NCBI RefSeq assembly: GCF_039994875.1
Contig: NZ_CP121196.1
Span: forward strand, 682,001-746,000
Direction of reading: 5' to 3'
Origin: Telmatobacter sp. DSM 110680
GTDB taxonomy: Bacteria > Acidobacteriota > Terriglobia > Terriglobales > Acidobacteriaceae
Length of the DNA: 64,000 nucleotides
The notes under the pieces were generated by a model. That model was not told where the DNA came from. It saw nothing but the letters and a program-made list of their open reading frames with translations, and made no database searches. The translations under genes were made by a program, and so were the position numbers. Positions 1 through 64,000 of this stretch are shown here, one piece after another (positions within the stretch are counted from its first letter, which is position 1; each line of letters opens with the position of its first letter).

Positions 1-2
1 AG

Positions 3-758
3 GCAAAGCAATTCAATGCTGCAATGCTCGGCCACACTCCAGAGAAAATCCAGCTTGCCCCCGACGCGCAGATCCGCGAGAACACGAAAGCAATCACGCT
101 TGGCGAAAGCAAATGGGTTGGGGTAACAAAGATTCTGTCGGAAGGGGTGTACACCGACCCAATTCTAGGAAATGTGATTGAACATGTAGCAGCGGAGAGA
201 GGTTCTGGAAAGACCGTATACATCGGCACGCGGCTCAAAATGGTCGAAGGCAGAATCAAGGAAGTTGAGATCAATTTTGACGACAGCCCCAGAGTGAACG
301 CCAAGAACCTTGTTCCCTACGATCCGATTTTCAATACCCTTGTCCCACCTGAGGAACGTTCCACGCGCGAGCAGTTGGAGCGCATCATCACCTCCTACTT
401 CAAAGGACTGACTGACCACCAGCCTATCCAGGCTGATTACGACCCACGCTGCGACCGCTACCACAGCGGAAATCGCGTGACGCACAATCCGAAGAATGGA
501 GTTGAGGAGAGCGGTGACGTGGGTTGTTATGAGAGCAACCTCGGCCCAAAACCCTGGGGCCCTGCAACTGAAGTTCGCATCGGACTCATCGATCCAGAAC
601 GCGGCATCGTTATCGGCTACGCCATCCTCTACTACGGTGACAGCCCACGAAGAATGCAGATCAATGAGGTCTTCAAAATTCTCGACGGTCGCATTCGAAT
701 GGTCGATAACATCGGGCTGATGGAAGAAGGAATTACGACATCGGGATTCACGCGATAA
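3..758 (+). CDS. DUF8021-like protein, N-terminus outside window
   Basis: The frame is open from the first bases of the window, so the ATG at 24 is probably internal and the true start lies upstream. The visible part begins with Phe-Asn-Ala-Ala-Met-Leu-Gly-His and contains an Ala-Pro-x(4)-Arg-Glu-Asn segment followed by Gly-Glu-Ser-Lys-Trp. It ends with Gly-Leu-Ile-Asp-Pro-Glu-Arg-Gly and Phe-Lys-Ile-Leu-Asp-Gly-Arg-Ile. This order resembles DUF8021 proteins, which have NTF2/SnoaL-like halves and no known reaction. The family assignment is from memory of the pattern, and no catalytic residues can be named. The next gene, asnS, is convergent, so nothing in the context suggests a pathway. Confidence 0.6.
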   Translation, partial: AKQFNAAMLGHTPEKIQLAPDAQIRENTKAITLGESKWVGVTKILSEGVYTDPILGNVIEHVAAERGSGKTVYIGTRLKMVEGRIKEVEINFDDSPRVNAKNLVPYDPIFNTLVPPEERSTREQLERIITSYFKGLTDHQPIQADYDPRCDRYHSGNRVTHNPKNGVEESGDVGCYESNLGPKPWGPATEVRIGLIDPERGIVIGYAILYYGDSPRRMQINEVFKILDGRIRMVDNIGLMEEGITTSGFTR

Positions 759-1055
759 TCCCACCTCACACGCTCCGGTCGTGTGACTGCCTTCGTCAAT
801 TACGAGTCGATAGCCAACTCCACGCTCATTCCGCCGGATGGGTTCTTGTCAACTCCCCAATCGCCTGAAAAATGGCGCAAGTCGTTAAATCCAGATACCA
901 AATTCCTTCGCTGACTTTGCACTGAATTAAACCGCAAAGGCGCACAATCTCAATAGAGCAGCGAAATTGCCGCGTCCGGCTCAATCGAGCAGCACCGCAA
1001 CACCTGACACTCATTGGAATCGCTCTTTAGCTAAAGTCCGCGGGATTTCGTGACA

Positions 1056-1174
1056 TAAGCCCTTTGCTGAGAGGATTCTGCGGCGAAGTTCAATGATAAG
1101 AATAATTTGCAGCGCACCGCATCCCGTAACTCGTTTATCCGGAGGAATTTAGACCCAGAATGCCCCCCGGGGGG
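1056..1174 (+). repeat. Dispersed intergenic repeat, copy 1
   Basis: This 119-bp stretch begins TAAGCCCTTTGCTGAGAG and ends AATGCCCCCCGGGGGG. It aligns end to end with 63592-63711, which has the same two ends, a similar interior and nearly the same length. It lies in the 443-bp gap between the first gene and the end of asnS. The remainder of that gap shows no convincing gene. The terminal C6G6 run is self-complementary. The element carries no coding frame and is probably a small dispersed repeat. Confidence 0.7.
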
Positions 1175-1201
1175 TACCCCTCATCTCCGGAGATAAGCCC
1201 C

Positions 1202-2575
1202 TTACGGATAAATCCGGTGCAGCGTCCTCGCAAACGGAATCGTCTCCCGCACATGATCGAGCGCGCAAACCCATGCCACCACGCGCTCGATGCCCATGCC
1301 GAATCCTGCGTGCGGCACTGATCCGTACCGCCGCAGATCGAGATACCACTGGAAAGCTTCCATGGGGAGTTGATGATGCTCAATTCGGCTCTTCAACAGC
1401 TCAAAACTCGACACGCGCTGCGAGCCGCCGATCACTTCGCCGTAGCCTTCGGGCGCAAGCACGTCCACGCACAAGGCAAAGTTCGCGTCCTTCGGATCGG
1501 GCTCCATGTAGAACGCTTTCACCGCCGCTGGGTAGCGGTGAACCATCACCGGCCGGTCGAACTGCGAGCTGAGCCAGGTTTCATCCGGCGAACCGAAGTC
1601 GTTGCCGTATTCGAAAGGCTGTTCGAGAATTCCCTTGGCATGCGCCTCGTTCAGCATCTTCGCCGCTTCGTCATAACGGAGTCGCGGAAACGGCGGCACA
1701 ATCTTCTTCAGCGTTTCAATGTCGCGACCAATGACCTGCAGTTCTGGAGCGCGATTCTTCACCACAGACTGCACGATATGGGAGATGAAGTTCTCCGCCA
1801 GTTCCATGAGCCCATCGAGATCGCAGAACGCAACCTCTGGCTCGACCATCCAGAACTCCGTCAGGTGACGGCGCGTCTTAGACTTCTCCGCGCGGAACGT
1901 CGGCCCGAAGCTGTAAACCTTGCCCAGCGCCAGCGCCGTCGACTCGATGTAGAGCTGGCCAGACTGCGTGAGGTACGCAGGATCGCCAAAGTAGTCCACC
2001 GGGAAAAGCGTCGAGGTCCCTTCGCAGGCCGCCGGAGTAAGGATGGGAGGATCGGTGCGGATGAATCCGTTGTCGTCGAAGTACTCCGCAGCCGCACGCA
2101 TGATCTCGGCGCGAATGCGCAGGATGGCCGACTGCCGAGGAGAGCGGACCCACAGATGCCGGTGCTCCATCAGAAAATCGACGCCATGCTCCTTCAGCGT
2201 GATTGGATACGGATCAGACTCTGGCACGCGCTGGATTACCTGGATATCTTCAACATCCAGCTCGAATCCACCAGGCGCGCGCTTGTCCGCCCGCACTTTG
2301 CCGGTAACAATGACGGACGATTCCTGCGTCAGGCCTTTGAGCGACTCGAAGACCTCGGCCGGAACGCTCTTGACGTGGGCCACACCCTGCACGGTGCCGG
2401 TGCCGTCACGGAAGATTGGAAACAGAAGCTTGCCCGATTCGCGGGAGTTATAGAGCCATCCCTGGATGCGCACGGACTGGCCTTCGTGCTTGCCCAGAGT
2501 CGCAATGGTGGCAACAGGCGCGGCAGGCTTGGCGGTTTCGGTCGGAACGATAGCGGGTGCGGTTTCTTCAGACAT
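1202..2575 (-). CDS. asnS: Asparaginyl-tRNA synthetase
   Basis: Charges tRNA-Asn with asparagine in the cytoplasm. The 457-residue protein has a short Ala/Pro-rich N-terminal extension, then an OB-fold anticodon-binding domain (about residues 25-120) and a class II catalytic domain. Motif 2 is visible as Phe-Arg-Ala-Glu-Lys-Ser followed by the Glu-Phe-Trp-Met-Val-Glu-Pro-Glu strand. Motif 3 is Gly-Met-Gly-Ile-Glu-Arg near the C-terminus, which ends with the typical Arg-x-x-x-Arg-Ile-Tyr-Pro. The length is normal for bacterial AsnRS. A GAGAG sequence lies upstream of the chosen ATG. It is transcribed alone, convergent with the first gene and divergent from the acyltransferase gene at 2711. Confidence 0.96.
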
Positions 2576-2710
2576 AATTTCAGGACTCTCTCAGGGCGGC
2601 ACAGATTCACCGGACCTATTAGGATAACGCGCGGTATCGTCTTCGGGCGTGACCGCAGCCGCAAGGCAGACTCGCGTAATCCTACCTGCCTGATTTATCG
2701 TCCATAGCGT

Positions 2711-3454
2711 ATGGCTACCAATCCCAAGCCTCAGCCAGTCGCCAGCAACCAGCCCCATCCCACCCCCGAGGCCGAAGAGGTCTACCGCCGCTGGATCCGC
2801 TTTCTCGACGAGGAGTTCTACCGCCACCGCTCGCCGGAGCGTCGCGCAGAAATCGTGCGCGACCAGCTCTATCAGCTCTACCTGGGACGCCCGCACGGCG
2901 GCAAACCGAACGTCACGCTCTCCAGCGAGTTGCCGGGAAACGTGTTGGGAATGTCGCTCGATCCAGAGAACGTCACGCTCGAGGCGGAGTACTTCAGCGG
3001 CATCGATGAAGCAGAGTTTGCCATCCGCAAGCCGCTGCTCTGGTTCTGGAAGATGTTCGACCGCTCGCCAATCGGCCTGAATCTCTGGCTGGGAATGCGC
3101 TTCCGCTGCATGCTGGGCCGCCACATCTTCGACCACATGGGATCAGGTGTCAAAATCCACCAGGGAGTAGACCTGACCTACGGCTACAAGCTGTCCGTTG
3201 GAGACGGCGCAGTAATCCACCAGGGAGTGCTGCTGCACGATCGCGGCGGTATCACCATCGGCAAAAACGCAGTCATTGGATCCTTTGTCCGCATCTTCTC
3301 CCACAGCTACGGAAACGAAGGCAATGACGACGTGAGACTGCAGCCGACAAAGATTGGCGATGGCGCACTTATTGGAAGCCACGAAATCATCATGGGTGGC
3401 GCCAACATTGGTGCTGGCCAGGTCGTGGGCCACTACCCGGCTTACAAGGTCTAG
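2711..3454 (+). CDS. Hexapeptide-repeat (left-handed beta-helix) acyltransferase
   Basis: 247 residues. The N-terminal half (about 1-135) is helical and charged. The C-terminal half has the irregular hexapeptide repeats of the LbH fold, for example Val-Gly-Asp-Gly-Ala-Val and Ile-Gly-Lys-Asn-Ala-Val. A Phe-Ser-His-Ser-Tyr segment contains a His in the usual position for the catalytic base of this family. Such enzymes transfer acetyl or other acyl groups from CoA to sugars, serine or antibiotics. The substrate cannot be read from the sequence. The gene is divergent from asnS and is followed 64 bp later by an M50 protease gene on the same strand. Confidence 0.8.
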   Translation: MATNPKPQPVASNQPHPTPEAEEVYRRWIRFLDEEFYRHRSPERRAEIVRDQLYQLYLGRPHGGKPNVTLSSELPGNVLGMSLDPENVTLEAEYFSGIDEAEFAIRKPLLWFWKMFDRSPIGLNLWLGMRFRCMLGRHIFDHMGSGVKIHQGVDLTYGYKLSVGDGAVIHQGVLLHDRGGITIGKNAVIGSFVRIFSHSYGNEGNDDVRLQPTKIGDGALIGSHEIIMGGANIGAGQVVGHYPAYKV

Positions 3455-3518
3455 CAGCGAGCAAACGCGGCAACGGTACGCATGCTAACCTGAGCTTTCC
3501 GAACACGGGGAGCGCCTG

Positions 3519-4232
3519 TTGGAGTCTGCCGCATTTACGATCGATGTGTTCAAGTTTGTCCTGCTCATTTTTTCCCTGAGTGTGCACGAGTGCTCGCATG
3601 CATGGATGGCTTCCCGTCTAGGCGATCAGACGGCGCGGCTGCAAGGCCGGGTAACGCTGAATCCCATCTACCACATTGATCCGGTTGGCACCCTCATCAT
3701 GCCCGCCATCATTATCTTCGGCCCGCTGATCGGCTTCAGTCTCTTCAGCGGAATCCTGATTGGCTGGGCGAAACCCACGCCGGTCATCAGCCGGAACTTC
3801 ACCAAGATCCGACGCGATGAAAACATGGTTACGCTGGCTGGACCGGCGTCGAACATGCTGCTCGCCATAGTGGCAACCATCGTGCTGCTGGTAGTGATTC
3901 ACTCAGTTGCCGGTGGTCGGCAGGTGGTGATGCTCACGGCCAGTGGGATGCTGATGCCAGGAGTCAACTCGTCCGTCCAGGCAATCGTGCTGCTTGGCAT
4001 TGCGGCCGTCGAAATCAACCTGGCTCTCTTCTTCTTCAACCTGCTCCCCATACCGCCGCTCGATGGCAGCAATCTCCTCAGAAACATCCTTCCGTATAAC
4101 GCGGTGCAGTCCTACGACCGCATTCCCATGTGGGTAAGCTGGTGCCTCATGATTTTTGTAGGCGGCTACATCATGCGGCTGCTGCTCAGTCCGGCATTCG
4201 CAGTCGTTGGTCTGGTGCTGTCGAAAGGATAG
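3519..4232 (+). CDS. M50 (site-2 protease) family membrane metallopeptidase
   Basis: A 237-residue polytopic membrane protein. The zinc motif HExxH is visible early in the first membrane segment as His-Glu-Cys-Ser-His. The second family motif, Leu-Leu-Pro-x-x-Pro-Leu-Asp-Gly, is visible near residue 180 and supplies the third ligand Asp. Members cleave within membranes. This short YwhC/Rip-like form has no PDZ domain, so the substrate is unknown. The start is a TTG preceded by GGGGAG about 5 bases away, and no nearby in-frame ATG gives the N-terminal helix. It lies just upstream of trpS on the same strand, a pairing seen in other genomes. Confidence 0.9.
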   Translation: MESAAFTIDVFKFVLLIFSLSVHECSHAWMASRLGDQTARLQGRVTLNPIYHIDPVGTLIMPAIIIFGPLIGFSLFSGILIGWAKPTPVISRNFTKIRRDENMVTLAGPASNMLLAIVATIVLLVVIHSVAGGRQVVMLTASGMLMPGVNSSVQAIVLLGIAAVEINLALFFFNLLPIPPLDGSNLLRNILPYNAVQSYDRIPMWVSWCLMIFVGGYIMRLLLSPAFAVVGLVLSKG

Positions 4233-4327
4233 GATCGAAGCCGCTACAATGGAGCGAGCCTCCATTTGACCTTTCTGATCAAACTTGGGCTGCCAATCCC
4301 GGCCTTACTCCGGAAACGAAAAATAGA

Positions 4328-5359
4328 ATGTCGGAATCTTTGAATACATCTTCTCGCCCGCGCGTTTTGAGCGGTATGCGCCCGACGGGCAAGCTGCACC
4401 TCGGCAATTACATGGGCGCCCTCGCCAACTGGGTGAAGCTGCAGGACAGCGGCCAGTACGAGTGCTACTTCTTCATCGCCGACTGGCACGCGCTGACTTC
4501 GGACTACGCCGACCCTTCCAACATTGAGCCGAACTCGCGTGAGGTGATGTTGGACTATCTTGCCGCCGGACTCGACCCGCAGAAGACCGTTCTCTTCCAG
4601 CAGAGCCGCATTCTGCAACATGCAGAACTGCCGCTGCTGCTCGGTATGATCACGCCTCTGGGCTGGCTGGAGCGCGTGCCCAGCTATAAGGAGATGCAGG
4701 ACAACCTCACCACTAAGGACCTGACCACCTACGGCTTCCTCGGCTATCCAGTACTGATGGCGTCGGACATTCTGCTGTATCAACCGAAATATGTGCCTGT
4801 AGGCCAGGACCAGCAGGCCCACGTTGAGCTCACCCGCGAGGTCGCGAGGCGCTTCAACAATTTCTATAAACTCAACGGCCGCGAAGTCCTTCCAGAGCCT
4901 GATGTGCTGTTGACCCCTTCACCCAAGCTGCCCGGCACCGACGGCCGCAAGATGTCGAAGAGCTACGGCAATACCATCGAGCTGAACGATCCCGAGCCAG
5001 TGGTGCGGCAGAAGCTGAAGACCATGGTCACAGACCCGGCGCGCATCCGACGCAAGGATCCCGGCGATCCGGACAAGTGCCCGGTGGGCGATCTGCACAA
5101 GGTCTTTTCCACGCCGGAAACGCTGGCCAGGGTCTACGAGGGCTGCCGCTCCGCGGGCATCGGATGCATCGAGTGCAAAGGCTGGGCGGCCGATGCATTG
5201 GTGCAGATCCTGAATCCTATCCAGGAACGACGCGCCCGGTACACTCCCGGCGAAGTTGAGGATATCCTCAAGGATGGTTCCGATCGGGCACGCACGCGAG
5301 CCGAGCAAACCATGACCGAGGTCCGCGCAGCGATGCAGTTGACCTCGGCAGGAAAATGA
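4328..5359 (+). CDS. trpS: Tryptophanyl-tRNA synthetase
   Basis: Charges tRNA-Trp. The 343-residue product from the ATG at 4328 has the usual bacterial TrpRS length. The class I HIGH-type motif appears as Gly-Lys-Leu-His-Leu-Gly-Asn-Tyr near residue 21, and KMSKS is intact as Lys-Met-Ser-Lys-Ser. The open frame extends back into the M50 gene, but that extension has no family similarity and would overlap it, so the internal ATG is taken. The stop codon overlaps an ATG of the next reading frame (ATGA at 5356), which bears on the scpA start discussed below. Confidence 0.96.
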   Translation: MSESLNTSSRPRVLSGMRPTGKLHLGNYMGALANWVKLQDSGQYECYFFIADWHALTSDYADPSNIEPNSREVMLDYLAAGLDPQKTVLFQQSRILQHAELPLLLGMITPLGWLERVPSYKEMQDNLTTKDLTTYGFLGYPVLMASDILLYQPKYVPVGQDQQAHVELTREVARRFNNFYKLNGREVLPEPDVLLTPSPKLPGTDGRKMSKSYGNTIELNDPEPVVRQKLKTMVTDPARIRRKDPGDPDKCPVGDLHKVFSTPETLARVYEGCRSAGIGCIECKGWAADALVQILNPIQERRARYTPGEVEDILKDGSDRARTRAEQTMTEVRAAMQLTSAGK

Positions 5360-5394
5360 GTGATTCAGATAAATCCCCCGAATAGAGATTCAAT

Positions 5395-6507
5395 TTGACC
5401 GAACTCGATAAAAATCCGGAGATCGATTCCACCGTTAATCCAGAGTCAGACCCAGCGCCTGATCCGGTAAAGGAACCAACACCTGATCTCGATCCCGTTG
5501 AGGACCCCGAGCCAGGCCACCGCGGTCCTGTCAGCGATCCTGAGCCGGGCCCGGAGCCAGAGCCCGACACACCCGAACCTCAACCGGAGTCCCCGCACGG
5601 CGACCCGCCATCGAGAGAGCCCGGCATCAATACCGCTCCGCCTTTGGTGCTCACGTCAAGGACTGTCCCCGAAGCAAAGGCCGCAAAAGACGTCGCGCTT
5701 GCTAAGCCGAAGAAGCAGGAAGAGGAACCGAATCAATCGCCATTCTCGGTTACTGTCGGCCAGGTGTACGACGGTCCGCTCGACCTGCTGCTCGATCTCA
5801 TTCGCAAACAGGACATCGACATCTACGACATCCCGATTGCGAAGATCACAGCGCAGTTTCTGGCCTACGTCGACAAACTTAAGGCGACCGACATGGATGT
5901 GGCGGGCGACTTCATCTACACCGCCTCGCTCCTCATCCACATCAAGAGCAAGATGCTGTTGCCGCGCGCGCCTGCCGGACCTGATGATGCCGCCGACGAT
6001 CCGCGCCGCGAACTGGTTGAACGTTTGCTCGAACACGAGCGCTTCAAGAACGCCGCCCAGATGCTGCAGCAGAAGCAAATGCTCGAAGCTGCTACTTGGT
6101 CCAATCCGGGCGTGCGCGAATTCAAAGACGATGCCGCGGCTGAACCGGAGATTGCCGCCGACACCGTCGACCTGGTCCGAATCTTCCGCGACATTCTCGA
6201 ACGCGCGCGCAAGCGGCCCACCTTCAACGTGCAGGACGACTCCGTCACTGTCGGCCAGATGATCCAGTTCCTCACCCGGCGCCTTTCGATGGAAGACAGG
6301 CCACTCGCACTTCGTAAATTGCTCAGCCACTCCAAATCTTCACGCGCACTGGTCGCCATGTTTCTTGCTTTGCTCGAACTAGTGCGACTGCAGGCTATCC
6401 TTCTTCGGCAGGACCGGGCGTTCTCAGAAATTTTTATCAAGAAGAGTTCCGGGTTCGATAGCGTAGTGAATGAAGGGCTGACCAACTCCACTGACGATTG
6501 GCGGTAA
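5395..6507 (+). CDS. scpA: Segregation and condensation protein A
   Basis: Kleisin subunit of the SMC-ScpA-ScpB condensin that organises and separates chromosomes. The conserved core starts near residue 117 with the Tyr-Asp-Gly-Pro-Leu-Asp-Leu-Leu-Leu signature, followed by Asp-Ile-Tyr-Asp-Ile-Pro-Ile. The C-terminal winged-helix part ends with Phe-Leu-Ala-Leu-Leu-Glu-Leu-Val-Arg. The first 115 residues are a low-complexity Pro/Asp/Glu repeat not found in typical ScpA. The only start that keeps the whole frame is TTG at 5395 with a weak upstream Shine-Dalgarno. An in-frame ATG at 5356 overlaps the trpS stop but is followed by a TAG nine codons later. scpB lies 4.1 kb downstream, beyond two phosphate transporters. 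Confidence 0.9.
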   Translation: MTELDKNPEIDSTVNPESDPAPDPVKEPTPDLDPVEDPEPGHRGPVSDPEPGPEPEPDTPEPQPESPHGDPPSREPGINTAPPLVLTSRTVPEAKAAKDVALAKPKKQEEEPNQSPFSVTVGQVYDGPLDLLLDLIRKQDIDIYDIPIAKITAQFLAYVDKLKATDMDVAGDFIYTASLLIHIKSKMLLPRAPAGPDDAADDPRRELVERLLEHERFKNAAQMLQQKQMLEAATWSNPGVREFKDDAAAEPEIAADTVDLVRIFRDILERARKRPTFNVQDDSVTVGQMIQFLTRRLSMEDRPLALRKLLSHSKSSRALVAMFLALLELVRLQAILLRQDRAFSEIFIKKSSGFDSVVNEGLTNSTDDWR

Positions 6508-7092
6508 AGCTAAATGCGGCCTATCAAGGCGCAACGTTTGCCGCGCAATTCTCTCTCGATCCATGTCGAGTTTTCTAATCTTTCCGCTCGCAAGAAAACA
6601 CGCTACCACCCGGTTGCATGTTTTTCAGCTCAAAATTTGAGCAACCGTTCGGCTGCGCTTCCTGACAGCGACTCTCAACGCAAATTTCACTCCCAAATTG
6701 CGCGGTCATCTTTGTTGCAGCGTTGTTGAAGAATGGGTGCAATTAGCGCAGATATTACAGTGTGGTTAATGAAAAGATTTGATTCATCTAAACCATTGAA
6801 GCTAATAAACTTAATATGTGCCTCCGTCGGCTGTTTCAGGCCCATTGAACCCATCCCCCTCCCGTATCTCATGTAAAATCAATCGTGCGAAGCCAGATGG
6901 ATGGCAACGCGCATCAAACAACTGAGGTACGTATTTCGGTTGTTGGGGTTTTATGCAATCCTTTTTTGATTGTCCCTCCTGCTGCGATCTCAGATCGTTC
7001 CATCCCCATTTCAATCAAGAATTCTTAGCCGATTCCGCGTCGGTCTGCATCATAATGCGCCGCGAATCGTTTGTCGCAATCGGAGAGATCTG
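6508..7092. other. 585-bp gap between scpA and first PiT gene
   Basis: No convincing gene. Frames present are short and lack a ribosome-binding site. A modest dyad (AACAAC at 6917-6922 and GTTGTT at 6939-6944) precedes a T-rich stretch and could be a leader or terminator hairpin. The open frame running in from 6970 to the PiT gene has no family similarity before the ATG at 7093. No clear Pho-box was found. Confidence 0.5.
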
Positions 7093-8703
7093 ATGGCTGC
7101 AACGACGGCAACTGCTTTACGCAGACCCTCGCTACTCGACCGCAAGCTGAAAGGCCGGCCGAGCAAAGCCGGCATCCTCGCATTCCTTGCGGCGCTTGCA
7201 ACAGGCATCGTCTACATCGTTTTTCACGTAGCCCACGATCTTGATGCAGCCTCGATCACCAGCTATGCACCGTACGCGATGCTCGGATTGGCTTTGGTAA
7301 TAGCCCTTGGTTTTGAATTCGTCAACGGATTTCATGACACCGCCAACGCGGTCGCTACCGTTATATATACCCACTCGCTAGAGCCAAACGTCGCCGTGGT
7401 GTTGTCAGGTATCTGTAATCTCGCGGGGGTGCTGTTGTCATCCGGCACAGTGGCCTTCGCCGTCATCACACTCCTGCCCGTTGAGTTGATTCTGCAAGTG
7501 AGTTCAGGCGCAGGATTCGCCATGGTCTTTGCGTTGCTTATCGCGGCGATCCTCTGGAACCTCGGGACTTGGTGGCTTGGCCTGCCGGCTTCCAGTTCGC
7601 ACACCATGGTCGGCTCCATCATCGGCGTAGGAATTGCGAACCAGTTATTGATGCCGCATACCGGGACCTCGGGAGTCGACTGGGAGCAGGCCATGAAGGT
7701 TCTTAAGGCCCTCCTGATCTCCCCGGTCGTTGGATTCGTTCTTGCCGGCATGCTTATCCTCATCGCCAAACAGGTGGCCAAGTTTCCGTCGCTCTACGAA
7801 GCACCGAAAGACAACATGCCGCCGCCCATGCCGATTCGAGCGCTCATGGTCCTTACCTGCACCGGCGTCAGCTTCTTCCATGGATCTAATGACGGGCAAA
7901 AGGGCATGGGTTTGATCATGCTCATCCTCATCGGCACGGTGCCGACTGCCTACGCGCTGAACCACGCTGTAAGCCCGGCGCAGACGCAAGCATTCATCGT
8001 GTCATCGCAGCAAGCCGGAAGCATCCTTGATCGCCATGTCGACTCAAAAGGGATCCTCGGTGCCGATGCGCGCGCAACGGTGACCGACTACATCCGCACC
8101 AAGCAGTTACAGCCCGATACAATCCTGGCGCTGCGCGAATTGGTGGAAGATATCGGCCACGAAGTTGCGCTCTACAAAGAATTCAAAGCTGTTCCGCCAC
8201 AGGAGCAGGCCAACGTCCGCAATGACATGTACGTGGCCAGCGAAGCGCTCCGCCTGATGATCAAGGCCGACAATCCCGCTTTCACAGCAGATGAAAAAGC
8301 CGCACTCAACGGCTACAAAGACAAGGTGGATCACGCCACCAAGTTCATTCCGTCCTGGGTTAAAGTCGCAGTTGCACTCTCCCTGGGGCTTGGCACCATG
8401 GTTGGTTGGAAGCGCGTTGTCGTAACCGTGGGTGAGCGCATCGGCAAGGACCACCTCACATATGCTCAGGGTGCAAGCGCCGGCCTGGTCGCCATGGGAA
8501 CCATCTTCGCGGCCGACAAGTTCGGGCTGCCGGTAAGCACCACGCACATCCTCAGCTCCGGTGTGGCAGGAACGATGTGTGCCAATGGAAACGGCCTCCG
8601 CTTCTCGACCGTCCGCAACATTGCCGCCGGCTGGGTCTTTACGTTACCGGCCGCGGCGCTGCTTTCGGGCGTCCTCTACTGGGCCTTCCGGCACATCAGC
8701 TAG
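7093..8703 (+). CDS. PiT-family inorganic phosphate transporter (copy 1)
   Basis: Low-affinity phosphate permease of the inner membrane, driven by the proton gradient with metal-phosphate as the usual substrate. The 536-residue protein contains both PiT signatures: Gly-Phe-His-Asp-Thr-Ala-Asn-Ala near residue 80 and Phe-Phe-His-Gly-Ser-Asn-Asp-Gly-Gln-Lys-Gly in the second half. A hydrophilic region of about 130 residues, rich in Lys/Glu helices, separates the two membrane halves. The ATG at 7093 has a GGAGAG seven bases upstream. The gene ends at a strong terminator and is followed by a close paralogue in the same orientation. Confidence 0.95.
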   Translation: MAATTATALRRPSLLDRKLKGRPSKAGILAFLAALATGIVYIVFHVAHDLDAASITSYAPYAMLGLALVIALGFEFVNGFHDTANAVATVIYTHSLEPNVAVVLSGICNLAGVLLSSGTVAFAVITLLPVELILQVSSGAGFAMVFALLIAAILWNLGTWWLGLPASSSHTMVGSIIGVGIANQLLMPHTGTSGVDWEQAMKVLKALLISPVVGFVLAGMLILIAKQVAKFPSLYEAPKDNMPPPMPIRALMVLTCTGVSFFHGSNDGQKGMGLIMLILIGTVPTAYALNHAVSPAQTQAFIVSSQQAGSILDRHVDSKGILGADARATVTDYIRTKQLQPDTILALRELVEDIGHEVALYKEFKAVPPQEQANVRNDMYVASEALRLMIKADNPAFTADEKAALNGYKDKVDHATKFIPSWVKVAVALSLGLGTMVGWKRVVVTVGERIGKDHLTYAQGASAGLVAMGTIFAADKFGLPVSTTHILSSGVAGTMCANGNGLRFSTVRNIAAGWVFTLPAAALLSGVLYWAFRHIS

Positions 8704-8723
8704 AAGCTCCTTCTGAAACCCTT

Positions 8724-8751
8724 ACGGCTGCGCTTTGTGCGCGGCCGTTTT
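8724..8751 (+). terminator. Intrinsic terminator after PiT copy 1
   Basis: A ten-base-pair stem (ACGGCTGCGC at 8724-8733 with GCGCGGCCGT at 8739-8748, one G-U pair) encloses a five-base loop and runs into TTTT. It starts 20 bases after the stop codon. Confidence 0.85.
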
Positions 8752-8899
8752 CGTGCTTCCTCCTGTCCCTCTCAGGGACCCAGCAAATTCATCTCGGCTT
8801 CATCTCGCATTCATCTAAGTTGGATATTCCTTGCTCGTCTGGCGAGTTTTGCTCCCCTGCACCAGGACAAAATCAAAACGAAATCTGGAGTGTCCACCC

Positions 8900-10519
8900 A
8901 TGGCCGAATTGGCAACCGCTATTGCAGCCCGCCCCCCCGCTGCCGCATTGCTCGATAAAAAAATGCATAAGTCGCACGCCATGATCAGCGGCGCGGTCGT
9001 TCTTATCGCCTTAGTGGTTGGCGTCTGGTTCATCGCCACACACATCTCCCAAGATTTCAGCGGTGTGGCTTTGGGTAGCGCGTGGCCCTACGTCCTGTTA
9101 ATCGTCGCTCTGCTCATCGCACTCGGCTTCGAATTCGTCAACGGCTTTCATGACACCGCGAATGCCGTAGCGACCGTCATCTACACCCACTCGCTCGAGC
9201 CAAACATCGCGGTGGTGTGGTCGGGGATGTGCAACCTGGCCGGCGTGCTCACCTCCAGTGGGACTGTCGCTTTCACCGTCATTACGCTACTGCCGGTTGA
9301 ACTGATTTTGCAGGTGAGCTCCGGCGCCGGATTCGCCATGGTCTTCGCGCTCCTCATTGCTGCAATTATCTGGAATCTGAGCACGTGGTGGTTCGGCCTT
9401 CCCGCTTCCAGTTCGCACACCATGGTTGGTTCCATCATCGGAGTCGGACTGGCAAATCAATTGATGAATGCTCACAGTGGAACCTCGGGCGTCGACTGGG
9501 AGCAGGCGACCAAAGTCTTCAAAGTCCTGCTCATCTCGCCCATCGTCGGCTTCGGTGCGGCTGCCCTCTTGTTCCTGCTTGCGAAGGCGACCATCAAGTA
9601 TCCGGGACTTTACGAAGCGCCCAAAGGCAGCACCCCTCCCCCATGGCCCATTCGCGCGTTGCTCGTACTCACGTGCACCGGCGTCAGCTTTTTCCATGGT
9701 TCAAACGACGGGCAAAAGGGAATGGGCCTGATCATGCTGATTTTGATCGGCACGGTTCCCACAGCGTACGCGCTGAATCACGCGGTCTCAAAGTCTGACG
9801 TACAGCAATTCATCGCAGCATCCGATAACGCGGGTAAGGTTCTCGATAAGCACGTCGATAAAGCCGGCCTGCTCGGCGCAGACGCCCGCACAACCGTAAC
9901 TGACTACATCCGCACCAAGCAGCTACAGCCCGACACCATGCTCGCACTGCGCGAGCTGGTTGAGGATCTCAGCCACGAAGTCGCGTTTTACAAAGAGTTC
10001 AAAGCAGTTCCCGCAAACCAGCAGACCAACGTGCGCAACGACATGTACGTGGCCAGCGAGGCAATCCGCCTCATGCAAAAGAATCACAACCCTGCGTTTA
10101 CCGCGCAGGAAAACGCCGTACTAACCCTCTACAAATCCAAGGTCGACAAGGCCACCAAGTTCATTCCCACCTGGGTAAAAGTCGCTGTAGCCCTGGCTTT
10201 GGGAATGGGCACGATGGTCGGCTGGAAACGAATCGTGGTCACCGTTGGCGAAAAAATCGGTAAGGAGCACCTTACTTACGCACAAGGCGCCACCGCCGAG
10301 CTGGTCGCCATGGCCACCATATTCGCAGCAGATAACTTTGGCTTGCCAGTGAGCACCACGCACGTACTCAGTTCGGGAGTAGCTGGCACGATGGCCGCCA
10401 ATCGAAGCGGTCTTCAGATGTCGACGCTCCGCAACATTGCCGCAGCTTGGGTGTTCACTCTCCCAGTGGCGGCATTACTGTCCGGTTCCCTGTTCTGGCT
10501 CTTCCGTCATTTCGCGTAG
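8900..10519 (+). CDS. PiT-family inorganic phosphate transporter (copy 2)
   Basis: The 539-residue paralogue of the preceding gene is very similar along its full length, including both PiT signatures, the Pro-Ala-Ser-Ser-Ser-His-Thr-Met segment and the central hydrophilic insert. Only the first 50 residues differ freely. This is a tandem duplication of an entire transporter. The chosen ATG at 8900 starts Met-Ala-Glu-Leu-Ala. The open frame reaches back to 8831 but that part is not similar to the paralogue. Each copy has its own terminator, so they are probably transcribed and regulated separately. No PhoU-like gene is adjacent. Confidence 0.95.
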   Translation: MAELATAIAARPPAAALLDKKMHKSHAMISGAVVLIALVVGVWFIATHISQDFSGVALGSAWPYVLLIVALLIALGFEFVNGFHDTANAVATVIYTHSLEPNIAVVWSGMCNLAGVLTSSGTVAFTVITLLPVELILQVSSGAGFAMVFALLIAAIIWNLSTWWFGLPASSSHTMVGSIIGVGLANQLMNAHSGTSGVDWEQATKVFKVLLISPIVGFGAAALLFLLAKATIKYPGLYEAPKGSTPPPWPIRALLVLTCTGVSFFHGSNDGQKGMGLIMLILIGTVPTAYALNHAVSKSDVQQFIAASDNAGKVLDKHVDKAGLLGADARTTVTDYIRTKQLQPDTMLALRELVEDLSHEVAFYKEFKAVPANQQTNVRNDMYVASEAIRLMQKNHNPAFTAQENAVLTLYKSKVDKATKFIPTWVKVAVALALGMGTMVGWKRIVVTVGEKIGKEHLTYAQGATAELVAMATIFAADNFGLPVSTTHVLSSGVAGTMAANRSGLQMSTLRNIAAAWVFTLPVAALLSGSLFWLFRHFA

Positions 10520-10559
10520 AGCTAGTCCGCAAGTTGCCTTGGTTTCGTTTCTGAGCGAA

Positions 10560-10594
10560 GGGCGTCCGGTTTCCCGGGCGCCCTTTCTTTTTCT
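10560..10594 (+). terminator. Intrinsic terminator after PiT copy 2
   Basis: Arms GGGCGTCCGG (10560-10569) and CCGGGCGCCC (10574-10583) form a ten-pair stem with one G-U pair and a TTTC loop, followed by a T-rich tract to 10594. Confidence 0.88.
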
Positions 10595-10670
10595 CAATGC
10601 GGATCGTCGTGCTTCTGTGGACGCATATACCTCTCCGGTCCAGTACCATACATAAGGTACTGATTGCTGC

Positions 10671-11750
10671 ATGAGCCTGAAATCCAAGCTGGAAGCCGTT
10701 ATTTACGCCGCCGAAGAGCCGGTCACCCTGACCCAGCTCGCCACCCTGTTTGGCGCTGAAGCGCTGGAATGGAAGGCGGCAGAGCAAGCCGCCGCTGCAC
10801 AGAAAGCGGAGGCAGACGCAGCTGCAACCGTAATCGATCCCTCTCAGCCGATGATTGCAGAGGGGTTGGAGTATCTCGACCTGCGCACGGAGGACGGCCA
10901 CCTGTTGGAGCAGCCTGGATTTGCCGTCCTGCCCGAAGCAGAAGCCACCTTCACATCCTCTACTGAACCTCAATCCGAGACCGTCGCGGAAGAAGTCGGT
11001 TCGGCCGCACTAGAGGAAGCCCAGCCTGAACCGAGCGAATCCGCACCGGACGTTGCAGCTCAACCGGATCCTGAAGCCGAAGCGAAGCGCGCAGCCCGTC
11101 AGCGCGATCGCGAGATTAAGGCAATTCTTCGCCAGTTAATCGATGAACTCATCACTTATTACGCCTCCGACGATCGCGGCGTTGAGATTCGCGAGATTGC
11201 CGGCGGTTACCGCATGGCAACCAAGCCAGAGTGCCACGACGCTGTGCGCATGTTCATCAAGAGCCTGAAGCCGGCGATGAAGCTGTCCTTGCCGGCGCTT
11301 GAAACACTGGCAGTGATCGCCTATAAGCAGCCCGTAACCGCCCCCGAAGTCAACGAGATTCGCGGTGTGGATTCATCAGGCGTCTTTGGCTCGTTGCTGG
11401 CACGAAAGCTCATCACCACCGCCGGTCGCAAACAAGTCATCGGCCGACCGATCCTCTACAAGACGACCAAAGAGTTCTTGATGCGTTTTGGTTTGAAGGA
11501 TGTCGCCGAGCTGCCGTCGATGGATGAATTTGAGAAGATGGCCAGCGAACTTGAAGAGGTCGAGCCGGTAGCGGTAGACGAAGGCGATGCCGCAACGGCC
11601 GCATACGAGGCTGAAGGCACTGACGGGCCTGAATTAGACGAGAACGCACCGGAAGAGCCGGATAATGATTCGCCACAACCGGCTGAAAATACCGCGCAGA
11701 CTCCGGCGGCCGTGAGCGAGACCAACGAAAATATGGAACCGGCTGAATAG
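10671..11750 (+). CDS. scpB: Segregation and condensation protein B
   Basis: Winged-helix partner of ScpA in the SMC condensin. The N-terminus (Leu-Glu-Ala-Val-Ile-Tyr-Ala-Ala-Glu-Glu-Pro-Val) is typical. The second winged-helix domain is intact, with Leu-Pro-Ala-Leu-Glu-Thr-Leu-Ala-Val-Ile-Ala-Tyr-Lys-Gln-Pro-Val and the Arg-Gly-Val-Asp-Ser segment. At 359 residues it is much longer than the usual 180-250. About 115 Ala/Glu-rich residues (roughly 34-148) interrupt the first winged helix, and an acidic tail of about 75 residues follows residue 285. Both additions look disordered. The next gene, a pseudouridine synthase, is 74 bp downstream, an order common in bacteria. Confidence 0.93.
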   Translation: MSLKSKLEAVIYAAEEPVTLTQLATLFGAEALEWKAAEQAAAAQKAEADAAATVIDPSQPMIAEGLEYLDLRTEDGHLLEQPGFAVLPEAEATFTSSTEPQSETVAEEVGSAALEEAQPEPSESAPDVAAQPDPEAEAKRAARQRDREIKAILRQLIDELITYYASDDRGVEIREIAGGYRMATKPECHDAVRMFIKSLKPAMKLSLPALETLAVIAYKQPVTAPEVNEIRGVDSSGVFGSLLARKLITTAGRKQVIGRPILYKTTKEFLMRFGLKDVAELPSMDEFEKMASELEEVEPVAVDEGDAATAAYEAEGTDGPELDENAPEEPDNDSPQPAENTAQTPAAVSETNENMEPAE

Positions 11751-11824
11751 TCGCCGTCTCTCCGCACCAGCCCGAGCCTGCCGAGCCTGACCTCCAACGC
11801 AGCAGGCAGAACCGAGATTTTCCC

Positions 11825-14071
11825 ATGAGCGACGATGTGCGCCCCGATGAAAACCAACCTGAACTGGATCCCGCGTCAGAGGCAGAAGAAGCAACCGCCG
11901 CTGCGGCGAGCGATACGTTCGAGCAGGCAAGCGATGCTGAATCGGAACCGATTGCTGACGACGCTGACGCTGCCGGTGTCAACACGCCGGAAGAGGACGA
12001 ACAGATTGACGCCATCGCCGAGCCGGAACTACCCGGCAAGCTTGAACGCCTGCAGAAGATTCTTGCCCAGGCAGGAGTCGCCAGCCGCCGCCACGCGGAG
12101 AACCTGATCACGGAAGGCCGCGTGCAGGTAAACGGCAAGGTCATCACCGAATTAGGCACCAAGGCAGATGCTGCCCGGGATCATATCCGCGTCGACGGCA
12201 AGCTGCTGCAAGGGTCTGAGCGCTTGCGCTACTTCATGCTCAATAAGCCGAGAGGATTCGTCACTACGGTCAGCGATCCTGAAAAGCGACCGACAGTCAT
12301 GGAGTTCTTCGCCAAGTTACGTGAACGCCTCTATCCCGTTGGCCGGCTGGACTACTTGAGCGAAGGCCTCCTGCTGGTGACAAACGACGGCGATTTGGCT
12401 AACAAACTCACAAAAGCCGCCTCAGGGGTACAAAAGACCTACCTGGTCAAAGTCAGCGGCGAACCCACCGAAGAAGAACTGGATCGCCTGCGGTCTGGCG
12501 TAGCCATTGAACGCGGCAAACCGGGCTCTGGTCGTGTCCATACAGCGCCCGCGCAAATTCGCAAGGTCCGCCAAGGCGACAATCCCTGGTACGAAGTCGT
12601 CATCATCGAAGGCCGTAACCGCGAATTGCGCAAGATGTTCGAGGAGATCGGACATTACGTAGAAAAGATTCGCCGCGTAGGCTACGGCCCGCTGGTGCTC
12701 GATGTCGAGCCCGGCAAAATGCGCGAACTTGAGCCGGAAGAGTTGGAGGATCTGCGCAAAGCCGCCGATGGCAAGCTGAAACCGAAGCTGAAGGATATCC
12801 GCCGAAAGAAGGCAATGGATGCGCAGTTGCCGACGGTGAAGCCGACGCTGAGGCGTCCGCAAGCCTTTGAGCCATCCACCGAACGTCCAGCTTTTTCACC
12901 GAAGCGAGAGTTCCCGCCGAAGAAGCAGTATGGCACCGACCGTCCCACCCGCCCCGCGCGACCCTCCGGCGAGGGATTCCGTCCAAAACCCGGTTTCGCA
13001 GAAAAGGGTCCAGGCAGTTTTGGATCTCAGCGCCCCGGATTTCAGCGTGCCGGCTCCTCACGGTCCGGCCCTCCGAGATCTGGCCCACCGAAATTCGGCA
13101 CTGACCGTCCGGCATGGAAGAAGGATGACCGCACAGCCCGTCCCCCGGCTCGTTTTGGAGAACGTCCTCCTCGCACTGAACGACCAGCACAATTTGAATC
13201 GAGACCTGCGCGTCCCGACCGGCCAACCGGCGGATTTGCGGGAGCTCGCCGTCCTGAGGGGGGTCGCCCATTTGAGAAGAAGCCGTGGAAGAAGCCCGAC
13301 ACCGACCGTCCGGCATTCAAACCACATCCAAAACCTCGTCGTGAAGCTGTTCACGAGAGCGAAGATACTAGGCTGTCCAGACCTTCGAAGCTGCACATTG
13401 AAGCTGTCGAACCAGAACGCGAATCGACTTTTCGCCCCAGCACCTCGCGCCCTCCGACCGGCCGTCCATCGGCAGGCCGTCCTCCGTTTCGTGGAGTTCC
13501 TGCTGACCGGCCCCGCGGCGGTCGTACCGGTGAACGCGTTGTAGGCCAAAGCCGTCCCGGTCAGTTCCGCCCGAGATTAGATCAACCAGGGCAAGACAGG
13601 CCGAGACAAGATCGGCAAAGACCGGACCGGCCGATGTCTGACCGTCCGCGCCTTGATCGTCCCAAGTTCGATCGCCCCAAGTTCGACCGGGCAAGTGGCC
13701 CGCGTCCGTCCGCAGGCCCCGGCCGCACCGGTGCAAGGGAGTTTGGCGAAGGCCGTCCCCCGCGCGCAGCAGGTACTCGGCCCTTCACCACCAGCAGCGG
13801 CAAACCTCGTGCAGGCGGCGCGCGACCCAGCAACAAACGCGCGGCGGCGGGAGCACCCGGCAAACCCGCGTGGAAGCCTAAAACAGGTGGATCCGGCAGA
13901 CCGGCGTCCGGCGGTCGTCCGAGTCCGGCGTTTGGCGCCCGACCCGGGGGCTTCTCAAAGTCTGGACCCGGCTTCAAGGGCAAATCAGGTGGCGCAAGAA
14001 AGCCAGCTGGTGGGCCAAGATCCGGGGGACCAAGGCCCGGCGGCAAACCCGGGGGGAAGAAGCGCGGTTAG
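11825..14071 (+). CDS. RsuA/RluB-type rRNA pseudouridine synthase with long basic tail
   Basis: Converts a specific uridine in rRNA to pseudouridine. The order is an acidic N-terminus (1-65), an S4 RNA-binding domain (about 72-118) and the RsuA/RluB/E/F catalytic domain (about 130-320). The catalytic Asp is near residue 176 in Gly-Arg-Leu-Asp-Tyr-Leu-Ser-Glu-Gly-Leu. Roughly 430 further residues are low-complexity Arg/Pro/Gly/Lys with many Asp-Arg-Pro and Ser-Gly-Pro-Pro repeats. Related proteins elsewhere are about 240-300 residues. The frame stays open with no stop or frameshift and the tail is strongly biased to basic residues, so it is probably an RNA-binding or condensate-forming region. 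Position after scpB supports the RluB group, but the exact rRNA target is uncertain. Confidence 0.9.
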   Translation: MSDDVRPDENQPELDPASEAEEATAAAASDTFEQASDAESEPIADDADAAGVNTPEEDEQIDAIAEPELPGKLERLQKILAQAGVASRRHAENLITEGRVQVNGKVITELGTKADAARDHIRVDGKLLQGSERLRYFMLNKPRGFVTTVSDPEKRPTVMEFFAKLRERLYPVGRLDYLSEGLLLVTNDGDLANKLTKAASGVQKTYLVKVSGEPTEEELDRLRSGVAIERGKPGSGRVHTAPAQIRKVRQGDNPWYEVVIIEGRNRELRKMFEEIGHYVEKIRRVGYGPLVLDVEPGKMRELEPEELEDLRKAADGKLKPKLKDIRRKKAMDAQLPTVKPTLRRPQAFEPSTERPAFSPKREFPPKKQYGTDRPTRPARPSGEGFRPKPGFAEKGPGSFGSQRPGFQRAGSSRSGPPRSGPPKFGTDRPAWKKDDRTARPPARFGERPPRTERPAQFESRPARPDRPTGGFAGARRPEGGRPFEKKPWKKPDTDRPAFKPHPKPRREAVHESEDTRLSRPSKLHIEAVEPERESTFRPSTSRPPTGRPSAGRPPFRGVPADRPRGGRTGERVVGQSRPGQFRPRLDQPGQDRPRQDRQRPDRPMSDRPRLDRPKFDRPKFDRASGPRPSAGPGRTGAREFGEGRPPRAAGTRPFTTSSGKPRAGGARPSNKRAAAGAPGKPAWKPKTGGSGRPASGGRPSPAFGARPGGFSKSGPGFKGKSGGARKPAGGPRSGGPRPGGKPGGKKRG

Positions 14072-14192
14072 ATCGCAACCCCAGAATCGGTTTGCGGATG
14101 CCATGCCTTCCCATCGCATGCTAGATTGAGTGCCTAACTAGCTGAATTAATTAGCCGGCGGCATCAATCTTCGAGGCAGTAAGGAAGCCCTC

Positions 14193-14522
14193 ATGGCAAA
14201 CGCGTTCAATCGAGACATTTTGGTCCAGGCACAGGACCCGAAAAGTGCCGCGTCCTTCTATGTCGACGTTCTTGGCTTCGAAGTTACGGGCGAAGAACCG
14301 AATATGATCAGCCTGCACGGAAGGCATATCAGTCTTTTCATCGAACAGGGTCCTCCGCTGGGCCCAGTTCTCGAGGTGATCGTGGATTCAGTAGAAGCCG
14401 CCAAACGTCGCCTCCTCGCCAAGGGCTGCAAGATCGTAAAGGACGAGCCGGATTTCCCCCGCTGCTACATTCGCGACCCCTATGGCCTGACCTACAACCT
14501 CACCAGCAGCGCTCACGAATAA
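14193..14522 (+). CDS. VOC-family (glyoxalase/bleomycin-resistance fold) protein
   Basis: A 109-residue single VOC module. It opens with an Asp-Ile-Leu-Val-Gln strand, then Ser-Phe-Tyr-Val-Asp-Val-Leu-Gly-Phe-Glu-Val, and closes with Tyr-Ile-Arg-Asp-Pro-Tyr-Gly-Leu-Thr-Tyr-Asn-Leu. Such proteins bind a metal and act as lyases, dioxygenases or drug-binding proteins. The substrate is not evident. It is 62 bp upstream of the SRPBCC/ArsR pair on the same strand and could be co-transcribed with it. Confidence 0.8.
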   Translation: MANAFNRDILVQAQDPKSAASFYVDVLGFEVTGEEPNMISLHGRHISLFIEQGPPLGPVLEVIVDSVEAAKRRLLAKGCKIVKDEPDFPRCYIRDPYGLTYNLTSSAHE

Positions 14523-14583
14523 ATGCAACCAGACAGTTGCCCAAATCTTCGAATGAGCTTATCATGCAACCTTGAGGTTGCCT

Positions 14584-15051
14584 ATGTCCAGCGACAAGAT
14601 TGAGAAGCGCATCGAACTCAAGGCACCGGTTTCACGCGTCTGGCGCGCCCTCACCGATTATCGCGAGTTTGGCGATTGGTTCAAGGTCAAGCTGGACAGC
14701 CCTTTCTCCGCAGGCCAGATCTCCCGCGGCCAGATCACCTACCCGGGCTACGAACACCTCACATGGGAGGCGCGCATCGAGAAGATGGAACCGGAACGTC
14801 TCTTCTCCTTCACCTGGCCTCACGTCCAATCGTTTGAAAAGACCGACGCGCCGACCGACTACACCGGCGCTCCCCGCACGCTCGTCGAATTTCGACTGAA
14901 ACCGATTGCGGACGGTACACTGCTGACACTCACCGAGTCCGGCTTCGACAGCATTCCCGCCGACTGGCGCCCCGAGGCATTCCGCAGGAACGACGGCGGC
15001 TGGACCGAACAGATGAGGAATATCGAGAGCCATGTCACACAAAATCCGTAA
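14584..15051 (+). CDS. SRPBCC/AHSA1-domain protein
   Basis: 155 residues with the AHSA1-type START fold: an N-terminal strand with Ala-Pro-Val-Ser-Arg-Val-Trp-Arg-Ala-Leu-Thr-Asp, a central Arg-Leu-Phe-Ser-Phe-Thr-Trp-Pro segment and a C-terminal helix containing Gly-Gly-Trp-Thr. The fold binds hydrophobic ligands; the ligand is unknown. GAGG lies seven bases before the ATG at 14584, which decides the start over a TTG 12 bases earlier. Its last 20 bases overlap the start of an ArsR-type regulator, a pairing (AHSA1 plus ArsR) that recurs across bacteria and suggests one regulated unit. Confidence 0.85.
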   Translation: MSSDKIEKRIELKAPVSRVWRALTDYREFGDWFKVKLDSPFSAGQISRGQITYPGYEHLTWEARIEKMEPERLFSFTWPHVQSFEKTDAPTDYTGAPRTLVEFRLKPIADGTLLTLTESGFDSIPADWRPEAFRRNDGGWTEQMRNIESHVTQNP

Positions 15052-15379
15052 GCGCATTACCGCCAAACCGAAGGCCCGGGCGCGCGTATTTGCCGCGCTC
15101 GGCGACAAAACCCGCCTGGCCCTGGTAGCCAAGCTTTGCTCCGGCGAGCCATCCTCAATCGCGCAGCTATCTGACGAATCAAAGCTTACCCGCCAGGCCA
15201 TCACAAAGCATCTGGGAGTGCTGGAGCGCGCCGGAATCGTCCGCAGTTCACATGCAGGACGGGAGCGCATCTTCCAGTTCGATCCCGAACCGATCGAAAG
15301 CCTCCAGGCTTACCTGGCCTCCGTCTCTAAACAGTGGGATCAGACGCTTGCCCGGCTCAAAGCGCATGTAGAGAAGTGA
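15032..15379 (+). CDS. ArsR-family winged-helix repressor
   Basis: A 115-residue regulator. The HTH reads Ala-Ala-Leu-Gly-Asp-Lys-Thr-Arg-Leu-Ala-Leu-Val then Leu-Thr-Arg-Gln-Ala-Ile-Thr-Lys-His-Leu-Gly-Val-Leu, followed by the wing with Gly-Arg-Glu-Arg. No Cys-x-Val-Cys metal site is present, so it is not a classical arsenic or cadmium sensor. It overlaps the upstream SRPBCC gene by 20 bases and is therefore translationally coupled. It probably regulates its own operon, as in other AHSA1/ArsR pairs. Confidence 0.87.
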   Translation: MSHKIRKRITAKPKARARVFAALGDKTRLALVAKLCSGEPSSIAQLSDESKLTRQAITKHLGVLERAGIVRSSHAGRERIFQFDPEPIESLQAYLASVSKQWDQTLARLKAHVEK

Positions 15380-15415
15380 TTTCGGCCGGACACTTCAGAG
15401 AGATGGCATGATCGC

Positions 15416-15721
15416 GTGAAGAAGATTCGCCCCAACCTGAAGTACCGGGACGCTTGGGAAGCCTACGATCGCAGGTGGGTACTCGCCTGGGTCGGCACGG
15501 CGGCATTTGCCCTGGCCTTCCTATTCACGGTAGCCGGAGCGCGCGGGGAGACCAGCCCTCTCCCGTTGATCGGCGCTGTTCTGCTGTTCTTCGTGCTATA
15601 TCTTCGCTTCATGCTGTGGCGCTGTCCTCGCTGCGGACACATCTTCTCCATCCCGGGCATCAAGAGCCTTGCTCGCGGAAGCGAATGTCAGAGCTGTCAC
15701 CTTCCCCGATTGAAGGTCTAA
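15416..15721 (+). CDS. Small membrane protein with C-terminal Cys-x-x-Cys pairs
   Basis: 101 residues from a GTG start. Two hydrophobic segments (about 21-42 and 47-68) are followed by Cys-Pro-Arg-Cys-Gly-His and, 20 residues on, Cys-Gln-Ser-Cys-His-Leu, a zinc-ribbon-like arrangement on the cytoplasmic or external face. No family is recognised. Two ATG codons just upstream are out of frame, so GTG is the only plausible start. It lies between the ArsR gene and msrA on the same strand. Confidence 0.65.
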   Translation: MKKIRPNLKYRDAWEAYDRRWVLAWVGTAAFALAFLFTVAGARGETSPLPLIGAVLLFFVLYLRFMLWRCPRCGHIFSIPGIKSLARGSECQSCHLPRLKV

Positions 15722-15775
15722 CTTCACTCAGAAGCGGCCTCGAAACAAATTCAGGGGCTCGCGCATCTCATAGAC

Positions 15776-16255
15776 ATGAGCATCGAAAAAGCGACATTTG
15801 GAGCAGGCTGTTTCTGGGGCGTCGAAGTGGCATTTGCCTCGATTCCCGGCGTTACTGCCACTGCCGTCGGCTATGAGGGCGGCAAACTCGACAAGCCCAC
15901 CTACCGCGACGTCTGTACCGACCAGACCGGCCACGCCGAGGTAGTCGAACTCGAATTCGACCCTGACAAAGTCAGCTATGAGAAGCTTCTGGACGCGTTC
16001 TTTGAGCTGCATGACCCGACCACCAAGGACCGCCAGGGCCCTGACTGGGGCTCACAGTATCGCTCCGCCATCTTCTTCCACTCCCCCGAGCAGGAGCAGC
16101 AGGCCAAGGCAAAGATCGAGCAACTAACGGCTTCCGGCCAGTTCGCGCCCAAGCGCATTGTCACCAAGGTCGAGCCAGCCCAGACATTCTGGCGCGCGGA
16201 AGAATATCACCAGAAATACCTGGAGAAGCGCGGCCAGGCCAGCTGCCATATTTAA
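15776..16255 (+). CDS. msrA: Peptide-methionine (S)-S-oxide reductase
   Basis: Repairs methionine-S-sulfoxide in proteins using thioredoxin. The catalytic Gly-Ala-Gly-Cys-Phe-Trp-Gly motif is at residues 8-14, with the nucleophilic Cys near 11. Glu-Gly-Gly and Gly-His-Ala-Glu-Val-Val-Glu follow in the normal order, then Gly-Ser-Gln-Tyr-Arg-Ser and the C-terminal Ala-Glu-Glu-Tyr-His-Gln-Lys-Tyr-Leu. A Cys four residues from the end (Ala-Ser-Cys-His-Ile) could be the resolving Cys. The length of 159 is typical of short MsrA. Confidence 0.95.
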
Positions 16256-16338
16256 GACAGTTCCGAGTTCGTAGCTCAGAGTTGCAATGGTGGACATTTC
16301 CGGCGAACACAACTAAGAACTACGAAGTGATGACTTGT

Positions 16339-17124
16339 TTATTGCTTCCCCTGTCCGAGCCGCCACGCCTTGATGTACTTCCAATGGATGTACACCGAGT
16401 GATTGATGTGCAGAATCAACCCCTCGCGCCCATCCAGAAACCCCAGTCTGAAAATGTAGTTATACAAAAACGTTGCCGCCGGATTGAGCACCGCATTCCA
16501 CAAGAACGCGGGGAACGATCTACTATCTTTGCCGCGATTGTGCAACAACTGCGCAATCTCTGAGCTGTAGCGATTCATGTGTTCCAGATAAATGCCCATC
16601 GTGGGATAGGCGTAATGCAGCATGTCGCCGCGCATCTTGCCTCGCCGACCTGCAAACTGAGGCGTTGAATGCGGACCCACGCCTTCGCTCAGCCGCGCCG
16701 CGCCGCGCTTGAAGAGCCTCAGCTTGTGATCCGGGTAGAACCCGCCATGCCGGATCCACTTGCCGAAATACAAATTCAATCGCGGAATCCAATAGGCATC
16801 GAACTTCGGTTCGCCCGCCAGCAAGTTGCGAATCTCCTGCTGCAATTCCGGCGTAAGCACCTCATCGGCATCGAGCAGCAAAGTCCAGTCACTGGTACAC
16901 AGATCAAGCGCCACGTTTTTCTGTTCGCCGTGCCCGCCAAATGCGTGATAGCTGGTCTTCGCCCCAAAGGATTGCGCAATTTCAATCGTGCGATCGCGCG
17001 AGCCGGAGTCGACAACGATGATCTCATCCGCCCAATTCACGCTCTCCAGCGTCCGAGGCAGATTCGCCTCCTCGTTCATGGCGATCATTGCAATCGAGAG
17101 AGTCTTGCGGCGGGGGGGCATCAC
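16339..17124 (-). CDS. Family 2 glycosyltransferase (KdtX/WaaE-like)
   Basis: 261 residues. The GT-A nucleotide-sugar domain begins with Ser-Ile-Ala-Met-Ile-Ala-Met-Asn-Glu-Glu, and Asp-Glu-Ile-Ile-Val-Val-Asp-Ser-Gly-Ser follows. The metal-binding motif is Leu-Leu-Asp-Ala-Asp-Glu. The layout matches the short GT2 group that adds glucose to the lipopolysaccharide core in enterobacteria. The acceptor here is unknown, and a role in surface glycan synthesis is an inference. Two ATG codons are adjacent at the start, so the first residue is uncertain by one. It is convergent with msrA. Confidence 0.87.
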   Translation of the reverse strand: MMPPRRKTLSIAMIAMNEEANLPRTLESVNWADEIIVVDSGSRDRTIEIAQSFGAKTSYHAFGGHGEQKNVALDLCTSDWTLLLDADEVLTPELQQEIRNLLAGEPKFDAYWIPRLNLYFGKWIRHGGFYPDHKLRLFKRGAARLSEGVGPHSTPQFAGRRGKMRGDMLHYAYPTMGIYLEHMNRYSSEIAQLLHNRGKDSRSFPAFLWNAVLNPAATFLYNYIFRLGFLDGREGLILHINHSVYIHWKYIKAWRLGQGKQ

Positions 17125-17187
17125 ACCGAAGGATAAATCACGGCTAGCCGCCGAGCCCGATCTTAGGCCACACAGCGCGCAATACGG

Positions 17188-17541
17188 TTAAAACCGAATC
17201 GTCACGCCCTGCTCGCACATATCCGTCAGCACCGACAGTAGATTCGTGATTCCCAGAAGCTGGCGAATGCGTGGTCCGATATTGACCAGCACGAGGCAGC
17301 TTCCGCCCGTCTTCGCTGACGCATAGAGGCGCACGATCGTTCCAAGTCCCATGCTATCCATCTGCTTCAGATCGGTCAGGTCCAGCACAATGCGCTTGGT
17401 GTCGGGGATCAGGGCTCGGACTTTGGAGGTGAGCACATCGCAAACGCCCAACACCAGTTTGCCGTGGCACTTCACGGTTGCGACATCGCCATTGCGTTCA
17501 ACGTCGAGCGTCAGGGGAGAGACGGCTGCGATTTCAGGCAT
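17188..17541 (-). CDS. STAS-domain anti-sigma-factor antagonist
   Basis: A 117-residue single STAS domain. The core reads Ile-Val-Leu-Asp-Leu-Thr-Asp-Leu-Lys-Gln-Met-Asp-Ser-Met-Gly-Leu-Gly, with the Ser of Asp-Ser-Met-Gly in the position phosphorylated in SpoIIAA/RsbV. It is expected to bind an anti-sigma kinase when unphosphorylated. Two SpoIIE-type phosphatases (18560-20701 and 24992-26170) lie within 8 kb and could act on it. It precedes the glycosyltransferase gene by 63 bp on the same strand. Confidence 0.88.
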   Translation of the reverse strand: MPEIAAVSPLTLDVERNGDVATVKCHGKLVLGVCDVLTSKVRALIPDTKRIVLDLTDLKQMDSMGLGTIVRLYASAKTGGSCLVLVNIGPRIRQLLGITNLLSVLTDMCEQGVTIRF

Positions 17542-17672
17542 TCAGTTTTCCTTCGAGAGAGATCGGAACGGGGACCGGAGAATGGCTGGATTCTCTCACA
17601 ATCCTCAAGGGCAGCGAAACCGAAAAGGGGGTTCTGCTACACACAAATTCTGATCTTCATCAACGCTGCCAG

Positions 17673-18263
17673 TCAGCGCGTCCCGAGAGAGCTCCGCAGC
17701 GGAAGTTGGATCGTGGGATCCAGAGCAATTTGCTTGATGCGATGTCCCGAGGCGCAAGTCAACCCGTCCCAAAGCCACTTGGCAGGCTCCATCTCTTCAG
17801 GAGACACTCCCTGTTCAATCTTCAGGAAAAATGGAACGCGAGCTGTGCAGCTATCCTCCACGCAATGCAACCAATTCAGCAACACCGTATTCCCGCTGTT
17901 GGGCGAATGCATGATTCTGTGGCGTGTGTCGTATCCCTGGCAGGCTCGAAACATTGAGTAACTGCTAATGTGGTTGCAATTGACGCACACCGTCGCAATC
18001 GAACGAGCATCGATCTTCCGCGCATCCGGGTTGCCAAACGGCGACCCAATGCGATCGTTGGGCAATAGAACAGGATGCCCACACCACGCGCAGTAGAAGC
18101 AGCAATGAGGTACGGAGCAGCTAGGCGTTTCGATAACAGCGCCCACGGTCTTGACTGGCAGCGCCGGGGTCAATTCCTTTTCTGCAGTTTCCACCCCCGG
18201 AAAGATTTGGGGTCTCTGCATCACAAGGACATATCCGCTTTCGTCGAAAAGCAATTTTCTCAT
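17673..18263 (-). CDS. Hypothetical protein with paired Cys motifs
   Basis: 196 residues of unknown family. It contains Tyr-Cys-Ala-Trp-Cys-Gly-His-Pro, then Val-Cys-Val-Asn-Cys-Asn-His about 35 residues later, which together look like a zinc ribbon. Single Cys residues follow in the second half. The frame is open further upstream, but GGAGGT lies seven bases before the ATG at 18263 and the extension has no coding look. The upstream region is AT-rich and carries several dyads. Function cannot be proposed from sequence. Confidence 0.7.
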   Translation of the reverse strand: MRKLLFDESGYVLVMQRPQIFPGVETAEKELTPALPVKTVGAVIETPSCSVPHCCFYCAWCGHPVLLPNDRIGSPFGNPDARKIDARSIATVCVNCNHISSYSMFRACQGYDTRHRIMHSPNSGNTVLLNWLHCVEDSCTARVPFFLKIEQGVSPEEMEPAKWLWDGLTCASGHRIKQIALDPTIQLPLRSSLGTR

Positions 18264-18379
18264 CGTCCACCTCCACTGCTTCTTGATGAGTTGGATGCGC
18301 CCATCTTTGCTGCCTTCCCCATAAGTGTTAGTTGTTATCAACGAGTTAGGGTATTCCACGAAGGGGCTAATTACGATAA

Positions 18380-18457
18380 GTAACCAGCGAGAGTTACAAG
18401 TCCTCATAGAGTATGGAGTAATAGAGTTACTTTTCGAATATAAGTAATGCGTTACTT
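18380..18457. promoter_or_regulatory. Array of GTTAC/GTAAC dyads upstream of Cys-motif gene
   Basis: Three inverted repeats lie in an AT-rich stretch: GTAAC/GTTAC at 18380-18397, AGTAATAGAGTTACT at 18417-18431 and AAGTAATGCGTTACTT at 18442-18457. The last is a perfect six-base dyad with a four-base spacer. They lie 117-194 bp upstream of the gene starting at 18263. An operator array is the simplest reading, but no regulator can be assigned. Confidence 0.45.
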
Positions 18458-18559
18458 CATACATCTGCCAGCTCGCGACGCATGAGATTTCGATCGTTGG
18501 GATCCCCACTAAGCGGGGATTCTCAAATCATGCGCTTGGTGAAGCTGACTGCTTTTTGC

Positions 18560-20701
18560 TCATGCGGGGGACGGGGACAGTTGCGGGGACACTACCTCTA
18601 GCGCCGACTCCATGTGCGGTATCACTCGACACAGCGTGAGCACGGTAATATCGTCCTCCTGGCCGAAGTCTCGCGCCGCCTGCGCGATCGAGTCGGCTGA
18701 TCTCTTTGCGATCGCGGCCGTACGATGGAACCCGTAAAGTTCGCCGGTGCGGTCGCGTGCTTCTACAACACCGTCGGTCAGCAGGGTAAGTTGCTCGTTT
18801 ACGCCGAGTGTAAAGGTCGATTCTGGGTAAGTTGTCTTTGCCTCAAGTCCAAGTGGAAGGCCATTTTTAAGCGACAGCTCGTGGCCATTCACATACGGCG
18901 CAAGGTGCCCGGCATTGGCGACAGTAAGAGTGCCGTCGGAATCAACACGCACCACCAGGCACGTCGTGAACCCTCCCGCACTTCGGTTCAGCATGCGATA
19001 GTTCATTGCTGTCAGAATTTCGCCCGGATTCTGCGTGTAATGTGCCAGTGTGCGCATGGTTCCCACCAGCAGCGAAACCGTCATGGCCGCTGGCATGCCC
19101 TTTCCACTCACATCGCCGATCACGATCAGCGCACCGCCTTCGCCGGTAGAAAGTATCTGGAAAAAGTCGCCGCCCACTTCGCGTGCCGGCTTGTAGGCAC
19201 TGGTCAGGTTGAATCCAGGAATTGCGGGCAGCGCTTCCGGGACGAGTACCTGTTGCACTTCGCGGGCGTTCTGGAACTCTCGCTCCATATCCGCCTGACG
19301 GTGGCGATAATCCGCCGCATACCGCAGAACCGCATAGATGATGGCGAGAAACAAAGCGGTGCGGAGAGCAGCCTGAAGCGCGATAACGCTTCCAAAGACT
19401 GTCAGGTGAAGACCGTTCAACCAGGCCGCAAGCTGCCAGTGGGTAAAACGCACACCTTGGGCCGCGATGTTCGAAACCGCGTACATTACGTCGTTGGCGA
19501 GGGCAATGCTCGCCACAATCCATCGCGCAGAATCCAGGCGCCGCCGGCGCACCACAGCATAAACGACGAGGAAAATAGGAATGCTTTCACCGGGAAGAAT
19601 GAAGAAGGTCAACACTGCGTCAGTGATTTGAAAACTGGACTTTGGCAGCATCCCGAAAAAGAAACCTAGAGCGCCATCCAACGAACCCGCAATGAGCGAT
19701 CCGATCGCGAAAATCTTGACGGCGCGCATGAGCCGCGGTGCGCCTTCCAGTTGAAGCAGGTAGATAAGCACATACCACTGAGCGACCTCTCGAAGCTGAA
19801 TCGCGGCCTGTACGAAGAAGGTAATCCAGATTGCCGAGTACTGCAGGCGCATGCCATTCAATATCAGTTCCAGGGTCGGCATGAATGTGTAGACCATCAT
19901 CCAGAAAAGCAGTAATTGTTGCCTGTCACGCTGCCACGCAAGGAGGCTCAAGAAACTCACAAGCGCATAAAGTCCGGTGAGGGCGAAGCGAAACTGCTGC
20001 CCGCGCAGCCACTTGTAGTCGAGTGAATCTTTTAGCGAGGCGATCGCATCGGAACTTCCGAGAAGTGGCACTCCTTCAAACCCGCCAGCAGTACCGTCAT
20101 CATTTGAAGCGAAGGGCACTTTCAACACGCGCACGGCGAGAACGCCGCTTCGAATCGCGCCCAGGCCATACGTCTGTGCGGGAATGGCGTTTTGATAATC
20201 GATGTGAGGGCCAAACGAGCCAAGCCCTCCTACTCGTTCACCGTTCCAGTAGAGCTCGTAGACATCGTCAATCGCCGGAACCAGCAAGGCGAGGTCGGCG
20301 GGTGCGCCTGGTGCCGTAGTCAGTTCGATGCGACGACGGTACCAGCCCGAGCCGTCATAGTTGGGGTGATGTTGCGTTCCCCATGGTGCGTCGGCAGTGA
20401 GTTGCTCCCACCCATCTTGGCCAGCGGTGTCATCCACATCCGGCTTCGCCCACGCCAGGTTGTCACCAGTGTGAAACTGCCATGCGCCATCCAGCGGAAC
20501 GGCACCCTTGCCTAGAGCCTCGATCTTGAGAACTGCCGAAGACTCGGATTTCCCTGCGATTGACTCTGCGGATAAACGCAGCGGTGCGCACGCGGCGACG
20601 AAAAAAGCCGCGAATGTCAGAAATGCGCAGAAAATGCCTCTTGAACTACCAGCCACCCATTGAGCAGGCAGCAATTTATGGAGTCGCATGGCAAAGAGCA
20701 T
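18560..20701 (-). CDS. Membrane receptor fused to a SpoIIE/PP2C phosphatase
   Basis: 713 residues. A signal/anchor segment (about 20-45) is followed by an extracellular region of about 190 residues resembling a glycosidase sugar-binding jelly-roll (Asp-Gly-Ala-Trp-Gln-Phe, Gly-Ser-Gly-Trp-Tyr-Arg-Arg, Leu-Tyr-Trp-Asn-Gly). About seven membrane segments follow (about 240-455), like 7TMR-DISM receptors. A short coiled coil leads into a PP2C phosphatase (about 485-700) with Val-Gly-Gly-Asp-Phe-Phe, Gly-Asp-Val-Ser-Gly-Lys-Gly and Gln-Glu-Asp-Asp-Ile-Thr. It probably senses an external ligand and dephosphorylates a STAS antagonist; the ligand is unknown. The most likely partner nearby is the STAS protein at 17188. 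Confidence 0.87.
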   Translation of the reverse strand: MLFAMRLHKLLPAQWVAGSSRGIFCAFLTFAAFFVAACAPLRLSAESIAGKSESSAVLKIEALGKGAVPLDGAWQFHTGDNLAWAKPDVDDTAGQDGWEQLTADAPWGTQHHPNYDGSGWYRRRIELTTAPGAPADLALLVPAIDDVYELYWNGERVGGLGSFGPHIDYQNAIPAQTYGLGAIRSGVLAVRVLKVPFASNDDGTAGGFEGVPLLGSSDAIASLKDSLDYKWLRGQQFRFALTGLYALVSFLSLLAWQRDRQQLLLFWMMVYTFMPTLELILNGMRLQYSAIWITFFVQAAIQLREVAQWYVLIYLLQLEGAPRLMRAVKIFAIGSLIAGSLDGALGFFFGMLPKSSFQITDAVLTFFILPGESIPIFLVVYAVVRRRRLDSARWIVASIALANDVMYAVSNIAAQGVRFTHWQLAAWLNGLHLTVFGSVIALQAALRTALFLAIIYAVLRYAADYRHRQADMEREFQNAREVQQVLVPEALPAIPGFNLTSAYKPAREVGGDFFQILSTGEGGALIVIGDVSGKGMPAAMTVSLLVGTMRTLAHYTQNPGEILTAMNYRMLNRSAGGFTTCLVVRVDSDGTLTVANAGHLAPYVNGHELSLKNGLPLGLEAKTTYPESTFTLGVNEQLTLLTDGVVEARDRTGELYGFHRTAAIAKRSADSIAQAARDFGQEDDITVLTLCRVIPHMESALEVVSPQLSPSPA

Positions 20702-20795
20702 ATCCCGCGCAGCGGGGATCGGTCAGCAAAAACTAGATTCTCGACGGCGGCCGCAGACCTGCTCAATGGATCAAGAGCAGAAGACTTTTATGTAC

Positions 20796-20832
20796 TGATA
20801 AAACAGCAAGGCCGCTGGATTGCTCCAGCGGC
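20796..20832 (-). terminator. Intrinsic terminator after RcnB-like gene
   Basis: Arms GCCGCTGGA (20811-20819) and TCCAGCGGC (20824-20832) form a perfect nine-pair stem with a four-base loop. Read on the minus strand it runs into a T-rich stretch, as expected for the gene ending at 20858. Confidence 0.8.
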
Positions 20833-20857
20833 CCAGAATAATTTCTGGCATCGCCGC

Positions 20858-21163
20858 TTAGTGGGCAACGACAACCGTACGAATTTGGTAGTTCCCGGTG
20901 TTGACGAGTACGTAGTTGCCGTCAATCAGCCTCCACTCGTGTCCACGGGGCGGGGCACTGAGGTGATACTGGCGATAGTTCTCGACACGTTCGCCACGAT
21001 CCCAATCCTCATGTTTAATCTGCTGCCCCTTCTTCCATTCATGGTGTTCGGTGTACTTGTGGTTGTCGTTGTCGTGATGGTCCCGGTCTTGCGCAAAAGC
21101 CAGACCACCCGAAAGGGTTGCAGACAAAGCTGCCAGCGCTAAAGCGGTGCGAAATTTATTCAT
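20858..21163 (-). CDS. RcnB-like secreted small protein
   Basis: 101 residues with a cleavable signal peptide (Phe-Arg-Thr-Ala-Leu-Ala-Leu then Leu-Ala-Phe-Ala-Gln). A His/Asp/Asn-rich stretch follows, and then the pattern Trp-x-x-Gly, Leu-Ser-Ala-Pro-Pro-Arg-Gly-His-Glu-Trp and Tyr-Val-Leu-Val-Asn, typical of RcnB/YohN-type periplasmic proteins. RcnB takes part in nickel/cobalt homeostasis in E. coli, but most distant members have no tested role. The ATG at 21163 has AGAGGA about nine bases upstream and gives a normal signal peptide; an ATG ten codons earlier is less likely. Confidence 0.75.
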   Translation of the reverse strand: MNKFRTALALAALSATLSGGLAFAQDRDHHDNDNHKYTEHHEWKKGQQIKHEDWDRGERVENYRQYHLSAPPRGHEWRLIDGNYVLVNTGNYQIRTVVVAH

Positions 21164-21249
21164 TCTATTTATCCTCTTGATCATTTGATCCACAGTAGAG
21201 AAATACAGTTGTGCCCGAAGCTTAAAAGACAGTAAATAGATAACCCTAT

Positions 21250-21933
21250 ATGCTTAAGCATGTGAAAGTGCTGATCTTTGGCGCGACAGGAATGATTGGC
21301 CGCGGCGTGCTGCTTGAGTGCCTGCGCGACACTAATGTTGAACTCGTAGTAACCGTGGGCCGCACCGCCGTCGGCATCAAAGACGGCAAAGTGCGCGAGA
21401 TCGTACTCCCCGATTTACTGAATTACTCAGGCATGGAACAAAGTCTCGCCGGATTTGACGCGTGCTTCTTTTCGCTTGGCGTGGCATCAGCGGGAATGAC
21501 TGAAGCCGACTACTCTCGCGTCACCTACCAATACACCATGGTCGCAGCCCAGATACTCAGCCGACTCAATCCTGACCTGACCTTCATCTTCGTCTCCGGC
21601 TCCGGCACTGACAGCTCTAAGAAGGGACGCGTCATGTGGGCGCGCGTCAAGGGCCGAACCGAGAATGCGCTGCTCAATTTGCCATTCAAGGCCTACATGT
21701 TCCGCCCCGGTTTCATCCAGCCGATGGATGGAATACAGTCCAAAACGCCGCTGTACCGGAGGTTCTACACAATACTCGGACCGCTGTTCCCGCTGCTGCG
21801 GAAGATGTTTCCCAATCAGGTGCTGTCCACCCGTCAACTTGGTCAAGCCATGCTCAACGTAGCGCGCCGGGGATACCCAAAATATGTGCTCGAGGCCAGA
21901 GATATTCGCGCCGCTGCAGACCCGGAGCCATGA
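21250..21933 (+). CDS. Atypical SDR / NAD(P)-binding epimerase-like protein
   Basis: 227 residues. The Rossmann motif Gly-Ala-Thr-Gly-Met-Ile-Gly-Arg-Gly is near the N-terminus, with the strand Val-Val-Thr-Val-Gly-Arg downstream. Phe-Ile-Phe-Val-Ser-Gly-Ser-Gly-Thr follows near residue 118, and Ala-Arg-Val-Lys-Gly-Arg-Thr-Glu contains a Lys in the place of the usual catalytic Lys. It resembles HTATIP2/YwnB-type atypical short-chain dehydrogenases. No substrate can be proposed. It stands alone between the RcnB-like gene and the exported protein gene, which are on the other strand. Confidence 0.8.
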   Translation: MLKHVKVLIFGATGMIGRGVLLECLRDTNVELVVTVGRTAVGIKDGKVREIVLPDLLNYSGMEQSLAGFDACFFSLGVASAGMTEADYSRVTYQYTMVAAQILSRLNPDLTFIFVSGSGTDSSKKGRVMWARVKGRTENALLNLPFKAYMFRPGFIQPMDGIQSKTPLYRRFYTILGPLFPLLRKMFPNQVLSTRQLGQAMLNVARRGYPKYVLEARDIRAAADPEP

Positions 21934-21984
21934 TTTCCCATAACACGAGAATCATGAGCCGGGCCTGCGCTGCGTCAAGGCTTC

Positions 21985-22419
21985 TCAGCGCGAAGCCAGG
22001 GTCACGAAATCAGTCGCAGGGCAGACCTTCGCCTCCATGTTTTTAACCCCGCGAGGCGGCATCGTTTCACTGAAAAGGTTAGTACCGGGAACGTGAAACT
22101 CGGTTAGGTTCAGGTGGCCTCCACAATTGTGGAAGATCAATCGTGCTTCCGATTCAGTTGCTCGTTGTTCCTCCGGATGCACCGAGAAGACCTGCATATC
22201 CCCGGTTCTCACATTGCGAATCGACATCATGAATTTGTTCGAGACCAGATTCAGTTCATAAGTGCCTGCGGCAATGTTTCGGCCGTCCGCAGTAAACGAG
22301 AACGGAATGCTGAAAACCACTCCCGGGCCATCCTGCGCGTTCGCCTTTGCTGCGAACGTGCCACCCACGGCCAGGACTCCAACCAACGAACCGACGATGA
22401 TAGAACTCATGCGCTTCAT
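21985..22419 (-). CDS. Exported small protein of an acidobacterial type
   Basis: 144 residues with a signal peptide (Met-Lys-Arg-Met-Ser then a hydrophobic run ending Ala-Asn-Ala-Gln). The mature part reads Phe-Ser-Ile-Pro-Phe-Ser-Phe-Thr-Ala-Asp-Gly-Arg and Ala-Gly-Thr-Tyr-Glu-Leu, a beta-rich pattern I associate with secreted proteins of Acidobacteriota. GGAGGG is seven bases before the ATG at 22419, which decides the start. It is divergent from the CpxR/CpxA-like system, and the tandem CpxR-type boxes sit between them, so it may be an envelope-stress target. Confidence 0.7.
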   Translation of the reverse strand: MKRMSSIIVGSLVGVLAVGGTFAAKANAQDGPGVVFSIPFSFTADGRNIAAGTYELNLVSNKFMMSIRNVRTGDMQVFSVHPEEQRATESEARLIFHNCGGHLNLTEFHVPGTNLFSETMPPRGVKNMEAKVCPATDFVTLASR

Positions 22420-22539
22420 AACTTCCCTCCTTGATGCTGGTGTTGACGCTTCGTGCGATCGACTCATTTCGATCTCGGCCGCCGCGGTGGTCACTCTTAC
22501 TTCCACTTCTCGATTCCAGCATCGGTATGGAGCGCATGC

Positions 22540-22598
22540 GATAAAGATTGGATAAGCCGCGATAAAGATTAGCTAAGCAAAGTAAAGATTTGTAAATG
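22540..22598. promoter_or_regulatory. Tandem CpxR-type boxes
   Basis: Six TAA half-sites occur every 9-11 bp. They form three copies of TAAAGATT-N3-TAA starting at 22542, 22563 and 22583. The last copy, GTAAAGATTTGTAAA at 22582-22596, matches the E. coli CpxR consensus GTAAA-N5-GTAAA exactly. The array is 60 bp upstream of the response-regulator gene and about 120 bp upstream of the divergent exported-protein gene. The spacing puts all half-sites on one face of the helix. Confidence 0.75.
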
Positions 22599-22656
22599 GC
22601 GTTTCTGCAATCGACGAATGGTCTAGCATCAACTGGAGGGCGGCTGCCTGAAGCAA

Positions 22657-23346
22657 ATGGATCGCGTTCTCATCGTCGACGATGACGTTCAATTGTGCGG
22701 GCTGCTCACAGAGCGCCTGGAATCTGAAGGATTCACAATCGAAGTAGCTAATGATGGGATTCGCGGCTTGGACCGCGCCCTTTCAATGGAACACTCTCTG
22801 GTTGTGCTCGATCTGATGTTGCCCGGAATGACAGGCCTCGATGTCCTGCGCCGGCTGCGCGCCAAGTCTCCTGTACCGGTGTTGATCCTCACCGCGCGTG
22901 GCGAAGATATCGACAGGATTCTCGGATTGGAAATTGGCGCTGATGACTACGTGCCAAAACCATTCAACCCGCGGGAACTGATCGCACGAATTCGCGCCAT
23001 CCTGCGTCGAACCTCCATTCCCGCAAACCCCGCGAGCCCGCTGGTAGTTGGTGATCTCCGCCTCGATTCGCGAGCCCGAGAGGTGTGGTTAGAAGATGTG
23101 GCTCTCAATCTGACCAGCGTGGAATTCACGCTGCTTGAAACCTTTCTGCGCGACGCTGGAAAGATCCTGAGTCGCGAGCAACTCACCGAAGCTGTCCTCG
23201 GCCGAAAGCTCGCACCCTTCGATCGCGTCATCGACGTGCATGTAAGCAACATCCGCAAGAAGCTGGGAACGTCCGAGCATGGCCCAAGAATTAAAGCCAT
23301 TCGAGGCAACGGCTATCTCTTCGTTGCGCGACCCGAGGCGAAATGA
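22657..23346 (+). CDS. OmpR/CpxR-family response regulator
   Basis: 229 residues. The receiver domain (1-115) has the acidic pair Asp-Asp-Asp near residue 8, the phospho-acceptor Asp in Val-Leu-Asp-Leu-Met-Leu-Pro-Gly near residue 51, and the conserved Lys in Pro-Lys-Pro-Phe. The DNA-binding winged helix (about 130-225) ends with Val-Ser-Asn-Ile-Arg-Lys-Lys-Leu and Gly-Asn-Gly-Tyr-Leu-Phe. It shares a four-base ATGA overlap with the histidine kinase gene. CpxR-type boxes upstream fit autoregulation and support a CpxR-like role. Confidence 0.93.
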   Translation: MDRVLIVDDDVQLCGLLTERLESEGFTIEVANDGIRGLDRALSMEHSLVVLDLMLPGMTGLDVLRRLRAKSPVPVLILTARGEDIDRILGLEIGADDYVPKPFNPRELIARIRAILRRTSIPANPASPLVVGDLRLDSRAREVWLEDVALNLTSVEFTLLETFLRDAGKILSREQLTEAVLGRKLAPFDRVIDVHVSNIRKKLGTSEHGPRIKAIRGNGYLFVARPEAK

Positions 23347-24731
23347 AACTGACATTCCGTAGCCTCTTGCTTAAAATTTTCCTTTGGTTCTGGGCGACCG
23401 TCCTCGTCACAGGCATCTCACTCGTGCTTACCTTCATTCTTGAACCGCACGGCGTACCTGCGCAGTGGCATTCGACGCTTGCGGAAACAGCTCGCTACTC
23501 CGGAACGATTGCGGTTGAGACCCTCGAAAGGGAAGGCACACCCGCCGCGGCATCCTACCTCGATCGACTAGTTCACGACACTGCTTTGAAGGCGTGTCTC
23601 TTCGATATCTCAGGAAAGATCATCGCCGGGGATGGGTGCGAAACATTTCAGCAGATGGCGACACGCGTCACGGGTTTAAATACATCCGAATTCGGCATGG
23701 TATTTGGAATAGCGCGCGTCGCATTAATCCTGAAAGGGAATAGCCGCCGCCAATACATCTTTGCGACCGAACTCCCCGCCGGCCCCCGCGCCGCGGCAGG
23801 CTTCAACCGAACCACGTTCCTGGTGCAGTGGGGAGTCGCGTTTCTTGTTTCAGGCTTTGTGTGCTACCTGCTCACCCGCTACATCACCGCGCCTATTCTC
23901 CGCTTGCGTGCGGCATCGCAACAGCTGGCCACTGGCGATTTGAGCACCCGCGCAGGTCCTGAAATCGCCTCCCGGCAAGATGAAATTGGAGATCTGTTGC
24001 GGGACTTCGATGCCATGGCCTCTCGCATTGAAGATCTCGTATCTGGACAACGTCAACTCATCTCCGATGTTTCGCACGAATTGCGCTCGCCTCTGGCCCG
24101 GCTGAATGTGGCCCTCGACCTTGGCCGCCAGCGAAAAGGGAACGATGCGGCTTTCGATCAGATGGAGCAGGACCTCGCTCTCCTCAACGAAATGATCGGG
24201 CGCCTCCTGACGATTGCAAAACTGGATGTCTCCGCCAGGCAAGTACCGATGGTCCAAGTCGACCTCACGGAACTCGTATCCCAGATCGTCCGCGATGCCA
24301 ACTTCGAGGCTCGCGTGCTAGATCGCGCCGTCCAATTAACTGCGGAGGGCCCGTACCTCGTTCGCGGAAACCCGGAACTGCTGCACGGAGCGATCGAGAA
24401 TGTGGTTCGAAACGCGATCCATTACACCGCCTCCGGAACCTCCGTCGAAGTATCGATGCAAGTTGTGCGTCAGCCAAAGAAATCCTTCGTACGCGTCACA
24501 ATTCGCGACCATGGACCGGGCCTTCCCGAGTCCGAGCTCGTCAATATCTTTCGACCCTTCTATCGGGTAGCGGACGCCCGCGACCGACAGTCCGGCGGAA
24601 CTGGTCTCGGACTCGCTATAGCTGACCGCGTCATTCGAACTCACGGCGGAACTATCCGCGCCGAAAACGCCTCGTCATCAGGCTTGATGGTTGAAATCCT
24701 CTTGCCGGAGTGCGAATCCGATTTGACCTAA
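23343..24731 (+). CDS. Membrane sensor histidine kinase (CpxA-like)
   Basis: 462 residues. It has an N-terminal membrane segment (about 8-32), a periplasmic sensor of about 125 residues, a second membrane segment (about 160-180) and a HAMP domain (about 182-235). The H-box His-Glu-Leu-Arg-Ser-Pro-Leu is near residue 246. The ATPase domain has the N-box Asn-Val-Val-Arg-Asn-Ala and the G-boxes Asp-His-Gly-Pro-Gly-Leu and Gly-Gly-Thr-Gly-Leu-Gly-Leu-Ala. This layout matches CpxA-type envelope sensors. It is translationally coupled to the response regulator, and the phosphotransfer partner is that upstream gene. Confidence 0.93.
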   Translation: MKLTFRSLLLKIFLWFWATVLVTGISLVLTFILEPHGVPAQWHSTLAETARYSGTIAVETLEREGTPAAASYLDRLVHDTALKACLFDISGKIIAGDGCETFQQMATRVTGLNTSEFGMVFGIARVALILKGNSRRQYIFATELPAGPRAAAGFNRTTFLVQWGVAFLVSGFVCYLLTRYITAPILRLRAASQQLATGDLSTRAGPEIASRQDEIGDLLRDFDAMASRIEDLVSGQRQLISDVSHELRSPLARLNVALDLGRQRKGNDAAFDQMEQDLALLNEMIGRLLTIAKLDVSARQVPMVQVDLTELVSQIVRDANFEARVLDRAVQLTAEGPYLVRGNPELLHGAIENVVRNAIHYTASGTSVEVSMQVVRQPKKSFVRVTIRDHGPGLPESELVNIFRPFYRVADARDRQSGGTGLGLAIADRVIRTHGGTIRAENASSSGLMVEILLPECESDLT

Positions 24732-24991
24732 GACTCGGAAACTCTCGACTTTCCGCCGCCCGCCAGTCTTGAGTAGATCCACGCGCTTGATTCAAAGTTC
24801 CCGCAGGTAATGTTCTGGCGACAGCAAATGGGTACCTACGGATCGACCGGTCACTCGCAACGTAACTGGATGACATGAAATAGAGGTTCTTAAACCGCTG
24901 CTGCATGGGATAAAACCCTTCTAGAAAAGCTATCGACGTCCCCACGCCCGTCCGTGATAAATTGAGATTCCCCGCACGTATCAGGTGATCC

Positions 24992-26170
24992 ATGGCAGCA
25001 GGCATTCACTTATCCGGCAACAACGAAACGATCGATCTGCAGCAGCAGGTGGCACGCCTGCAGGCACTTCTCGAGGCCTCGCGCCAGGTACACTCCACCA
25101 TTCGCGAAGAAGCCGTGCTTGGTGCAGTTCTCCGTATCGTCGTCCGCGAGCTCGAGATGGCCGGGGCAGCATTCCCCGGAACCGGCCTCAGCTACGGCGA
25201 AATGCCGGACCTCGCGGCCCAGACCGACGAAGCTGCCGCTCTCCCGATCTACCTCTTGCAGGACCGCGAGGGTAAGCGGATGGCCGAGCTGGTAGTGGCG
25301 CCGCCTGACAGCCGCGAGTTGACGATCTATGAAGCCGACTTTATCGAGGGACTGGTTCTGCAAGCCGGTGTCGCTCTTGAAAATGCCCGCAACCACGAAC
25401 GCAACCTGCAATGGGCACGCGTCCAGCAAGATCTCGACGCTGCACGGAACATCCAGCGCTCGCTGCTGCCGCAAGAGCTACCCGACATCGCCGGCTATTC
25501 GCTGGCTTTCCGCTCCGTGACCTGTTACGAGGTAGGCGGCGATTACCTCGACCTCGTGGAGCAGCCCGACGGAAGCCTGCTGATCGCCGTAGCCGATGTT
25601 GCCGGTAAAGGTCTTGCATCCGCCATGATGTCCACCAGCTTTCGCGCGGCTTTTCGCGCTATGGCCATCACTGGGCCACCTCTCGACGAATTGGCTACGC
25701 GTATGAACGAGCACCACTGGCGCGAGGGCGAAGAGGCTCGCCGCCGCTACGTCACCGCCATCTTCCTGCGTCTTCATCCCGAGTCGGGCAAGATCGAGGT
25801 GGTCAACGCCGGTCACAATCCTGGATTCCTCGTATCCGCCGACGGCGTCGCGCGCCAATTCGAGGCCGCCGGCACGCCTTTAGGTCTATTACCGGGTATG
25901 CGCTACTCCAGCGAGCAAGCCGTGTTTACACCGGGAACCAGGCTGTTGTTTTATACCGACGGACTGACGGAGGTATTCCGGGGTGAGGAAGAGTTTGGCC
26001 CGGAACGACTTATGGACGAATTTTCTAAGTGTCCCGGCGAACAAGCCGATGTTATCCTCGATTCATTGTGGGCAACAATTGACGACTTTGCCGACGGCGG
26101 CCCGCAAAGTGACGACATGACCGCACTTGCGTTGTGCAGGTGTGCGCAGGGTACGGAGATACCGGCATGA
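24992..26170 (+). CDS. RsbU-type SpoIIE/PP2C phosphatase with GAF-like sensor
   Basis: 392 soluble residues. A short coiled coil (about 15-40) precedes a GAF-like domain (about 40-150). A linker helix with Ala-Arg-Asn-Ile-Gln-Arg-Ser-Leu-Leu-Pro leads into the PP2C domain (about 175-388), with Val-Gly-Gly-Asp-Tyr, Ala-Asp-Val-Ala-Gly-Lys-Gly, Gly-His-Asn-Pro-Gly and Gln-Ser-Asp-Asp-Met-Thr. It is expected to dephosphorylate a STAS antagonist in response to a cytoplasmic signal. The stop overlaps the start of the next gene (ATGA). An anti-sigma kinase and a STAS protein follow, forming a partner-switching operon. Confidence 0.9.
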   Translation: MAAGIHLSGNNETIDLQQQVARLQALLEASRQVHSTIREEAVLGAVLRIVVRELEMAGAAFPGTGLSYGEMPDLAAQTDEAAALPIYLLQDREGKRMAELVVAPPDSRELTIYEADFIEGLVLQAGVALENARNHERNLQWARVQQDLDAARNIQRSLLPQELPDIAGYSLAFRSVTCYEVGGDYLDLVEQPDGSLLIAVADVAGKGLASAMMSTSFRAAFRAMAITGPPLDELATRMNEHHWREGEEARRRYVTAIFLRLHPESGKIEVVNAGHNPGFLVSADGVARQFEAAGTPLGLLPGMRYSSEQAVFTPGTRLLFYTDGLTEVFRGEEEFGPERLMDEFSKCPGEQADVILDSLWATIDDFADGGPQSDDMTALALCRCAQGTEIPA

Positions 26171-26613
26171 GCAAGGTGAAGTCCACTAGCGTGGAGGTGC
26201 GGCTGCCTTCGCAGCTTGGCTATGAGAAAGTGGCTATGAGCACCGCAGCCGCTGTGGCCAAGCTCATGGGTTTTCGCGAAGATCGCGTCGAGGATTTAAA
26301 GACGGCCGTAGCTGAGGCCTGCATCAACGCAATTGAACATGGCAATAAATTGAACGACGACCTCTCCGTCGACGTAGTGCTTTCAGCAGGCGTTAACGCT
26401 CTTGAGGTAAAAGTGATTGATGACGGAAAGGGGCTTAAAACTGTTCCACCCAAGCCCGACATCGATAAAAAGATTCATGGAGAAGAAGATCCCCGCGGCA
26501 TGGGCATGTTCCTCATCCAGGCGCTGGTCGACGAGGCCGAATGGGTCAAGGGCTCGAATGGAAAAAGTAGTTATGTCAGGCTCGTCATTCGTCTGGATGC
26601 AGTAGCGGATTAA
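26167..26613 (+). CDS. RsbW/SpoIIAB-like anti-sigma kinase
   Basis: 148 residues of a HATPase_c_2 domain. The N-box reads Val-Ala-Glu-Ala-Cys-Ile-Asn-Ala-Ile-Glu-His-Gly. Asp-Asp-Gly-Lys-Gly-Leu and Arg-Gly-Met-Gly-Met-Phe-Leu-Ile form the nucleotide pocket. Such kinases bind a sigma factor or another output protein and phosphorylate the STAS partner. The ATG at 26167 overlaps the phosphatase stop codon, so the two are coupled. No sigma-factor gene lies in the operon. Confidence 0.9.
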   Translation: MSKVKSTSVEVRLPSQLGYEKVAMSTAAAVAKLMGFREDRVEDLKTAVAEACINAIEHGNKLNDDLSVDVVLSAGVNALEVKVIDDGKGLKTVPPKPDIDKKIHGEEDPRGMGMFLIQALVDEAEWVKGSNGKSSYVRLVIRLDAVAD

Positions 26614-26640
26614 CACGTAGAACAACGGAGACACGAAATC

Positions 26641-27000
26641 GTGCAGAGCGAAACAAAAGCCCGCGTAGACCAGTTGACATCCCCGGCAGGACACCCTGTT
26701 ACCGCCCTCCGCTTTGAGGGTGACATCGCCAGCACGTCCAAAGAGGCGGTGCTCGGCAGCTACCAATCGCTGCCCAAGGCGACTGCCAAACTTGTGCTGC
26801 TCGACTTCACCAAGGTCGACTACATCAATTCAAGCGGTATCGCGCTCGTCATCCAGATGCTCATTGAGGCTGCGAACTCCGGCCAGAAGGTCTATGCCTT
26901 TGGCTTGTCGCCACACTTCACCAAGGTCTTCACCATGGTGGGCATCACCAAGTATGCCGGCCTCTTCCCATCCCAGGCCGATGCTCTAGCGGCGCTGTAA
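26641..27000 (+). CDS. RsbV-like STAS anti-sigma-factor antagonist
   Basis: 119 residues. The STAS core reads Leu-Val-Leu-Leu-Asp-Phe-Thr-Lys-Val-Asp-Tyr-Ile-Asn-Ser-Ser-Gly-Ile-Ala, with the Asn-Ser-Ser-Gly site where RsbV is phosphorylated. It starts at a GTG preceded by GGAG about ten bases away. It is the third gene of the operon, 27 bp after the kinase, and is the expected substrate of both the kinase and the phosphatase. Confidence 0.9.
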   Translation: MQSETKARVDQLTSPAGHPVTALRFEGDIASTSKEAVLGSYQSLPKATAKLVLLDFTKVDYINSSGIALVIQMLIEAANSGQKVYAFGLSPHFTKVFTMVGITKYAGLFPSQADALAAL

Positions 27001-27036
27001 CCCCGGCGCCGCACCCCAACCCTACTCCCGCAAAAC

Positions 27037-27267
27037 TTATGCTTTCATCCCAAGCGCAGCCGAGGGATCTGCAGTTGCTTTTCCTCTGCCGACTGCGGGT
27101 GCCCCATCCATGACGCGCTCTTTCGCGGCATGGATGAAATGACGACGACCATTCGCAAAAATCCTCACCGAAGCCATCCCAAGAAACTCGCCTGACCCGA
27201 AATCTCGGAGCGAAATCCCGTGCGGCGTCTCTGAGATCAAGGCCAGATCAGAAACGCCGCACAGCAC
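27037..27267. repeat. Probable dispersed intergenic sequence
   Basis: The 278-bp gap between the STAS gene and norB holds an open frame on the minus strand whose C-terminus reads Ala-Asp-Pro-Ser-Ala-Ala-Leu-Gly-Met. I recall this as a recurrent translation of repeated intergenic DNA in Acidobacteriota genomes. No ribosome-binding site or protein family supports a gene here. It is better described as repetitive intergenic DNA. Confidence 0.35.
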
Positions 27268-27278
27268 ATCGGCTACCT

Positions 27279-29570
27279 TCAGCGGCCCGCGAGGGCCACC
27301 TCTTGCTCTTCAACTTCAACCTGAGTGCTTCTGCCTGTTGTTGAATTGCTGTCGATTGAATGCCCAGTCAAAAGGCCGAGCACGAACCACGCGAACAGTG
27401 CTGCTCCAATCGCAAACAGGATGTCTCCGGGAACTCTCATCCAGCGCAATGTCTGCATCGAACTGGACTGCATGAACTCGGAGGAACGCGCATACCAGGT
27501 GCCGTGTTCAATCGATGCCCATGCCTGCAACAATCCGACCGGCAGCATGCTGAGGATGACCATGAAGATCAATCCAAAGTTGAGAGACCAGAAGGAGAGC
27601 TTCAGCGGGGTCTCCTTCCATTTGCGCCCTGGATTAAGCGCGCGGAGGCAGAACAGCGTGAGTCCGAGGCCAAGCATTCCGTACACGCCGAACAGAGCCG
27701 TGTGACCGTGAACGGGAGTAAGGTTGAGTCCCTGCACGTAATAAAGGGAAATCGGTGGATTAATAAGGAAGCCGAATAAGCCCGCTCCCACAAGATTCCA
27801 GAATGCAACCGCGACGAAGAAATAGATGGGCCACTTGTAGTTGGCGATCCACTGAGACTTCCTTGTCGGTTGCGCGAGGCGAATGTTCTCCCAGGCTTCG
27901 TAACCAATCAATGTCAGTGGCACAACCTCAAATGCGCTGAAGATTGCACCCAGGCCAATCACCGCCGGTGTCGCACCCGCGAAGTAGAGATGATGAAACG
28001 TTCCGATGATGCCCCCCGACAAAAAGATCGTCGTCGAAAAGAGCGCCGCCTTGGTAGCGGTGCGAATCTCGATCAGCTTGAGCCGCGTGAATAAGAATCC
28101 GATCACAACAGTGGCGAACACTTCGAAGAAACCTTCAACCCAGAGGTGAACTACCCACCAGCGCCAGTATTCCGCTGTAACCAGGTGGCTGCGCTGGCCG
28201 TACATCAGTCCGGCAGAATAGAAGAGCGGGATTGCGATGCTGGAGATGAGAAACAGCGTGAGGAGTGCGCGGTCTTCACTCTTGCGAACCAGTGCCGGCT
28301 TGAGGGCCGCAATCATCAGGACAAGCCACAGTACCAATCCGACGAACAGCAGAATCTGCCAGAAGCGTCCGAGGTCGACGTATTCATAACCCTGGCTGCC
28401 GAACCAGAACCACATGTTGCCAAGACGCTGTTGAATACCCATCCATTCGCCGGCGAGCGATCCGCCAACGACGAGGATCAGTGCGCCAAAGAGTGCATTG
28501 ACACCGAGTCGCTGATACTTCGGCTCGTGACCGCTGACCGCCGGCCCAACGTAAAGACCCGTTGCCAGCCATGAGGTCGCGATCCAGAAAATCGCGATTT
28601 GCAGATGCCACGTGCGCGTGACGGCATACGGTAAGTACTTCGCGAGCGGAAATCCAAAGAAGGCCTGCCCCTCGACTCCGTAGTGAGCAGTCAACACTCC
28701 CATCAAAATCTGCACACCCCAGAGAATCACCACTACGTAAAAATACTTCAGAGTCGCACGTTGCGACGGGGTTGGCTTGAATACAAGGAAAGGATCGCTT
28801 TCTGGATAAGGCCCGTGAACGAGTTCCTTTTCCTGCGACGCATACCACCAGACAAGTCCGCCAATTCCGGCCAGCAATCCAACGAAGCTGAGAACGCTCC
28901 AGAGCACAGCGCCCGATGTTGGCACATTGCCGATCAGCGGCTCATGCGGCCAGTTATTCGTGTACGTCGTTTCAGAACCCAGGCGATCCGTGCTGCAAGC
29001 CCACGAAGTCCACCAGAAAAACGCGGCGAGTTGACGCTGCTTTGCGGCATTGGTCAATGCGCCACTGGGGATGGCATAAGCCGACCGACCCGTGGCAAAA
29101 ACGTCGGTGTAGTAAGCGCGGAGTTGCTCAAACGCCGCAGCGCGATCGTCGCTTAGCGTCACGCGATTGCGCGAGACGTCATAGGTGTTGGTTCGCATCT
29201 CGCGAATTAACCGCGCCTTGAAGATCGCCTGTTGATCCGGTCCGAGAGCCTCGAAATTAGACGCCCCAGCCCTGACCGCCCAGGTGTTCAGCAGAATCTC
29301 CGATTCCCGGTGCAGCCAATCCGCACTCCAGTCGGGTGCAACATAAGCGCCGTGGCCCCAGACTGTGCCGATCTCCTGCCCGCCGATCGATTGCCACACT
29401 CCCTGGCCGTCCGTGATGGAACTGCCAGTGAAGAGAAGCTGCCCTTCAGCGTTGTACACGTCTGGGATAGGCGGAGCTTCGCTGATCATCTTCCGCCCGA
29501 CTCCACCGAGAACAGCGAAAGATCCAATAATGACGATGGCCAATGCCACCCAATAACGTTTGTAGGACAT
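27279..29570 (-). CDS. norB: Quinol-dependent nitric oxide reductase (qNor)
   Basis: Reduces two NO to N2O at the inner membrane using quinol. The 763-residue length matches single-subunit qNor. The N-terminal membrane helix and periplasmic extension (about 1-225) stand in for the separate NorC subunit. The catalytic part has about 12 helices. Ligands are visible in Val-Val-His-Leu-Trp-Val-Glu, Gly-Thr-Phe-His-His-Leu-Tyr and Val-His-Gly-His-Thr. GAGGG lies eight bases before the ATG. It has its own upstream region, with a shared dyad at 29751-29766, and follows nnrS on the same strand. It serves NO detoxification or the N2O step of partial denitrification; no nitrite reductase is in the window. 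Confidence 0.95.
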   Translation of the reverse strand: MSYKRYWVALAIVIIGSFAVLGGVGRKMISEAPPIPDVYNAEGQLLFTGSSITDGQGVWQSIGGQEIGTVWGHGAYVAPDWSADWLHRESEILLNTWAVRAGASNFEALGPDQQAIFKARLIREMRTNTYDVSRNRVTLSDDRAAAFEQLRAYYTDVFATGRSAYAIPSGALTNAAKQRQLAAFFWWTSWACSTDRLGSETTYTNNWPHEPLIGNVPTSGAVLWSVLSFVGLLAGIGGLVWWYASQEKELVHGPYPESDPFLVFKPTPSQRATLKYFYVVVILWGVQILMGVLTAHYGVEGQAFFGFPLAKYLPYAVTRTWHLQIAIFWIATSWLATGLYVGPAVSGHEPKYQRLGVNALFGALILVVGGSLAGEWMGIQQRLGNMWFWFGSQGYEYVDLGRFWQILLFVGLVLWLVLMIAALKPALVRKSEDRALLTLFLISSIAIPLFYSAGLMYGQRSHLVTAEYWRWWVVHLWVEGFFEVFATVVIGFLFTRLKLIEIRTATKAALFSTTIFLSGGIIGTFHHLYFAGATPAVIGLGAIFSAFEVVPLTLIGYEAWENIRLAQPTRKSQWIANYKWPIYFFVAVAFWNLVGAGLFGFLINPPISLYYVQGLNLTPVHGHTALFGVYGMLGLGLTLFCLRALNPGRKWKETPLKLSFWSLNFGLIFMVILSMLPVGLLQAWASIEHGTWYARSSEFMQSSSMQTLRWMRVPGDILFAIGAALFAWFVLGLLTGHSIDSNSTTGRSTQVEVEEQEVALAGR

Positions 29571-29750
29571 GATTTTCCCTCACTTAATTAGGCCGAAAAT
29601 AGTGTGTGATGCTCCCCCGACAAAGCGACATTCCAATCCGTGTGTTTCCGCGGCGCATAAACTCGCAATGGGATGCCTCTGGAAGTCATTGAAAGTCCCT
29701 CAAGAACATTCGCACTGAGGCAACAGTAGCGTTCAGTGAAAGGGGAATGC

Positions 29751-29766
29751 AGGGACTTAGGTCACT
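29751..29766. promoter_or_regulatory. AGNGA-N6-TCNCT dyad upstream of norB
   Basis: AGGGACTTAGGTCACT. The dyad centre (29758.5) is 33 bp from a minus-strand TACTGT that fits a -10 element, giving class II activator geometry and a 5-prime leader of about 150 bases. The core is identical to the site at 32884-32899. Confidence 0.7.
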
Positions 29767-29822
29767 ATCCGGCGTAGAAACTTCAAAATTACCGAGACTG
29801 ATCATCCCAGCAAAAAACGAGT

Positions 29823-29848
29823 CGCGGTGTGATCTAAATCACACCGCG
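29823..29848 (-). terminator. Perfect palindrome: nnrS terminator and CRP/FNR-like site
   Basis: Eleven-base arms CGCGGTGTGAT and ATCACACCGCG flank a four-base centre. On the minus strand, downstream of nnrS, it is followed five bases later by six T residues, so it reads as an intrinsic terminator. Its middle, TGTGATCTAAATCACA (29828-29843), also fits TGTGA-N6-TCACA exactly. It lies 253 bp upstream of norB. The terminator role is better supported than the operator role. Confidence 0.7.
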
Positions 29849-29903
29849 AGCGGGGGTCCCGTTCATCTTTCCGTGACCTTACGGGGGATTATGCCTTGGG
29901 TTG

Positions 29904-31238
29904 TTAGCTCTCGGTCGCAAATGCCCGGCGGCCGAGCAAGAAGGTAGCCATGAGGTTTGAAGCGAACAGAAGCACCCCGCTCAATTCCAGCACGCCTGAA
30001 ACAGGCAGCACCCTCCACGCGAACGAAGCCAGACCTTCATAGGCCAAAGGCTCAAAAACAACTCGCAGCAGGCATCCGGTCTGAAGACATACCAGGCTGA
30101 AGAACATCAGCTGCGTGCTGAAGATCCGCTGAATGCCGGCAAAGTGAGGCAGGATGCGCGGCCCAATCGCGAACACCATCGTTGCCGCGAATCCGACCGT
30201 GAGCGCATGACGCGAAGCACCCCAGATGCCCCCGTGGACATCCATAAATGCCGCCCAGACACTCATCGATCCCGCCACAATAAGCCATGCATAAGCCAAA
30301 CGAATGAAGACCGGAAAACTCGGATGGATACCATGGATTTTGGCGTGGCCATGCGGACGTTCTGTTAAGCGAAGAGCAATCCCAATCGTGCCTGAGCCAA
30401 GCGCAAACAGAATCGTCGCCGGCTTGGGCAAGCCAGAAACCCCAAATAGAACACCTGTGATGGCCATCAACAGAGCCATGCGAAACCAACGTACACTCGG
30501 CTTCGATATCGCGAGAAACGACGGCAGCCATCGTGCCGAAAACCCCCACACCACTGGCACCACAAATCCCCAGCCAAGCAAGACGAGATATTTTTGATCG
30601 AGCGAGTGAGGAAATGACCTCAGGCCGCCCTGCAAGCCCAAACGAACGCACTCAACAAAATTGAAGATGACACCAGCCGCAAGCCCCGCAGTGCCAATCA
30701 AAACCGAGACCATCCACATTTCCATCGGCGCCTTCGCCTTATTCCCGTCGCCCGATTCCGGCAGCTTGTGGTGTGAAGCAGCGTATAGAAACAGCATCAC
30801 CGCAAGAAGCTCAAATCCCGCGGATACCGGTAGCAGAGTGCGCCACTGGCACCCATAAATATTTCCAAACCAGCGCATCGCAACGCCGGATGTCCACAGC
30901 AGGTAACAGGAAAGAGGAACGCGAAGGACCGACCGTCCATGCGCAGGCTGGGAATAGAAGCCGATGCCAAGAATAAAACTACCAATCCATCCGAACATCT
31001 GTGCGTGCCCATGACCTTCCATCCATGCGGCCGGCAATGTCCCCAGCCCATGATGCGCACTGATCGCCATCAGGTTTGAAAACCCCAGCAGCGTCCCAGG
31101 CAAAGCCATAAAGAAAAGTCCGCTGCCAATCCATGCGCGAAGCACCAAGCTCTTTTGCCGTTCGCGCGCGATGATCACTGAGTTCTCACCGACTGCACCG
31201 ACGGAAACAGATTGATCCAACAACGAAATCGTACCCAT
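29904..31238 (-). CDS. nnrS: NnrS-family haem/copper membrane protein
   Basis: 444 residues with about 12 hydrophobic helices. The early Glu-Gly-His-Gly-His-Ala-Gln motif and further His residues (Pro-His-Gly-His-Ala-Lys-Ile-His) fit NnrS, a membrane protein that protects cells against NO and is regularly found near NO reductases. Its biochemical activity is not settled. It starts two bases after the RIC gene ends, so it is in one operon with it, and it is followed by a strong terminator palindrome before norB. Confidence 0.88.
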   Translation of the reverse strand: MGTISLLDQSVSVGAVGENSVIIARERQKSLVLRAWIGSGLFFMALPGTLLGFSNLMAISAHHGLGTLPAAWMEGHGHAQMFGWIGSFILGIGFYSQPAHGRSVLRVPLSCYLLWTSGVAMRWFGNIYGCQWRTLLPVSAGFELLAVMLFLYAASHHKLPESGDGNKAKAPMEMWMVSVLIGTAGLAAGVIFNFVECVRLGLQGGLRSFPHSLDQKYLVLLGWGFVVPVVWGFSARWLPSFLAISKPSVRWFRMALLMAITGVLFGVSGLPKPATILFALGSGTIGIALRLTERPHGHAKIHGIHPSFPVFIRLAYAWLIVAGSMSVWAAFMDVHGGIWGASRHALTVGFAATMVFAIGPRILPHFAGIQRIFSTQLMFFSLVCLQTGCLLRVVFEPLAYEGLASFAWRVLPVSGVLELSGVLLFASNLMATFLLGRRAFATES

Positions 31239-31240
31239 GG

Positions 31241-31972
31241 CTAGCTCCTTACCTTGATTTCTGCTTCCAGTTGAATGGCACGCGGAAACAGAACATCATT
31301 CTCAAGATGCACATGCTGTTTGAGGTCTGCCTCAAATTCCCGGAGCCCCGAAAAGAGAGCGGTATGCGTCGCACATGCCCATGAAGGTGCCTCAAAGTGA
31401 CTGGTGATGCGAATGAGCTCCCGCATGATGTGATCGGCAGATTCATGTTCCTGCTCCATCATGAAGATCGGGTGAGCGACCGAACGGAAACATGCATGCG
31501 CGGGAGGATAGGCGACGATCGATTCCTGATCGATCTGCGAGATGAACGGAAAGAGCACCTGCTCTTCCTTTTCGATATGCGCATACATCTCGCTGCGAAG
31601 CGCCTCAACTAATTCGGCGATTCTCACCAGTTCGGGATCTCGATCACTCCTCTTTGTCGCGACCTTTGACGCCATCTCAGCCAGGGCCGGGAGCACTTGA
31701 CGAACGCGATGATGATGAACGCGGACGATGTGTTGAATCAGCCGGCCAAGCGATACATCGAGAGGATCGAATGCCAAGCCACCACGTTCCTTAACCTCTG
31801 CGTCAGCAAGTTTTTCGAGAACTTGATCCACAGAGAGTTGCAGCTCCCGGCACACGGCTTCGAGCGACAAGTCCGCCTGCACGCACAGATCAATGTCAAA
31901 TCGATGAAAGATGCTGGCTGCGGATGGGCTGCTAGTTACGATCTCGCGGATAGACTGCGCTGCGGTGGACAT
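31241..31972 (-). CDS. RIC/ScdA-like di-iron Fe-S cluster repair protein (variant)
   Basis: 243 residues. The N-terminal DUF542-like part (1-75) has Phe-Asp-Ile-Asp-Leu-Cys-Val-Gln in place of the usual Gly-Ile-Asp-Tyr-Cys-Cys-Gly-Gly, so one Cys is missing. The C-terminal hemerythrin-like domain has the iron ligands, with His-Ile-Glu-Lys-Glu-Glu, Glu-Gln-Glu-His-Glu-Ser and Lys-Gln-His-Val-His-Leu-Glu-Asn. RIC proteins repair Fe-S clusters damaged by NO or peroxide. GGAGAG before the ATG at 31972 supports this start over a GTG two codons earlier. It is in one operon with nnrS. A canonical paralogue lies at 34780. Confidence 0.87.
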   Translation of the reverse strand: MSTAAQSIREIVTSSPSAASIFHRFDIDLCVQADLSLEAVCRELQLSVDQVLEKLADAEVKERGGLAFDPLDVSLGRLIQHIVRVHHHRVRQVLPALAEMASKVATKRSDRDPELVRIAELVEALRSEMYAHIEKEEQVLFPFISQIDQESIVAYPPAHACFRSVAHPIFMMEQEHESADHIMRELIRITSHFEAPSWACATHTALFSGLREFEADLKQHVHLENDVLFPRAIQLEAEIKVRS

Positions 31973-32017
31973 AAGCACTCTCCACTAGCAACCCTAGCGT
32001 TCAAGTAAGAACGGAGC

Positions 32018-32033
32018 AGTAACTTATGTCACT
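32018..32033. promoter_or_regulatory. AGNGA-N6-TCNCT dyad upstream of ric variant
   Basis: AGTAACTTATGTCACT. The centre (32025.5) is 32 bp from a minus-strand TAGGGT (31991-31996), as expected for a class II activator site, and 53 bp from the start codon at 31972. Confidence 0.65.
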
Positions 32034-32049
32034 CGGAGTCGAAGATGAT

Positions 32050-32754
32050 CTAAGCCGAAGCCTCGAGAAGTGCTTTCAAACCGCTGAGATCCTTGACGAC
32101 GATCTGTCGCGCGTCCACGTCCAGCAGTCCTTCAGCCTGAAGGCGCATCAGGTTGCGGGAAACGAGCTCGCGCACGGTGCCTAGTTGATTGGCAAGTTCC
32201 TGATGGGTTGCGGGAAGCTGGAATTCAATTCCGCGAGCAGTCTTCTTTCCTTCGCTCTCTGCCAGCTTGAACAAGACTGAAATCAAGCGCTGCCGGATCG
32301 TGGTAAACGATAGTTCCTCAATAATCCCCACCAGCCGTCGCAACCGCGTCCCCACCACCTGGAGAACTTTCAATGCAACTTCAGGATGCTCCATGCAGTA
32401 CGCCTGAAAATCGCGACGCGAGATGAATGCAATTTCTGCATCCTCGATCGCAACGGCGGAGGCCGGAAATGGACCGCCATCGAAGACTGGCAGTTCCGCG
32501 ACCGACTCCCCTGGAACATTAATCGCAAGAACCTGTTCTCGGCCGCTCATCGAAGTCTTGAAAATACGAACCTTGCCCTGTGCGATGATGTGCAGGCCAT
32601 TGCACGGCTCGCCTTCAGAAAAAAGCAACTCCCCGGCACTGAACAGCTTGCGAACTGTTCGCGCGGCCAGCGTCTTCAACTCCGTCGGCGTGAGGCTCGA
32701 TAACAGTGCGGTCTTACCGAGGGCAGTGGCGAGATCGGTGCGTTCAGCAGTCAC
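32050..32754 (-). CDS. Crp/Fnr-family transcriptional regulator
   Basis: 234 residues from a GTG start. The N-terminal cyclic-nucleotide-like beta-roll (about 20-130) is followed by a dimer helix (about 130-160) and a winged helix. The recognition helix reads Val-Arg-Glu-Leu-Val-Ser-Arg, which has the FNR Glu-x-x-Ser-Arg and also an Arg in the place of CRP Arg180. No cysteine cluster for an oxygen-sensing 4Fe-4S centre is visible, so an NO-responsive DNR-like sensor is more plausible than FNR. Its position inside the NO cluster, divergent from the radical SAM gene, makes it the likely regulator of the shared dyads. A partial dyad, AGGGA-N5-TCCCT at 32807-32821, lies upstream and could allow autoregulation. 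Confidence 0.9.
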   Translation of the reverse strand: MTAERTDLATALGKTALLSSLTPTELKTLAARTVRKLFSAGELLFSEGEPCNGLHIIAQGKVRIFKTSMSGREQVLAINVPGESVAELPVFDGGPFPASAVAIEDAEIAFISRRDFQAYCMEHPEVALKVLQVVGTRLRRLVGIIEELSFTTIRQRLISVLFKLAESEGKKTARGIEFQLPATHQELANQLGTVRELVSRNLMRLQAEGLLDVDARQIVVKDLSGLKALLEASA

Positions 32755-32883
32755 TCGAGAATCTTACGGCATGAGCTTAGCACCCGCGTCATCTTCGGTT
32801 GCGTGAAGGGACTTACTCCCTGCCAGCCGTGCGACCTCAGATCAAAGTTTCGCGCTGAATAATTCTGAGAATGCGACGCCGCC

Positions 32884-32899
32884 TGGGACTTAGGTCACT
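32884..32899. promoter_or_regulatory. AGNGA-N6-TCNCT dyad upstream of radical SAM gene
   Basis: TGGGACTTAGGTCACT, sharing 15 bases with the norB site. It lies 34 bases before the ATG at 32934. The nearest -10-like element (TAGGTT) is 37 bp from its centre, less ideal than at the other three sites. Confidence 0.65.
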
Positions 32900-32933
32900 G
32901 CATCCGCCCTCTCTTCGCGGTCTCATAGGTTGC

Positions 32934-34082
32934 ATGAACCCGCAGATCAACACCACCGACTTCAACGAACGTCCATTCATCGCCATCTGGGAAGTGACCC
33001 AGGCTTGCGACCTTGCTTGTGTCCATTGCCGCGCGTCCGCTCAGCCGGACCGCAGTCCGATGGAACTGAGCACAGATGAGGGCAAACATCTGATCGATGA
33101 AATCACGGCCTTGAAGGTTCCTGTCTTTGTATTGACGGGAGGCGATCCCATTAAGCGGCCCGATCTCTTTGAACTGATCGCACACGCCCGCTCAGCGGGA
33201 GTCAGAGTTTCGCTGACGCCAAGCGCCACGCCTTTGCTGACGAAGGAAATTATTGTGAGGCTCAAAGAGGCCGGCCTCGCGCGGCTCGCAGTGAGCATGG
33301 ACGGTGCAAGTCCAGAAACCCACGACGCATTCCGCGGGATGAGCGGTTCATTCGCGCGAACCCTTGATGCCGTGCGCTGGGCAAATGAGGTTGGACTACC
33401 TTTGCAGATCAACACCACGTTCAGCCGAAGGAACATCAACGAGATTGACAACATTGTCGCCTTGATGGAGAAGCTGAAGATAACCCTCTGGAGTGTCTTC
33501 TTCCTCGTTCCTACCGGACGCGGAAAGCTGAACGATCTACTGAGTGCGGACGAGTTCGAATTGGTCTTCGCTAAGGTTTATAGTCTGTCCAAAACCGCGA
33601 GCTTCGACATTAAAACAACCGAGGCGCAGCACTACAGACGCTACCTCTTGCAGCAGCGCGTTGCCGAACGAAAGTCAGGAATCAACCTCCCCTCACAGCA
33701 CGACAGAGCAGCAGACTCAATTGGACGCGCACCGCGCGGTCTTAACGATGGCAAGGGTGTCATCTTCATCTCCCACAAAGGAGAAGTGTTTCCGAGCGGA
33801 TTTCTTCCCCTCTCAGCCGGTAGTGTCCGGGAGCAAACGTTGGCCGAAATATATCGCGAGTCGCCGCTGTTCCGCGATTTGCGCAACACCTCCAAGCTCG
33901 AAGGGAAGTGCGGCGCCTGCGAATTCAAAGAAATCTGTGGCGGATCGCGAGCCCGGGCTTATGCTTTGACTGGCAACCCTAATGCCGAAGAGCCGTGCTG
34001 CTCCTATATTCCAAAAGGCTACATGCAGCCGGCACCGCAGTTGAAGACGTCGACGACGCTTCATGTTCTTCAGGGCGCCTGA
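32934..34082 (+). CDS. Radical SAM/SPASM-domain protein (TIGR04053-like)
   Basis: 382 residues. The radical SAM motif Cys-Asp-Leu-Ala-Cys-Val-His-Cys is near residue 25, Gly-Gly-Asp-Pro is the SAM-binding segment, and a C-terminal SPASM Cys set follows, including Cys-Gly-Ala-Cys-Glu-Phe-Lys-Glu-Ile-Cys-Gly-Gly and Glu-Pro-Cys-Cys-Ser. The layout recalls NirJ/AhbD haem-maturation enzymes and the family I know as TIGR04053, whose reaction is not established. The ATG at 32934 is chosen because the operator-like dyad would otherwise lie inside the gene. It is followed 59 bp later by a hemerythrin gene. Sitting in an NO cluster, it may mature a haem or peptide cofactor. Confidence 0.85.
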   Translation: MNPQINTTDFNERPFIAIWEVTQACDLACVHCRASAQPDRSPMELSTDEGKHLIDEITALKVPVFVLTGGDPIKRPDLFELIAHARSAGVRVSLTPSATPLLTKEIIVRLKEAGLARLAVSMDGASPETHDAFRGMSGSFARTLDAVRWANEVGLPLQINTTFSRRNINEIDNIVALMEKLKITLWSVFFLVPTGRGKLNDLLSADEFELVFAKVYSLSKTASFDIKTTEAQHYRRYLLQQRVAERKSGINLPSQHDRAADSIGRAPRGLNDGKGVIFISHKGEVFPSGFLPLSAGSVREQTLAEIYRESPLFRDLRNTSKLEGKCGACEFKEICGGSRARAYALTGNPNAEEPCCSYIPKGYMQPAPQLKTSTTLHVLQGA

Positions 34083-34141
34083 GAGCCAATCGTCCCCGAA
34101 TGGACGACAATGACAAGGAACGGAAGTAAAGAGGAGATGTC

Positions 34142-34672
34142 ATGGCGATTCAGATTGGCGCAAAGCCGGACAGTGGTTTCGATGACCCGATTGGCATGCT
34201 CAAGGACTGCCACAGAAGGATCGAGAGCTTTCTCCACATTCTCTGCGTTGTAGTCGATCGCGCACAGGGCAGAGCTCTTACCAACGAAGAGCGCGCTGCG
34301 GTTCAAGCTGCACTGCAATACTTCCGTACCGGCGGGCAGCGCCACACCGCGGATGAAGAGCAATCCCTCTTTCCCCGACTGCGCAAATCGGATGCACAAG
34401 CCTTCGAAGAGATCGATCGGCTGGAACATGATCATCGCGAGGCAAACGGTCTGCACACGTCGGTCGAACATCTCTATACAGCCTGGATTGAATCCAGCGG
34501 CCTGACTCCGGACGAAACGCGGCAGCTACTTTCAAAAACGTCGCGCCTCAAGCAACTCTATTCTGACCACATCCAGGTCGAGGAAACGACGGTCTTCGCT
34601 CGCGCCGCGCAGGTGCTGGACCGCAATGCCCTCACCGCGATTGGCACTGAGTTCCGATTTCGGCGCAAGTAG
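34142..34672 (+). CDS. Hemerythrin-like HHE-domain protein
   Basis: 176 residues of a four-helix bundle with expected iron ligands: Met-Leu-Lys-Asp-Cys-His-Arg-Arg-Ile-Glu, Arg-His-Thr-Ala-Asp-Glu-Glu, Glu-His-Asp-His-Arg-Glu and Asp-His-Ile-Gln-Val-Glu-Glu. It probably binds a di-iron centre and could sense or scavenge O2 or NO. GAGGAG precedes the ATG. It follows the radical SAM gene on the same strand, with no separate dyad, and is probably in one operon with it. Confidence 0.87.
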   Translation: MAIQIGAKPDSGFDDPIGMLKDCHRRIESFLHILCVVVDRAQGRALTNEERAAVQAALQYFRTGGQRHTADEEQSLFPRLRKSDAQAFEEIDRLEHDHREANGLHTSVEHLYTAWIESSGLTPDETRQLLSKTSRLKQLYSDHIQVEETTVFARAAQVLDRNALTAIGTEFRFRRK

Positions 34673-34718
34673 CCTGCCTCTGCTGATTCCGCTAAAAAAC
34701 CTAATCAAATCTGTTCAG

Positions 34719-34734
34719 AGTGACCAAAGTCGCT
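34719..34734. promoter_or_regulatory. AGNGA-N6-TCNCT dyad upstream of ric
   Basis: AGTGACCAAAGTCGCT. The centre (34726.5) is exactly 32 bp from TAGGCT (34756-34761), a fit to a class II activator promoter, and 53 bp from the start codon. Confidence 0.7.
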
Positions 34735-34779
34735 GTCGCCGTATTTCGATTTCTCTAGGCTGTATTCAAGGAGATCGAA

Positions 34780-35499
34780 ATGACCGCAACCACGCAAACC
34801 GTTCGCGAAATCGCACTGGAACAGCCGACCGCAATCCGGGTATTTGAACAATTTGGAATCGACTATTGCTGTGGAGGCCGCAAACCTCTGGCCGAGGCAT
34901 GCGCTGCCGGAAACCTGGAAATTGACGCGGTCCTTGCTGCGTTGGAAGCGGCGGAAAAGAAACCCGGCACCGAGTTCGATAACTGGACCGATAAATCGTT
35001 GGAAAGCTTGAGCTCTCACATCGTCGCCAAGCACCACGCATATGTGAAAAATGAGCTGCCCAGGCTGGCCCAACTCGCGCAGAAAGTCGTCAATCGTCAC
35101 GGCTCAACCAAGCCAGAATTGCCGCTCATTGCGACTACTCTAAAGCATCTGGACGAAGAACTCACCCAGCATCTCGCCAAGGAAGAAGCGGTTTTGTTTC
35201 CCTATATCGCTCGTCTCGAGCAATCCATTTCCAACGGAACGCCCAGGCCGCATAGCTGCTTCGGCACGGTCTCCAACCCGATCGCAATGATGACCCAGGA
35301 ACACGACGCTGCCGGAACTCTGCTTGCTGAAATCCGCCGTCTGAGCGGAAATTTCACCACTCCGCCGGATGCCTGCCCGACTTTCCACGCGTTCTATGAC
35401 GGGCTGAAGGAGTTCGAGCAGGACCTGCATCAGCATATTCATCTCGAGAACAACATCTACTTTCCGCGCGCGATCGAATTGGAGAGGTCTGTCAGTTAA
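34780..35499 (+). CDS. ric: RIC/YtfE-type di-iron Fe-S cluster repair protein
   Basis: 239 residues. The N-terminal motif Phe-Gly-Ile-Asp-Tyr-Cys-Cys-Gly-Gly is complete. The hemerythrin-like domain has His-His-Ala-Tyr-Val, His-Leu-Ala-Lys-Glu-Glu, Gln-Glu-His-Asp-Ala and Gln-His-Ile-His-Leu-Glu-Asn, the usual di-iron ligands. It rebuilds Fe-S clusters after NO or oxidative damage. An AGGAG sequence lies before the ATG. It has its own promoter-proximal dyad, unlike the hemerythrin gene just upstream. Confidence 0.93.
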   Translation: MTATTQTVREIALEQPTAIRVFEQFGIDYCCGGRKPLAEACAAGNLEIDAVLAALEAAEKKPGTEFDNWTDKSLESLSSHIVAKHHAYVKNELPRLAQLAQKVVNRHGSTKPELPLIATTLKHLDEELTQHLAKEEAVLFPYIARLEQSISNGTPRPHSCFGTVSNPIAMMTQEHDAAGTLLAEIRRLSGNFTTPPDACPTFHAFYDGLKEFEQDLHQHIHLENNIYFPRAIELERSVS

Positions 35500-35552
35500 C
35501 GGCAGAGGACGCACCCGTCTTACTTGTATCGATCTCCAAATCCTGAACGACC

Positions 35553-35598
35553 GAAACCGCGATTGACCTCGTTGAGGGCGAAAGCGGTTTCTGCTTTT
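35553..35598 (+). terminator. Possible terminator after ric
   Basis: Arms GAAACCGC (35553-35560) and GCGGTTTC (35584-35591) are perfectly complementary across 23 bases and are followed by TGCTTTT. The long loop makes this only moderately convincing. Confidence 0.4.
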
Positions 35599-35681
35599 CC
35601 GGCGAACGTTAGTGACAGAAACTGGCCTTTCCCGGTGGATGTCGCCCGCTCATCGCCAAATCCACACACTAAAATGCCTCT

Positions 35682-36863
35682 ATGAACCTGGAAGCAATTC
35701 AATCGGCCCTCCGCGACGCCGGGCACGACGGCTGGCTCTTCTACGACCATCATCACCGCGACCCCATCGGCGAGCGCATCCTCGGCCTCGATCCCAAGGC
35801 CCACATTACCCGGCGCTGGTATTACTTCATCCCCGCCACCGGCGAGCCCCGCAAGATGATGCACCGCATTGAACAGGGCCGCCTCGACACGCTTCCCGGC
35901 TCCAAGGGCCTCTATTCAAGCTGGCAGGAACTGGCCTCTGGTCTCGAGGCGATGCTCAATGGCGCAAACCGCATCGTCATGCAGTATTCGCCTAACAACG
36001 CCATTATGTACGTATCCATGGTCGATGCCGGCACGATCGAATTTCTGCGCAGCATCGGCAAAGGAATCGTCAGTTCCGCCGACCTCGTAAGTCGATTCGA
36101 AGCCGTGCTCAGTGAAAGTCAGATCGCCAGCCACACCGTCGCGCAAAAAGCTATCGACGAAATCCTCCAGGAAGGTTGGAAGGAGATCGGCCGCCGCCTG
36201 CGTCCCGCCAAGGGCAAGCAGGGCAAGGTCACCGAGTTCGACATGGTGCAATGGCTCAGCGAAGGCATGAAGCGCGCCAACCTTGTCTGGGAGAATGGCC
36301 CTAACGTCAGCGTCAACGCCAACTGCTCCGATTCGCACTACGAACCTACCATCGACCATACCGCCGATATCAAAGAAGGTGACTTCCTCCTCATCGACAT
36401 CTGGGGTCGCGTCGACGATGCTGAGAGTGTCTACTACGACATCACGTGGACCGGCGTAGTAGGTCGCGAACCATCGGAACGCGAACAACTCGTTTTCGAA
36501 ACCGTGCGCAACGCCCGCGACGCGGCGATCAGTGTTGTGGAGAAAGCGTTCTTTGAGGGTCGACCGATACAGGGCTATGAAGCCGATGATGCGGCGCGCG
36601 CTGTTGTCCGCACCGCTGGATTCGCCGACTACTTTACCCATCGCACCGGCCACAACATCGCTCACGAAATCCATGGTCCCGGCGCACACCTCGATAACCT
36701 CGAGACTCACGACATCCGCCAGATCCTGCCCAACACCTGCTTCTCCGTCGAGCCCGGCGTCTACCTGCCCGAATTCGGCATCCGCAGCGAGATCGACATG
36801 ATCACCGCCCCCGGCAAAGCCTGGGTCACCGGCAAAATCCAGCGCGAACTTGTAAGAATCTGA
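35682..36863 (+). CDS. M24-family metallopeptidase (Xaa-Pro peptidase-like)
   Basis: 393 residues. An N-terminal creatinase-like domain (about 1-150) is followed by the pita-bread domain with metal ligands in Leu-Ile-Asp-Ile-Trp, Tyr-Tyr-Asp-Ile-Thr-Trp-Thr-Gly, Arg-Thr-Gly-His-Asn-Ile, Phe-Ser-Val-Glu-Pro-Gly and Ser-Glu-Ile-Asp. It probably removes N-terminal residues before proline, but the exact specificity is not visible. It starts a run of same-strand genes with tight spacing to the next (five bases). Confidence 0.9.
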   Translation: MNLEAIQSALRDAGHDGWLFYDHHHRDPIGERILGLDPKAHITRRWYYFIPATGEPRKMMHRIEQGRLDTLPGSKGLYSSWQELASGLEAMLNGANRIVMQYSPNNAIMYVSMVDAGTIEFLRSIGKGIVSSADLVSRFEAVLSESQIASHTVAQKAIDEILQEGWKEIGRRLRPAKGKQGKVTEFDMVQWLSEGMKRANLVWENGPNVSVNANCSDSHYEPTIDHTADIKEGDFLLIDIWGRVDDAESVYYDITWTGVVGREPSEREQLVFETVRNARDAAISVVEKAFFEGRPIQGYEADDAARAVVRTAGFADYFTHRTGHNIAHEIHGPGAHLDNLETHDIRQILPNTCFSVEPGVYLPEFGIRSEIDMITAPGKAWVTGKIQRELVRI

Positions 36864-36868
36864 GTGCG

Positions 36869-37450
36869 ATGACCCCGGCGCGTACGCTAAGTTCGAAACA
36901 GTTCCTGATCGATCGCATTGTCAATCAGGCAAGGCTGGAGGACATACCGCTAGCCGACGTAGAGATTCGCATGCTCGGGTTTGCCGAGGTCTCGGCAAGT
37001 CCCAAAGATATGCAAGCCTCGCAAGCGTTCGAGCGCGATTTCGACGATGAGGGATACGAGGCTAAAATCGCCGGGCTCATTCGTCACGCATACGATCAGG
37101 ACAGGAGGGCTGGCAAAGAGGAGGAATGGAATAACGCACTTGCGCGCCTAGCGAGCGGGGACATGTACCTGAATGTGTTGATTGACCGCGCTGGCATCGA
37201 AGATTCAGGACCAGCTGCGCTGTTTAGTGATTGGCGATTCATCGTTTATGGCCTGCTTCCATGCGGGCTGGCTCTGGTTGCCGCCGTGATGATTGGGCTG
37301 AGTCCGTTTGGAGCAAGATTGATCCGGAATGACGCGTTGCGAGTTTTCATCGCTACACTTCTCATTGCATCGCCCTTTGCCCTTCAACATATGTCCTGGT
37401 CGAAGCTATGGAACACGCGGAAGAGGCGTCGCCATTCCCACCCGGACTGA
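36869..37450 (+). CDS. Hypothetical protein with C-terminal membrane hairpin
   Basis: 193 residues of unknown family. The first 115 residues are charged and helical. Two hydrophobic segments (about 125-147 and 155-172) near the C-terminus are followed by a basic Arg-Lys-Arg-Arg-Arg tail. The gene starts five bases after the M24 peptidase stop, so the two are probably in one transcript. Codon use matches the neighbours. Confidence 0.65.
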   Translation: MTPARTLSSKQFLIDRIVNQARLEDIPLADVEIRMLGFAEVSASPKDMQASQAFERDFDDEGYEAKIAGLIRHAYDQDRRAGKEEEWNNALARLASGDMYLNVLIDRAGIEDSGPAALFSDWRFIVYGLLPCGLALVAAVMIGLSPFGARLIRNDALRVFIATLLIASPFALQHMSWSKLWNTRKRRRHSHPD

Positions 37451-37500
37451 TCCCGGTCTCTGAATCCTGACCGAGCCTGCTGCGATATAGTCAAAAGGGA

Positions 37501-37911
37501 ATGGCAGAAGCTGAAAATAAAAACGTAGTTGCGCCCAAGAGCGCTCAAGGCGGGTTCGTCTTTCTTCCTTTGATTGCTGGCTGGCTCATCCCCGGCGCTG
37601 GACATTTTTTGCTGCGCAAATGGGCCCGCGGCGCACTTCTAGCGATCTCTATCGTCTGCATGTTCGCCCTCGGCCTGGCGATGCAGGGCCACCTCTATGC
37701 CAACGCGCACGACATTCTGGAAATGCTCGGCCTTGCGGGTGACCTGGGTAGCGGCCTGCTCTACTTCGTGGGCCGCACTATGGGTCTCGGCACCGATTCG
37801 GTCCAGCTCACCGTGGCCGATTGGGGCACACGCTTCATCGTTGTTGCAGGCCTCTTGAACATCATCGCCGCTGTCGACGCGCACAACATCCGCACGGGGA
37901 GGAAGCTCTAG
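37501..37911 (+). CDS. Small membrane protein (DUF6677-like)
   Basis: 136 residues with three or four hydrophobic segments. The Gly-Trp-Leu-Ile-Pro-Gly-Ala-Gly-His-Phe-Leu-Leu-Arg-Lys-Trp signature is one I associate with DUF6677 in Acidobacteriota. The function is unknown. The stop TAG shares its last base with the GTG start of the next gene, suggesting translational coupling. Confidence 0.75.
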   Translation: MAEAENKNVVAPKSAQGGFVFLPLIAGWLIPGAGHFLLRKWARGALLAISIVCMFALGLAMQGHLYANAHDILEMLGLAGDLGSGLLYFVGRTMGLGTDSVQLTVADWGTRFIVVAGLLNIIAAVDAHNIRTGRKL

Positions 37912-38090
37912 TGTTCAGTCCCTCCCATTTCGCAGCGGTCCTGCTATTCGCAACCTTTGCTTCCACAGTCTTTGGCATCACGCAACGCGAAACGCCGCAG
38001 AAGATGTTCCGCTATGGGCTATATTGCTTCGCGCTCTTTGTGGGCTCGGCTATCGTGCTCAGCTGGGTGATGTTTCTGATCGCGCGCTAA
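37911..38090 (+). CDS. 59-residue two-helix membrane protein
   Basis: Starts at GTG overlapping the previous stop by one base, with GGGGAGG eight bases upstream. Two hydrophobic segments (about 4-18 and 34-55) flank a short loop with Gln-Arg-Glu-Thr-Pro-Gln-Lys-Met-Phe. No family is recognised. It probably forms a pair with the DUF6677-like protein in the membrane. Confidence 0.75.
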   Translation: MFSPSHFAAVLLFATFASTVFGITQRETPQKMFRYGLYCFALFVGSAIVLSWVMFLIAR

Positions 38091-38141
38091 GAACTCGTAC
38101 GCCATCGCCTTCAGCTCGCATTTGAGTGTGCCACTGGAAAC

Positions 38142-39146
38142 TCAAGCTCCTGCGGCCCGCTCCCACACGGCTGCGTCGAAGACGTGTGTGCATTCGTAGC
38201 CTTCGTTCTCGTAGAGCTTTATGGCATTTGTATTTGCTTCGGTAACCGTCAAAGAAATTTCGCTCACACCCTGTCGCACAAAATGGGCCGCAGCCACCGA
38301 AAGCAGTAAACGTGCAACGCCCTGCTGGCGATAACTGGGGTGTACGCACAGTTGCGTGATGTGTCCGCTTTGGGGGCTCACGCGCGAGCCGAGTACCAGG
38401 GCCGCTAGTTCGCGGCTGTTGCGGTCCGCCACCACGTGCGATACCTGCGCGGAAAAGACTCCGCAGCCCGAGTAGCGCACGATGTTGTGAAGAAATCGCA
38501 TCGATCCATACGTTGAGCGGTATTGGTCATTGATGAGGCTGTCTGGATGACCGTTATAGGCAATGGCGATGAGGCGCGCGGCTGCGTTCAGATCGTCATC
38601 GCGCCACGGCCTCAGTTCTAAATTGCCTGGCAGATCAACTCGAGGCCGGCTCCAATGCCCGGCGAGTTGCTGGACCATGAAGTGTCTGGGATAAATCTCA
38701 AATCCCGCATCACGAAAAACTGCCGAGTGGGTACCAGAAGGATGAAGCAAAAGCTGAGATTCGATTCGATCCACGTTTGGCGAATTCAGCAAGGTTTCAA
38801 ACAGGTGCCGCAGCAAGGTCGATTCGATCTCCCGCGCAGGCTCCGGCGCTCCTGCGGCAGCAACCGACTCGGGACTTTTTCCCGGCAACGCAAAAACGTC
38901 GCCGATCACTGCCTTGGTCTCCTCGTACACGCAGAAAGCGTAGCCGGTAACTTGGCCGCCCTCCAGCGCGGCATAGCCCGGCAGAAGGTGATTATCCAGA
39001 TACTGCATCAGTAGGCGGGCCGAAGCACGATAATCCCAATGCAGCCGCTTGCTCCACAATTCCCCTTCAGCGTCGAGCACGGGCCGCAGCACCGGCGCGG
39101 CAAAATGTCGAAGATCGAGGATCTCGATGGTCACGCCAGCTGCCAT
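38142..39146 (-). CDS. GNAT-family N-acetyltransferase, two-domain
   Basis: 334 residues, about twice the single GNAT length. The C-terminal domain has a clear acetyl-CoA loop, Val-His-Pro-Ser-Tyr-Arg-Gln-Gln-Gly-Val-Ala-Arg-Leu-Leu, and ends with Asn-Ala-Ile-Lys-Leu-Tyr-Glu-Asn-Glu-Gly-Tyr. The N-terminal half resembles a second, degenerate GNAT domain. The acceptor is unknown. AAGGGA lies just before the ATG at 39146, which is preferred over an upstream in-frame GTG or ATG. It is convergent with the small membrane protein gene at 37911. Confidence 0.85.
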   Translation of the reverse strand: MAAGVTIEILDLRHFAAPVLRPVLDAEGELWSKRLHWDYRASARLLMQYLDNHLLPGYAALEGGQVTGYAFCVYEETKAVIGDVFALPGKSPESVAAAGAPEPAREIESTLLRHLFETLLNSPNVDRIESQLLLHPSGTHSAVFRDAGFEIYPRHFMVQQLAGHWSRPRVDLPGNLELRPWRDDDLNAAARLIAIAYNGHPDSLINDQYRSTYGSMRFLHNIVRYSGCGVFSAQVSHVVADRNSRELAALVLGSRVSPQSGHITQLCVHPSYRQQGVARLLLSVAAAHFVRQGVSEISLTVTEANTNAIKLYENEGYECTHVFDAAVWERAAGA

Positions 39147-39319
39147 GTTTCCCTTGTAGGATCCGGTCGGCTTTCGGCCGGCGTCAGCAATGCAGTCACT
39201 ATGCGACGGTGCTCTCACCACCATGTACGCCGCTAATGGGCCTTCCGGTCACTGTGCCATGATTCACCGGCTTCCTGCAAGTTACACAGTACTCGAATGT
39301 TGGCACGAGAAGCCAGAAA

Positions 39320-41125
39320 CTACCGGGCGCCTACGAGGTAAACCTCAAGGCCCTGCTCGGGCCAGCTGAGGATTTCCTCGTAATGGCGGCCTTCCAGGTA
39401 CTCCTGCAGCGCCGCGGGCGTGTGCAGATCCACACCGCGGCGGCCAGTTACGCGCGCCACTAAAAGATGCTCCTCGTCCGGCACACCGGTGTCTTCATAG
39501 TTCACGACTTCATGGTTGCGGTAGAAGGCCAGACCATACTCCACGTCGCGGCGAACCCGGAAGACAGCTACCGTCTCGTCGGGGGGAGCTAACAGGAAAA
39601 GCCGATCGGCCAGCGGACGCGCCGAGTACGAATTGTCGAGTAAGTGAATCGCTCGCTTAGTCGAGTCGATCGCCGGAATTCCAAAAAAAGGCCCCACCCC
39701 ATAGAGAAAGAACATCAACACCACGAGCACGCCTGTTGTCGCTAGCCGCAACCGTGCGACACCGTACCCTTTCACGACCACAACAATCAGCAACGCGGCA
39801 CCAGCGGATGCAAGAACCGCAACAACCAGGGCGCGCGTAGGCGGCATTTCCGGTCCATGACTCACAAACCATGGCAGCAGCAGGGCAAACATCGTCATCA
39901 CCCCGCATAACGCCGCGTGTCCAATCAACTCCCAGCGGTTCAGTCCCGCCTGCCTGCGCCGGAACAGATAGTCGCCCGTCAGAATCGTGATGGGCGGAAT
40001 GGAGGGAAGGATGTAGCCCGGAAGCTTTGACTGCGAAAACGAAAAGAAGATGATTGGAATGATCGCCCACAGGACTAGAAACTCGGGGAAGGCATCTCCC
40101 GGCCGATTCGGCGGCCGCTTCTTGGAATTCAGTCTGCGCAGCCTCCACTCCGCCACCGAGGTCTGAATACCGTCAACCAGGGCGCGCATCGCGATCACGG
40201 TCCATGGCATCACGGCCAGCAGGACAACGACGATGTAGTACCAGAATGGCTGCGTATGCTGATAGCGGTTCGTGGCGAAGCGCTCCAGATTGTGCTCGAG
40301 GAAAAACTCGCGGAAGAATGTGGGATTCTGGTGCTGGACGGCGATAAACCAGGGCAGCGTAATCGCAAAGTAAAGCGCGATCCCCGGCCACCATACCGAT
40401 CGCTGCACAATCGACCACTCCTTCCGCAAAAACGCGAAAGCCGCAACAATAACGATGGCCAGAAACGGCGCAACGGGGCCCTTTGCCAACGTGGCTACGC
40501 CGGTAAAGAAGTAGATATCGAACAACCAGAACTTGGAATCAGTTTCATACCAGGCGTACCATCCCAGCAGCCCAATCGAAAGCGGCGCAGCCATCTGCAT
40601 ATCGGTTGAGGCGCCTCGCGAAAATCCAATAATCCCCGCGCATGCAACCGTAATGAGCGCTGCGTCCAGGTGCCCACCGGGCCGGAAGCGCTTCATATGC
40701 AGATAGATCAGCGCCACCATGATGAAGGCGAAGCTGGCTGATGGCAGTCTCGCGCTCCAGTCATGCACCTTGAATTCCTGGAACACGAACATTGCGCGCC
40801 AATAGTAAAGAGCAGGCTTTTCAAGCCAGGGATGCCCATACAGATAAGGAGTGACGCAGGCGCTCAGCCGTTCACTCAGGGTGTGGGCGGCATCGAATCG
40901 AACCAGCATTTCGTGCGCGATCTGCGCATAGCGCGGCTCGTCGGCGCCAACCAGGCCCAGACCATCTCCGCCCAGCAGAGGAACAACTCCATAAAGGATG
41001 AAGAATGCGCTGAAGACCACGAAGACCGCGGCTTCTGACGCAGTTGCCCAGCTCGGCAATCGGAAGCGTCGGCTTTCAGGCGGTCCAGGTGCAACTGTTT
41101 CCAGTTGAGTCTCCACGTCCAGCAA
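39320..41125 (-). CDS. ArnT/PMT-like family 39 glycosyltransferase
   Basis: 601 residues with about 12 hydrophobic helices. The first periplasmic loop has the family acidic motif Gly-Ala-Asp-Glu-Pro-Arg-Tyr-Ala-Gln-Ile-Ala-His-Glu-Met. Pro-Trp-Leu-Glu-Lys-Pro-Ala-Leu-Tyr-Tyr-Trp is the next conserved block. These enzymes transfer a sugar from a polyprenyl phosphate carrier to lipid A, glycans or proteins. The acceptor here is unknown. The start is a TTG with GGAGA upstream, so its N-terminus is uncertain. Confidence 0.85.
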   Translation of the reverse strand: MLDVETQLETVAPGPPESRRFRLPSWATASEAAVFVVFSAFFILYGVVPLLGGDGLGLVGADEPRYAQIAHEMLVRFDAAHTLSERLSACVTPYLYGHPWLEKPALYYWRAMFVFQEFKVHDWSARLPSASFAFIMVALIYLHMKRFRPGGHLDAALITVACAGIIGFSRGASTDMQMAAPLSIGLLGWYAWYETDSKFWLFDIYFFTGVATLAKGPVAPFLAIVIVAAFAFLRKEWSIVQRSVWWPGIALYFAITLPWFIAVQHQNPTFFREFFLEHNLERFATNRYQHTQPFWYYIVVVLLAVMPWTVIAMRALVDGIQTSVAEWRLRRLNSKKRPPNRPGDAFPEFLVLWAIIPIIFFSFSQSKLPGYILPSIPPITILTGDYLFRRRQAGLNRWELIGHAALCGVMTMFALLLPWFVSHGPEMPPTRALVVAVLASAGAALLIVVVVKGYGVARLRLATTGVLVVLMFFLYGVGPFFGIPAIDSTKRAIHLLDNSYSARPLADRLFLLAPPDETVAVFRVRRDVEYGLAFYRNHEVVNYEDTGVPDEEHLLVARVTGRRGVDLHTPAALQEYLEGRHYEEILSWPEQGLEVYLVGAR

Positions 41126-41365
41126 ATCTCCAAGCCAGTCTCAGAACGAATCAGCGGATTCAATAAGATCCACCGAACTCGTTGACCAGCCTTCCGGCCT
41201 GTCCAGGAATTTGGGGGAATTCCAAGGCCCGGGCAAAGAGTAACTTACCTCAAGAAGTCAGGCAAAACGCAGAAAGCAAACCGAGTTTCAGCCAGAGCTA
41301 GGCTAACAGATTCGCACCCTTTCCGACCGGTGCACCGCGACGTGACTTCCCCTGGAAAACCGCAC

Positions 41366-41755
41366 TCACTCAACCGGCGTCTTCTGGCGTTTGCGCGAGC
41401 GGTCCATCAGCTCTTCAATCCGCGCCTGGAAACGCCCTGAACGATCGGCCAGAAACGACAGCTCCGGCACGTGACGCACTCCCATCCGCTCCTTCAATTC
41501 AAAGCGAATATACCCCTTGGCCGCTTCCAGTCCGGCAACGGTATCCACTTCAGCTTTGGCGATGTCGGGAACCGCATTGTCTACCGCAACATACACGCGC
41601 GCCGACTTGCCGCCCGGATTCAGCACCACTTCCGTCACATAACAGAACGCGATGCGCGGATCCGAGAGCTCGCCCTCGATCATGGCGCCGATCTCTTCCC
41701 GTAGAGTCTCAGCCACCCGGTCCTGATGATGCTTTCTCGCCCTGTGTTCCGGCAT
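41366..41755 (-). CDS. rbfA: Ribosome-binding factor A
   Basis: Helps 30S maturation by binding the 16S rRNA 5-prime region. The 129-residue protein has the KH-like core: Val-Ala-Glu-Thr-Leu-Arg-Glu-Glu-Ile, then Glu-Leu-Ser-Asp-Pro-Arg-Ile and Ala-Arg-Val-Tyr-Val-Ala-Val. It ends with Val-Pro-Glu-Leu-Ser-Phe and a basic tail. DUF503, which often neighbours rbfA, is 9 kb away. Confidence 0.93.
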   Translation of the reverse strand: MPEHRARKHHQDRVAETLREEIGAMIEGELSDPRIAFCYVTEVVLNPGGKSARVYVAVDNAVPDIAKAEVDTVAGLEAAKGYIRFELKERMGVRHVPELSFLADRSGRFQARIEELMDRSRKRQKTPVE

Positions 41756-41863
41756 GGTTTTGCCTCCTCAAGTGGCTTCACGTAAACCCATCAGGATAGC
41801 AGAGCCGAGCCCGAAACACTGGATTGGCAGAGGGAAGTGATACCGTGGTTGCGCGGAGGAATC

Positions 41864-43339
41864 ATGGGTAATTTCCTGGGCTGGAAATCTGGGGTGTTTC
41901 TTGCAGTTGCTTGCTCCACTTCGCTCCTCTCGGCGCAGAGCACGCCCCCAGGCAAAGCAGAAATCGAGCAGCACATTCAGCACGTAACGTCAGGCCTCAT
42001 TGGGGAAGTAGTGATCAAGGGCGACGAACACGCCACCCACACCCTTGCTGATCGCATGAAGGAGCTCAACGTGCCCGGCGTCAGCATCGCCGTTCTGCAC
42101 AACGGCAAGATCGAGTGGGCCCGCGGATTTGGCGTGCGCAATCTGGGAGGCGATCCCGTCGATGCAGAGACACTGTTCCAGGCAGGATCCATTAGCAAAC
42201 CGTTGGCAGCGATGGCCTGTCTGAGACTCGTTCAGGACGGCAAGCTCTCCCTCGACGCAGACGTTAACACCTATCTCACAAGCTGGAAGTTTCCCGCCGA
42301 TCCCGTCGCCACAGGCAAACCAGTGACGCTGCGCGAACTGCTGACCCACACCGGTGGCACCACGGTCCACGGATTTCCCGGATACGCCAGCACCGAGCCA
42401 GTGCCGACCTTAGTGCAGGTCCTCAACGGCGAAAAGCCAGCCAATACTCCCGCGATTCGAAGTGAAGCGGCTCCAATGGCGCGATGGAATTATTCAGGCG
42501 GCGGTTACACCATCATGCAGCAGGCAGTCATTGACGTAAGTCATGAGCCGTTTCCCAAATTGCTGCACGATTCAGTACTGGCTCCGATCGGCATGAAGCA
42601 CAGCACCTACGAACAACCTCTGCCTGAGTCTATGCGCAAGAATGCGGCCACGCCTTATCGCGGTGATGGCAAGCCGGTAGAGGGTGGCGCGCACACCTAT
42701 CCTGAAATGGCCGCAGCTGGCCTATGGACCACTCCTACCGACCTCGCAATCTACGCTATCGAAGTCGAGCAATCTCTGGCAGGCAAGGCGAACCATGTCC
42801 TCTCCGCGGATATGACCCGCCAAATGCTTACACCCGGCATGGGACATTGGGGACTGGGCCTTCAAATCGGCGGCTCTGACGCCAATCCATACTTCTCGCA
42901 CGGAGGCGCCAATGAGGGCTTCCGCAACAATTTTGCCGCCTATGAAAAAAGCGGCGAAGGCGTTTTCGTGATGACCAATGGCGACAACGGCGGCCAGATT
43001 GCCGACGAGGTAATGCACAGCGTCGCCGCCGAATACCAGTGGCCGGATTTCAAGCCAACCGTCCGCACCGCAATCCACGTTGATCCCAAGGTTCTGGCCA
43101 GCTATGTCGGAACGTACGAACTCGACAAAAGTGTTGATCTCGCCATCACCGTCGAAAACGGGCAGCTGATGGGACAGGCCACTGGGCAGGGAAAGACTCC
43201 CATCTACGCCGAGACCGAAACGAAGTTCTTCCTCCTCGCTGCCCCCACGAGCTTGGAGTTTGTGAAGGATGATCAGGGCAAAGTGACTTCCGTCGTCCTC
43301 CATCTATACGGCCACGACAGGAAGGCTCCGAAAAAATAG
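41864..43339 (+). CDS. Secreted class C-type serine hydrolase (beta-lactamase fold)
   Basis: 491 residues with a signal peptide ending Leu-Leu-Ser-Ala-Gln. The SxxK motif is Ser-Ile-Ser-Lys (in Ala-Gly-Ser-Ile-Ser-Lys-Pro), Tyr-Ser-Gly-Gly-Gly-Tyr holds the Tyr-x-Ser/Asn-like motif, and His-Gly-Gly-Ala-Asn is the third motif. The C-terminal 90 residues form a lipocalin-like beta domain, as in PBP-like esterases. Substrate could be peptidoglycan, a beta-lactam or an ester. GGAGGA four bases before the ATG at 41864 supports this start over an ATG at 41837. Confidence 0.88.
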   Translation: MGNFLGWKSGVFLAVACSTSLLSAQSTPPGKAEIEQHIQHVTSGLIGEVVIKGDEHATHTLADRMKELNVPGVSIAVLHNGKIEWARGFGVRNLGGDPVDAETLFQAGSISKPLAAMACLRLVQDGKLSLDADVNTYLTSWKFPADPVATGKPVTLRELLTHTGGTTVHGFPGYASTEPVPTLVQVLNGEKPANTPAIRSEAAPMARWNYSGGGYTIMQQAVIDVSHEPFPKLLHDSVLAPIGMKHSTYEQPLPESMRKNAATPYRGDGKPVEGGAHTYPEMAAAGLWTTPTDLAIYAIEVEQSLAGKANHVLSADMTRQMLTPGMGHWGLGLQIGGSDANPYFSHGGANEGFRNNFAAYEKSGEGVFVMTNGDNGGQIADEVMHSVAAEYQWPDFKPTVRTAIHVDPKVLASYVGTYELDKSVDLAITVENGQLMGQATGQGKTPIYAETETKFFLLAAPTSLEFVKDDQGKVTSVVLHLYGHDRKAPKK

Positions 43340-43348
43340 CAGAGACCG

Positions 43349-45052
43349 CTACCACTGCAAGCGCAGCAGAGATATAGCCTGTCGCGGCAACTCCATTGCG
43401 ACGGTCACTTTGCCCTCGTTGACGTCGAGCCACTGCGGAGACGTCAGCAACTCCAATTGCCCGGCCTGGCGCAGTTCGGCGTATTGCTTGGCAGTTGGCG
43501 ATTGCGGAGATCCCATCTGCTTCCACACCGTGTAGGCGTTGCTGTGAGAGTCGTCGATTCGATAATGCTCCAGCAGCACGCGCTTCACACCGGCGGGAAC
43601 GTCAGCGATGGTCAACTGCACCGTTGCCGCCGGCGCTGATAGATCGTCATCGTGGTAGTTCCACACCATCACCGCTGCCTGTCGCGCTGCTTTCGTAGCG
43701 AAAGCGTCCACGTCCGAATTTTGCCGGACACCAGACTTAAGCACGTCCTCAAGCGAGCGCCGCCCAGTGCTTTCTGCCTCCACGCGATCGCCCGACATGA
43801 GTCCAGCCATGCGGAACACATTCAAGATCGGCTTGTCGATTCCATTGGTGGCAAGCGTGCGAAATCCTTCAAAGTAGTCCTTGCCTTCAAATTCGAATGA
43901 CCACGACAGCATCCCTGCCAGGTTCACGCCTTCCTGGTCGCCGAGGTCCATCAGGGACTTCATGGCGACTGCAGTATAGGCGGCATAGAGAGGCCCGTTG
44001 CGATAGGCGTTTGCCGGGTTGATCTTCATCGAGCAGGCGGCGCAACCTTCAGGATCGGCCTCGCTCAAGATGATGGGAAGTCGCTTGAACTTTGGATATT
44101 TGGCGACGATGCCAAACCCAGTTCGAGCGGCCTTCAGCTCATCGGCAAGCCCCATGCGCACGTGCCCGTCCACCGTTTCCGGATGTCCCTTGGGATGGAA
44201 GGAGATAAAATCCAGCGGCACCGGCTTGCCGTCGGCCGCGCTCCTATCGCTGAGACAATGCTTCAGGAATGCGTCCAGGAATTCTGCAGACTTTCCAGGG
44301 TTAGGGCCCGTAGTTGCCGGACCACCCACCTTCGCGCCCGGCAACGCTGCACGAACTCCGGCAACCGCGTAGTCATACAGTTTGAAATATTCCTCCCGGG
44401 TGCCGTGCCAATACACAATGTCCGGTTCATTCCACACTTCGAAGTACCAGGTGCTTACCGTATCGCGCCCATAGCGTTTCACGAGATGCTCGGTAAACTT
44501 CCGCACCAGTTCGCCCCACATCGCATAATCCCTGGGAGGATTGTTGGATGCGCCGGCCATCGTCGGATGCGGGTAATGAACCTGGTATTCATTTACGCCA
44601 GGCACATCCGATGCAAGGTCCTTCGGCATGAACCCCAGTTCGACGAACGGCCGCACACCCGCGCGCTGATACTCGTCAAAGGTCTCGTCGGTGATGGTGA
44701 AGTCGTAGACCGGTTTCCCTTGGGCATCGAGAGAGAAAACATTCGAAGAAGACCACTTCAACTCCGCGACACCATTACCCGAAGTCAGCAGATGATGCGC
44801 GCGAATGTACACTGGCTCCGCAGTAAGGTCGTGCAACTCACGCAATAGCTGCTTACCGTATTGCATCGTCGTATAGTTCGATTCGTCATAGCCAAACCAC
44901 CGGTATATGGGCGTATCGGGACCGAGAGATTTCGCCAGATCGACGCGAATTTTTACCGCGGCGGGCGCAGACGCTTGTGCGAGGCAAGCTGAACCGGCAG
45001 CGCAACCGAGTAAAACGCACGAAATTTTTATGCCCCGCATCCATCTCCGCAT
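43349..45052 (-). CDS. Secreted GH39-family glycosidase (beta-xylosidase-like)
   Basis: 567 residues with a signal peptide (Leu-Gly-Cys-Ala-Ala-Gly-Ser-Ala-Cys-Leu-Ala-Gln). The TIM barrel has the acid/base Glu in Phe-Glu-Val-Trp-Asn-Glu-Pro-Asp and the nucleophile Glu in Ile-Leu-Ser-Glu-Ala-Asp. The C-terminal part is a beta-sandwich. GH39 enzymes cleave beta-xylosides or alpha-L-iduronides, so plant xylan is a likely substrate. It is convergent with the serine hydrolase gene and ends ten bases from it. Cys residues in the signal region could also allow lipid anchoring. Confidence 0.87.
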   Translation of the reverse strand: MRRWMRGIKISCVLLGCAAGSACLAQASAPAAVKIRVDLAKSLGPDTPIYRWFGYDESNYTTMQYGKQLLRELHDLTAEPVYIRAHHLLTSGNGVAELKWSSSNVFSLDAQGKPVYDFTITDETFDEYQRAGVRPFVELGFMPKDLASDVPGVNEYQVHYPHPTMAGASNNPPRDYAMWGELVRKFTEHLVKRYGRDTVSTWYFEVWNEPDIVYWHGTREEYFKLYDYAVAGVRAALPGAKVGGPATTGPNPGKSAEFLDAFLKHCLSDRSAADGKPVPLDFISFHPKGHPETVDGHVRMGLADELKAARTGFGIVAKYPKFKRLPIILSEADPEGCAACSMKINPANAYRNGPLYAAYTAVAMKSLMDLGDQEGVNLAGMLSWSFEFEGKDYFEGFRTLATNGIDKPILNVFRMAGLMSGDRVEAESTGRRSLEDVLKSGVRQNSDVDAFATKAARQAAVMVWNYHDDDLSAPAATVQLTIADVPAGVKRVLLEHYRIDDSHSNAYTVWKQMGSPQSPTAKQYAELRQAGQLELLTSPQWLDVNEGKVTVAMELPRQAISLLRLQW

Positions 45053-45094
45053 CTTTGCTCACCCCGGCTTGATCATGCAGAATCGCCTTTCATC

Positions 45095-45130
45095 TTGACA
45101 AGCCGCGCAAGGCATAAGATTATTATGCCT
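45095..45130 (+). promoter_or_regulatory. padR promoter with operator dyad
   Basis: A TTGACA (45095-45100) and GATTAT (45118-45123) with a 17-bp spacer make a sigma70-type promoter. The arms AGGCATAA (45110-45117) and TTATGCCT (45123-45130) form a perfect eight-base inverted repeat around the -10, so binding there would block the promoter. A second palindrome, TTAGGCCTAA, follows at 45138. Confidence 0.7.
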
Positions 45131-45466
45131 ATGTCGATTAGGCCTAACGAAGGAATGCCTGCCGGCGCGCTTCCCATGCTGATCCTGCGCGTCCTTCAAT
45201 CGAATTCGCTGCATGGCTATGCCATCGCCCAGCGAATTCACCTTCTCTCCAGCGAGGTCCTCGCCGTCGAAGAAGGCCTGCTCTACCCCACACTGCAAAA
45301 GATGCTTCTCAAAGGCTGGGTCACCGCCGAGTGGGGTATCTCAGAAACGAATCGCAAAGTTCGCTTCTATCGTTTGACGCCTGCGGGACGCGCCCATTTG
45401 AAGGCTGAACTGGCCGGATATGACCGCGTCACCCAAGCCATACAGGACATTCTGCGCACTGCATAG
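45131..45466 (+). CDS. PadR-family transcriptional regulator
   Basis: About 111 residues. The winged helix reads Ala-Leu-Pro-Met-Leu-Ile-Leu-Arg-Val-Leu, Leu-His-Gly-Tyr-Ala-Ile-Ala, then Glu-Glu-Gly-Leu-Leu-Tyr-Pro-Thr-Leu-Gln-Lys-Met, the standard PadR order, ending with a dimer helix. Starts at 45125, 45131 and 45155 are all in frame. The predicted transcription start lies near 45130, so the first two would be leaderless. It is ten bases upstream of an ADOP permease, a recurrent gene pair in Acidobacteriota, and probably represses both. Confidence 0.9.
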   Translation: MSIRPNEGMPAGALPMLILRVLQSNSLHGYAIAQRIHLLSSEVLAVEEGLLYPTLQKMLLKGWVTAEWGISETNRKVRFYRLTPAGRAHLKAELAGYDRVTQAIQDILRTA

Positions 45467-45476
45467 GAGGTTTCCC

Positions 45477-47990
45477 ATGGGCGAGCTTTGGCGCCGTTTC
45501 ACTTATCTTTTCAACCGCCGCCGTATCGATGCCGAACTCGAGTCCGACATGGAGTTCCACCGCGAGATGGCCGCGCGATCAGGCCGCAATAATTTCGGCA
45601 ACACTCTGCGTATGCGCGAGCAAGCCCGCGAAGCCTGGGGCTGGACATGGCTCGATCGCCTCATCCAGGACTTGCAATACGGCATCCGCATTCTCGTCCG
45701 CGCACCCGGCTTCACACTGATGGCCGTGCTCATTCTCGCCATCGGCATCGGCGTCAACGTCTCCGCTTTCAGCCTGTTCAACATGGTTGCGCTCAAGCCG
45801 CTCCCTGTCCGCGATCCAGCGAGCATCGTCCGGCTTGAGCGTCGCTCGCTCGACTCTTACACCAGTGAGATGGCCTATCCGTCGTTCGCTTTCTATCGCG
45901 ACCACGCGCATACCCTCTCCGCCGCGATCGCAGTACTTGGCGTCCCTCCCATGCAGATCGATGACGACACTCAGCTCACCGGCGCTTCATTCATTACTCC
46001 CAACTACTTCACTGAACTCGGTACCCAGGCCGCATACGGCCGCCTCTTCGAGCCCTCGCTTGACTCGTCGCCTTCTGCTTCCCCCGTCGTCATCCTCAGC
46101 TACGAACTCTGGCAGCACCGCTTCTCCGCCGATCCCTCTGTCGTTGGCCGTGTCATCTACATCAACAAGAGGCCTGCCACCATCATCGGCATCACCCCCT
46201 ACGCCCTCGCCAGTTTTGGCGGTCAGCATCCCGAGCTCTGGATGCCGATGGCGCAACAGCCTTACTTCATTGAAGGCAGTAAAGCCCTCAGTGACTGGAA
46301 TGACTCCACCGTCCGCATGTGGGGTCGACTCGCACCCGGCGTCAGCGCGAAAGCCGCCGAGCAGGAGTTGCGCACTCTCACCGATCAGCTCCGTAAGCAG
46401 CATCCCGAAGCTGTCTGGGACAACGAATACATCCAGAGTTCCCCTGGCGGACACTTGCAGGTCATGCAGCCCCAGATGTATCGCATCGCCGCGATGGTAG
46501 CTGTTCTCACCCTGCTCATCCTCGCAGTCGCGTGCGCCAATCTCGGCGGCCTGATGCTCGCGCGAGCCGTCGCGCGTCAGCACGAAATCGGGATCCGCAT
46601 CGCCATCGGCGCCGGCCGCGGACGCATCCTGCGCCAACTCCTTACCGAAAGCCTGCTACTTTCCTCGCTCGGCTCGATTGCCGGTCTCGCTCTCGGCTGC
46701 CTGGTAATTCGACTTGTCCTTTCCGCGCCGAATACACCCCGCTGGTTGAGTGCGATACCCGATTGGCGCGTGCTGGCATTTACCGCTGTTGCAACGGTTC
46801 TCTCTGCTGCCTTCTTCGGCCTCGCACCAGCTCTCCAGGTTGAGCGGCAGCGCCAGCATAAAACGATCGTGCGCCAGGTGCTGGTAGCAGCGCAGGTCGC
46901 GGCAAGCTGCATACTTCTGATTGTCGCGGCACTGTTGCTCCGCGCCACGCAGCACGCGCTCTACACCGATCCCGGCTTCGGTTATCAACAACTCATCTCC
47001 GTCGACGCGCAGTTGGGCAAGCACGGCTACACCGCGGAAACCGCTCGAGCTTATCTCGACCAGGTGCAGAATCGCCTGCGCGCCGTTCCTGGCGTCAGCG
47101 CGGTGTCTCTGGTGAAACTTCCACCGCTTGGCCACACTGTGTCCAACAGCTCCACACAGATCAACGGCCGCACTGTCACCATCTATCCCAACTGGGTTGA
47201 CCCCACCTTCTTCGCGACTATGGGCATCCCGCTCAAAACAGGCCGCACCTTCTACTCCGGCGAGAAGCACGCCGTCATCGTCAGCGAGTCCTTCGCCCGC
47301 CAGCAGTGGCCCGGTCAGAATCCGCTCGGCCAGCAAATGGGCGATGGCAAGACAAAAGACACCGTGGTCGGCGTTGCCGGTGATGCGCACATCAATGCCC
47401 TCAACGACGACGATGCAGCAGAACAATACTGGCCCGCTCAGCCAGACGACATGCCCGGCATGGTCGTCATCGTGCGCGCCGCAGGTGAACCCGGCTCCCT
47501 GACTCCCGCTATCAAATCCGTCAGCGAAAGTCTCGATCCCAAAGCCATGCCGGAGATCCGGCAGATCAAGCTGCTCTATCGCGAAGACATTTCGCGTATT
47601 GAATTGATCGCTTCCGCCGTCAGCGCCATCGGCCTCGCGGCAGTGTGCCTGGCCGGTATCGGACTCATTGGACTCGTGGCCTTCACCGTCTCGCAGCGCA
47701 CCAAGGAAATCGCAATTCGAATTGCTCTCGGAGCCCGGCCCGTCTCGGTCCTCGCGGCGGTCCTGCACCAATACACATGGCCGGTCGCTCTGGGATTGCT
47801 CGCCGGAGGCTCACTCGCTGCGTTCGCTTCCCGCGTTCTCCGTGTCGGCCTGTACGGCGTCAGCAATCTCGACCCGGCTAGCTATGCAGGAGCTATCGTT
47901 GTGTTAATTTCTATCGTGCTCGCCGCAGCATTGTGGCCCGCCCGGCGCGCGCTGCGGCTCGATCTCGCCAAAACATTGCATTACGAGTAA
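45477..47990 (+). CDS. ADOP-type MacB/FtsX permease lacking its own ATPase
   Basis: 837 residues. The N-terminal prefix (about 1-70) holds Ala-Glu-Leu-Glu-Ser-Asp-Met-Glu-Phe-His, typical of acidobacterial duplicated orphan permeases. Two MacB-PCD/FtsX modules follow, each with a periplasmic domain and a three- or four-helix bundle. The second ends in the usual Arg-Thr-Lys-Glu-Ile-Ala-Ile-Arg-Ile-Ala-Leu-Gly-Ala block. No ATP-binding partner gene is adjacent. Such proteins are thought to be export permeases; their cargo is unknown. AGGAGG lies before the ATG at 45477. Confidence 0.92.
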   Translation: MGELWRRFTYLFNRRRIDAELESDMEFHREMAARSGRNNFGNTLRMREQAREAWGWTWLDRLIQDLQYGIRILVRAPGFTLMAVLILAIGIGVNVSAFSLFNMVALKPLPVRDPASIVRLERRSLDSYTSEMAYPSFAFYRDHAHTLSAAIAVLGVPPMQIDDDTQLTGASFITPNYFTELGTQAAYGRLFEPSLDSSPSASPVVILSYELWQHRFSADPSVVGRVIYINKRPATIIGITPYALASFGGQHPELWMPMAQQPYFIEGSKALSDWNDSTVRMWGRLAPGVSAKAAEQELRTLTDQLRKQHPEAVWDNEYIQSSPGGHLQVMQPQMYRIAAMVAVLTLLILAVACANLGGLMLARAVARQHEIGIRIAIGAGRGRILRQLLTESLLLSSLGSIAGLALGCLVIRLVLSAPNTPRWLSAIPDWRVLAFTAVATVLSAAFFGLAPALQVERQRQHKTIVRQVLVAAQVAASCILLIVAALLLRATQHALYTDPGFGYQQLISVDAQLGKHGYTAETARAYLDQVQNRLRAVPGVSAVSLVKLPPLGHTVSNSSTQINGRTVTIYPNWVDPTFFATMGIPLKTGRTFYSGEKHAVIVSESFARQQWPGQNPLGQQMGDGKTKDTVVGVAGDAHINALNDDDAAEQYWPAQPDDMPGMVVIVRAAGEPGSLTPAIKSVSESLDPKAMPEIRQIKLLYREDISRIELIASAVSAIGLAAVCLAGIGLIGLVAFTVSQRTKEIAIRIALGARPVSVLAAVLHQYTWPVALGLLAGGSLAAFASRVLRVGLYGVSNLDPASYAGAIVVLISIVLAAALWPARRALRLDLAKTLHYE

Positions 47991-48110
47991 GTGCCAAATA
48001 TGACGAATTCTGTCACTGGCATCTTGGCGTTGTACTGCCACCCGGAACAGTCATAAGCTGCCAGTCAGTACACAGGAATCCCGCCATCGGAAAACAGAGG
48101 ATCTGACCAG

Positions 48111-48143
48111 CAACATCCCCGCCGAAGGCGTACGGGGATGTTG
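48111..48143. terminator. Strong hairpin between convergent genes
   Basis: Arms CAACATCCCCG (48111-48121) and CGGGGATGTTG (48133-48143) are perfectly complementary. No T-run follows on either strand, so it is an atypical terminator. Its place between the permease and the convergent 48171-48443 gene suggests transcription ends here. Confidence 0.45.
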
Positions 48144-48170
48144 ATCAACCAGTAACTGACGGGTGGGCGG

Positions 48171-48443
48171 TCACTCACCCACATCCTTGGGGTCGTTGCG
48201 TTTGGATAGGAGTTGCTTGAACTCCTGACTGTTGAAGATGTCCGTTAACACAGCACGGGTGTTGTCATCGAGCGGCCAGATCGTGCGCCACTCCACATCT
48301 TTCATCAAAACGCCAGAACGCAAGACACGAAGGCTCGCTGTCTTCGAATCAGAATCAACCTCTTCGACCATAAAGGTCCCAAGATGATTAAGCAGAAGCA
48401 CCTCTTCCCCAACGGTAGGGACGTAATCGCGTCTCATGGGCAT
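48171..48443 (-). CDS. Hypothetical small protein
   Basis: About 90 residues, no family recognised. The N-terminus has Tyr-Val-Pro-Thr-Val-Gly-Glu-Glu-Val-Leu-Leu-Leu-Asn-His, a SH3-like beta pattern. The C-terminus is a helix with Ser-Gln-Glu-Phe-Lys-Gln-Leu-Leu-Ser-Lys. GGAG lies six bases before the ATG at 48443. It is soluble and lacks a signal peptide. The gap from 48444 to 48760 has no further gene; a dyad at 48719-48762 lies at its right end. Confidence 0.6.
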   Translation of the reverse strand: MPMRRDYVPTVGEEVLLLNHLGTFMVEEVDSDSKTASLRVLRSGVLMKDVEWRTIWPLDDNTRAVLTDIFNSQEFKQLLSKRNDPKDVGE

Positions 48444-48718
48444 TAGCAACTCCGAGACCTCTCCACATCGGCCAAAGTATACCCGTCACACCGCTGCTCC
48501 CTCCGAGCGAAAACGGTTGCGAGAGTGTAGTGGACAATCCGGACATAACGCAAATCTGGATTACTTCCGGGTTGGCGGTCATTCGACCGGAACGCGAAAT
48601 CCTAGCGGGAAGCGCGTTTCCGCGATACTAATCACAACGCGACCTTCCCTTTCCTATGTAACTGCCGGGAGGACCTTGTCGAAGAAGTCGGCGTGACGAC
48701 TCGAATCGCATGAGCTAG

Positions 48719-48762
48719 AGGTCCTGAAAAATCGGCGTTGCCGTTGGCGTTTGTCAGGACCT
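48719..48762 (-). terminator. Possible terminator after Gfo/Idh gene
   Basis: AGGTCCTGA (48719-48727) and TCAGGACCT (48754-48762) are a perfect nine-base inverted repeat at the stop codon of the minus-strand oxidoreductase gene. An inner CGGC/GCCG stem followed by five T residues on that strand could be the actual terminator. Confidence 0.45.
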
Positions 48763-49846
48763 ATCCGAAGAAGTTCGCTGATGTCCTGTAAATCTCATCG
48801 ATCATGTGGTGTTGCCGCACAGCATCTCTAAAGTTGCTGGCTTCTGACGTGCCATTCAGCTTGTCACTTGCGTACGCGGCATAGAGGTAAGCCATGTCTT
48901 GTGCGCTGACGTCGAGACCGGACTTGGCGAGAGGTTGGTACTTCTCGGGAATAGGCATCGGCGAGAAGGTCGTCGCGTCGCCTTTCATACCTTCAATGGC
49001 GTTATCGTCCTTGTTTTGGAACGCAAGAACGTTAGTGACGCGGAGAACGCCTTCAGTTCCTGAGATATCGATGTGAAGGCCGGTGCGATGCTTTTGTGCT
49101 CCTTCCACCTGCATTGAGAAGAGCCCGCTATTCTCAAGCGTTCCGATCACCATGACCTCATTTGGATTTGTATTCGGAATCTGTTCACCAGTCTCCAGAA
49201 CAGTGAAGTACGGAAACTGAGTCTCGATAACAGCGGTTAGCTTCTTCGGGAAGCCGACAGAGCGAAAAAGCATGTCTCCAAAATGCGCTGCGTAGATCGA
49301 CAGGACATTCGAGAAGTTGGCGGCGTCGAAGGCCCAACTGTACCTTCCGGGCATATCCGGGACAAAAGCATCTGCGCTGACGGTCATGTGAACACCGCGA
49401 ATCTTGCCAACGTAACCTTGCTCAATGAGATCGCGGGTATAGCGGGCGCTTGGCCCCATGCGACGTTGCAAACCGACGATATGCCTCACGCCCTTCGCTT
49501 CGGCCAGCGAAAGCAGCTCCTCTGACTCTGCCGTGCTCGTGGTCAGCGGCCATTCGCTGTACACATCTTTGCCTGCCGCAATGGCCTGCCTCACCAAGCG
49601 AGCGTGTTCCGGAGCGGGCGCTACAACCGCCACCAAGTCCACATCAGGGTGGCTGATGAGTGACTGCTCGTCCCAAAACGCATGCTTGATTTGGAACTGC
49701 TTCGCGGTTTCCTCTGCCGTCTCCTTTTTCCGGTTCGATACGGCAACGATCTCGAACTGGTCCAAAGCTTTCAGAGCTGGGATATGTCCATACTTTGCCC
49801 AACCACCTGCACCAAGAATTCCAACCCGAATCTTTCCGCTGCCCAT
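48761..49846 (-). CDS. Gfo/Idh/MocA-family oxidoreductase
   Basis: 361 residues. The Rossmann motif Gly-Ile-Leu-Gly-Ala-Gly-Gly-Trp-Ala is at the N-terminus, and Glu-Trp-Pro-Leu stands where many members have Glu-Lys-Pro. The C-terminal half is the alpha/beta dimer domain. These enzymes oxidise or reduce sugars and related polyols with NAD(P). Substitution of the usual active-site Lys by Trp is unusual and may change activity. It is divergent from a MerR-type regulator, with dyads between them, so it is likely regulated by that gene. Confidence 0.85.
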   Translation of the reverse strand: MGSGKIRVGILGAGGWAKYGHIPALKALDQFEIVAVSNRKKETAEETAKQFQIKHAFWDEQSLISHPDVDLVAVVAPAPEHARLVRQAIAAGKDVYSEWPLTTSTAESEELLSLAEAKGVRHIVGLQRRMGPSARYTRDLIEQGYVGKIRGVHMTVSADAFVPDMPGRYSWAFDAANFSNVLSIYAAHFGDMLFRSVGFPKKLTAVIETQFPYFTVLETGEQIPNTNPNEVMVIGTLENSGLFSMQVEGAQKHRTGLHIDISGTEGVLRVTNVLAFQNKDDNAIEGMKGDATTFSPMPIPEKYQPLAKSGLDVSAQDMAYLYAAYASDKLNGTSEASNFRDAVRQHHMIDEIYRTSANFFG

Positions 49847-49874
49847 CGCATATTCTCCCTCGTCAAAGGCTAAA

Positions 49875-49900
49875 CCTTGACACACATGTCAATGTCAAGG
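49875..49900. promoter_or_regulatory. MerR-type operator between divergent genes
   Basis: CCTTGACA (49875-49882) and TGTCAAGG (49893-49900) are a perfect eight-base inverted repeat. Inside it, TTGACACACATGTCAA (49877-49892) is a further perfect dyad. On the minus strand a TTGACA at 49893-49898 is followed by the inner dyad, the position MerR proteins use, although the -10 is weak. Confidence 0.6.
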
Positions 49901-49911
49901 GACGCTGGAAC

Positions 49912-50274
49912 ATGCTCATCGGAGAACTATCAACTCGGACCGCTGTCAGTACCCGCGCACTCCGTCATTACGAGAAACTCGGGATGATCCACAGTGAACG
50001 CGGAGAGAACGGATACCGGAACTACAGTGAGGAATCCGTCGAGTGGGTGAAGTCGATTCAGTTCCTTCTTTCGTCTGGTTTGAACCTCGCTACGATCACT
50101 CAAATCCTGCCCACGCTGATGGGCAATAAGTGTGCGCTCGACGATGATTTTGTTCGTGCCGCGATTGAACGCGAATCAGGCAAGATCGAAGCACGCATGG
50201 CGAAAATGGCTCACAGCCATCAGGTGCTATCGAAGGCCCTTGAGAAGGGGCTACTTCGCAGACCGGGAACCTAG
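49912..50274 (+). CDS. MerR-family transcriptional regulator
   Basis: About 120 residues. The N-terminal winged helix reads Ile-Gly-Glu-Leu-Ser-Thr-Arg-Thr-Ala-Val-Ser-Thr-Arg-Ala-Leu-Arg-His-Tyr-Glu, and Gly-Tyr-Arg-Asn-Tyr forms the wing. A dimer coiled coil follows. Only one Cys (in Lys-Cys-Ala-Leu) is visible, so there is no obvious metal site, and the effector is unknown. The upstream ATG of the longer frame is rejected because MLIGELS is the typical MerR start. It is divergent from the oxidoreductase and probably regulates it. Confidence 0.9.
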   Translation: MLIGELSTRTAVSTRALRHYEKLGMIHSERGENGYRNYSEESVEWVKSIQFLLSSGLNLATITQILPTLMGNKCALDDDFVRAAIERESGKIEARMAKMAHSHQVLSKALEKGLLRRPGT

Positions 50275-50591
50275 TAGAGCTGTGGAGCGCCTTAACAGCG
50301 ATCTGTGATGCGGGCGCGGGCGAGTAGTGGCCAACTCGTCAATTACTTATTGAGCAAGACGTCAGGCAGATGTGTGTCGCGTGTTGAGTCCGAGTGAACC
50401 GCCAACTCTGTTGCCTGATCAAGTCATCAGAGCTTCCATGGTGAAAACAATGTAAGGAAGATGGAGGGTTAGTTTTCAGCGGAATTTGTATATTCCTCCA
50501 TGAATCGCAGGGATTGGGTCAACTGCTTGGGAGGTGCGCGCCGCGGAAATCCGCCCGGCAACAAGCAGAGTCGCGAAGCCTTTTCGCGGCC
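50275..50591. other. 317-bp gap without gene
   Basis: Lies between the MerR gene and the convergent DUF503 gene. Open frames are short, lack ribosome-binding sites and have no recognisable similarity. No hairpin with a T-run was found. Confidence 0.5.
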
Positions 50592-50888
50592 TCAGCTCTC
50601 CAGGTACTCCCAAAAGCTGTCCGTCAGTTCCGCGCCGAGTTCATTCGACATCCTCCGCGCAGCCCGCTCCACTTCTTCGATAAGCTGATGCAGATAACTG
50701 CGCGATCCTGAGATGGCCACCACACCCAGCGTCGCCGACTGCCACGTGACCGCTTCATCCATCTCGGCAACCGAGATGTTGAATCCCTGCCGCAACTGAT
50801 CTTTCATCGAGCGCACCACCTGCCGCCGATCCTTCAGCGACTGCGCATGCTCAATGCGGAGTTCGAGGGTAAGCTGGGCAACAGGCAT
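50592..50888 (-). CDS. DUF503 family protein (YlxP-like)
   Basis: 98 residues. Leu-Thr-Leu-Glu-Leu-Arg-Ile-Glu, Ser-Leu-Lys-Asp-Arg-Arg-Gln-Val-Val-Arg-Ser and Asn-Ile-Ser-Val-Ala-Glu-Met-Asp follow the DUF503 pattern, a small ferredoxin-like fold. In many bacteria the gene lies between infB and rbfA and is linked to ribosome maturation; here it is isolated. The biochemical role is unknown. Confidence 0.88.
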   Translation of the reverse strand: MPVAQLTLELRIEHAQSLKDRRQVVRSMKDQLRQGFNISVAEMDEAVTWQSATLGVVAISGSRSYLHQLIEEVERAARRMSNELGAELTDSFWEYLES

Positions 50889-51382
50889 AACGTCACGCGG
50901 CCTCTCAAATCAAAGTGTCTGACTCTCCGGGGTGCCTCATTCTAACCCCGCTGGGCTTCGGCTCCAACGCTAACCTGCCGAAACGTGGGGGACCCGCACA
51001 GATGTCAAACGCTGCCGGTCCGCGTTTTCTCCCAAACTCTTGATTCCAAGGCGAAGATTCTGTGGCCGGGATTGCAGGTAATTATGCGATTCAGGCGCAC
51101 AATCGCACTATGGCCGTTCCTCCACTTCTTTGCTCCTCTGGCGCCGCATCGAAGCTCCCCTGCGCGCTCGTCAGCGTTCCCGTAAGTCATTTGTTATCGA
51201 GAATCTACGGAGAAGTCGAATGAGGAGAAATATTTACGCGACCCACAGTCGGCAGAGCATTTGTTCGAGAATACTTGCTCAAAGAGACCGGGTAATAGGG
51301 GTGCCCCGACACTATGCTTGGATCGCTCAGTCACTGTGCTGGATCGCTCATTCACCATACGATCGACGGCGCTCTTCAGACG
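50889..51382. other. 494-bp gap without gene
   Basis: Lies upstream of DUF503 and downstream of the YkgJ-like gene, both on the minus strand. Several short frames cross it on both strands, but none has a ribosome-binding site or a family. No clear structure was seen. Confidence 0.5.
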
Positions 51383-51976
51383 CTATCCCGCCAATACAAA
51401 AGCAACCACCGTCTCCCGGGCATCGCCAATCTCTTCCACAAGCCGCTCCTCGAGCTCATGCGGAACAGGCATCTCGCAAGCGGCAGTCTCCTCCTCGCTC
51501 GCACCAACGAAGCAGAGCTCGCAGCATCCCAGCGAATCTCCCTCTGCCATGCGAACCGGAGGCCCAAACACCCTGCACGTCATCGGCCGCCACTCATAAA
51601 CGTCGCAAAGTCCCGTCACCGGGTCCAGCGCCGGGCAAGCCGCCTCATTCGCAAACTCCTCGAAGCGCTCCTGGTCATCCTCTGAAGTTCCAAGCACACC
51701 GGAAACCACATCACCGGGAAAATCTGGCCCGAACTCCATCACCCAACTTTGTGCGCGGCGCTCGATTGCTTCAGCCTTGCCCGGGTTTGTTGCATGCAAC
51801 TCCCGCATACCTGTTTGCAGCCGGGCAACATCCAATGCGTTGATCGCAAATGCACCGTGGCAGCACTGCGTGCATCCCGGACGGCACGCTAACCATGCGC
51901 CCGCCTTTCGCGCCGCATCTGCCAGCGACGTATCCATGATCTGCACGAGCGTCGCGTCTCCTTGAGGAAGGGGCAT
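51383..51976 (-). CDS. YkgJ-family Cys-cluster protein
   Basis: About 197 residues. Cys-Arg-Pro-Gly-Cys-Thr-Gln-Cys-Cys-His-Gly near residue 33 and Ala-Cys-Pro-Ala-Leu...Gly-Leu-Cys-Asp-Val-Tyr...Arg-Pro-Met-Thr-Cys-Arg give the zinc- or iron-binding Cys set of UPF0153/YkgJ. Function is unknown. The start is uncertain; the ATG at 51976 gives the usual N-terminal length. It follows the membrane protein gene at 51996 by 19 bases. Confidence 0.8.
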   Translation of the reverse strand: MPLPQGDATLVQIMDTSLADAARKAGAWLACRPGCTQCCHGAFAINALDVARLQTGMRELHATNPGKAEAIERRAQSWVMEFGPDFPGDVVSGVLGTSEDDQERFEEFANEAACPALDPVTGLCDVYEWRPMTCRVFGPPVRMAEGDSLGCCELCFVGASEEETAACEMPVPHELEERLVEEIGDARETVVAFVLAG

Positions 51977-51995
51977 ACGTAAAGAATAGCGAAGG

Positions 51996-52325
51996 CTATT
52001 CGGCTCCTGCGGCGAAGAAGCTTCGGATGCGGGGACCACAGCGGTAGAACCATCCAGCGGCCAAAAACCAGAGCGATATGCGGAGTATGTTCCCGAGCAG
52101 ATAAATCATGTACTCGCCGAGCAAGTATGAGGATCGCAACGCCTGGAACAGGCTCATTCCCGCCTCGCTGGTTCCCCGAATGTAGTGGGTGACCGAGAAG
52201 AGTTCGCGCGGAAGTTCGGTGATGTCATCGACAACCCAGAAAAGGAGGAAGGCGGCGAAGACGCGGCTGGCGATGAGGATAGCTTGATCGCGGTTGATGC
52301 ACTGGGAAGCATTTGGATCGGACAT
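51996..52325 (-). CDS. Hypothetical membrane protein
   Basis: 109 residues with two or three hydrophobic segments: Ala-Ile-Leu-Ile-Ala-Ser-Arg-Val-Phe-Ala-Ala-Phe-Leu-Leu-Phe-Trp-Val-Val near the N-terminus, then Tyr-Met-Ile-Tyr-Leu-Leu-Gly-Asn-Ile-Leu and Ile-Ser-Leu-Trp-Phe-Leu-Ala. The polar ends are short. No family is recognised. It is divergent from the AraC regulator gene and probably co-transcribed with the YkgJ-like gene. Confidence 0.65.
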   Translation of the reverse strand: MSDPNASQCINRDQAILIASRVFAAFLLFWVVDDITELPRELFSVTHYIRGTSEAGMSLFQALRSSYLLGEYMIYLLGNILRISLWFLAAGWFYRCGPRIRSFFAAGAE

Positions 52326-52434
52326 GGTTCCCGATAGTAGTCGATGGCGTCATTACTCAGCAATTTAGCCCAGGCCGCGTTTTTCCAAGAATGCAGCGTG
52401 CATCCTGTCGTGCTATAAAACCTTCGAGGTCACG

Positions 52435-53265
52435 TTGCTTTACCTGGAGCGCATTCCCGCCGCCCCGCTTGCGCCGTTCATCCGCATGCTGTGGTATGCC
52501 CGCGTGGATCGTGCCACTCACGAGCGCCAGCGCATCCTGCCAACCGGCTGCACACAGGTGATCGTCAATCTTGCCCGCGACTACGTGCTCGATTGCCCTG
52601 AAGGCCGCCCCGAAGTGCGCAGGCCCCCGGCTCTCGTCGTTGGTGCGCGCTCAGTTTATGAGATTGTCGACACCAGCGATATGGCGGATCTCATCGGCAT
52701 CGTCTTCTCTCCCGGAGGATTTGCGCCCTTCGCATTCGATGCGGCTCACTACTTCAGCAACCAGACGGTTGCGCTTGATGAACTGGGCTCGATCTGGGCG
52801 AGCGACACGCGACCCTTGCGGGACCGGCTGCGCGAAATGGAATCTCCGCAGACCCGCCTGCAGTGTCTGGAGCATTTCCTCACCGCACGATTTACATCTC
52901 GGCTCGAACGGCGGCAGCGTCCTCCGCAGATTCAGTTTGCCCTCCGCTACTTCGCGCACAATCCCCACATCGCCAGCGTGGGCGAAACGGCGCGCCAGAT
53001 CGGTTGGAGCGAGCGCCGCTTCTCGCAGGTCTTTCGCGAAGAGGTGGGACTTACGCCTAAAGTCTGGTGCCGCGTCCAGCGTTTCCAGCGTGCTGTCCGC
53101 CAGTTGCACACCGGTTCTGATATCCGCTGGGCCGAGCTGGCCCTCGACTGCGGTTACTACGATCAGTCGCACTTCGCCAATGAGTTCCGTGCCTTCTCAG
53201 GAGTCGATGCCACCACCTACACCGCACGCCGCACTCTCTGGACCAACCACATCAGCGCCGATTGA
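52435..53265 (+). CDS. AraC-family transcriptional regulator
   Basis: 276 residues. The C-terminal AraC domain has two helix-turn-helices, with Ala-Ser-Val-Gly-Glu-Thr-Ala-Arg-Gln-Ile-Gly-Trp-Ser-Glu-Arg-Arg-Phe and Ala-Leu-Asp-Cys-Gly-Tyr-Tyr-Asp-Gln-Ser-His-Phe-Ala-Asn-Glu-Phe. The N-terminal DUF6597-like ligand domain has Pro-Leu-Ala-Pro-Phe-Ile-Arg-Met-Leu-Trp. The inducer is unknown. The start is a TTG with GAGG about six bases upstream. A VOC gene follows 80 bp later on the same strand and is a plausible target. Confidence 0.9.
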   Translation: MLYLERIPAAPLAPFIRMLWYARVDRATHERQRILPTGCTQVIVNLARDYVLDCPEGRPEVRRPPALVVGARSVYEIVDTSDMADLIGIVFSPGGFAPFAFDAAHYFSNQTVALDELGSIWASDTRPLRDRLREMESPQTRLQCLEHFLTARFTSRLERRQRPPQIQFALRYFAHNPHIASVGETARQIGWSERRFSQVFREEVGLTPKVWCRVQRFQRAVRQLHTGSDIRWAELALDCGYYDQSHFANEFRAFSGVDATTYTARRTLWTNHISAD

Positions 53266-53345
53266 TTTATTTCCGATTTTTCCAAGATGAGATTGTGCTT
53301 GGACTGCCATGCTGTCGGCGTAGTCTGATCTTCCACGGAGGTTCC

Positions 53346-53780
53346 ATGCCATCCACCATTCCCACTTCCCCGTCTACCCTCATGCCCGCCATGCGCTACC
53401 GCGACGCCAATGCCGCTATTGAGTGGCTCTGCAATGTCTTCGGCTTCGAGCGCCATGCCGTCTATCCCGGCCCCAACAACACCGTCGGCCACGCTGAACT
53501 TACTCTCGGCGGCGGCATGATCATGCTCGGTTCAGGAAAAGACGACGAATACGGGCGCGGCTTCACGTCGCCGTCGGAGATTGGCGACAAGGAGACTCGC
53601 AACGTCTACATCGTCGTGCCGGATGCCGATGCCGTTTATGCCCGCGCCAAGGCGGCCGGCGGCAGAATCGTCCGCGAACTGCAGAACACCGACTACGGAA
53701 GTCGCGAATTCTCCGTGAAGGACCCCGAGGGCCATTCGTGGAGCGTTGGCACCTACGATCCGTGGAAAACGCAGGGGTAG
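53346..53780 (+). CDS. VOC-family glyoxalase-like protein
   Basis: 144 residues. It has Met-Arg-Tyr-Arg-Asp-Ala-Asn-Ala-Ala-Ile-Glu-Trp-Leu, Gly-His-Ala-Glu-Leu, Tyr-Val-Asp-like Ile-Val-Val-Pro-Asp-Ala-Asp and the closing Val-Lys-Asp-Pro-Glu-Gly-His-Ser-Trp-Ser-Val-Gly-Thr-Tyr. This is the PhnB-type VOC fold. The substrate is unknown. GGAGG lies five bases before the ATG at 53346. It follows the AraC regulator and is convergent with the FAD oxidase. Confidence 0.85.
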   Translation: MPSTIPTSPSTLMPAMRYRDANAAIEWLCNVFGFERHAVYPGPNNTVGHAELTLGGGMIMLGSGKDDEYGRGFTSPSEIGDKETRNVYIVVPDADAVYARAKAAGGRIVRELQNTDYGSREFSVKDPEGHSWSVGTYDPWKTQG

Positions 53781-53783
53781 GCC

Positions 53784-55205
53784 TCAATCCAAATCGACTA
53801 TTTTGCCCGGGTTCATGCGGTTCTCCGGATCGAGCGCGCGCTTGAGGGTCCGCATGGTGTCTAGCGCTTCACCATGCTCCGCTTCGAGGTATTTCTTCTT
53901 GCCGTAGCCGACACCGTGTTCGCCGGTACACGTGCCGCCCATGACATGGGCGCGTTCCACGAGACGATGAGCAAAGGCATCGGCTTCTTCGATCTGCTCC
54001 GGGCCTAGCGCGCAAAGCACGTGAAAATTGCCATCACCCACGTGACCCACGATGGTGGCAGCAAAGCCGACGCGATCGAGATCAGCGCGGGTGGCCACAA
54101 TGCACTCCGCGAGCCGCGAGATCGGGACGCACACATCCGTAGTAAGAACACTGGAAAAAGGGCGAACGGCCCGCGAGGCATAGTAGGCATCGTGGCGCGC
54201 CCTCCAAAGACGTTCTCTGCCGGCGGGACTCGATTCCCACGAGAGGCCGGAGGCGCTGTGTTCCAGGGCCAGTTGTTCGGCGAGGCGAGCAGACTCCGCC
54301 ACAACAGACTCGCTGATGCCATGAAACTCAAACAAAACCGTTGGCTGCTCTACCAGGTCGAGATGCGAATAGCGATTAATTGCTGCGACCATCCTGTCGT
54401 CTAAGAACTCGATGCGGGCGACACCAACGCCAAGCTGGATCACCTCGATCACTGTTTCCACCGCGTCTTTGACCGTCGGAAAAGCGCTGACGGCAACCGC
54501 GACCGACTCTGGCAACGCATGCAGCCGTAGCGTCACCTCCGTGATCACGCCCAGCGTTCCCTCGGCACCGACAAAAAGGTGCGTGAGATCATAGCCTGCA
54601 CTCGATTTGCGGGCGCGCGTACCCGTATGAATGACGCGGCCGTCTGCGAGCACAACAGTAAGACCGAGCACGTTTTCGCGCATCGTGCCATAGCGAACGG
54701 CGGTAGTCCCAGACGCGCGTGTCGAAGCCATTCCGCCAATGGTGGCGTCCGCGCCGGGATCGATGAAGAACGTGAGTCCAGTGCTCTCAAGCGCCTTGAT
54801 CAGTTGTCCGCGGCTGATACCCGCCTCAACCGTAACATCCATGTCTGCTGCACTGATGCGCAACACGCGATTCATCTGCCGCATGTCGATGCAGATGCCG
54901 CCGCGCACGGCATGAACGTGTCCTTCAAGCGAAGTTCCTGCGCCGAAGGGAACGACCGGCAGTCCATGTCGGGCGCTCACCCGCAGTATTTCGCTGACTT
55001 CGTCTGTGCTTCGCGGGAAGCAAACCAAATCCGGCAGGGCCGGCGGGTGCGTGCTTTCCCCATGGCTGTGGTGCTCACGCATGACTTCCGCCGCGCTCAC
55101 GCGGTCTCCAAGCAAGGAACAAAGATCAGCGTGGGCCGAGGTAACTGCGGATTGGTTGGGCGTAGCGGTCGGCATTTCCAAGTGGTGAAGATCATACCCT
55201 TGCAT
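53784..55205 (-). CDS. GlcD-like FAD-linked oxidase
   Basis: About 473 residues. The FAD-binding PCMH domain has Pro-Phe-Gly-Ala-Gly-Thr-Ser-Leu-Glu-Gly-His, then Asp-Pro-Gly-Ala-Asp-Ala-Thr-Ile-Gly-Gly-Met and Gly-Ala-Glu-Gly-Thr-Leu-Gly. The C-terminal oxidase domain has Gly-His-Val-Gly-Asp-Gly-Asn-Phe-His and ends with Glu-His-Gly-Val-Gly and Asn-Pro-Gly-Lys-Ile. It oxidises a 2-hydroxy acid, most likely D-lactate or glycolate. ATGs at 55244, 55205 and 55175 are in frame; 55205 is chosen because GGAA precedes it and the first would overlap the divergent promoter. Confidence 0.9.
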   Translation of the reverse strand: MQGYDLHHLEMPTATPNQSAVTSAHADLCSLLGDRVSAAEVMREHHSHGESTHPPALPDLVCFPRSTDEVSEILRVSARHGLPVVPFGAGTSLEGHVHAVRGGICIDMRQMNRVLRISAADMDVTVEAGISRGQLIKALESTGLTFFIDPGADATIGGMASTRASGTTAVRYGTMRENVLGLTVVLADGRVIHTGTRARKSSAGYDLTHLFVGAEGTLGVITEVTLRLHALPESVAVAVSAFPTVKDAVETVIEVIQLGVGVARIEFLDDRMVAAINRYSHLDLVEQPTVLFEFHGISESVVAESARLAEQLALEHSASGLSWESSPAGRERLWRARHDAYYASRAVRPFSSVLTTDVCVPISRLAECIVATRADLDRVGFAATIVGHVGDGNFHVLCALGPEQIEEADAFAHRLVERAHVMGGTCTGEHGVGYGKKKYLEAEHGEALDTMRTLKRALDPENRMNPGKIVDLD

Positions 55206-55267
55206 TGCTCGTTCCGGAAAGTGCTGCGGTCGGGATAGACTCATTGCGTATTGCAGGAGAGGTCAAT

Positions 55268-56257
55268 TTGAAATTGAGTGCGTATGCTTCCCTCGTCATC
55301 GTCAGTTGCCTTGCGTCCGGCGCCTTCGCGCAGTCCCGCCTGCTGGTGGCGGAGAAAGGCGCGCAGAGCCTCGCCATCATTGATCCTGGCAGCGGAAAAG
55401 TGCTCGCCTCCGTCCCCGAAGGCGGCATCACAGGACACGAAGTCATTGCGTCCGCCGACGGCAAACTCGCCTTCGTGCCCGTATATGGCAACTCCGGCGT
55501 GGGCTCTCCCGGCACCGATGGCACCAACATCGCCGTCATCGACATCGCATCCCGAAAAGTCACAGGTAACATCGCTTTCGATCACGGCATCCGTCCGCAC
55601 TGCCCCATGATCGGCCCGAAAGACAAACTTCTCTACGTCACCACGGAACTTGACCAGACCATCACCATCATCGATCCAAAAACGTTGAAGATCATCGGCA
55701 CGCTCCCGACTGGCCAGCCCCAGAGCCACATGCTCGCCCTCTCGCACGATGGGCGTCGCGCCTACACCGCCAACGTCGGTCCCGGGACCGTCTCTGTCAT
55801 CGACATCGCTGCGCGGAAAGTTCTCAAGGTCATTCCCGTCTCAGGGAATACCCAGCGCATTTCTATTTCGCCCGACGACAAATGGGTGTTCACCGCAGAC
55901 CAGACCAAGCCGCAGATGGCCGTCATCGACACCACCACGAATACCGTCGCTAAATGGATACCCATGGAAGGCATCGGCTACGGCTCGGCACCTACACCCG
56001 ACGGCCGCTGGCTTCTGGTTGCGCTTCCCGATCAGAACAAGGTCGCCGTCATCGACCTCAAGACCATGCAGGTCGCGCGCACGGTTGCAGTCGGCAACTA
56101 TCCGCAGGAAATCATCGTCCGTCCCGACGGCAAATCCGCCTACATCTCCTGCGAAAAGGCCGACAGCGTCGACGAAATCGACGCCACAACATGGAAGGTC
56201 ACCCGTACGATCCAAACCGGCAAATACGCTGATGGCCTGGCCTGGGCAGGGCAATAA
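55268..56257 (+). CDS. Secreted YVTN-type beta-propeller protein
   Basis: About 329 residues from a TTG preceded by GGAGAGG. The N-terminus is a signal peptide ending Ala-Phe-Ala-Gln. Five or six repeats follow with Val-Ser-Val-Ile-Asp, Ile-Ala-Val-Ile-Asp-Ile and similar strands, forming a seven-bladed beta-propeller. No catalytic residues are visible. It is divergent from the FAD oxidase and may share a regulatory region. Such proteins bind ligands or scaffold periplasmic enzymes, but the target is unknown. Confidence 0.85.
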   Translation: MKLSAYASLVIVSCLASGAFAQSRLLVAEKGAQSLAIIDPGSGKVLASVPEGGITGHEVIASADGKLAFVPVYGNSGVGSPGTDGTNIAVIDIASRKVTGNIAFDHGIRPHCPMIGPKDKLLYVTTELDQTITIIDPKTLKIIGTLPTGQPQSHMLALSHDGRRAYTANVGPGTVSVIDIAARKVLKVIPVSGNTQRISISPDDKWVFTADQTKPQMAVIDTTTNTVAKWIPMEGIGYGSAPTPDGRWLLVALPDQNKVAVIDLKTMQVARTVAVGNYPQEIIVRPDGKSAYISCEKADSVDEIDATTWKVTRTIQTGKYADGLAWAGQ

Positions 56258-56314
56258 GCCCTTTTTCAATCAGCGGCGAGAACTCGGTTCTTTATCGGTA
56301 TCTCGATTGATTGT

Positions 56315-57961
56315 CTACCCGATCACCCGGTCCCAAGTCTCCAGCGTGCGCTTGAATTCGCTCATGAACTTGCCGGCATCGGCACCGTCAATCAATCGAT
56401 GATCAAAGCCCAGGCAGTAATACTGCATTGACCGGATCGCAATCGTGTCGTTGCCCTCGGCATCGGTGAGCACCACGGGCTCCTTCTTCAATGCACCGAT
56501 CGCGAGGATCGCGGCCTCCGGCTGATTGATTATCGGCATGCCGAATTCATCGCCGAAGATGCCGGGATTGGTCAGCGTAAATGTAGATCCGCCCACCTCG
56601 TCCGGCGAAAGCTTCTTTGTCCTTGCACGTCCAGCAAGATCGTTAATCGTCTTCGCAATGTTCGCAAACTCCCGCTTCTCCGCCTCGCGCACCGTGGGCA
56701 CAATCAGCCCCCACTCCAGCGCTACCGCAATGCCGAGATTGATATTTGCGTGGTAGTGAATGCTGTTTTCAACGAGCGACGCATTCACGATGGGAAAGCG
56801 GCGCAGCGCCTCGACCGCAGCCACCGCGATGAATGGCATGTATGTGAGCTTCACACCATGGCGCTGCTCGAATCCCGCCTTCTCGCGTTCGCGCAGGCGC
56901 GCAATCCGGGTCATGTCCACCTTGTAGACCGAGTGCACATGCGGAATGGTGCGCTTGCTCTCGACCATGCGCTGCGCAATGATGGAGCGCATCTTCGTCA
57001 GCGGAACGACATCGGAGGTGAGCGCTTTGGGCTGGGGCACCTGCGGTGCGGACGACTGCGACTTCGTTGCGCCAGCGGCCTTCACACCGCGTTGACTGAT
57101 GTGGCGCAGAATGTCGTCTTTGTTAATCCGTCCTTCTGACCCTGAGCCCGACACCAGTTTCAGATCGACGTTGTGCTCTTTCGCGATCTTTCTCACCAGC
57201 GGCGATGACTTGACCTTCCGTCCATCCCCGATTGGAGTCGCTGGCGATGCTGCTTCGAACTCAACACCCGATTTGACCTCGAGCCTTGGTGCAACCTCAG
57301 TTGCGCCAAAGGTGCCATCGCCCGCATTCGAGGTGCTGCTGCCGCCGATCACCGCCACCACCACATTGATCTGGACTGTCTCGCCCTCGGCCGCCTTGAT
57401 CTCTGTCAGCACTCCGGCGACCGGCGAAGGAATCTCCGCATCCACCTTGTCGGTTGAAATCTCGAATAAAGACTCGTCTTTCTCGACGGTATCGCCAACC
57501 TTCTTTAACCACTTGGTGATGGTCCCCTCGAAGATCGATTCGCCCATCTGCGGCATCACAATCTCGATACCACTGCTGGTGGCTCTTGCCGCTGCCGGCG
57601 GCGCCTTCGTTTCTGAAACAGCCTCAGGCTCGGACTTCGCTGGCGAAGTTGCAGAGGAAGCCGACTTCGGCGCGGCAGCTTTCTCGGTGGATTTGGGACT
57701 GGCGGCAACCTTCGCTACCGACCCGCTCTCTCCCAACACCGCGACTACCGTGTTGATCCCGACCGTTGCCCCTTCAGGAAACTTGATCTCCGTGAGGACT
57801 CCCGCTACGGGCGAAGGTATCTCCGCATCGACCTTGTCCGTAGAAATCTCAAACAGTGGCTCGTCCTTCTCGACGGTGTCGCCGACCTTCTTGAGCCACT
57901 TGGTTATAGTGCCCTCAACGATCGACTCGCCCATCTGGGGCATGATCACGTCGGTTGGCAT
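56315..57961 (-). CDS. 2-oxo acid dehydrogenase E2 acyltransferase with two lipoyl domains
   Basis: 548 residues. Two nearly identical lipoyl domains (about 2-77 and 128-203) each carry the lipoyl Lys in Glu-Ile-Ser-Thr-Asp-Lys-Val-Asp-Ala-Glu. A peripheral subunit-binding domain (about 250-290) with Ser-Pro-Leu-Val-Arg-Lys-Ile-Ala-Lys-Glu is next. The catalytic domain (about 315-548) ends with Asp-His-Arg-Leu-Ile-Asp-Gly, the active-site His. It transfers acyl groups to CoA in pyruvate, 2-oxoglutarate or branched-chain oxo-acid complexes. Neither E1 nor E3 is adjacent, so the substrate is open. lipB lies 105 bp upstream on the same strand. Confidence 0.93.
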   Translation of the reverse strand: MPTDVIMPQMGESIVEGTITKWLKKVGDTVEKDEPLFEISTDKVDAEIPSPVAGVLTEIKFPEGATVGINTVVAVLGESGSVAKVAASPKSTEKAAAPKSASSATSPAKSEPEAVSETKAPPAAARATSSGIEIVMPQMGESIFEGTITKWLKKVGDTVEKDESLFEISTDKVDAEIPSPVAGVLTEIKAAEGETVQINVVVAVIGGSSTSNAGDGTFGATEVAPRLEVKSGVEFEAASPATPIGDGRKVKSSPLVRKIAKEHNVDLKLVSGSGSEGRINKDDILRHISQRGVKAAGATKSQSSAPQVPQPKALTSDVVPLTKMRSIIAQRMVESKRTIPHVHSVYKVDMTRIARLREREKAGFEQRHGVKLTYMPFIAVAAVEALRRFPIVNASLVENSIHYHANINLGIAVALEWGLIVPTVREAEKREFANIAKTINDLAGRARTKKLSPDEVGGSTFTLTNPGIFGDEFGMPIINQPEAAILAIGALKKEPVVLTDAEGNDTIAIRSMQYYCLGFDHRLIDGADAGKFMSEFKRTLETWDRVIG

Positions 57962-58066
57962 GAATCCTTCACTCCGCCATGCGGGACTATCAACACCCGC
58001 CCGGTTCCTGCCGGATTATAAATTGCAGCCCGTACAGGCTGGCGCTACAACTCGCCTGAACGTTGC

Positions 58067-58912
58067 TCAAGCGCGCGCCGGCGGCTCCGGATCGCCATGC
58101 AGTCGCTTCACCTCGGCGGGAACTTCCAGCGGCGTGTCCTCCGCTCGCGTTTGCGTTTTTGCAGCAGCCAGTGCCCGTAGCGCGTCGAGGTTCTCTACCG
58201 CCAGCACCTGTTGTCCGAAGACGTGTCCGAACTGGCGAGCGGCCTGGAGCGCAATCTCCTCAAGACCCGGCACCTTCACTCCCTCCGGCACTTCCCGCTC
58301 CAGGCTCGTTACCGGCTTATCGGTGATACCGCAGGGATTGATCAGCTGAAAATCCCGCAAATCCGTCGTCACGTTGAAAGCAAATCCATGCGAGGTTATG
58401 CCACGCGAAACATGAATGCCGATCGCGCCAATCTTCCGATCCTTCTCTTTTCGCGAATGCTGCGCCGCATCGTCGCCCGACACAGCGCCACTGCACCACA
58501 CACCCGTCAGCCCCGCGATCCGCCCTGCCCGTACGCCGTACACGCCGCACACCCGGATCAGTGCTTCTTCCATCATGCGCACAAAGTCGACCGGCCCGAG
58601 CCGCCCGCCCTTCGCATTCTGCAGGCTGCGCAGATCGAAGATTGGATAGCCCACCAGTTGTCCCGGTCCGTGATAGGTAACATCGCCGCCGCGATTGATC
58701 TCGTGCAGCGAAACCCCACGTTGGGCCAGCAGCTCGTCTGAGGCCAGCACATTCTCGCGTCGCGCATTCCGCCCGAGTGTCAACACCGGCGGATGTTCCA
58801 GCAGAAGCAGAATGTTATCCACGCGGCTTTCGAGCCGGAGCGCTGCAATCTCGGCTTGTAGCCGAAGCCCTTCGTCGTATGCCACACGGCCCAGATAGAG
58901 ATAGTCGATCAT
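58067..58912 (-). CDS. lipB: Octanoyltransferase
   Basis: Moves octanoyl from acyl carrier protein to lipoyl domains, the first step of lipoate synthesis. It has Arg-Gly-Gly-Asp-Val-Thr-Tyr-His-Gly-Pro-Gly-Gln-Leu near residue 75, the active Lys in Lys-Ile-Gly-Ala-Ile-Gly-Ile, and the Cys in Asn-Pro-Cys-Gly-Ile. The product is 281 residues, longer than the usual 210-230 because of a charged C-terminal extension. It lies just upstream of the E2 gene, its substrate, and may be in one operon. Confidence 0.95.
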   Translation of the reverse strand: MIDYLYLGRVAYDEGLRLQAEIAALRLESRVDNILLLLEHPPVLTLGRNARRENVLASDELLAQRGVSLHEINRGGDVTYHGPGQLVGYPIFDLRSLQNAKGGRLGPVDFVRMMEEALIRVCGVYGVRAGRIAGLTGVWCSGAVSGDDAAQHSRKEKDRKIGAIGIHVSRGITSHGFAFNVTTDLRDFQLINPCGITDKPVTSLEREVPEGVKVPGLEEIALQAARQFGHVFGQQVLAVENLDALRALAAAKTQTRAEDTPLEVPAEVKRLHGDPEPPARA

Positions 58913-58982
58913 CGCTCTCCGCTGTCATCCATTGTAGGTTTGCAGCCGAGGCTGCGCGTCAGCATGAGAGCGAATCACAACC

Positions 58983-59369
58983 TCACGGCTGCGGCAGAGG
59001 CTCGAAAATTCCGGAGAACGCGCCCCTCACCCGCAAAAACACCAGCAGCCACAGAATCGACACCACCGCTGCAACCGGCAATCCGCTGGGCGCCATGGTG
59101 ATATGAATCAGATCGATGTTCACAATCATCGCCGCTAGTACGGTCAAAGCTAGTGGCACATAGCGGTTGATGAGCAGCAAAATCCCGGGCACCAACTGAA
59201 AGAATCCCAGGGCGTAGATGTAGTGCGACTCTGTGAGTGCGCTGTTGAAGTTGGCTAGGGGGCCCGGCGGCTGCGGCGGATTCGGTAGAAAATGAAACAG
59301 TAAATTCGAGCCAAAGAAGACAAAGATCAGGCCCAGCAAATAGCGGGCAACCGTTGCAGCAATCTTCAC
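58983..59369 (-). CDS. DoxX-like membrane protein
   Basis: 128 residues with four hydrophobic segments. It starts Ala-Arg-Tyr-Leu-Leu-Gly-Leu-Ile-Phe-Val-Phe-Phe-Gly-Ser-Asn, followed by a Pro-rich loop and Leu-Gly-Phe-Phe-Gln-Leu-Val-Pro-Gly-Ile-Leu-Leu, the DoxX/DoxD-like pattern. Family members are linked to oxidative stress or quinol metabolism, mostly without proof. It lies 70 bp upstream of lipB on the same strand. Confidence 0.82.
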   Translation of the reverse strand: MKIAATVARYLLGLIFVFFGSNLLFHFLPNPPQPPGPLANFNSALTESHYIYALGFFQLVPGILLLINRYVPLALTVLAAMIVNIDLIHITMAPSGLPVAAVVSILWLLVFLRVRGAFSGIFEPLPQP

Positions 59370-59518
59370 AGCCAGCTCCTGGGATTGGGATCGAACTCGA
59401 AAGAGTCCATTTCAATCGAGTCTTCAATGGATGATCCTCGCGGGCCGCTCGATTCACAACAACCGATAGGCACCACAATCCATACACGCGTCTAAAGCGG
59501 ATTGATGGGAAATGTAAC

Positions 59519-59720
59519 GGGCTGCGACACACATTCAAGTGCCGCAGCCCGAACCGCCACCCGCCGGCAAGGGATGCCGAAGGATGACTTGGATGGGTTG
59601 GAACTGCCTTCCCCAAGCGTCCCAACCCGCTTGGACTAGTTTCCATTTGGAGGTCTGGCTCCTAGTCCATTGGGTTCCATCAGGCAAGAAAATTGAGGGA
59701 ACCCAAGTTCAATTTTTTTT
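59519..59720 (+). ncRNA. Candidate structured RNA with terminator-like end
   Basis: Four stems occur in order: GGGCTGCG/CGCAGCCC (59519-59550), CCAAGCG/CGCTTGG (59613-59634), GGACTAG/CTAGTCC (59633-59668) and TTGGGTTCC/GGAACCCAA (59670-59706). The last is followed by a run of eight T. The second and third overlap by two bases, so they might alternate. No protein gene covers the region, and no known RNA family is recognised. The strand is inferred from the T-run. Confidence 0.45.
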
Positions 59721-60579
59721 GCTGTCGAAGAGTCCAACGGATCCGCGTTGAATCTCAGCATCTCCAAATGCAGAGCGATGAAAGCCGGATAACCGCTTAA
59801 AAAGCCCAGTCGCATGCCCAGGTCGCTTCACGAAGAAAGAAGGAGAACTGTGCGGCTACCTGGTGAGCCCAAGTTGAAGTTGTTGCTTCAACACATCAAT
59901 GTTGGCTTTAGAGGGAGAACTGCGAGGGGGGACCGCGAGATGGATTCGGGCCGCCCATATCCGGCTGAACGAAGGATTCAGCCGAGAATAGAAAAACCGC
60001 GCGGGCGTAGCATCGCGATGCCGATGCGAAACCCCTTTGCACACTGATCTTCTTGCCGCGAATCCTGTGTAGACGAGGCGCGGGCCCATGATGACCCGGC
60101 ACCCCGGCCACCCACTGATCCGGAGTGCGGACGGCCTTTGCTCCCGCTGAAGCGGCTCGAAGCTGCGATTTCAGAACCGTACAAGAAGGCGCGCCGGCTG
60201 GTCTGGCCGATGCCCGCAGAGCGGACGGAGCCAGAACGACGGCGAAGAGCAAAGCTCTCAGAATTAAGCTGCGTGCCTTCATGACAGGGAGCATTGAGTA
60301 TAACCAGCAACAAAATGACTTCGCAATCATTTCATGCAAGCTTTATCTGCTCGCTGTCTCGAAAGAGATCTAATGGCTCGTGGAATCGCCGCACGATTCC
60401 CGATTTGCGCTGCCACTGGGTACCAATGAGTGATTGAGCTGGGTAACCGCGTCACATATCGTCAAGAGAGCACTGGCTCGGCGAGTGCTATATTGCTCGC
60501 GAAGAGCGCTCACAGGCAGTCGTTGTTGTGAATCGTAAAGCTCAGACAACGTCAACGAGGGGTCAGCAAGGGAGCCCTG
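59721..60579. other. 859-bp gene-poor region
   Basis: No gene is well supported. On the minus strand an open frame to 60282 begins with a signal-peptide-like run (Leu-Ile-Leu-Arg-Ala-Leu-Leu-Phe-Ala-Val-Val) but has no ribosome-binding site and no family, and its C-terminus looks random. On the plus strand frames are short. It may be decayed sequence. Confidence 0.4.
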
Positions 60580-60711
60580 ATGACATTCCACCGCACTCTT
60601 TTGGGATTCAAATCGAGCTTTCGACGGATCTGGGAATACTTGGCGGCGATACCGTTCCTATTGGTTGCGCTCTGCATTGAGATGATGCACCTCTTCGAAT
60701 CGAAAGAGTGA
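60580..60711 (+). CDS. 43-residue membrane protein
   Basis: ATG at 60580 with GGGAG about six bases upstream. The product has a basic N-terminus (Phe-Lys-Ser-Ser-Phe-Arg-Arg-Ile-Trp) and one hydrophobic segment, Leu-Ala-Ala-Ile-Pro-Phe-Leu-Leu-Val-Ala-Leu-Cys-Ile. It ends His-Leu-Phe-Glu-Ser-Lys-Glu. No family is recognised. A Shine-Dalgarno and a membrane segment with the positive-inside pattern support a gene, but length makes it uncertain. Confidence 0.5.
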   Translation: MTFHRTLLGFKSSFRRIWEYLAAIPFLLVALCIEMMHLFESKE

Positions 60712-60804
60712 CTTATCAAATGCAGTAAAGACCCGTGTAACCGAATGTTTGTTAAATCTGGAGGTGTCACGGCACGCATCACGCGCCATGACACCATGAG
60801 ATTC

Positions 60805-61291
60805 GGCAAAAGGACCTGTAAGCCGAATTCTGTCGTGTGCGGTCATTCCTCTAGGCGCCGCGTTGCCGCGGACACTCATCAGCGACCTACCCGGAGGTTT
60901 CGGCGGAATCTGGAGTCGCCTGAGCGCGTCGGGCCGATGCGCAGCGCCGCGTGACTCCTCGCGGCTGCTTCCCTCCCTATTTGGTCTTGCTCCGTGTGGG
61001 GTTTACCCTGCCCCCGGCTTCACAGCCGGAGCGGTGCGCTCTTACCGCACCTTTTCACCCTTACCCCAGCGCGGGCGCCAGCCGTCCGGGCGAACCCTTT
61101 CGACAGCTCCCGGGAATTCCCTCAGAAGAGGGGTAGCCGAGGCGGTATCTTTTCTGTGGCACTGGCCGTCTATGAACCTTAAAGCTCACATCCCGGACGT
61201 TATCCGGCACACTGCCCTGCGGAGTTCGGACTTTCCTCCCCCGGCAAAACGCGTGAGCGAATGCCGGCAGCGACCGCCCGGTCCTCCTGCC
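60805..61291 (-). ncRNA. rnpB: RNase P RNA, bacterial type A
   Basis: Catalytic RNA that removes tRNA 5-prime leaders. The conserved GAGGAAAGTCCG is at 61227-61238 on the minus strand, GGTAAGAGCGCACC lies further in, and ACAGAATTCGGCTTAC is near the 3-prime end. The ends pair: GGCAGGAGGACC at the 5-prime end with GGTCCTTTTGCC at the 3-prime end, a 12-pair P1 stem with two G-U pairs, which sets the boundaries. The length of 487 is greater than the usual 350-400, so some peripheral helices are enlarged. Open frames crossing it are not genes. Confidence 0.95.
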
Positions 61292-61510
61292 AACTCAAGT
61301 GTATCCCGAGCCCCCAATAAGGACCCATTTCCCCTGCCCTTGTGCAAACAGAATCAGAGATGAGCGCAGCGCGGCGCCACTTGCGTCGAGCACAACACCT
61401 CTCTTTGGTCATTAAGTTCACTCGCCGTTGACAAACACATTGACAGGCAGAATGTGTTGCATCAGTATTGAGCGACTTCCCTATCTGAATCGAACTGTGA
61501 GGAGTGATCG

Positions 61511-61894
61511 ATGAAGCTTGTCGCAGCAGTTGCTCTCGTAGTCGCGATGTTATGCAGTTCAACGTTCGCAATCGCAGAGGGTCCTGTTCCATTCAGAGCA
61601 TTGATGCGAAGCGATGGCGCACAGCCCGGCATACCTCCCCTTACCGATGTCAATGACCAACCTGCAGCCGCATCAAACCAGGCGGTTCACAAGACGCACG
61701 TGACGAGAGCAGGAAAGGTCATGACCGGCGTCGGTATTGGCCTGGTGGCATTCGGTGGACTAGTCATGGCTGTAACGCCAAACGCATTTGCTACGCAGAC
61801 AGATAAAAACGAGTTGTATGGTGCCAGCGGTGCAACGATGGGAGTTGGGGTCGTTTTGATCGTTTTTGGCGTTAAACGGCGTTCGGCACAGTAA
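61511..61894 (+). CDS. Hypothetical membrane protein with signal peptide
   Basis: 127 residues. The signal peptide ends Phe-Ala-Ile-Ala-Glu. Two Gly-rich hydrophobic segments follow (Gly-Val-Gly-Ile-Gly-Leu-Val-Ala-Phe-Gly-Gly-Leu and Met-Gly-Val-Gly-Val-Val-Leu-Ile-Val-Phe-Gly). It ends with a basic Lys-Arg-Arg. No family is recognised. GAGGAG lies six bases before the ATG. Confidence 0.7.
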   Translation: MKLVAAVALVVAMLCSSTFAIAEGPVPFRALMRSDGAQPGIPPLTDVNDQPAAASNQAVHKTHVTRAGKVMTGVGIGLVAFGGLVMAVTPNAFATQTDKNELYGASGATMGVGVVLIVFGVKRRSAQ

Positions 61895-62041
61895 CAAGGT
61901 ATTTCAGTTCCGCCCGGTTTGTAGCCATTCCCGATACTTATCCCGATTTTCGCGTTCTGTGCGAGTTGGCGGTTATTCGACCGGCGGCCTCTTGCGAGCA
62001 ACCAGGCTGCATTCAACCTGAATCATCCCGCTGAGGTCTTT

Positions 62042-62710
62042 ATGAAATCAAACCTGCTGCTGAGGATATGTGTCATAGGGGTCACCTTTGCCGCCACTTT
62101 GAACGTGCTGGCTCAGGATGCGAGTGTTCCGCCCGACGTGAAGGCATTCGCCGCGCAGTACGTAGCTGCATTCAACGCCAAAGACAAGGCTGGGATCGCG
62201 ATACTGTATCTTCCGGAATCGCGTGCGTGCATTACGCCAGCCAACCGCGACGTCTACGACGACATACTGCGTATGCAGATGCGCGACCACGTTCCACCCG
62301 ATTACTTCCTCACGTTCACGGCGGTGAATGAAAACAACCTGAAGGCTGCTGCCACTTTAGCAACCTATGTGGTTAAACCCGAGCGTGAGTTGCGCATCGA
62401 CTATCAGTATCCCGGAACGAATGACGGCGGACAGATCTCCCTCGCGCTGGTGCGCCGCAATGGACGATGGATAGCCGATTCTCCTTGCATGACCCTCCAG
62501 GCTATCAAGGACTTTCGCGACAGCGCGGCAGATCGCGAACATTACAGGGCTACGGCCGCCGCCATCAAGGAACCACTGCGATCGCAACTGCTCGCTATGG
62601 TCCGCGCTCATCAGGACGGAGAAGCCGCGACCCGCTACCAACAGGTCGCAGGAGGCGAAATGAGCACAGCGATGGCGGTGATCAATGGACTGAAAGACCA
62701 GCTGCACTAG
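62042..62710 (+). CDS. Secreted SnoaL/NTF2-like protein
   Basis: 222 residues with a signal peptide ending Val-Leu-Ala-Gln. Ala-Ala-Gln-Tyr-Val-Ala-Ala-Phe-Asn-Ala-Lys-Asp-Lys-Ala-Gly-Ile-Ala-Ile-Leu-Tyr opens the fold, and Leu-Ala-Leu-Val-Arg-Arg-Asn-Gly-Arg-Trp-Ile-Ala-Asp-Ser follows, as in SnoaL-like domains. The C-terminus is helical. The ligand is unknown. It lies 147 bp after the previous gene. Confidence 0.72.
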   Translation: MKSNLLLRICVIGVTFAATLNVLAQDASVPPDVKAFAAQYVAAFNAKDKAGIAILYLPESRACITPANRDVYDDILRMQMRDHVPPDYFLTFTAVNENNLKAAATLATYVVKPERELRIDYQYPGTNDGGQISLALVRRNGRWIADSPCMTLQAIKDFRDSAADREHYRATAAAIKEPLRSQLLAMVRAHQDGEAATRYQQVAGGEMSTAMAVINGLKDQLH

Positions 62711-62981
62711 TCGAATCACGCGTGCGCTTGCATACAACCAAGGCAAAGATTTTTTCTACGCAAGTTGCATCAAAACGTTGCGCGATAGTACGGGTCAGAC
62801 GAAAGCTATGATCGAGATCGTGCGCAAACCGGAAGTAGCTCCATTTTGGCGAAGCCTGCCGATGGACGATAGGGGCTGACTGTCGTCGACGCTAAGCTCT
62901 TCAATGTGGTCAACCGCTCTTTCATTCCAACTGGCGGAATGAGTCTATAGCTACCACTGCCCATCCCTGTACCATCAACCC

Positions 62982-63416
62982 ATGCTCCGCGTGAAACTTC
63001 TCGAACATGGTGCCCGCCTCCCCGTCGTCGCCCACCCCGGCGAGGACCTTGGCTACGACGTCTTCTCCCTCGAAACCGTCCTCCTCGAGCCGCGAAAAAC
63101 CACCCGCGTCCGCACCGGCATCTCCGTTGAAGCCCGTCACCCCGAAACAGGCGTGGCGCTGGGATTACTCGTTCGCGACCGCTCTTCAATGGCTTCAAAG
63201 GGAATCGCCACCACCGCCGGCGTGATCGATGCCGGCTACCGCGGTGAAGTCCAGATCGTCATGACCAATCTCGGCGACGCGTCCATCGAGATCAAAGCCG
63301 GCGAAAAGATTGCCCAGATGATTCCTGTCCCCGTCCTCACCGGCACAGTTGAACAAGCAGATGCCCTGGAAGACTCTGCCCGCCTGGCCAAAGGCTTCGG
63401 GAGCTCTGGCCGTTAG
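62982..63416 (+). CDS. dut: Deoxyuridine triphosphatase
   Basis: Hydrolyses dUTP to dUMP, keeping uracil out of DNA. The five motifs are visible: Gly-Glu-Asp-Leu-Gly-Tyr-Asp-Val (1), Asp-Arg-Ser-Ser-Met-Ala-Ser-Lys-Gly (2), Gly-Val-Ile-Asp-Ala-Gly-Tyr-Arg-Gly-Glu (3), Lys-Ile-Ala-Gln-Met (4) and Lys-Gly-Phe-Gly-Ser-Ser-Gly-Arg (5). The catalytic Asp is in motif 3. The length of 144 is typical of the trimeric enzyme. It is transcribed alone. Confidence 0.93.
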   Translation: MLRVKLLEHGARLPVVAHPGEDLGYDVFSLETVLLEPRKTTRVRTGISVEARHPETGVALGLLVRDRSSMASKGIATTAGVIDAGYRGEVQIVMTNLGDASIEIKAGEKIAQMIPVPVLTGTVEQADALEDSARLAKGFGSSGR

Positions 63417-63591
63417 GCGAGAGATCCGTCGAGAAGGCCATGCGGAGAAACCGTCAACCACTGAGCTCTATTTTTTCTTCTAAACTGCACATTCCAAGGC
63501 GGCAATTAGATCCATGCGTTTGCATTCAATTACCCCTTCACAGCGCACAATCAATGAAGCACATAGTATCTTCCGCCGACCTTGTCGCTTC

Positions 63592-63711
63592 TAAGTCCTT
63601 TGCTGAGAGCAATCTGCGTCCAAGCTGTTTGTTATGAGTATTTTGACGCAAGATATTCCATGCAAAGCTCCTGGAATGAATAATTTACGCATAAATGCCC
63701 CCCCCGGGGGG
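63592..63711 (+). repeat. Dispersed intergenic repeat, copy 2
   Basis: Begins TAAGTCCTTTGCTGAGAG and ends AAATGCC, a run of eight C and then six G. It is 120 bp and collinear with the copy at 1056-1174. It lies in the 430-bp gap between dut and the last gene; the rest of the gap has no clear gene. Confidence 0.7.
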
Positions 63712-63846
63712 AGAAGTCGCCATCACAGGGCATACTTTGCGCCACCCTTGCCGAACTCCGTAAGGAGAGCACGTATGAAAAGGACGTGAGTGCACCCTCG
63801 CCCATCTCGCTTACACTGGTCGCCAGCCATAAAGGGAGAACTTCCG

Positions 63847-64000
63847 ATGATGCGTTCCGAGCTTCTCGTCCCGATAGCCGCGTCTGTTCTGCTTGCCTCA
63901 GGTATCTATGCCCAGACCCTACCCGCTCCCCCGGAAAACCTGCCCGCCAAAGTCGATGCCCTCTTCCAGAAAATGGACTCGACCGTCTCTCCGGGCTGCT
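63847..64000 (+). CDS. Secreted protein, probably a serine hydrolase, cut by window end
   Basis: 51 residues are visible. Met-Met-Arg-Ser-Glu then a hydrophobic run ending Gly-Ile-Tyr-Ala-Gln is a signal peptide. The next part ends Ser-Thr-Val-Ser-Pro-Gly-Cys, where many beta-lactamase-fold serine hydrolases read Pro-Gly-Cys/Ala-Ala. GGGAG lies about nine bases before the ATG. The family call rests on little sequence. Confidence 0.6.
   Translation, partial: MMRSELLVPIAASVLLASGIYAQTLPAPPENLPAKVDALFQKMDSTVSPGC

Follow-up and report, generated by a model that had tools for sequence, protein, structure and literature searches.

A conserved GTGAC-N4-GTCAC dyad before nitric oxide defence genes of Acidobacteriota and its predicted reading by a neighbouring DNR-type regulator

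The window analysed here, a stretch of 64,000 nucleotides from Telmatobacter sp. DSM 110680, carries genes for nitric oxide (NO) defence together with a gene for a Crp/Fnr regulator (32050..32754, reverse strand; 234 amino acids). Also on the reverse strand are norB (27279..29570), encoding a quinol-type nitric oxide reductase with the NorB cytochrome-c-like and COX1 Pfam domains, and ric2 (31241..31978, the start probably being the ATG at 31972), which is followed, as second gene, by one for an nnrS-like membrane protein (29904..31238). The ric2 product is a variant of the di-iron repair protein, with ScdA_N and hemerythrin Pfam domains and a TIGR03652 score of 191.7 bits, below the 204.7 cut-off. 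The forward strand carries rSAM (32934..34082), encoding a TIGR04053 radical SAM/SPASM protein (485.5 bits against a cut-off of 395), then, as second gene, one for a hemerythrin-domain protein (34142..34672; Pfam), and ric1 (34780..35499), whose product, an iron-sulfur cluster repair di-iron protein, scores 238 bits with TIGR03652, over the cut-off. The gene names given in the preliminary description thus hold by Pfam and TIGR profiles, except that the nnrS product itself gives no Pfam match, even with the threshold relaxed to E 10. Of three nnrS homologues scanned, one (L071) passes the NnrS cut-off (PF05940), another narrowly misses it and the third gives no match.

Four dyads with a constant 16-bp span lie before these transcription units, all present as first reported. 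Read on the gene strand, the dyad before norB (29751..29766, reverse) is AGTGACCTAAGTCCCT and that before ric2-nnrS (32018..32033, reverse) is AGTGACATAAGTTACT; on the forward strand, TGGGACTTAGGTCACT (32884..32899) is situated between the regulator gene and rSAM, and AGTGACCAAAGTCGCT (34719..34734) before ric1. At three sites a TANNNT hexamer is found 32-33 bp from the dyad centre, as had been claimed: the predicted -10 elements are TACTGT of norB (29723..29728, reverse; 33 bp), TAGGGT of ric2 (31991..31996, reverse; 32 bp) and TAGGCT of ric1 (34756..34761, forward; 32 bp). The candidate -10 of rSAM is TCTCAT (32921..32926, forward), 32 bp from the dyad centre; the nearest TANNNT is only at 37 bp there, with none at 32-33 bp. 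The regulator gene has a candidate -10 of its own, TAAGAT (32761..32766, reverse), roughly 6 bp upstream of the GTG start codon, and in relatives TANNNT is close to the start codon of this gene as well.

The dyad had originally been written as AGNGA-N6-TCNCT. In a scan of the window this pattern is exact only at 29751 and 34719, whereas the sites at 32018 (AGTAA-) and 32884 (TGGGA-) carry one mismatch each. Its two exact occurrences compare with 1.06 expected, a count equalled in 29 of 100 shuffles and hence not significant, and its 13 one-mismatch occurrences are fewer than the 25.6 expected. With window counts at chance level the pattern was too loose and was dropped as a motif. The shared box that best fits all four sites, each on its better strand, is GTGAC-N4-GTCAC (14 bp). 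Indeed, AGTGACNNAAGTYNC fits four of four sites; the 6.0-Mb genome has five occurrences in all, of which four fall inside the same 5 kb, while the reversed control pattern is found twice. Since AGTGACNNAAGTYNC was derived from these very sites, other genomes are the real test, and there it holds. The fifth genomic box, which precedes a DUF2203 gene (L069) and by eye has no TANNNT at 32 bp, may be a chance match. The AGNGA half-site of the preliminary description arises from degenerate positions. The conserved half-site is GTGAC, in which the CRP-type core GTGA is followed by a C as in TTGAC-N4-GTCAA, the type of box known from HcpR1-type regulators.

To examine relatives, upstream regions were searched without supplying the motif and all dyads were ranked. 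GTGAC-N4-GTCAC came first before ric2 (38/39), rSAM (33/38), ric1 (29/34) and crp (53/78) and joint first before norB (23/24); 25 of the 78 crp genes have no upstream box. In the same search it was not top-ranked before the nnrS or hemerythrin genes, which are mostly operon-internal and where the box, at no more than one mismatch, is scarce (4/26 and 4/34, respectively). Lack of the dyad before orthologous genes had been named beforehand as one observation that would count against it; both the dyad ranking and the spacing in relatives show it conserved there. Of 132 sites, 70 have TANNNT exactly 32 bp away from the centre of the dyad and six have it at 33 bp, as compared with 12 of 3168 at control distances of 12-30 and 34-38 bp. 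The -10 spacing in the window and in relatives thus predicts a dyad at about -41.5, in agreement with the class II geometry put forward earlier. At rSAM the start codon is 41.5-43.5 bp from the dyad centre in 37 of 37 cases (42.5 bp in the window), so that a leaderless transcript is predicted, beginning at the start codon or one base before it.

It could be argued that the dyads are chance matches or remnants of shared upstream ancestry, as the exact AGNGA-N6-TCNCT count in the window is at chance level and the compared loci are related. To guard against such an artefact, near-copies were thinned and operon-internal genes served as controls. The fixed -10 spacing nevertheless persists among the thinned promoters, TANNNT being found in 22 of 23 for ric2, 15 of 30 for ric1 and 20 of 21 for norB (at 32 or 33 bp); none of 27 thinned rSAM promoters has it at 32-33 bp. 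Moreover, fixed box columns hold about 1.7-2 bits while the norB and rSAM spacers mostly stay below 0.5 bits, and boxes adjoin cluster genes elsewhere in the genomes. A conserved box beside a diverged spacer refutes this explanation, whose likelihood we regard as negligible.

The regulator has the two-domain Crp/Fnr architecture (Pfam cNMP_binding, HTH_Crp_2 and Crp). Its AlphaFold model (mean pLDDT 91) has Crp/Fnr proteins as Foldseek matches; among those listed, CRP/GlxR come top, DNR ranks 28 and HcpR ranks 29 with the highest TM-score, 0.64, so that the model supports a Crp/Fnr fold common to DNR-like and CRP-like proteins rather than separating them. In cAMP-dependent CRP an arginine contacts the cAMP phosphate. 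This arginine is missing here, since the Arg-Thr of M. tuberculosis CRP aligns with Phe/Tyr-Pro (Pro97 invariant in 37 of 37 rows), and a cAMP-dependent CRP identity is therefore not supported. The alignment of 37 rows contains neither an FNR-type cysteine cluster nor an N-terminal cysteine group, and C51 and C120 are the only cysteines invariant in all rows. An FNR identity was rejected by the box, TTGAT-N4-ATCAA being expected and GTGAC-N4-GTCAC found. In a 20-row tree that omitted L229-L232, had no HcpR or NnrR row and was flagged for long branches, the regulator groups with DNR, a Thermus Dnr-type protein and a cyanobacterial protein (97/92). The Arg-Glu-x-x-Ser-Arg of the recognition helix, pointed out from the start, is unchanged in all 30 relatives aligned. 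According to the correlation described in PMC1274295, R180 goes with G3 and E181 with A6 of the box, and the Arg-Glu of the helix would accordingly predict a GTGAC-type box. The half-site, first thought unusual, is hence the one to be expected from this rule. A strict form, in which R180 fixes G3, held only partly when tested within the phylum: some more distant R180 members adjoin ATGAC boxes, indicating loose specificity.

Occurrence of the regulator was compared with that of its presumed targets. Cultured relatives possessing it include Acidipila rosea DSM 103428 (L194) and Occallatibacter savannae AB23 (L204). In the genus, ric is present in 21 of 22 genomes with the regulator and in none of 13 without it (Fisher p 9e-9). 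Genomes with the regulator have 6.2 boxes on average, those without it 2.2 (p 2e-6), as opposed to 4.5 and 5.2 reversed control boxes (p 0.57). Of 40 sites outside the regulator locus, picked among those listed with preference for A/T-containing centres and with most G/C-centred ones left out, 20 adjoin another ric, norB, nnrS or rSAM gene and the other 20 have no cluster gene beside them; owing to this choice the proportion is not valid for all sites. Three genomes (G042, G043 and G051) possess ric with no box at up to two mismatches before it. In one relative (L266) a box follows the regulator stop codon and precedes a ferredoxin-like frame.

Another Crp/Fnr paralogue or an Rrf2 (NsrR-like) protein could read the dyad, the neighbouring Crp/Fnr gene being merely co-regulated. 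Counting the regulator, the genome has nine HTH_Crp_2 matches; three Crp/Fnr paralogues carry Arg-Glu in their helix, and two Rrf2 proteins exceed the cut-off. In Thermus, gel shifts tied a similar palindrome to an NsrR protein (PMC5748679). Furthermore, two genomes of the same order (G040 and G049) have ATGAC-N4-GTCAT before ric and no orthologue of the regulator, so that another protein may read this related box. Against this, same-genus genomes lacking the regulator keep other Crp/Fnr paralogues yet show neither ric nor an excess of boxes, and the box agrees with the regulator's own helix by the R180/E181 rule. We therefore find a different reader unlikely.

Collectively, these data make it probable that the dyads are operators of the neighbouring DNR-type regulator, a predicted NO-sensing activator of norB, ric2-nnrS, rSAM-hemerythrin and ric1. 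The protein would bind GTGAC-N4-GTCAC and activate the target operons through class II contacts with RNA polymerase, its ligand presumably being NO, perceived by haem or by another route. The local Crp/Fnr regulon over NO genes first proposed is thus supported by conserved boxes and spacing, and its direct binding and its signal are inferred. The regulon might also be real and respond to another signal, for instance low oxygen, nitrite or redox state, the NO genes being part of an anaerobic response. Boxes of relatives indeed occur also by cytochrome bd, polyferredoxin, mobAB and multihaem cytochrome genes, Thermus DnrT works with the oxygen sensor DnrS (PMC5748679), and no NO-binding site was identified in the regulator, in which C51 and C120 are invariant. 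However, every core target in the window comes from an NO or nitrosative-stress family and DNR, the nearest characterised relative in the tree, is an NO sensor (PMC5748679), which makes a different signal the less likely reading. In many relatives the rSAM dyad overlaps the regulator promoter too, besides serving rSAM. A regulator bound to it, in those relatives where it falls between the -35 and -10 regions, would repress its own gene. Such feedback by overlap would not operate in the window, where 137.5 bp separate the dyad centre and the regulator start codon. As a bolder proposal, to which we give somewhat less than even chances, one 14-bp box could switch two leaderless transcripts in opposite directions under NO control: occupied at -41.5, it would start the rSAM mRNA at its start codon, and in many relatives the dimer bound to it, located between -35 and -10, would turn off the regulator's own mRNA. 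This circuit would be run by an arginine-180 DNR-type branch in Acidobacteriota, with the TIGR04053 enzyme dedicated to NO defence.

In genome surveys (PMC5900883), acidobacteria of subdivisions 1 and 3 that lack dissimilatory reductases for nitrate and nitrite were found to possess NO reductase genes, with detoxification as the suggested role. Control of these genes appears to be undescribed so far: no acidobacterial NO regulon was among the literature matches listed, none linked 'Acidobacteria' with 'HcpR', and the TIGR04053 family was not named in the literature found. Judged from sequence, this would be a regulon of a known kind in a phylum for which the literature found describes none. 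GTGAC-N4-GTCAC could then serve as an operator searchable across Acidobacteriota, would tie the TIGR04053 radical SAM family to NO defence and would add a phylum to those covered by the R180-G3 rule.

Class II promoters of E. coli CRP have a GTGA core, a 16-bp dyad, an operator at -41.5 and a -10 about 32 bp from its centre, and these features are shared here. Unlike E. coli CRP, the regulator has no cAMP-contacting arginine, its NO targets are local, and leaderless transcripts are predicted at rSAM and, in many relatives, at the regulator gene. DNR of Pseudomonas (3dkw) belongs to the NO-responsive class. It falls with the regulator in the small tree and its effector domain likewise lacks that arginine, but it differs in its TTGAT-N4-ATCAA box and Pro-Glu-x-x-Ser-Arg helix. 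The Thermus plasmid Dnr-type proteins L235 and L236 are 36% identical to the regulator, and their loci resemble the cluster in having hemerythrin and DUF2249 genes nearby; L236 was taken to be DnrT since it follows a GAF-domain gene next to the nitrate reductase. Their helix, Gly-Thr-Val-Pro-Glu-x-Val-Ser-Arg, is likewise similar, with Pro where the regulator has Arg, and DnrT works with DnrS (PMC5748679). A search for the GTGAC box gave TTGACC-NN-GGTCA-type palindromes instead in the Thermus plasmid loci and nothing clear in those of Acaryochloris. HcpR1 regulons are known from Desulfovibrio, other delta-proteobacteria and two cyanobacteria (Rodionov et al. 2005, PMC1274295). As described there, HcpR1 is also a Crp/Fnr protein without the FNR cysteine motif, with a palindromic box of the same spacing: Desulfovibrio HcpR, with Arg180, has wTGTGA-N6-TCACAw, other HcpR1 proteins have TTGAC-N4-GTCAA, and the Synechocystis HcpR1-type gene adjoins norB. 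The present system, in contrast, belongs to Acidobacteriota, and the Telmatobacter genome has no hcp (no Prismane/Hcp match, PF03063), so that HcpR in the strict sense was rejected. Compared with HcpR1 boxes, the outer base varies between A and T, and the TTGAC-type inner C is combined with G at position 3. Traits of the DNR/HcpR1-type class found here are the two-domain Crp/Fnr architecture, the lack of an FNR-type cysteine cluster, a box that follows R180-G3 and E181-A6, more loosely in distant members, and targets that are NO or nitrogen-oxide genes.

The source genome is a single 5.99-Mb contig, in which the cluster runs in the order norB (-), an nnrS-like gene with ric2 (-), the Crp/Fnr regulator gene (32050..32754, -), a TIGR04053 radical SAM gene (rSAM) with a hemerythrin gene (+), and ric1 (34780..35499, +). 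The product of ric2 (31241..31978, -) scores below the TIGR03652 cut-off and carries Leu-Cys-Val-Gln where the ScdA_N domain of ric1 has Cys-Cys-Gly-Gly. The window's nnrS had no match among the Pfam models; of three nnrS homologues scanned against the NnrS cut-off, one (L071) was over it, one (L062) just under and the third unmatched. Against the AhbD haem b synthase model, the rSAM protein (32934..34082, +) scores 362 bits, short of the cut-off of 500, and none of the papers searched names the TIGR04053 family.

According to the preliminary description, the sites before norB (29751), ric2/nnrS (32018), rSAM (32884) and ric1 (34719) share AGNGA-N6-TCNCT, with an unusual half-site. This pattern is exact at two of the four and one mismatch off at each of the other two; with 2 matches for 1.06 expected, it is no rarer in the window than by chance. 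AGTGACNNAAGTYNC fits all four dyads when the better strand is read, and the cluster holds four of its five sites genome-wide (two sites for the reversed control pattern). Since AGTGACNNAAGTYNC was derived from these same dyads, it was tested in other genomes. We fetched 80 loci around regulator relatives (the best 80 of 102 encoding a relative, from 169 matching stretches), several of which are the same contigs as an earlier locus set, so that the two sets are not independent. In the 200-bp stretches upstream of start-complete genes, symmetric five-base dyads with spacers of 0-12 and at most one mismatch were searched. GTGAC-N4-GTCAC ranked first before ric2 (38/39), ric1 (29/34), rSAM (33/38) and the regulator gene (53/78), and before norB (23/24) it tied with GGGAC-N4-GTCCC, which counts overlapping sites; shuffled stretches gave about 0.2. 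In the window nnrS and hemerythrin are second genes; for their 26 and 34 upstream stretches this dyad was absent among the top eight dyads listed. Allowing one mismatch, a box does precede 4/26 and 4/34, respectively. The fixed box columns mostly hold 1.7-2.0 bits, whereas the norB and rSAM spacer columns mostly stay under 0.5; the conservation of the box thus exceeds shared ancestry. The proposed conservation before orthologous genes is therefore borne out in the form GTGAC-N4-GTCAC, whose half-site is CRP-like and not unusual. In the same 80 loci (L145-L224), norB and rSAM show a conserved GC immediately following the box on the -10 side (TGC with the box's last base), no matter which half-site is turned towards the -10; this GC may belong to a weak -35 element.

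Among 35 same-genus relatives, 22 have a regulator orthologue, with a best E of 7.6e-98 or below, whereas the other 13 give only other paralogues (best E 1.5e-22 or weaker). A ric gene (TIGR03652, E 1e-20) was counted in 21 of the 22 and in none of the 13, several of which are incomplete, with G004 and G007 listed as 100% complete (Fisher p = 9e-9). In G016, the sole exception, a contig end truncates ric1 to a fragment. Genomes with the regulator average 6.2 GTGACNNAAGTYNC sites and those lacking it 2.2 (Mann-Whitney p = 2e-6); for the reversed control the means are 4.5 and 5.2 (p = 0.57). Half of the chosen off-locus sites (20/40) adjoin a ric, norB, nnrS or rSAM gene at its start; some of these are parts of the regulator's own cluster that lie on different contigs. 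The two chosen sites in regulator-less genomes (L113 in G035, L115 in G006) had no cluster-protein match. Other neighbours include YwiC (L120), cytochrome bd subunit I with an amine oxidase (L112), mobAB (L138), a cupin-DUF2249 gene (L141) and a multihaem cytochrome (L127). In three genomes (L108, L117, L134), the box lies 54-60 bp ahead of a gene for a membrane 4Fe-4S polyferredoxin, which may be another conserved target.

In class II activation the operator is centred at -41.5. Of 132 box sites (ric2 38, ric1 34, rSAM 37, norB 23), 70 have a TANNNT centred exactly 32 bp from the box centre and 6 have one 33 bp away, compared with 12 of 3168 positions at 12-30 and 34-38 bp and, beyond those distances, at most 3/39, at 53 bp. 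After thinning of near-copies, a TANNNT at 32 or 33 bp was present at 22/23 ric2, 15/30 ric1, 20/21 norB and 0/27 rSAM promoters. The class II spacing proposed for three window sites holds, with TANNNT at 33, 32 and 32 bp, and rSAM has TCTCAT at 32; this spacing fits class II activation. In all 37 rSAM promoters (27/27 after thinning), 41.5-43.5 bp separate the box centre from the start codon, which was placed in relatives by tblastn with the window's protein. This predicts a leaderless transcript: transcription would begin at the start codon itself. Of the 53 boxes before the regulator gene (one mismatch allowed), 37 sit 23-28.5 bp ahead of the start codon, each with a TANNNT 15-18 bp from its centre. 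Since these boxes lie between the -35 and -10, the bound protein would be expected to repress the regulator gene in those relatives. In the window, the dyad is 137.5 bp from the regulator's start and thus does not overlap its promoter.

By plain score, the best solved-structure matches of the regulator are GlxR and CRP, ahead of DNR. In the alignment, the arginine that contacts the cAMP phosphate in CRP is replaced in this protein. A 20-row tree with 11 of the 30 orthologues, and with long branches flagged and no HcpR or NnrR row, groups it with DNR, two Thermus proteins and one cyanobacterial protein (support 97/92) and separates it from CRP/GlxR and from three paralogues of its own genome. 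The source genome has no hcp, which excludes HcpR in the strict sense. The Arg-Glu-x-x-Ser-Arg motif reported for the recognition helix is present, and the named residues of Gly-Thr-Val-Arg-Glu-x-x-Ser-Arg are invariant in 30/30 orthologues. Rodionov et al. (PMC1274295) correlate two regulator residues with box bases: R180 with a G at position 3 of the box, and E181 with an A at position 6. The box is wTGTGA-N6-TCACAw for Desulfovibrio HcpR (R180), TTGAC-N4-GTCAA for other HcpR1 proteins, which have Ser or Pro, and GTAAC-N4-GTTAC for HcpR2. GTGAC-N4-GTCAC is the box that this rule predicts for Arg-Glu.

In a phylum sample, 20/149 genomes, the source genome included, have a regulator relative at E 1e-50 or better. 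Eighteen such loci were read, with Arg at position 180 in 12, Gly in 3, Pro in 2 and no residue call in one. Allowing one mismatch, they contain 12 boxes of the GTGAC type, some intragenic, versus 1.9 for letter-shuffled boxes. An NTGAC-N4-GTCAN box lies within about 1.5 kb at 8 of the 12 Arg loci, and in 7 of these 8 every such box has a G in one or both halves. One locus (L254) pairs a box with G and an ATGAC/GTCAT box, and in L253, L256 and L258 the other half is ATGAC. The three Gly loci have no box of this type. One Pro locus, L266, carries CTTGAC-CCAG-GTCAA (its TTGAC-CCAG-GTCAA part at 1465-1478) after the stop of the regulator gene and just before a ferredoxin-like frame, which recalls the frdX target site of HcpR1 in PMC1274295. 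Exceptions occur. G037 encodes an Arg-Glu orthologue, yet has ATGAC-N4-GTCAT before ric; the same-order genomes G040 and G049 have this same box before ric and no regulator orthologue at this level. With up to two mismatches allowed, the ric genes of G042, G043 and G051 lack a box upstream, G043 showing a related TATGA-N6-TCATA palindrome, and the box of G039 is weak. The ATGAC-type exceptions, G037 among them, indicate that the rule is loose at position 3. ATGACGGANGTCAT is common to the ric upstreams of L238 and L241, from same-order genomes without the orthologue.

Collectively, the dyads are a real, strongly conserved family of predicted operators, which most likely belongs to a DNR-type regulator. 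Even after the exceptions were recounted, we consider it quite probable, from these sequence comparisons, that they are operators of the cluster's DNR-type regulator, a predicted NO-sensing class II activator. What is newest is the prediction that rSAM transcription begins at the gene's own start codon, together with the box common to rSAM and the regulator gene. TTGACC-NN-GGTCAT-type palindromes also occur on Thermus plasmid loci (L235 at 4268, 6611, 10230 and 13147; L236 at 6674), near Dnr-type Crp/Fnr genes with a Pro-Glu helix. In PMC5748679, CTTGACCNNGGTCATGG is assigned to an NsrR protein of Thermus, with its overlap with the DnrT footprint noted; it would also fit a DnrT box by the R180 rule. 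The acidobacterial regulon is of a known kind, in a new phylum.
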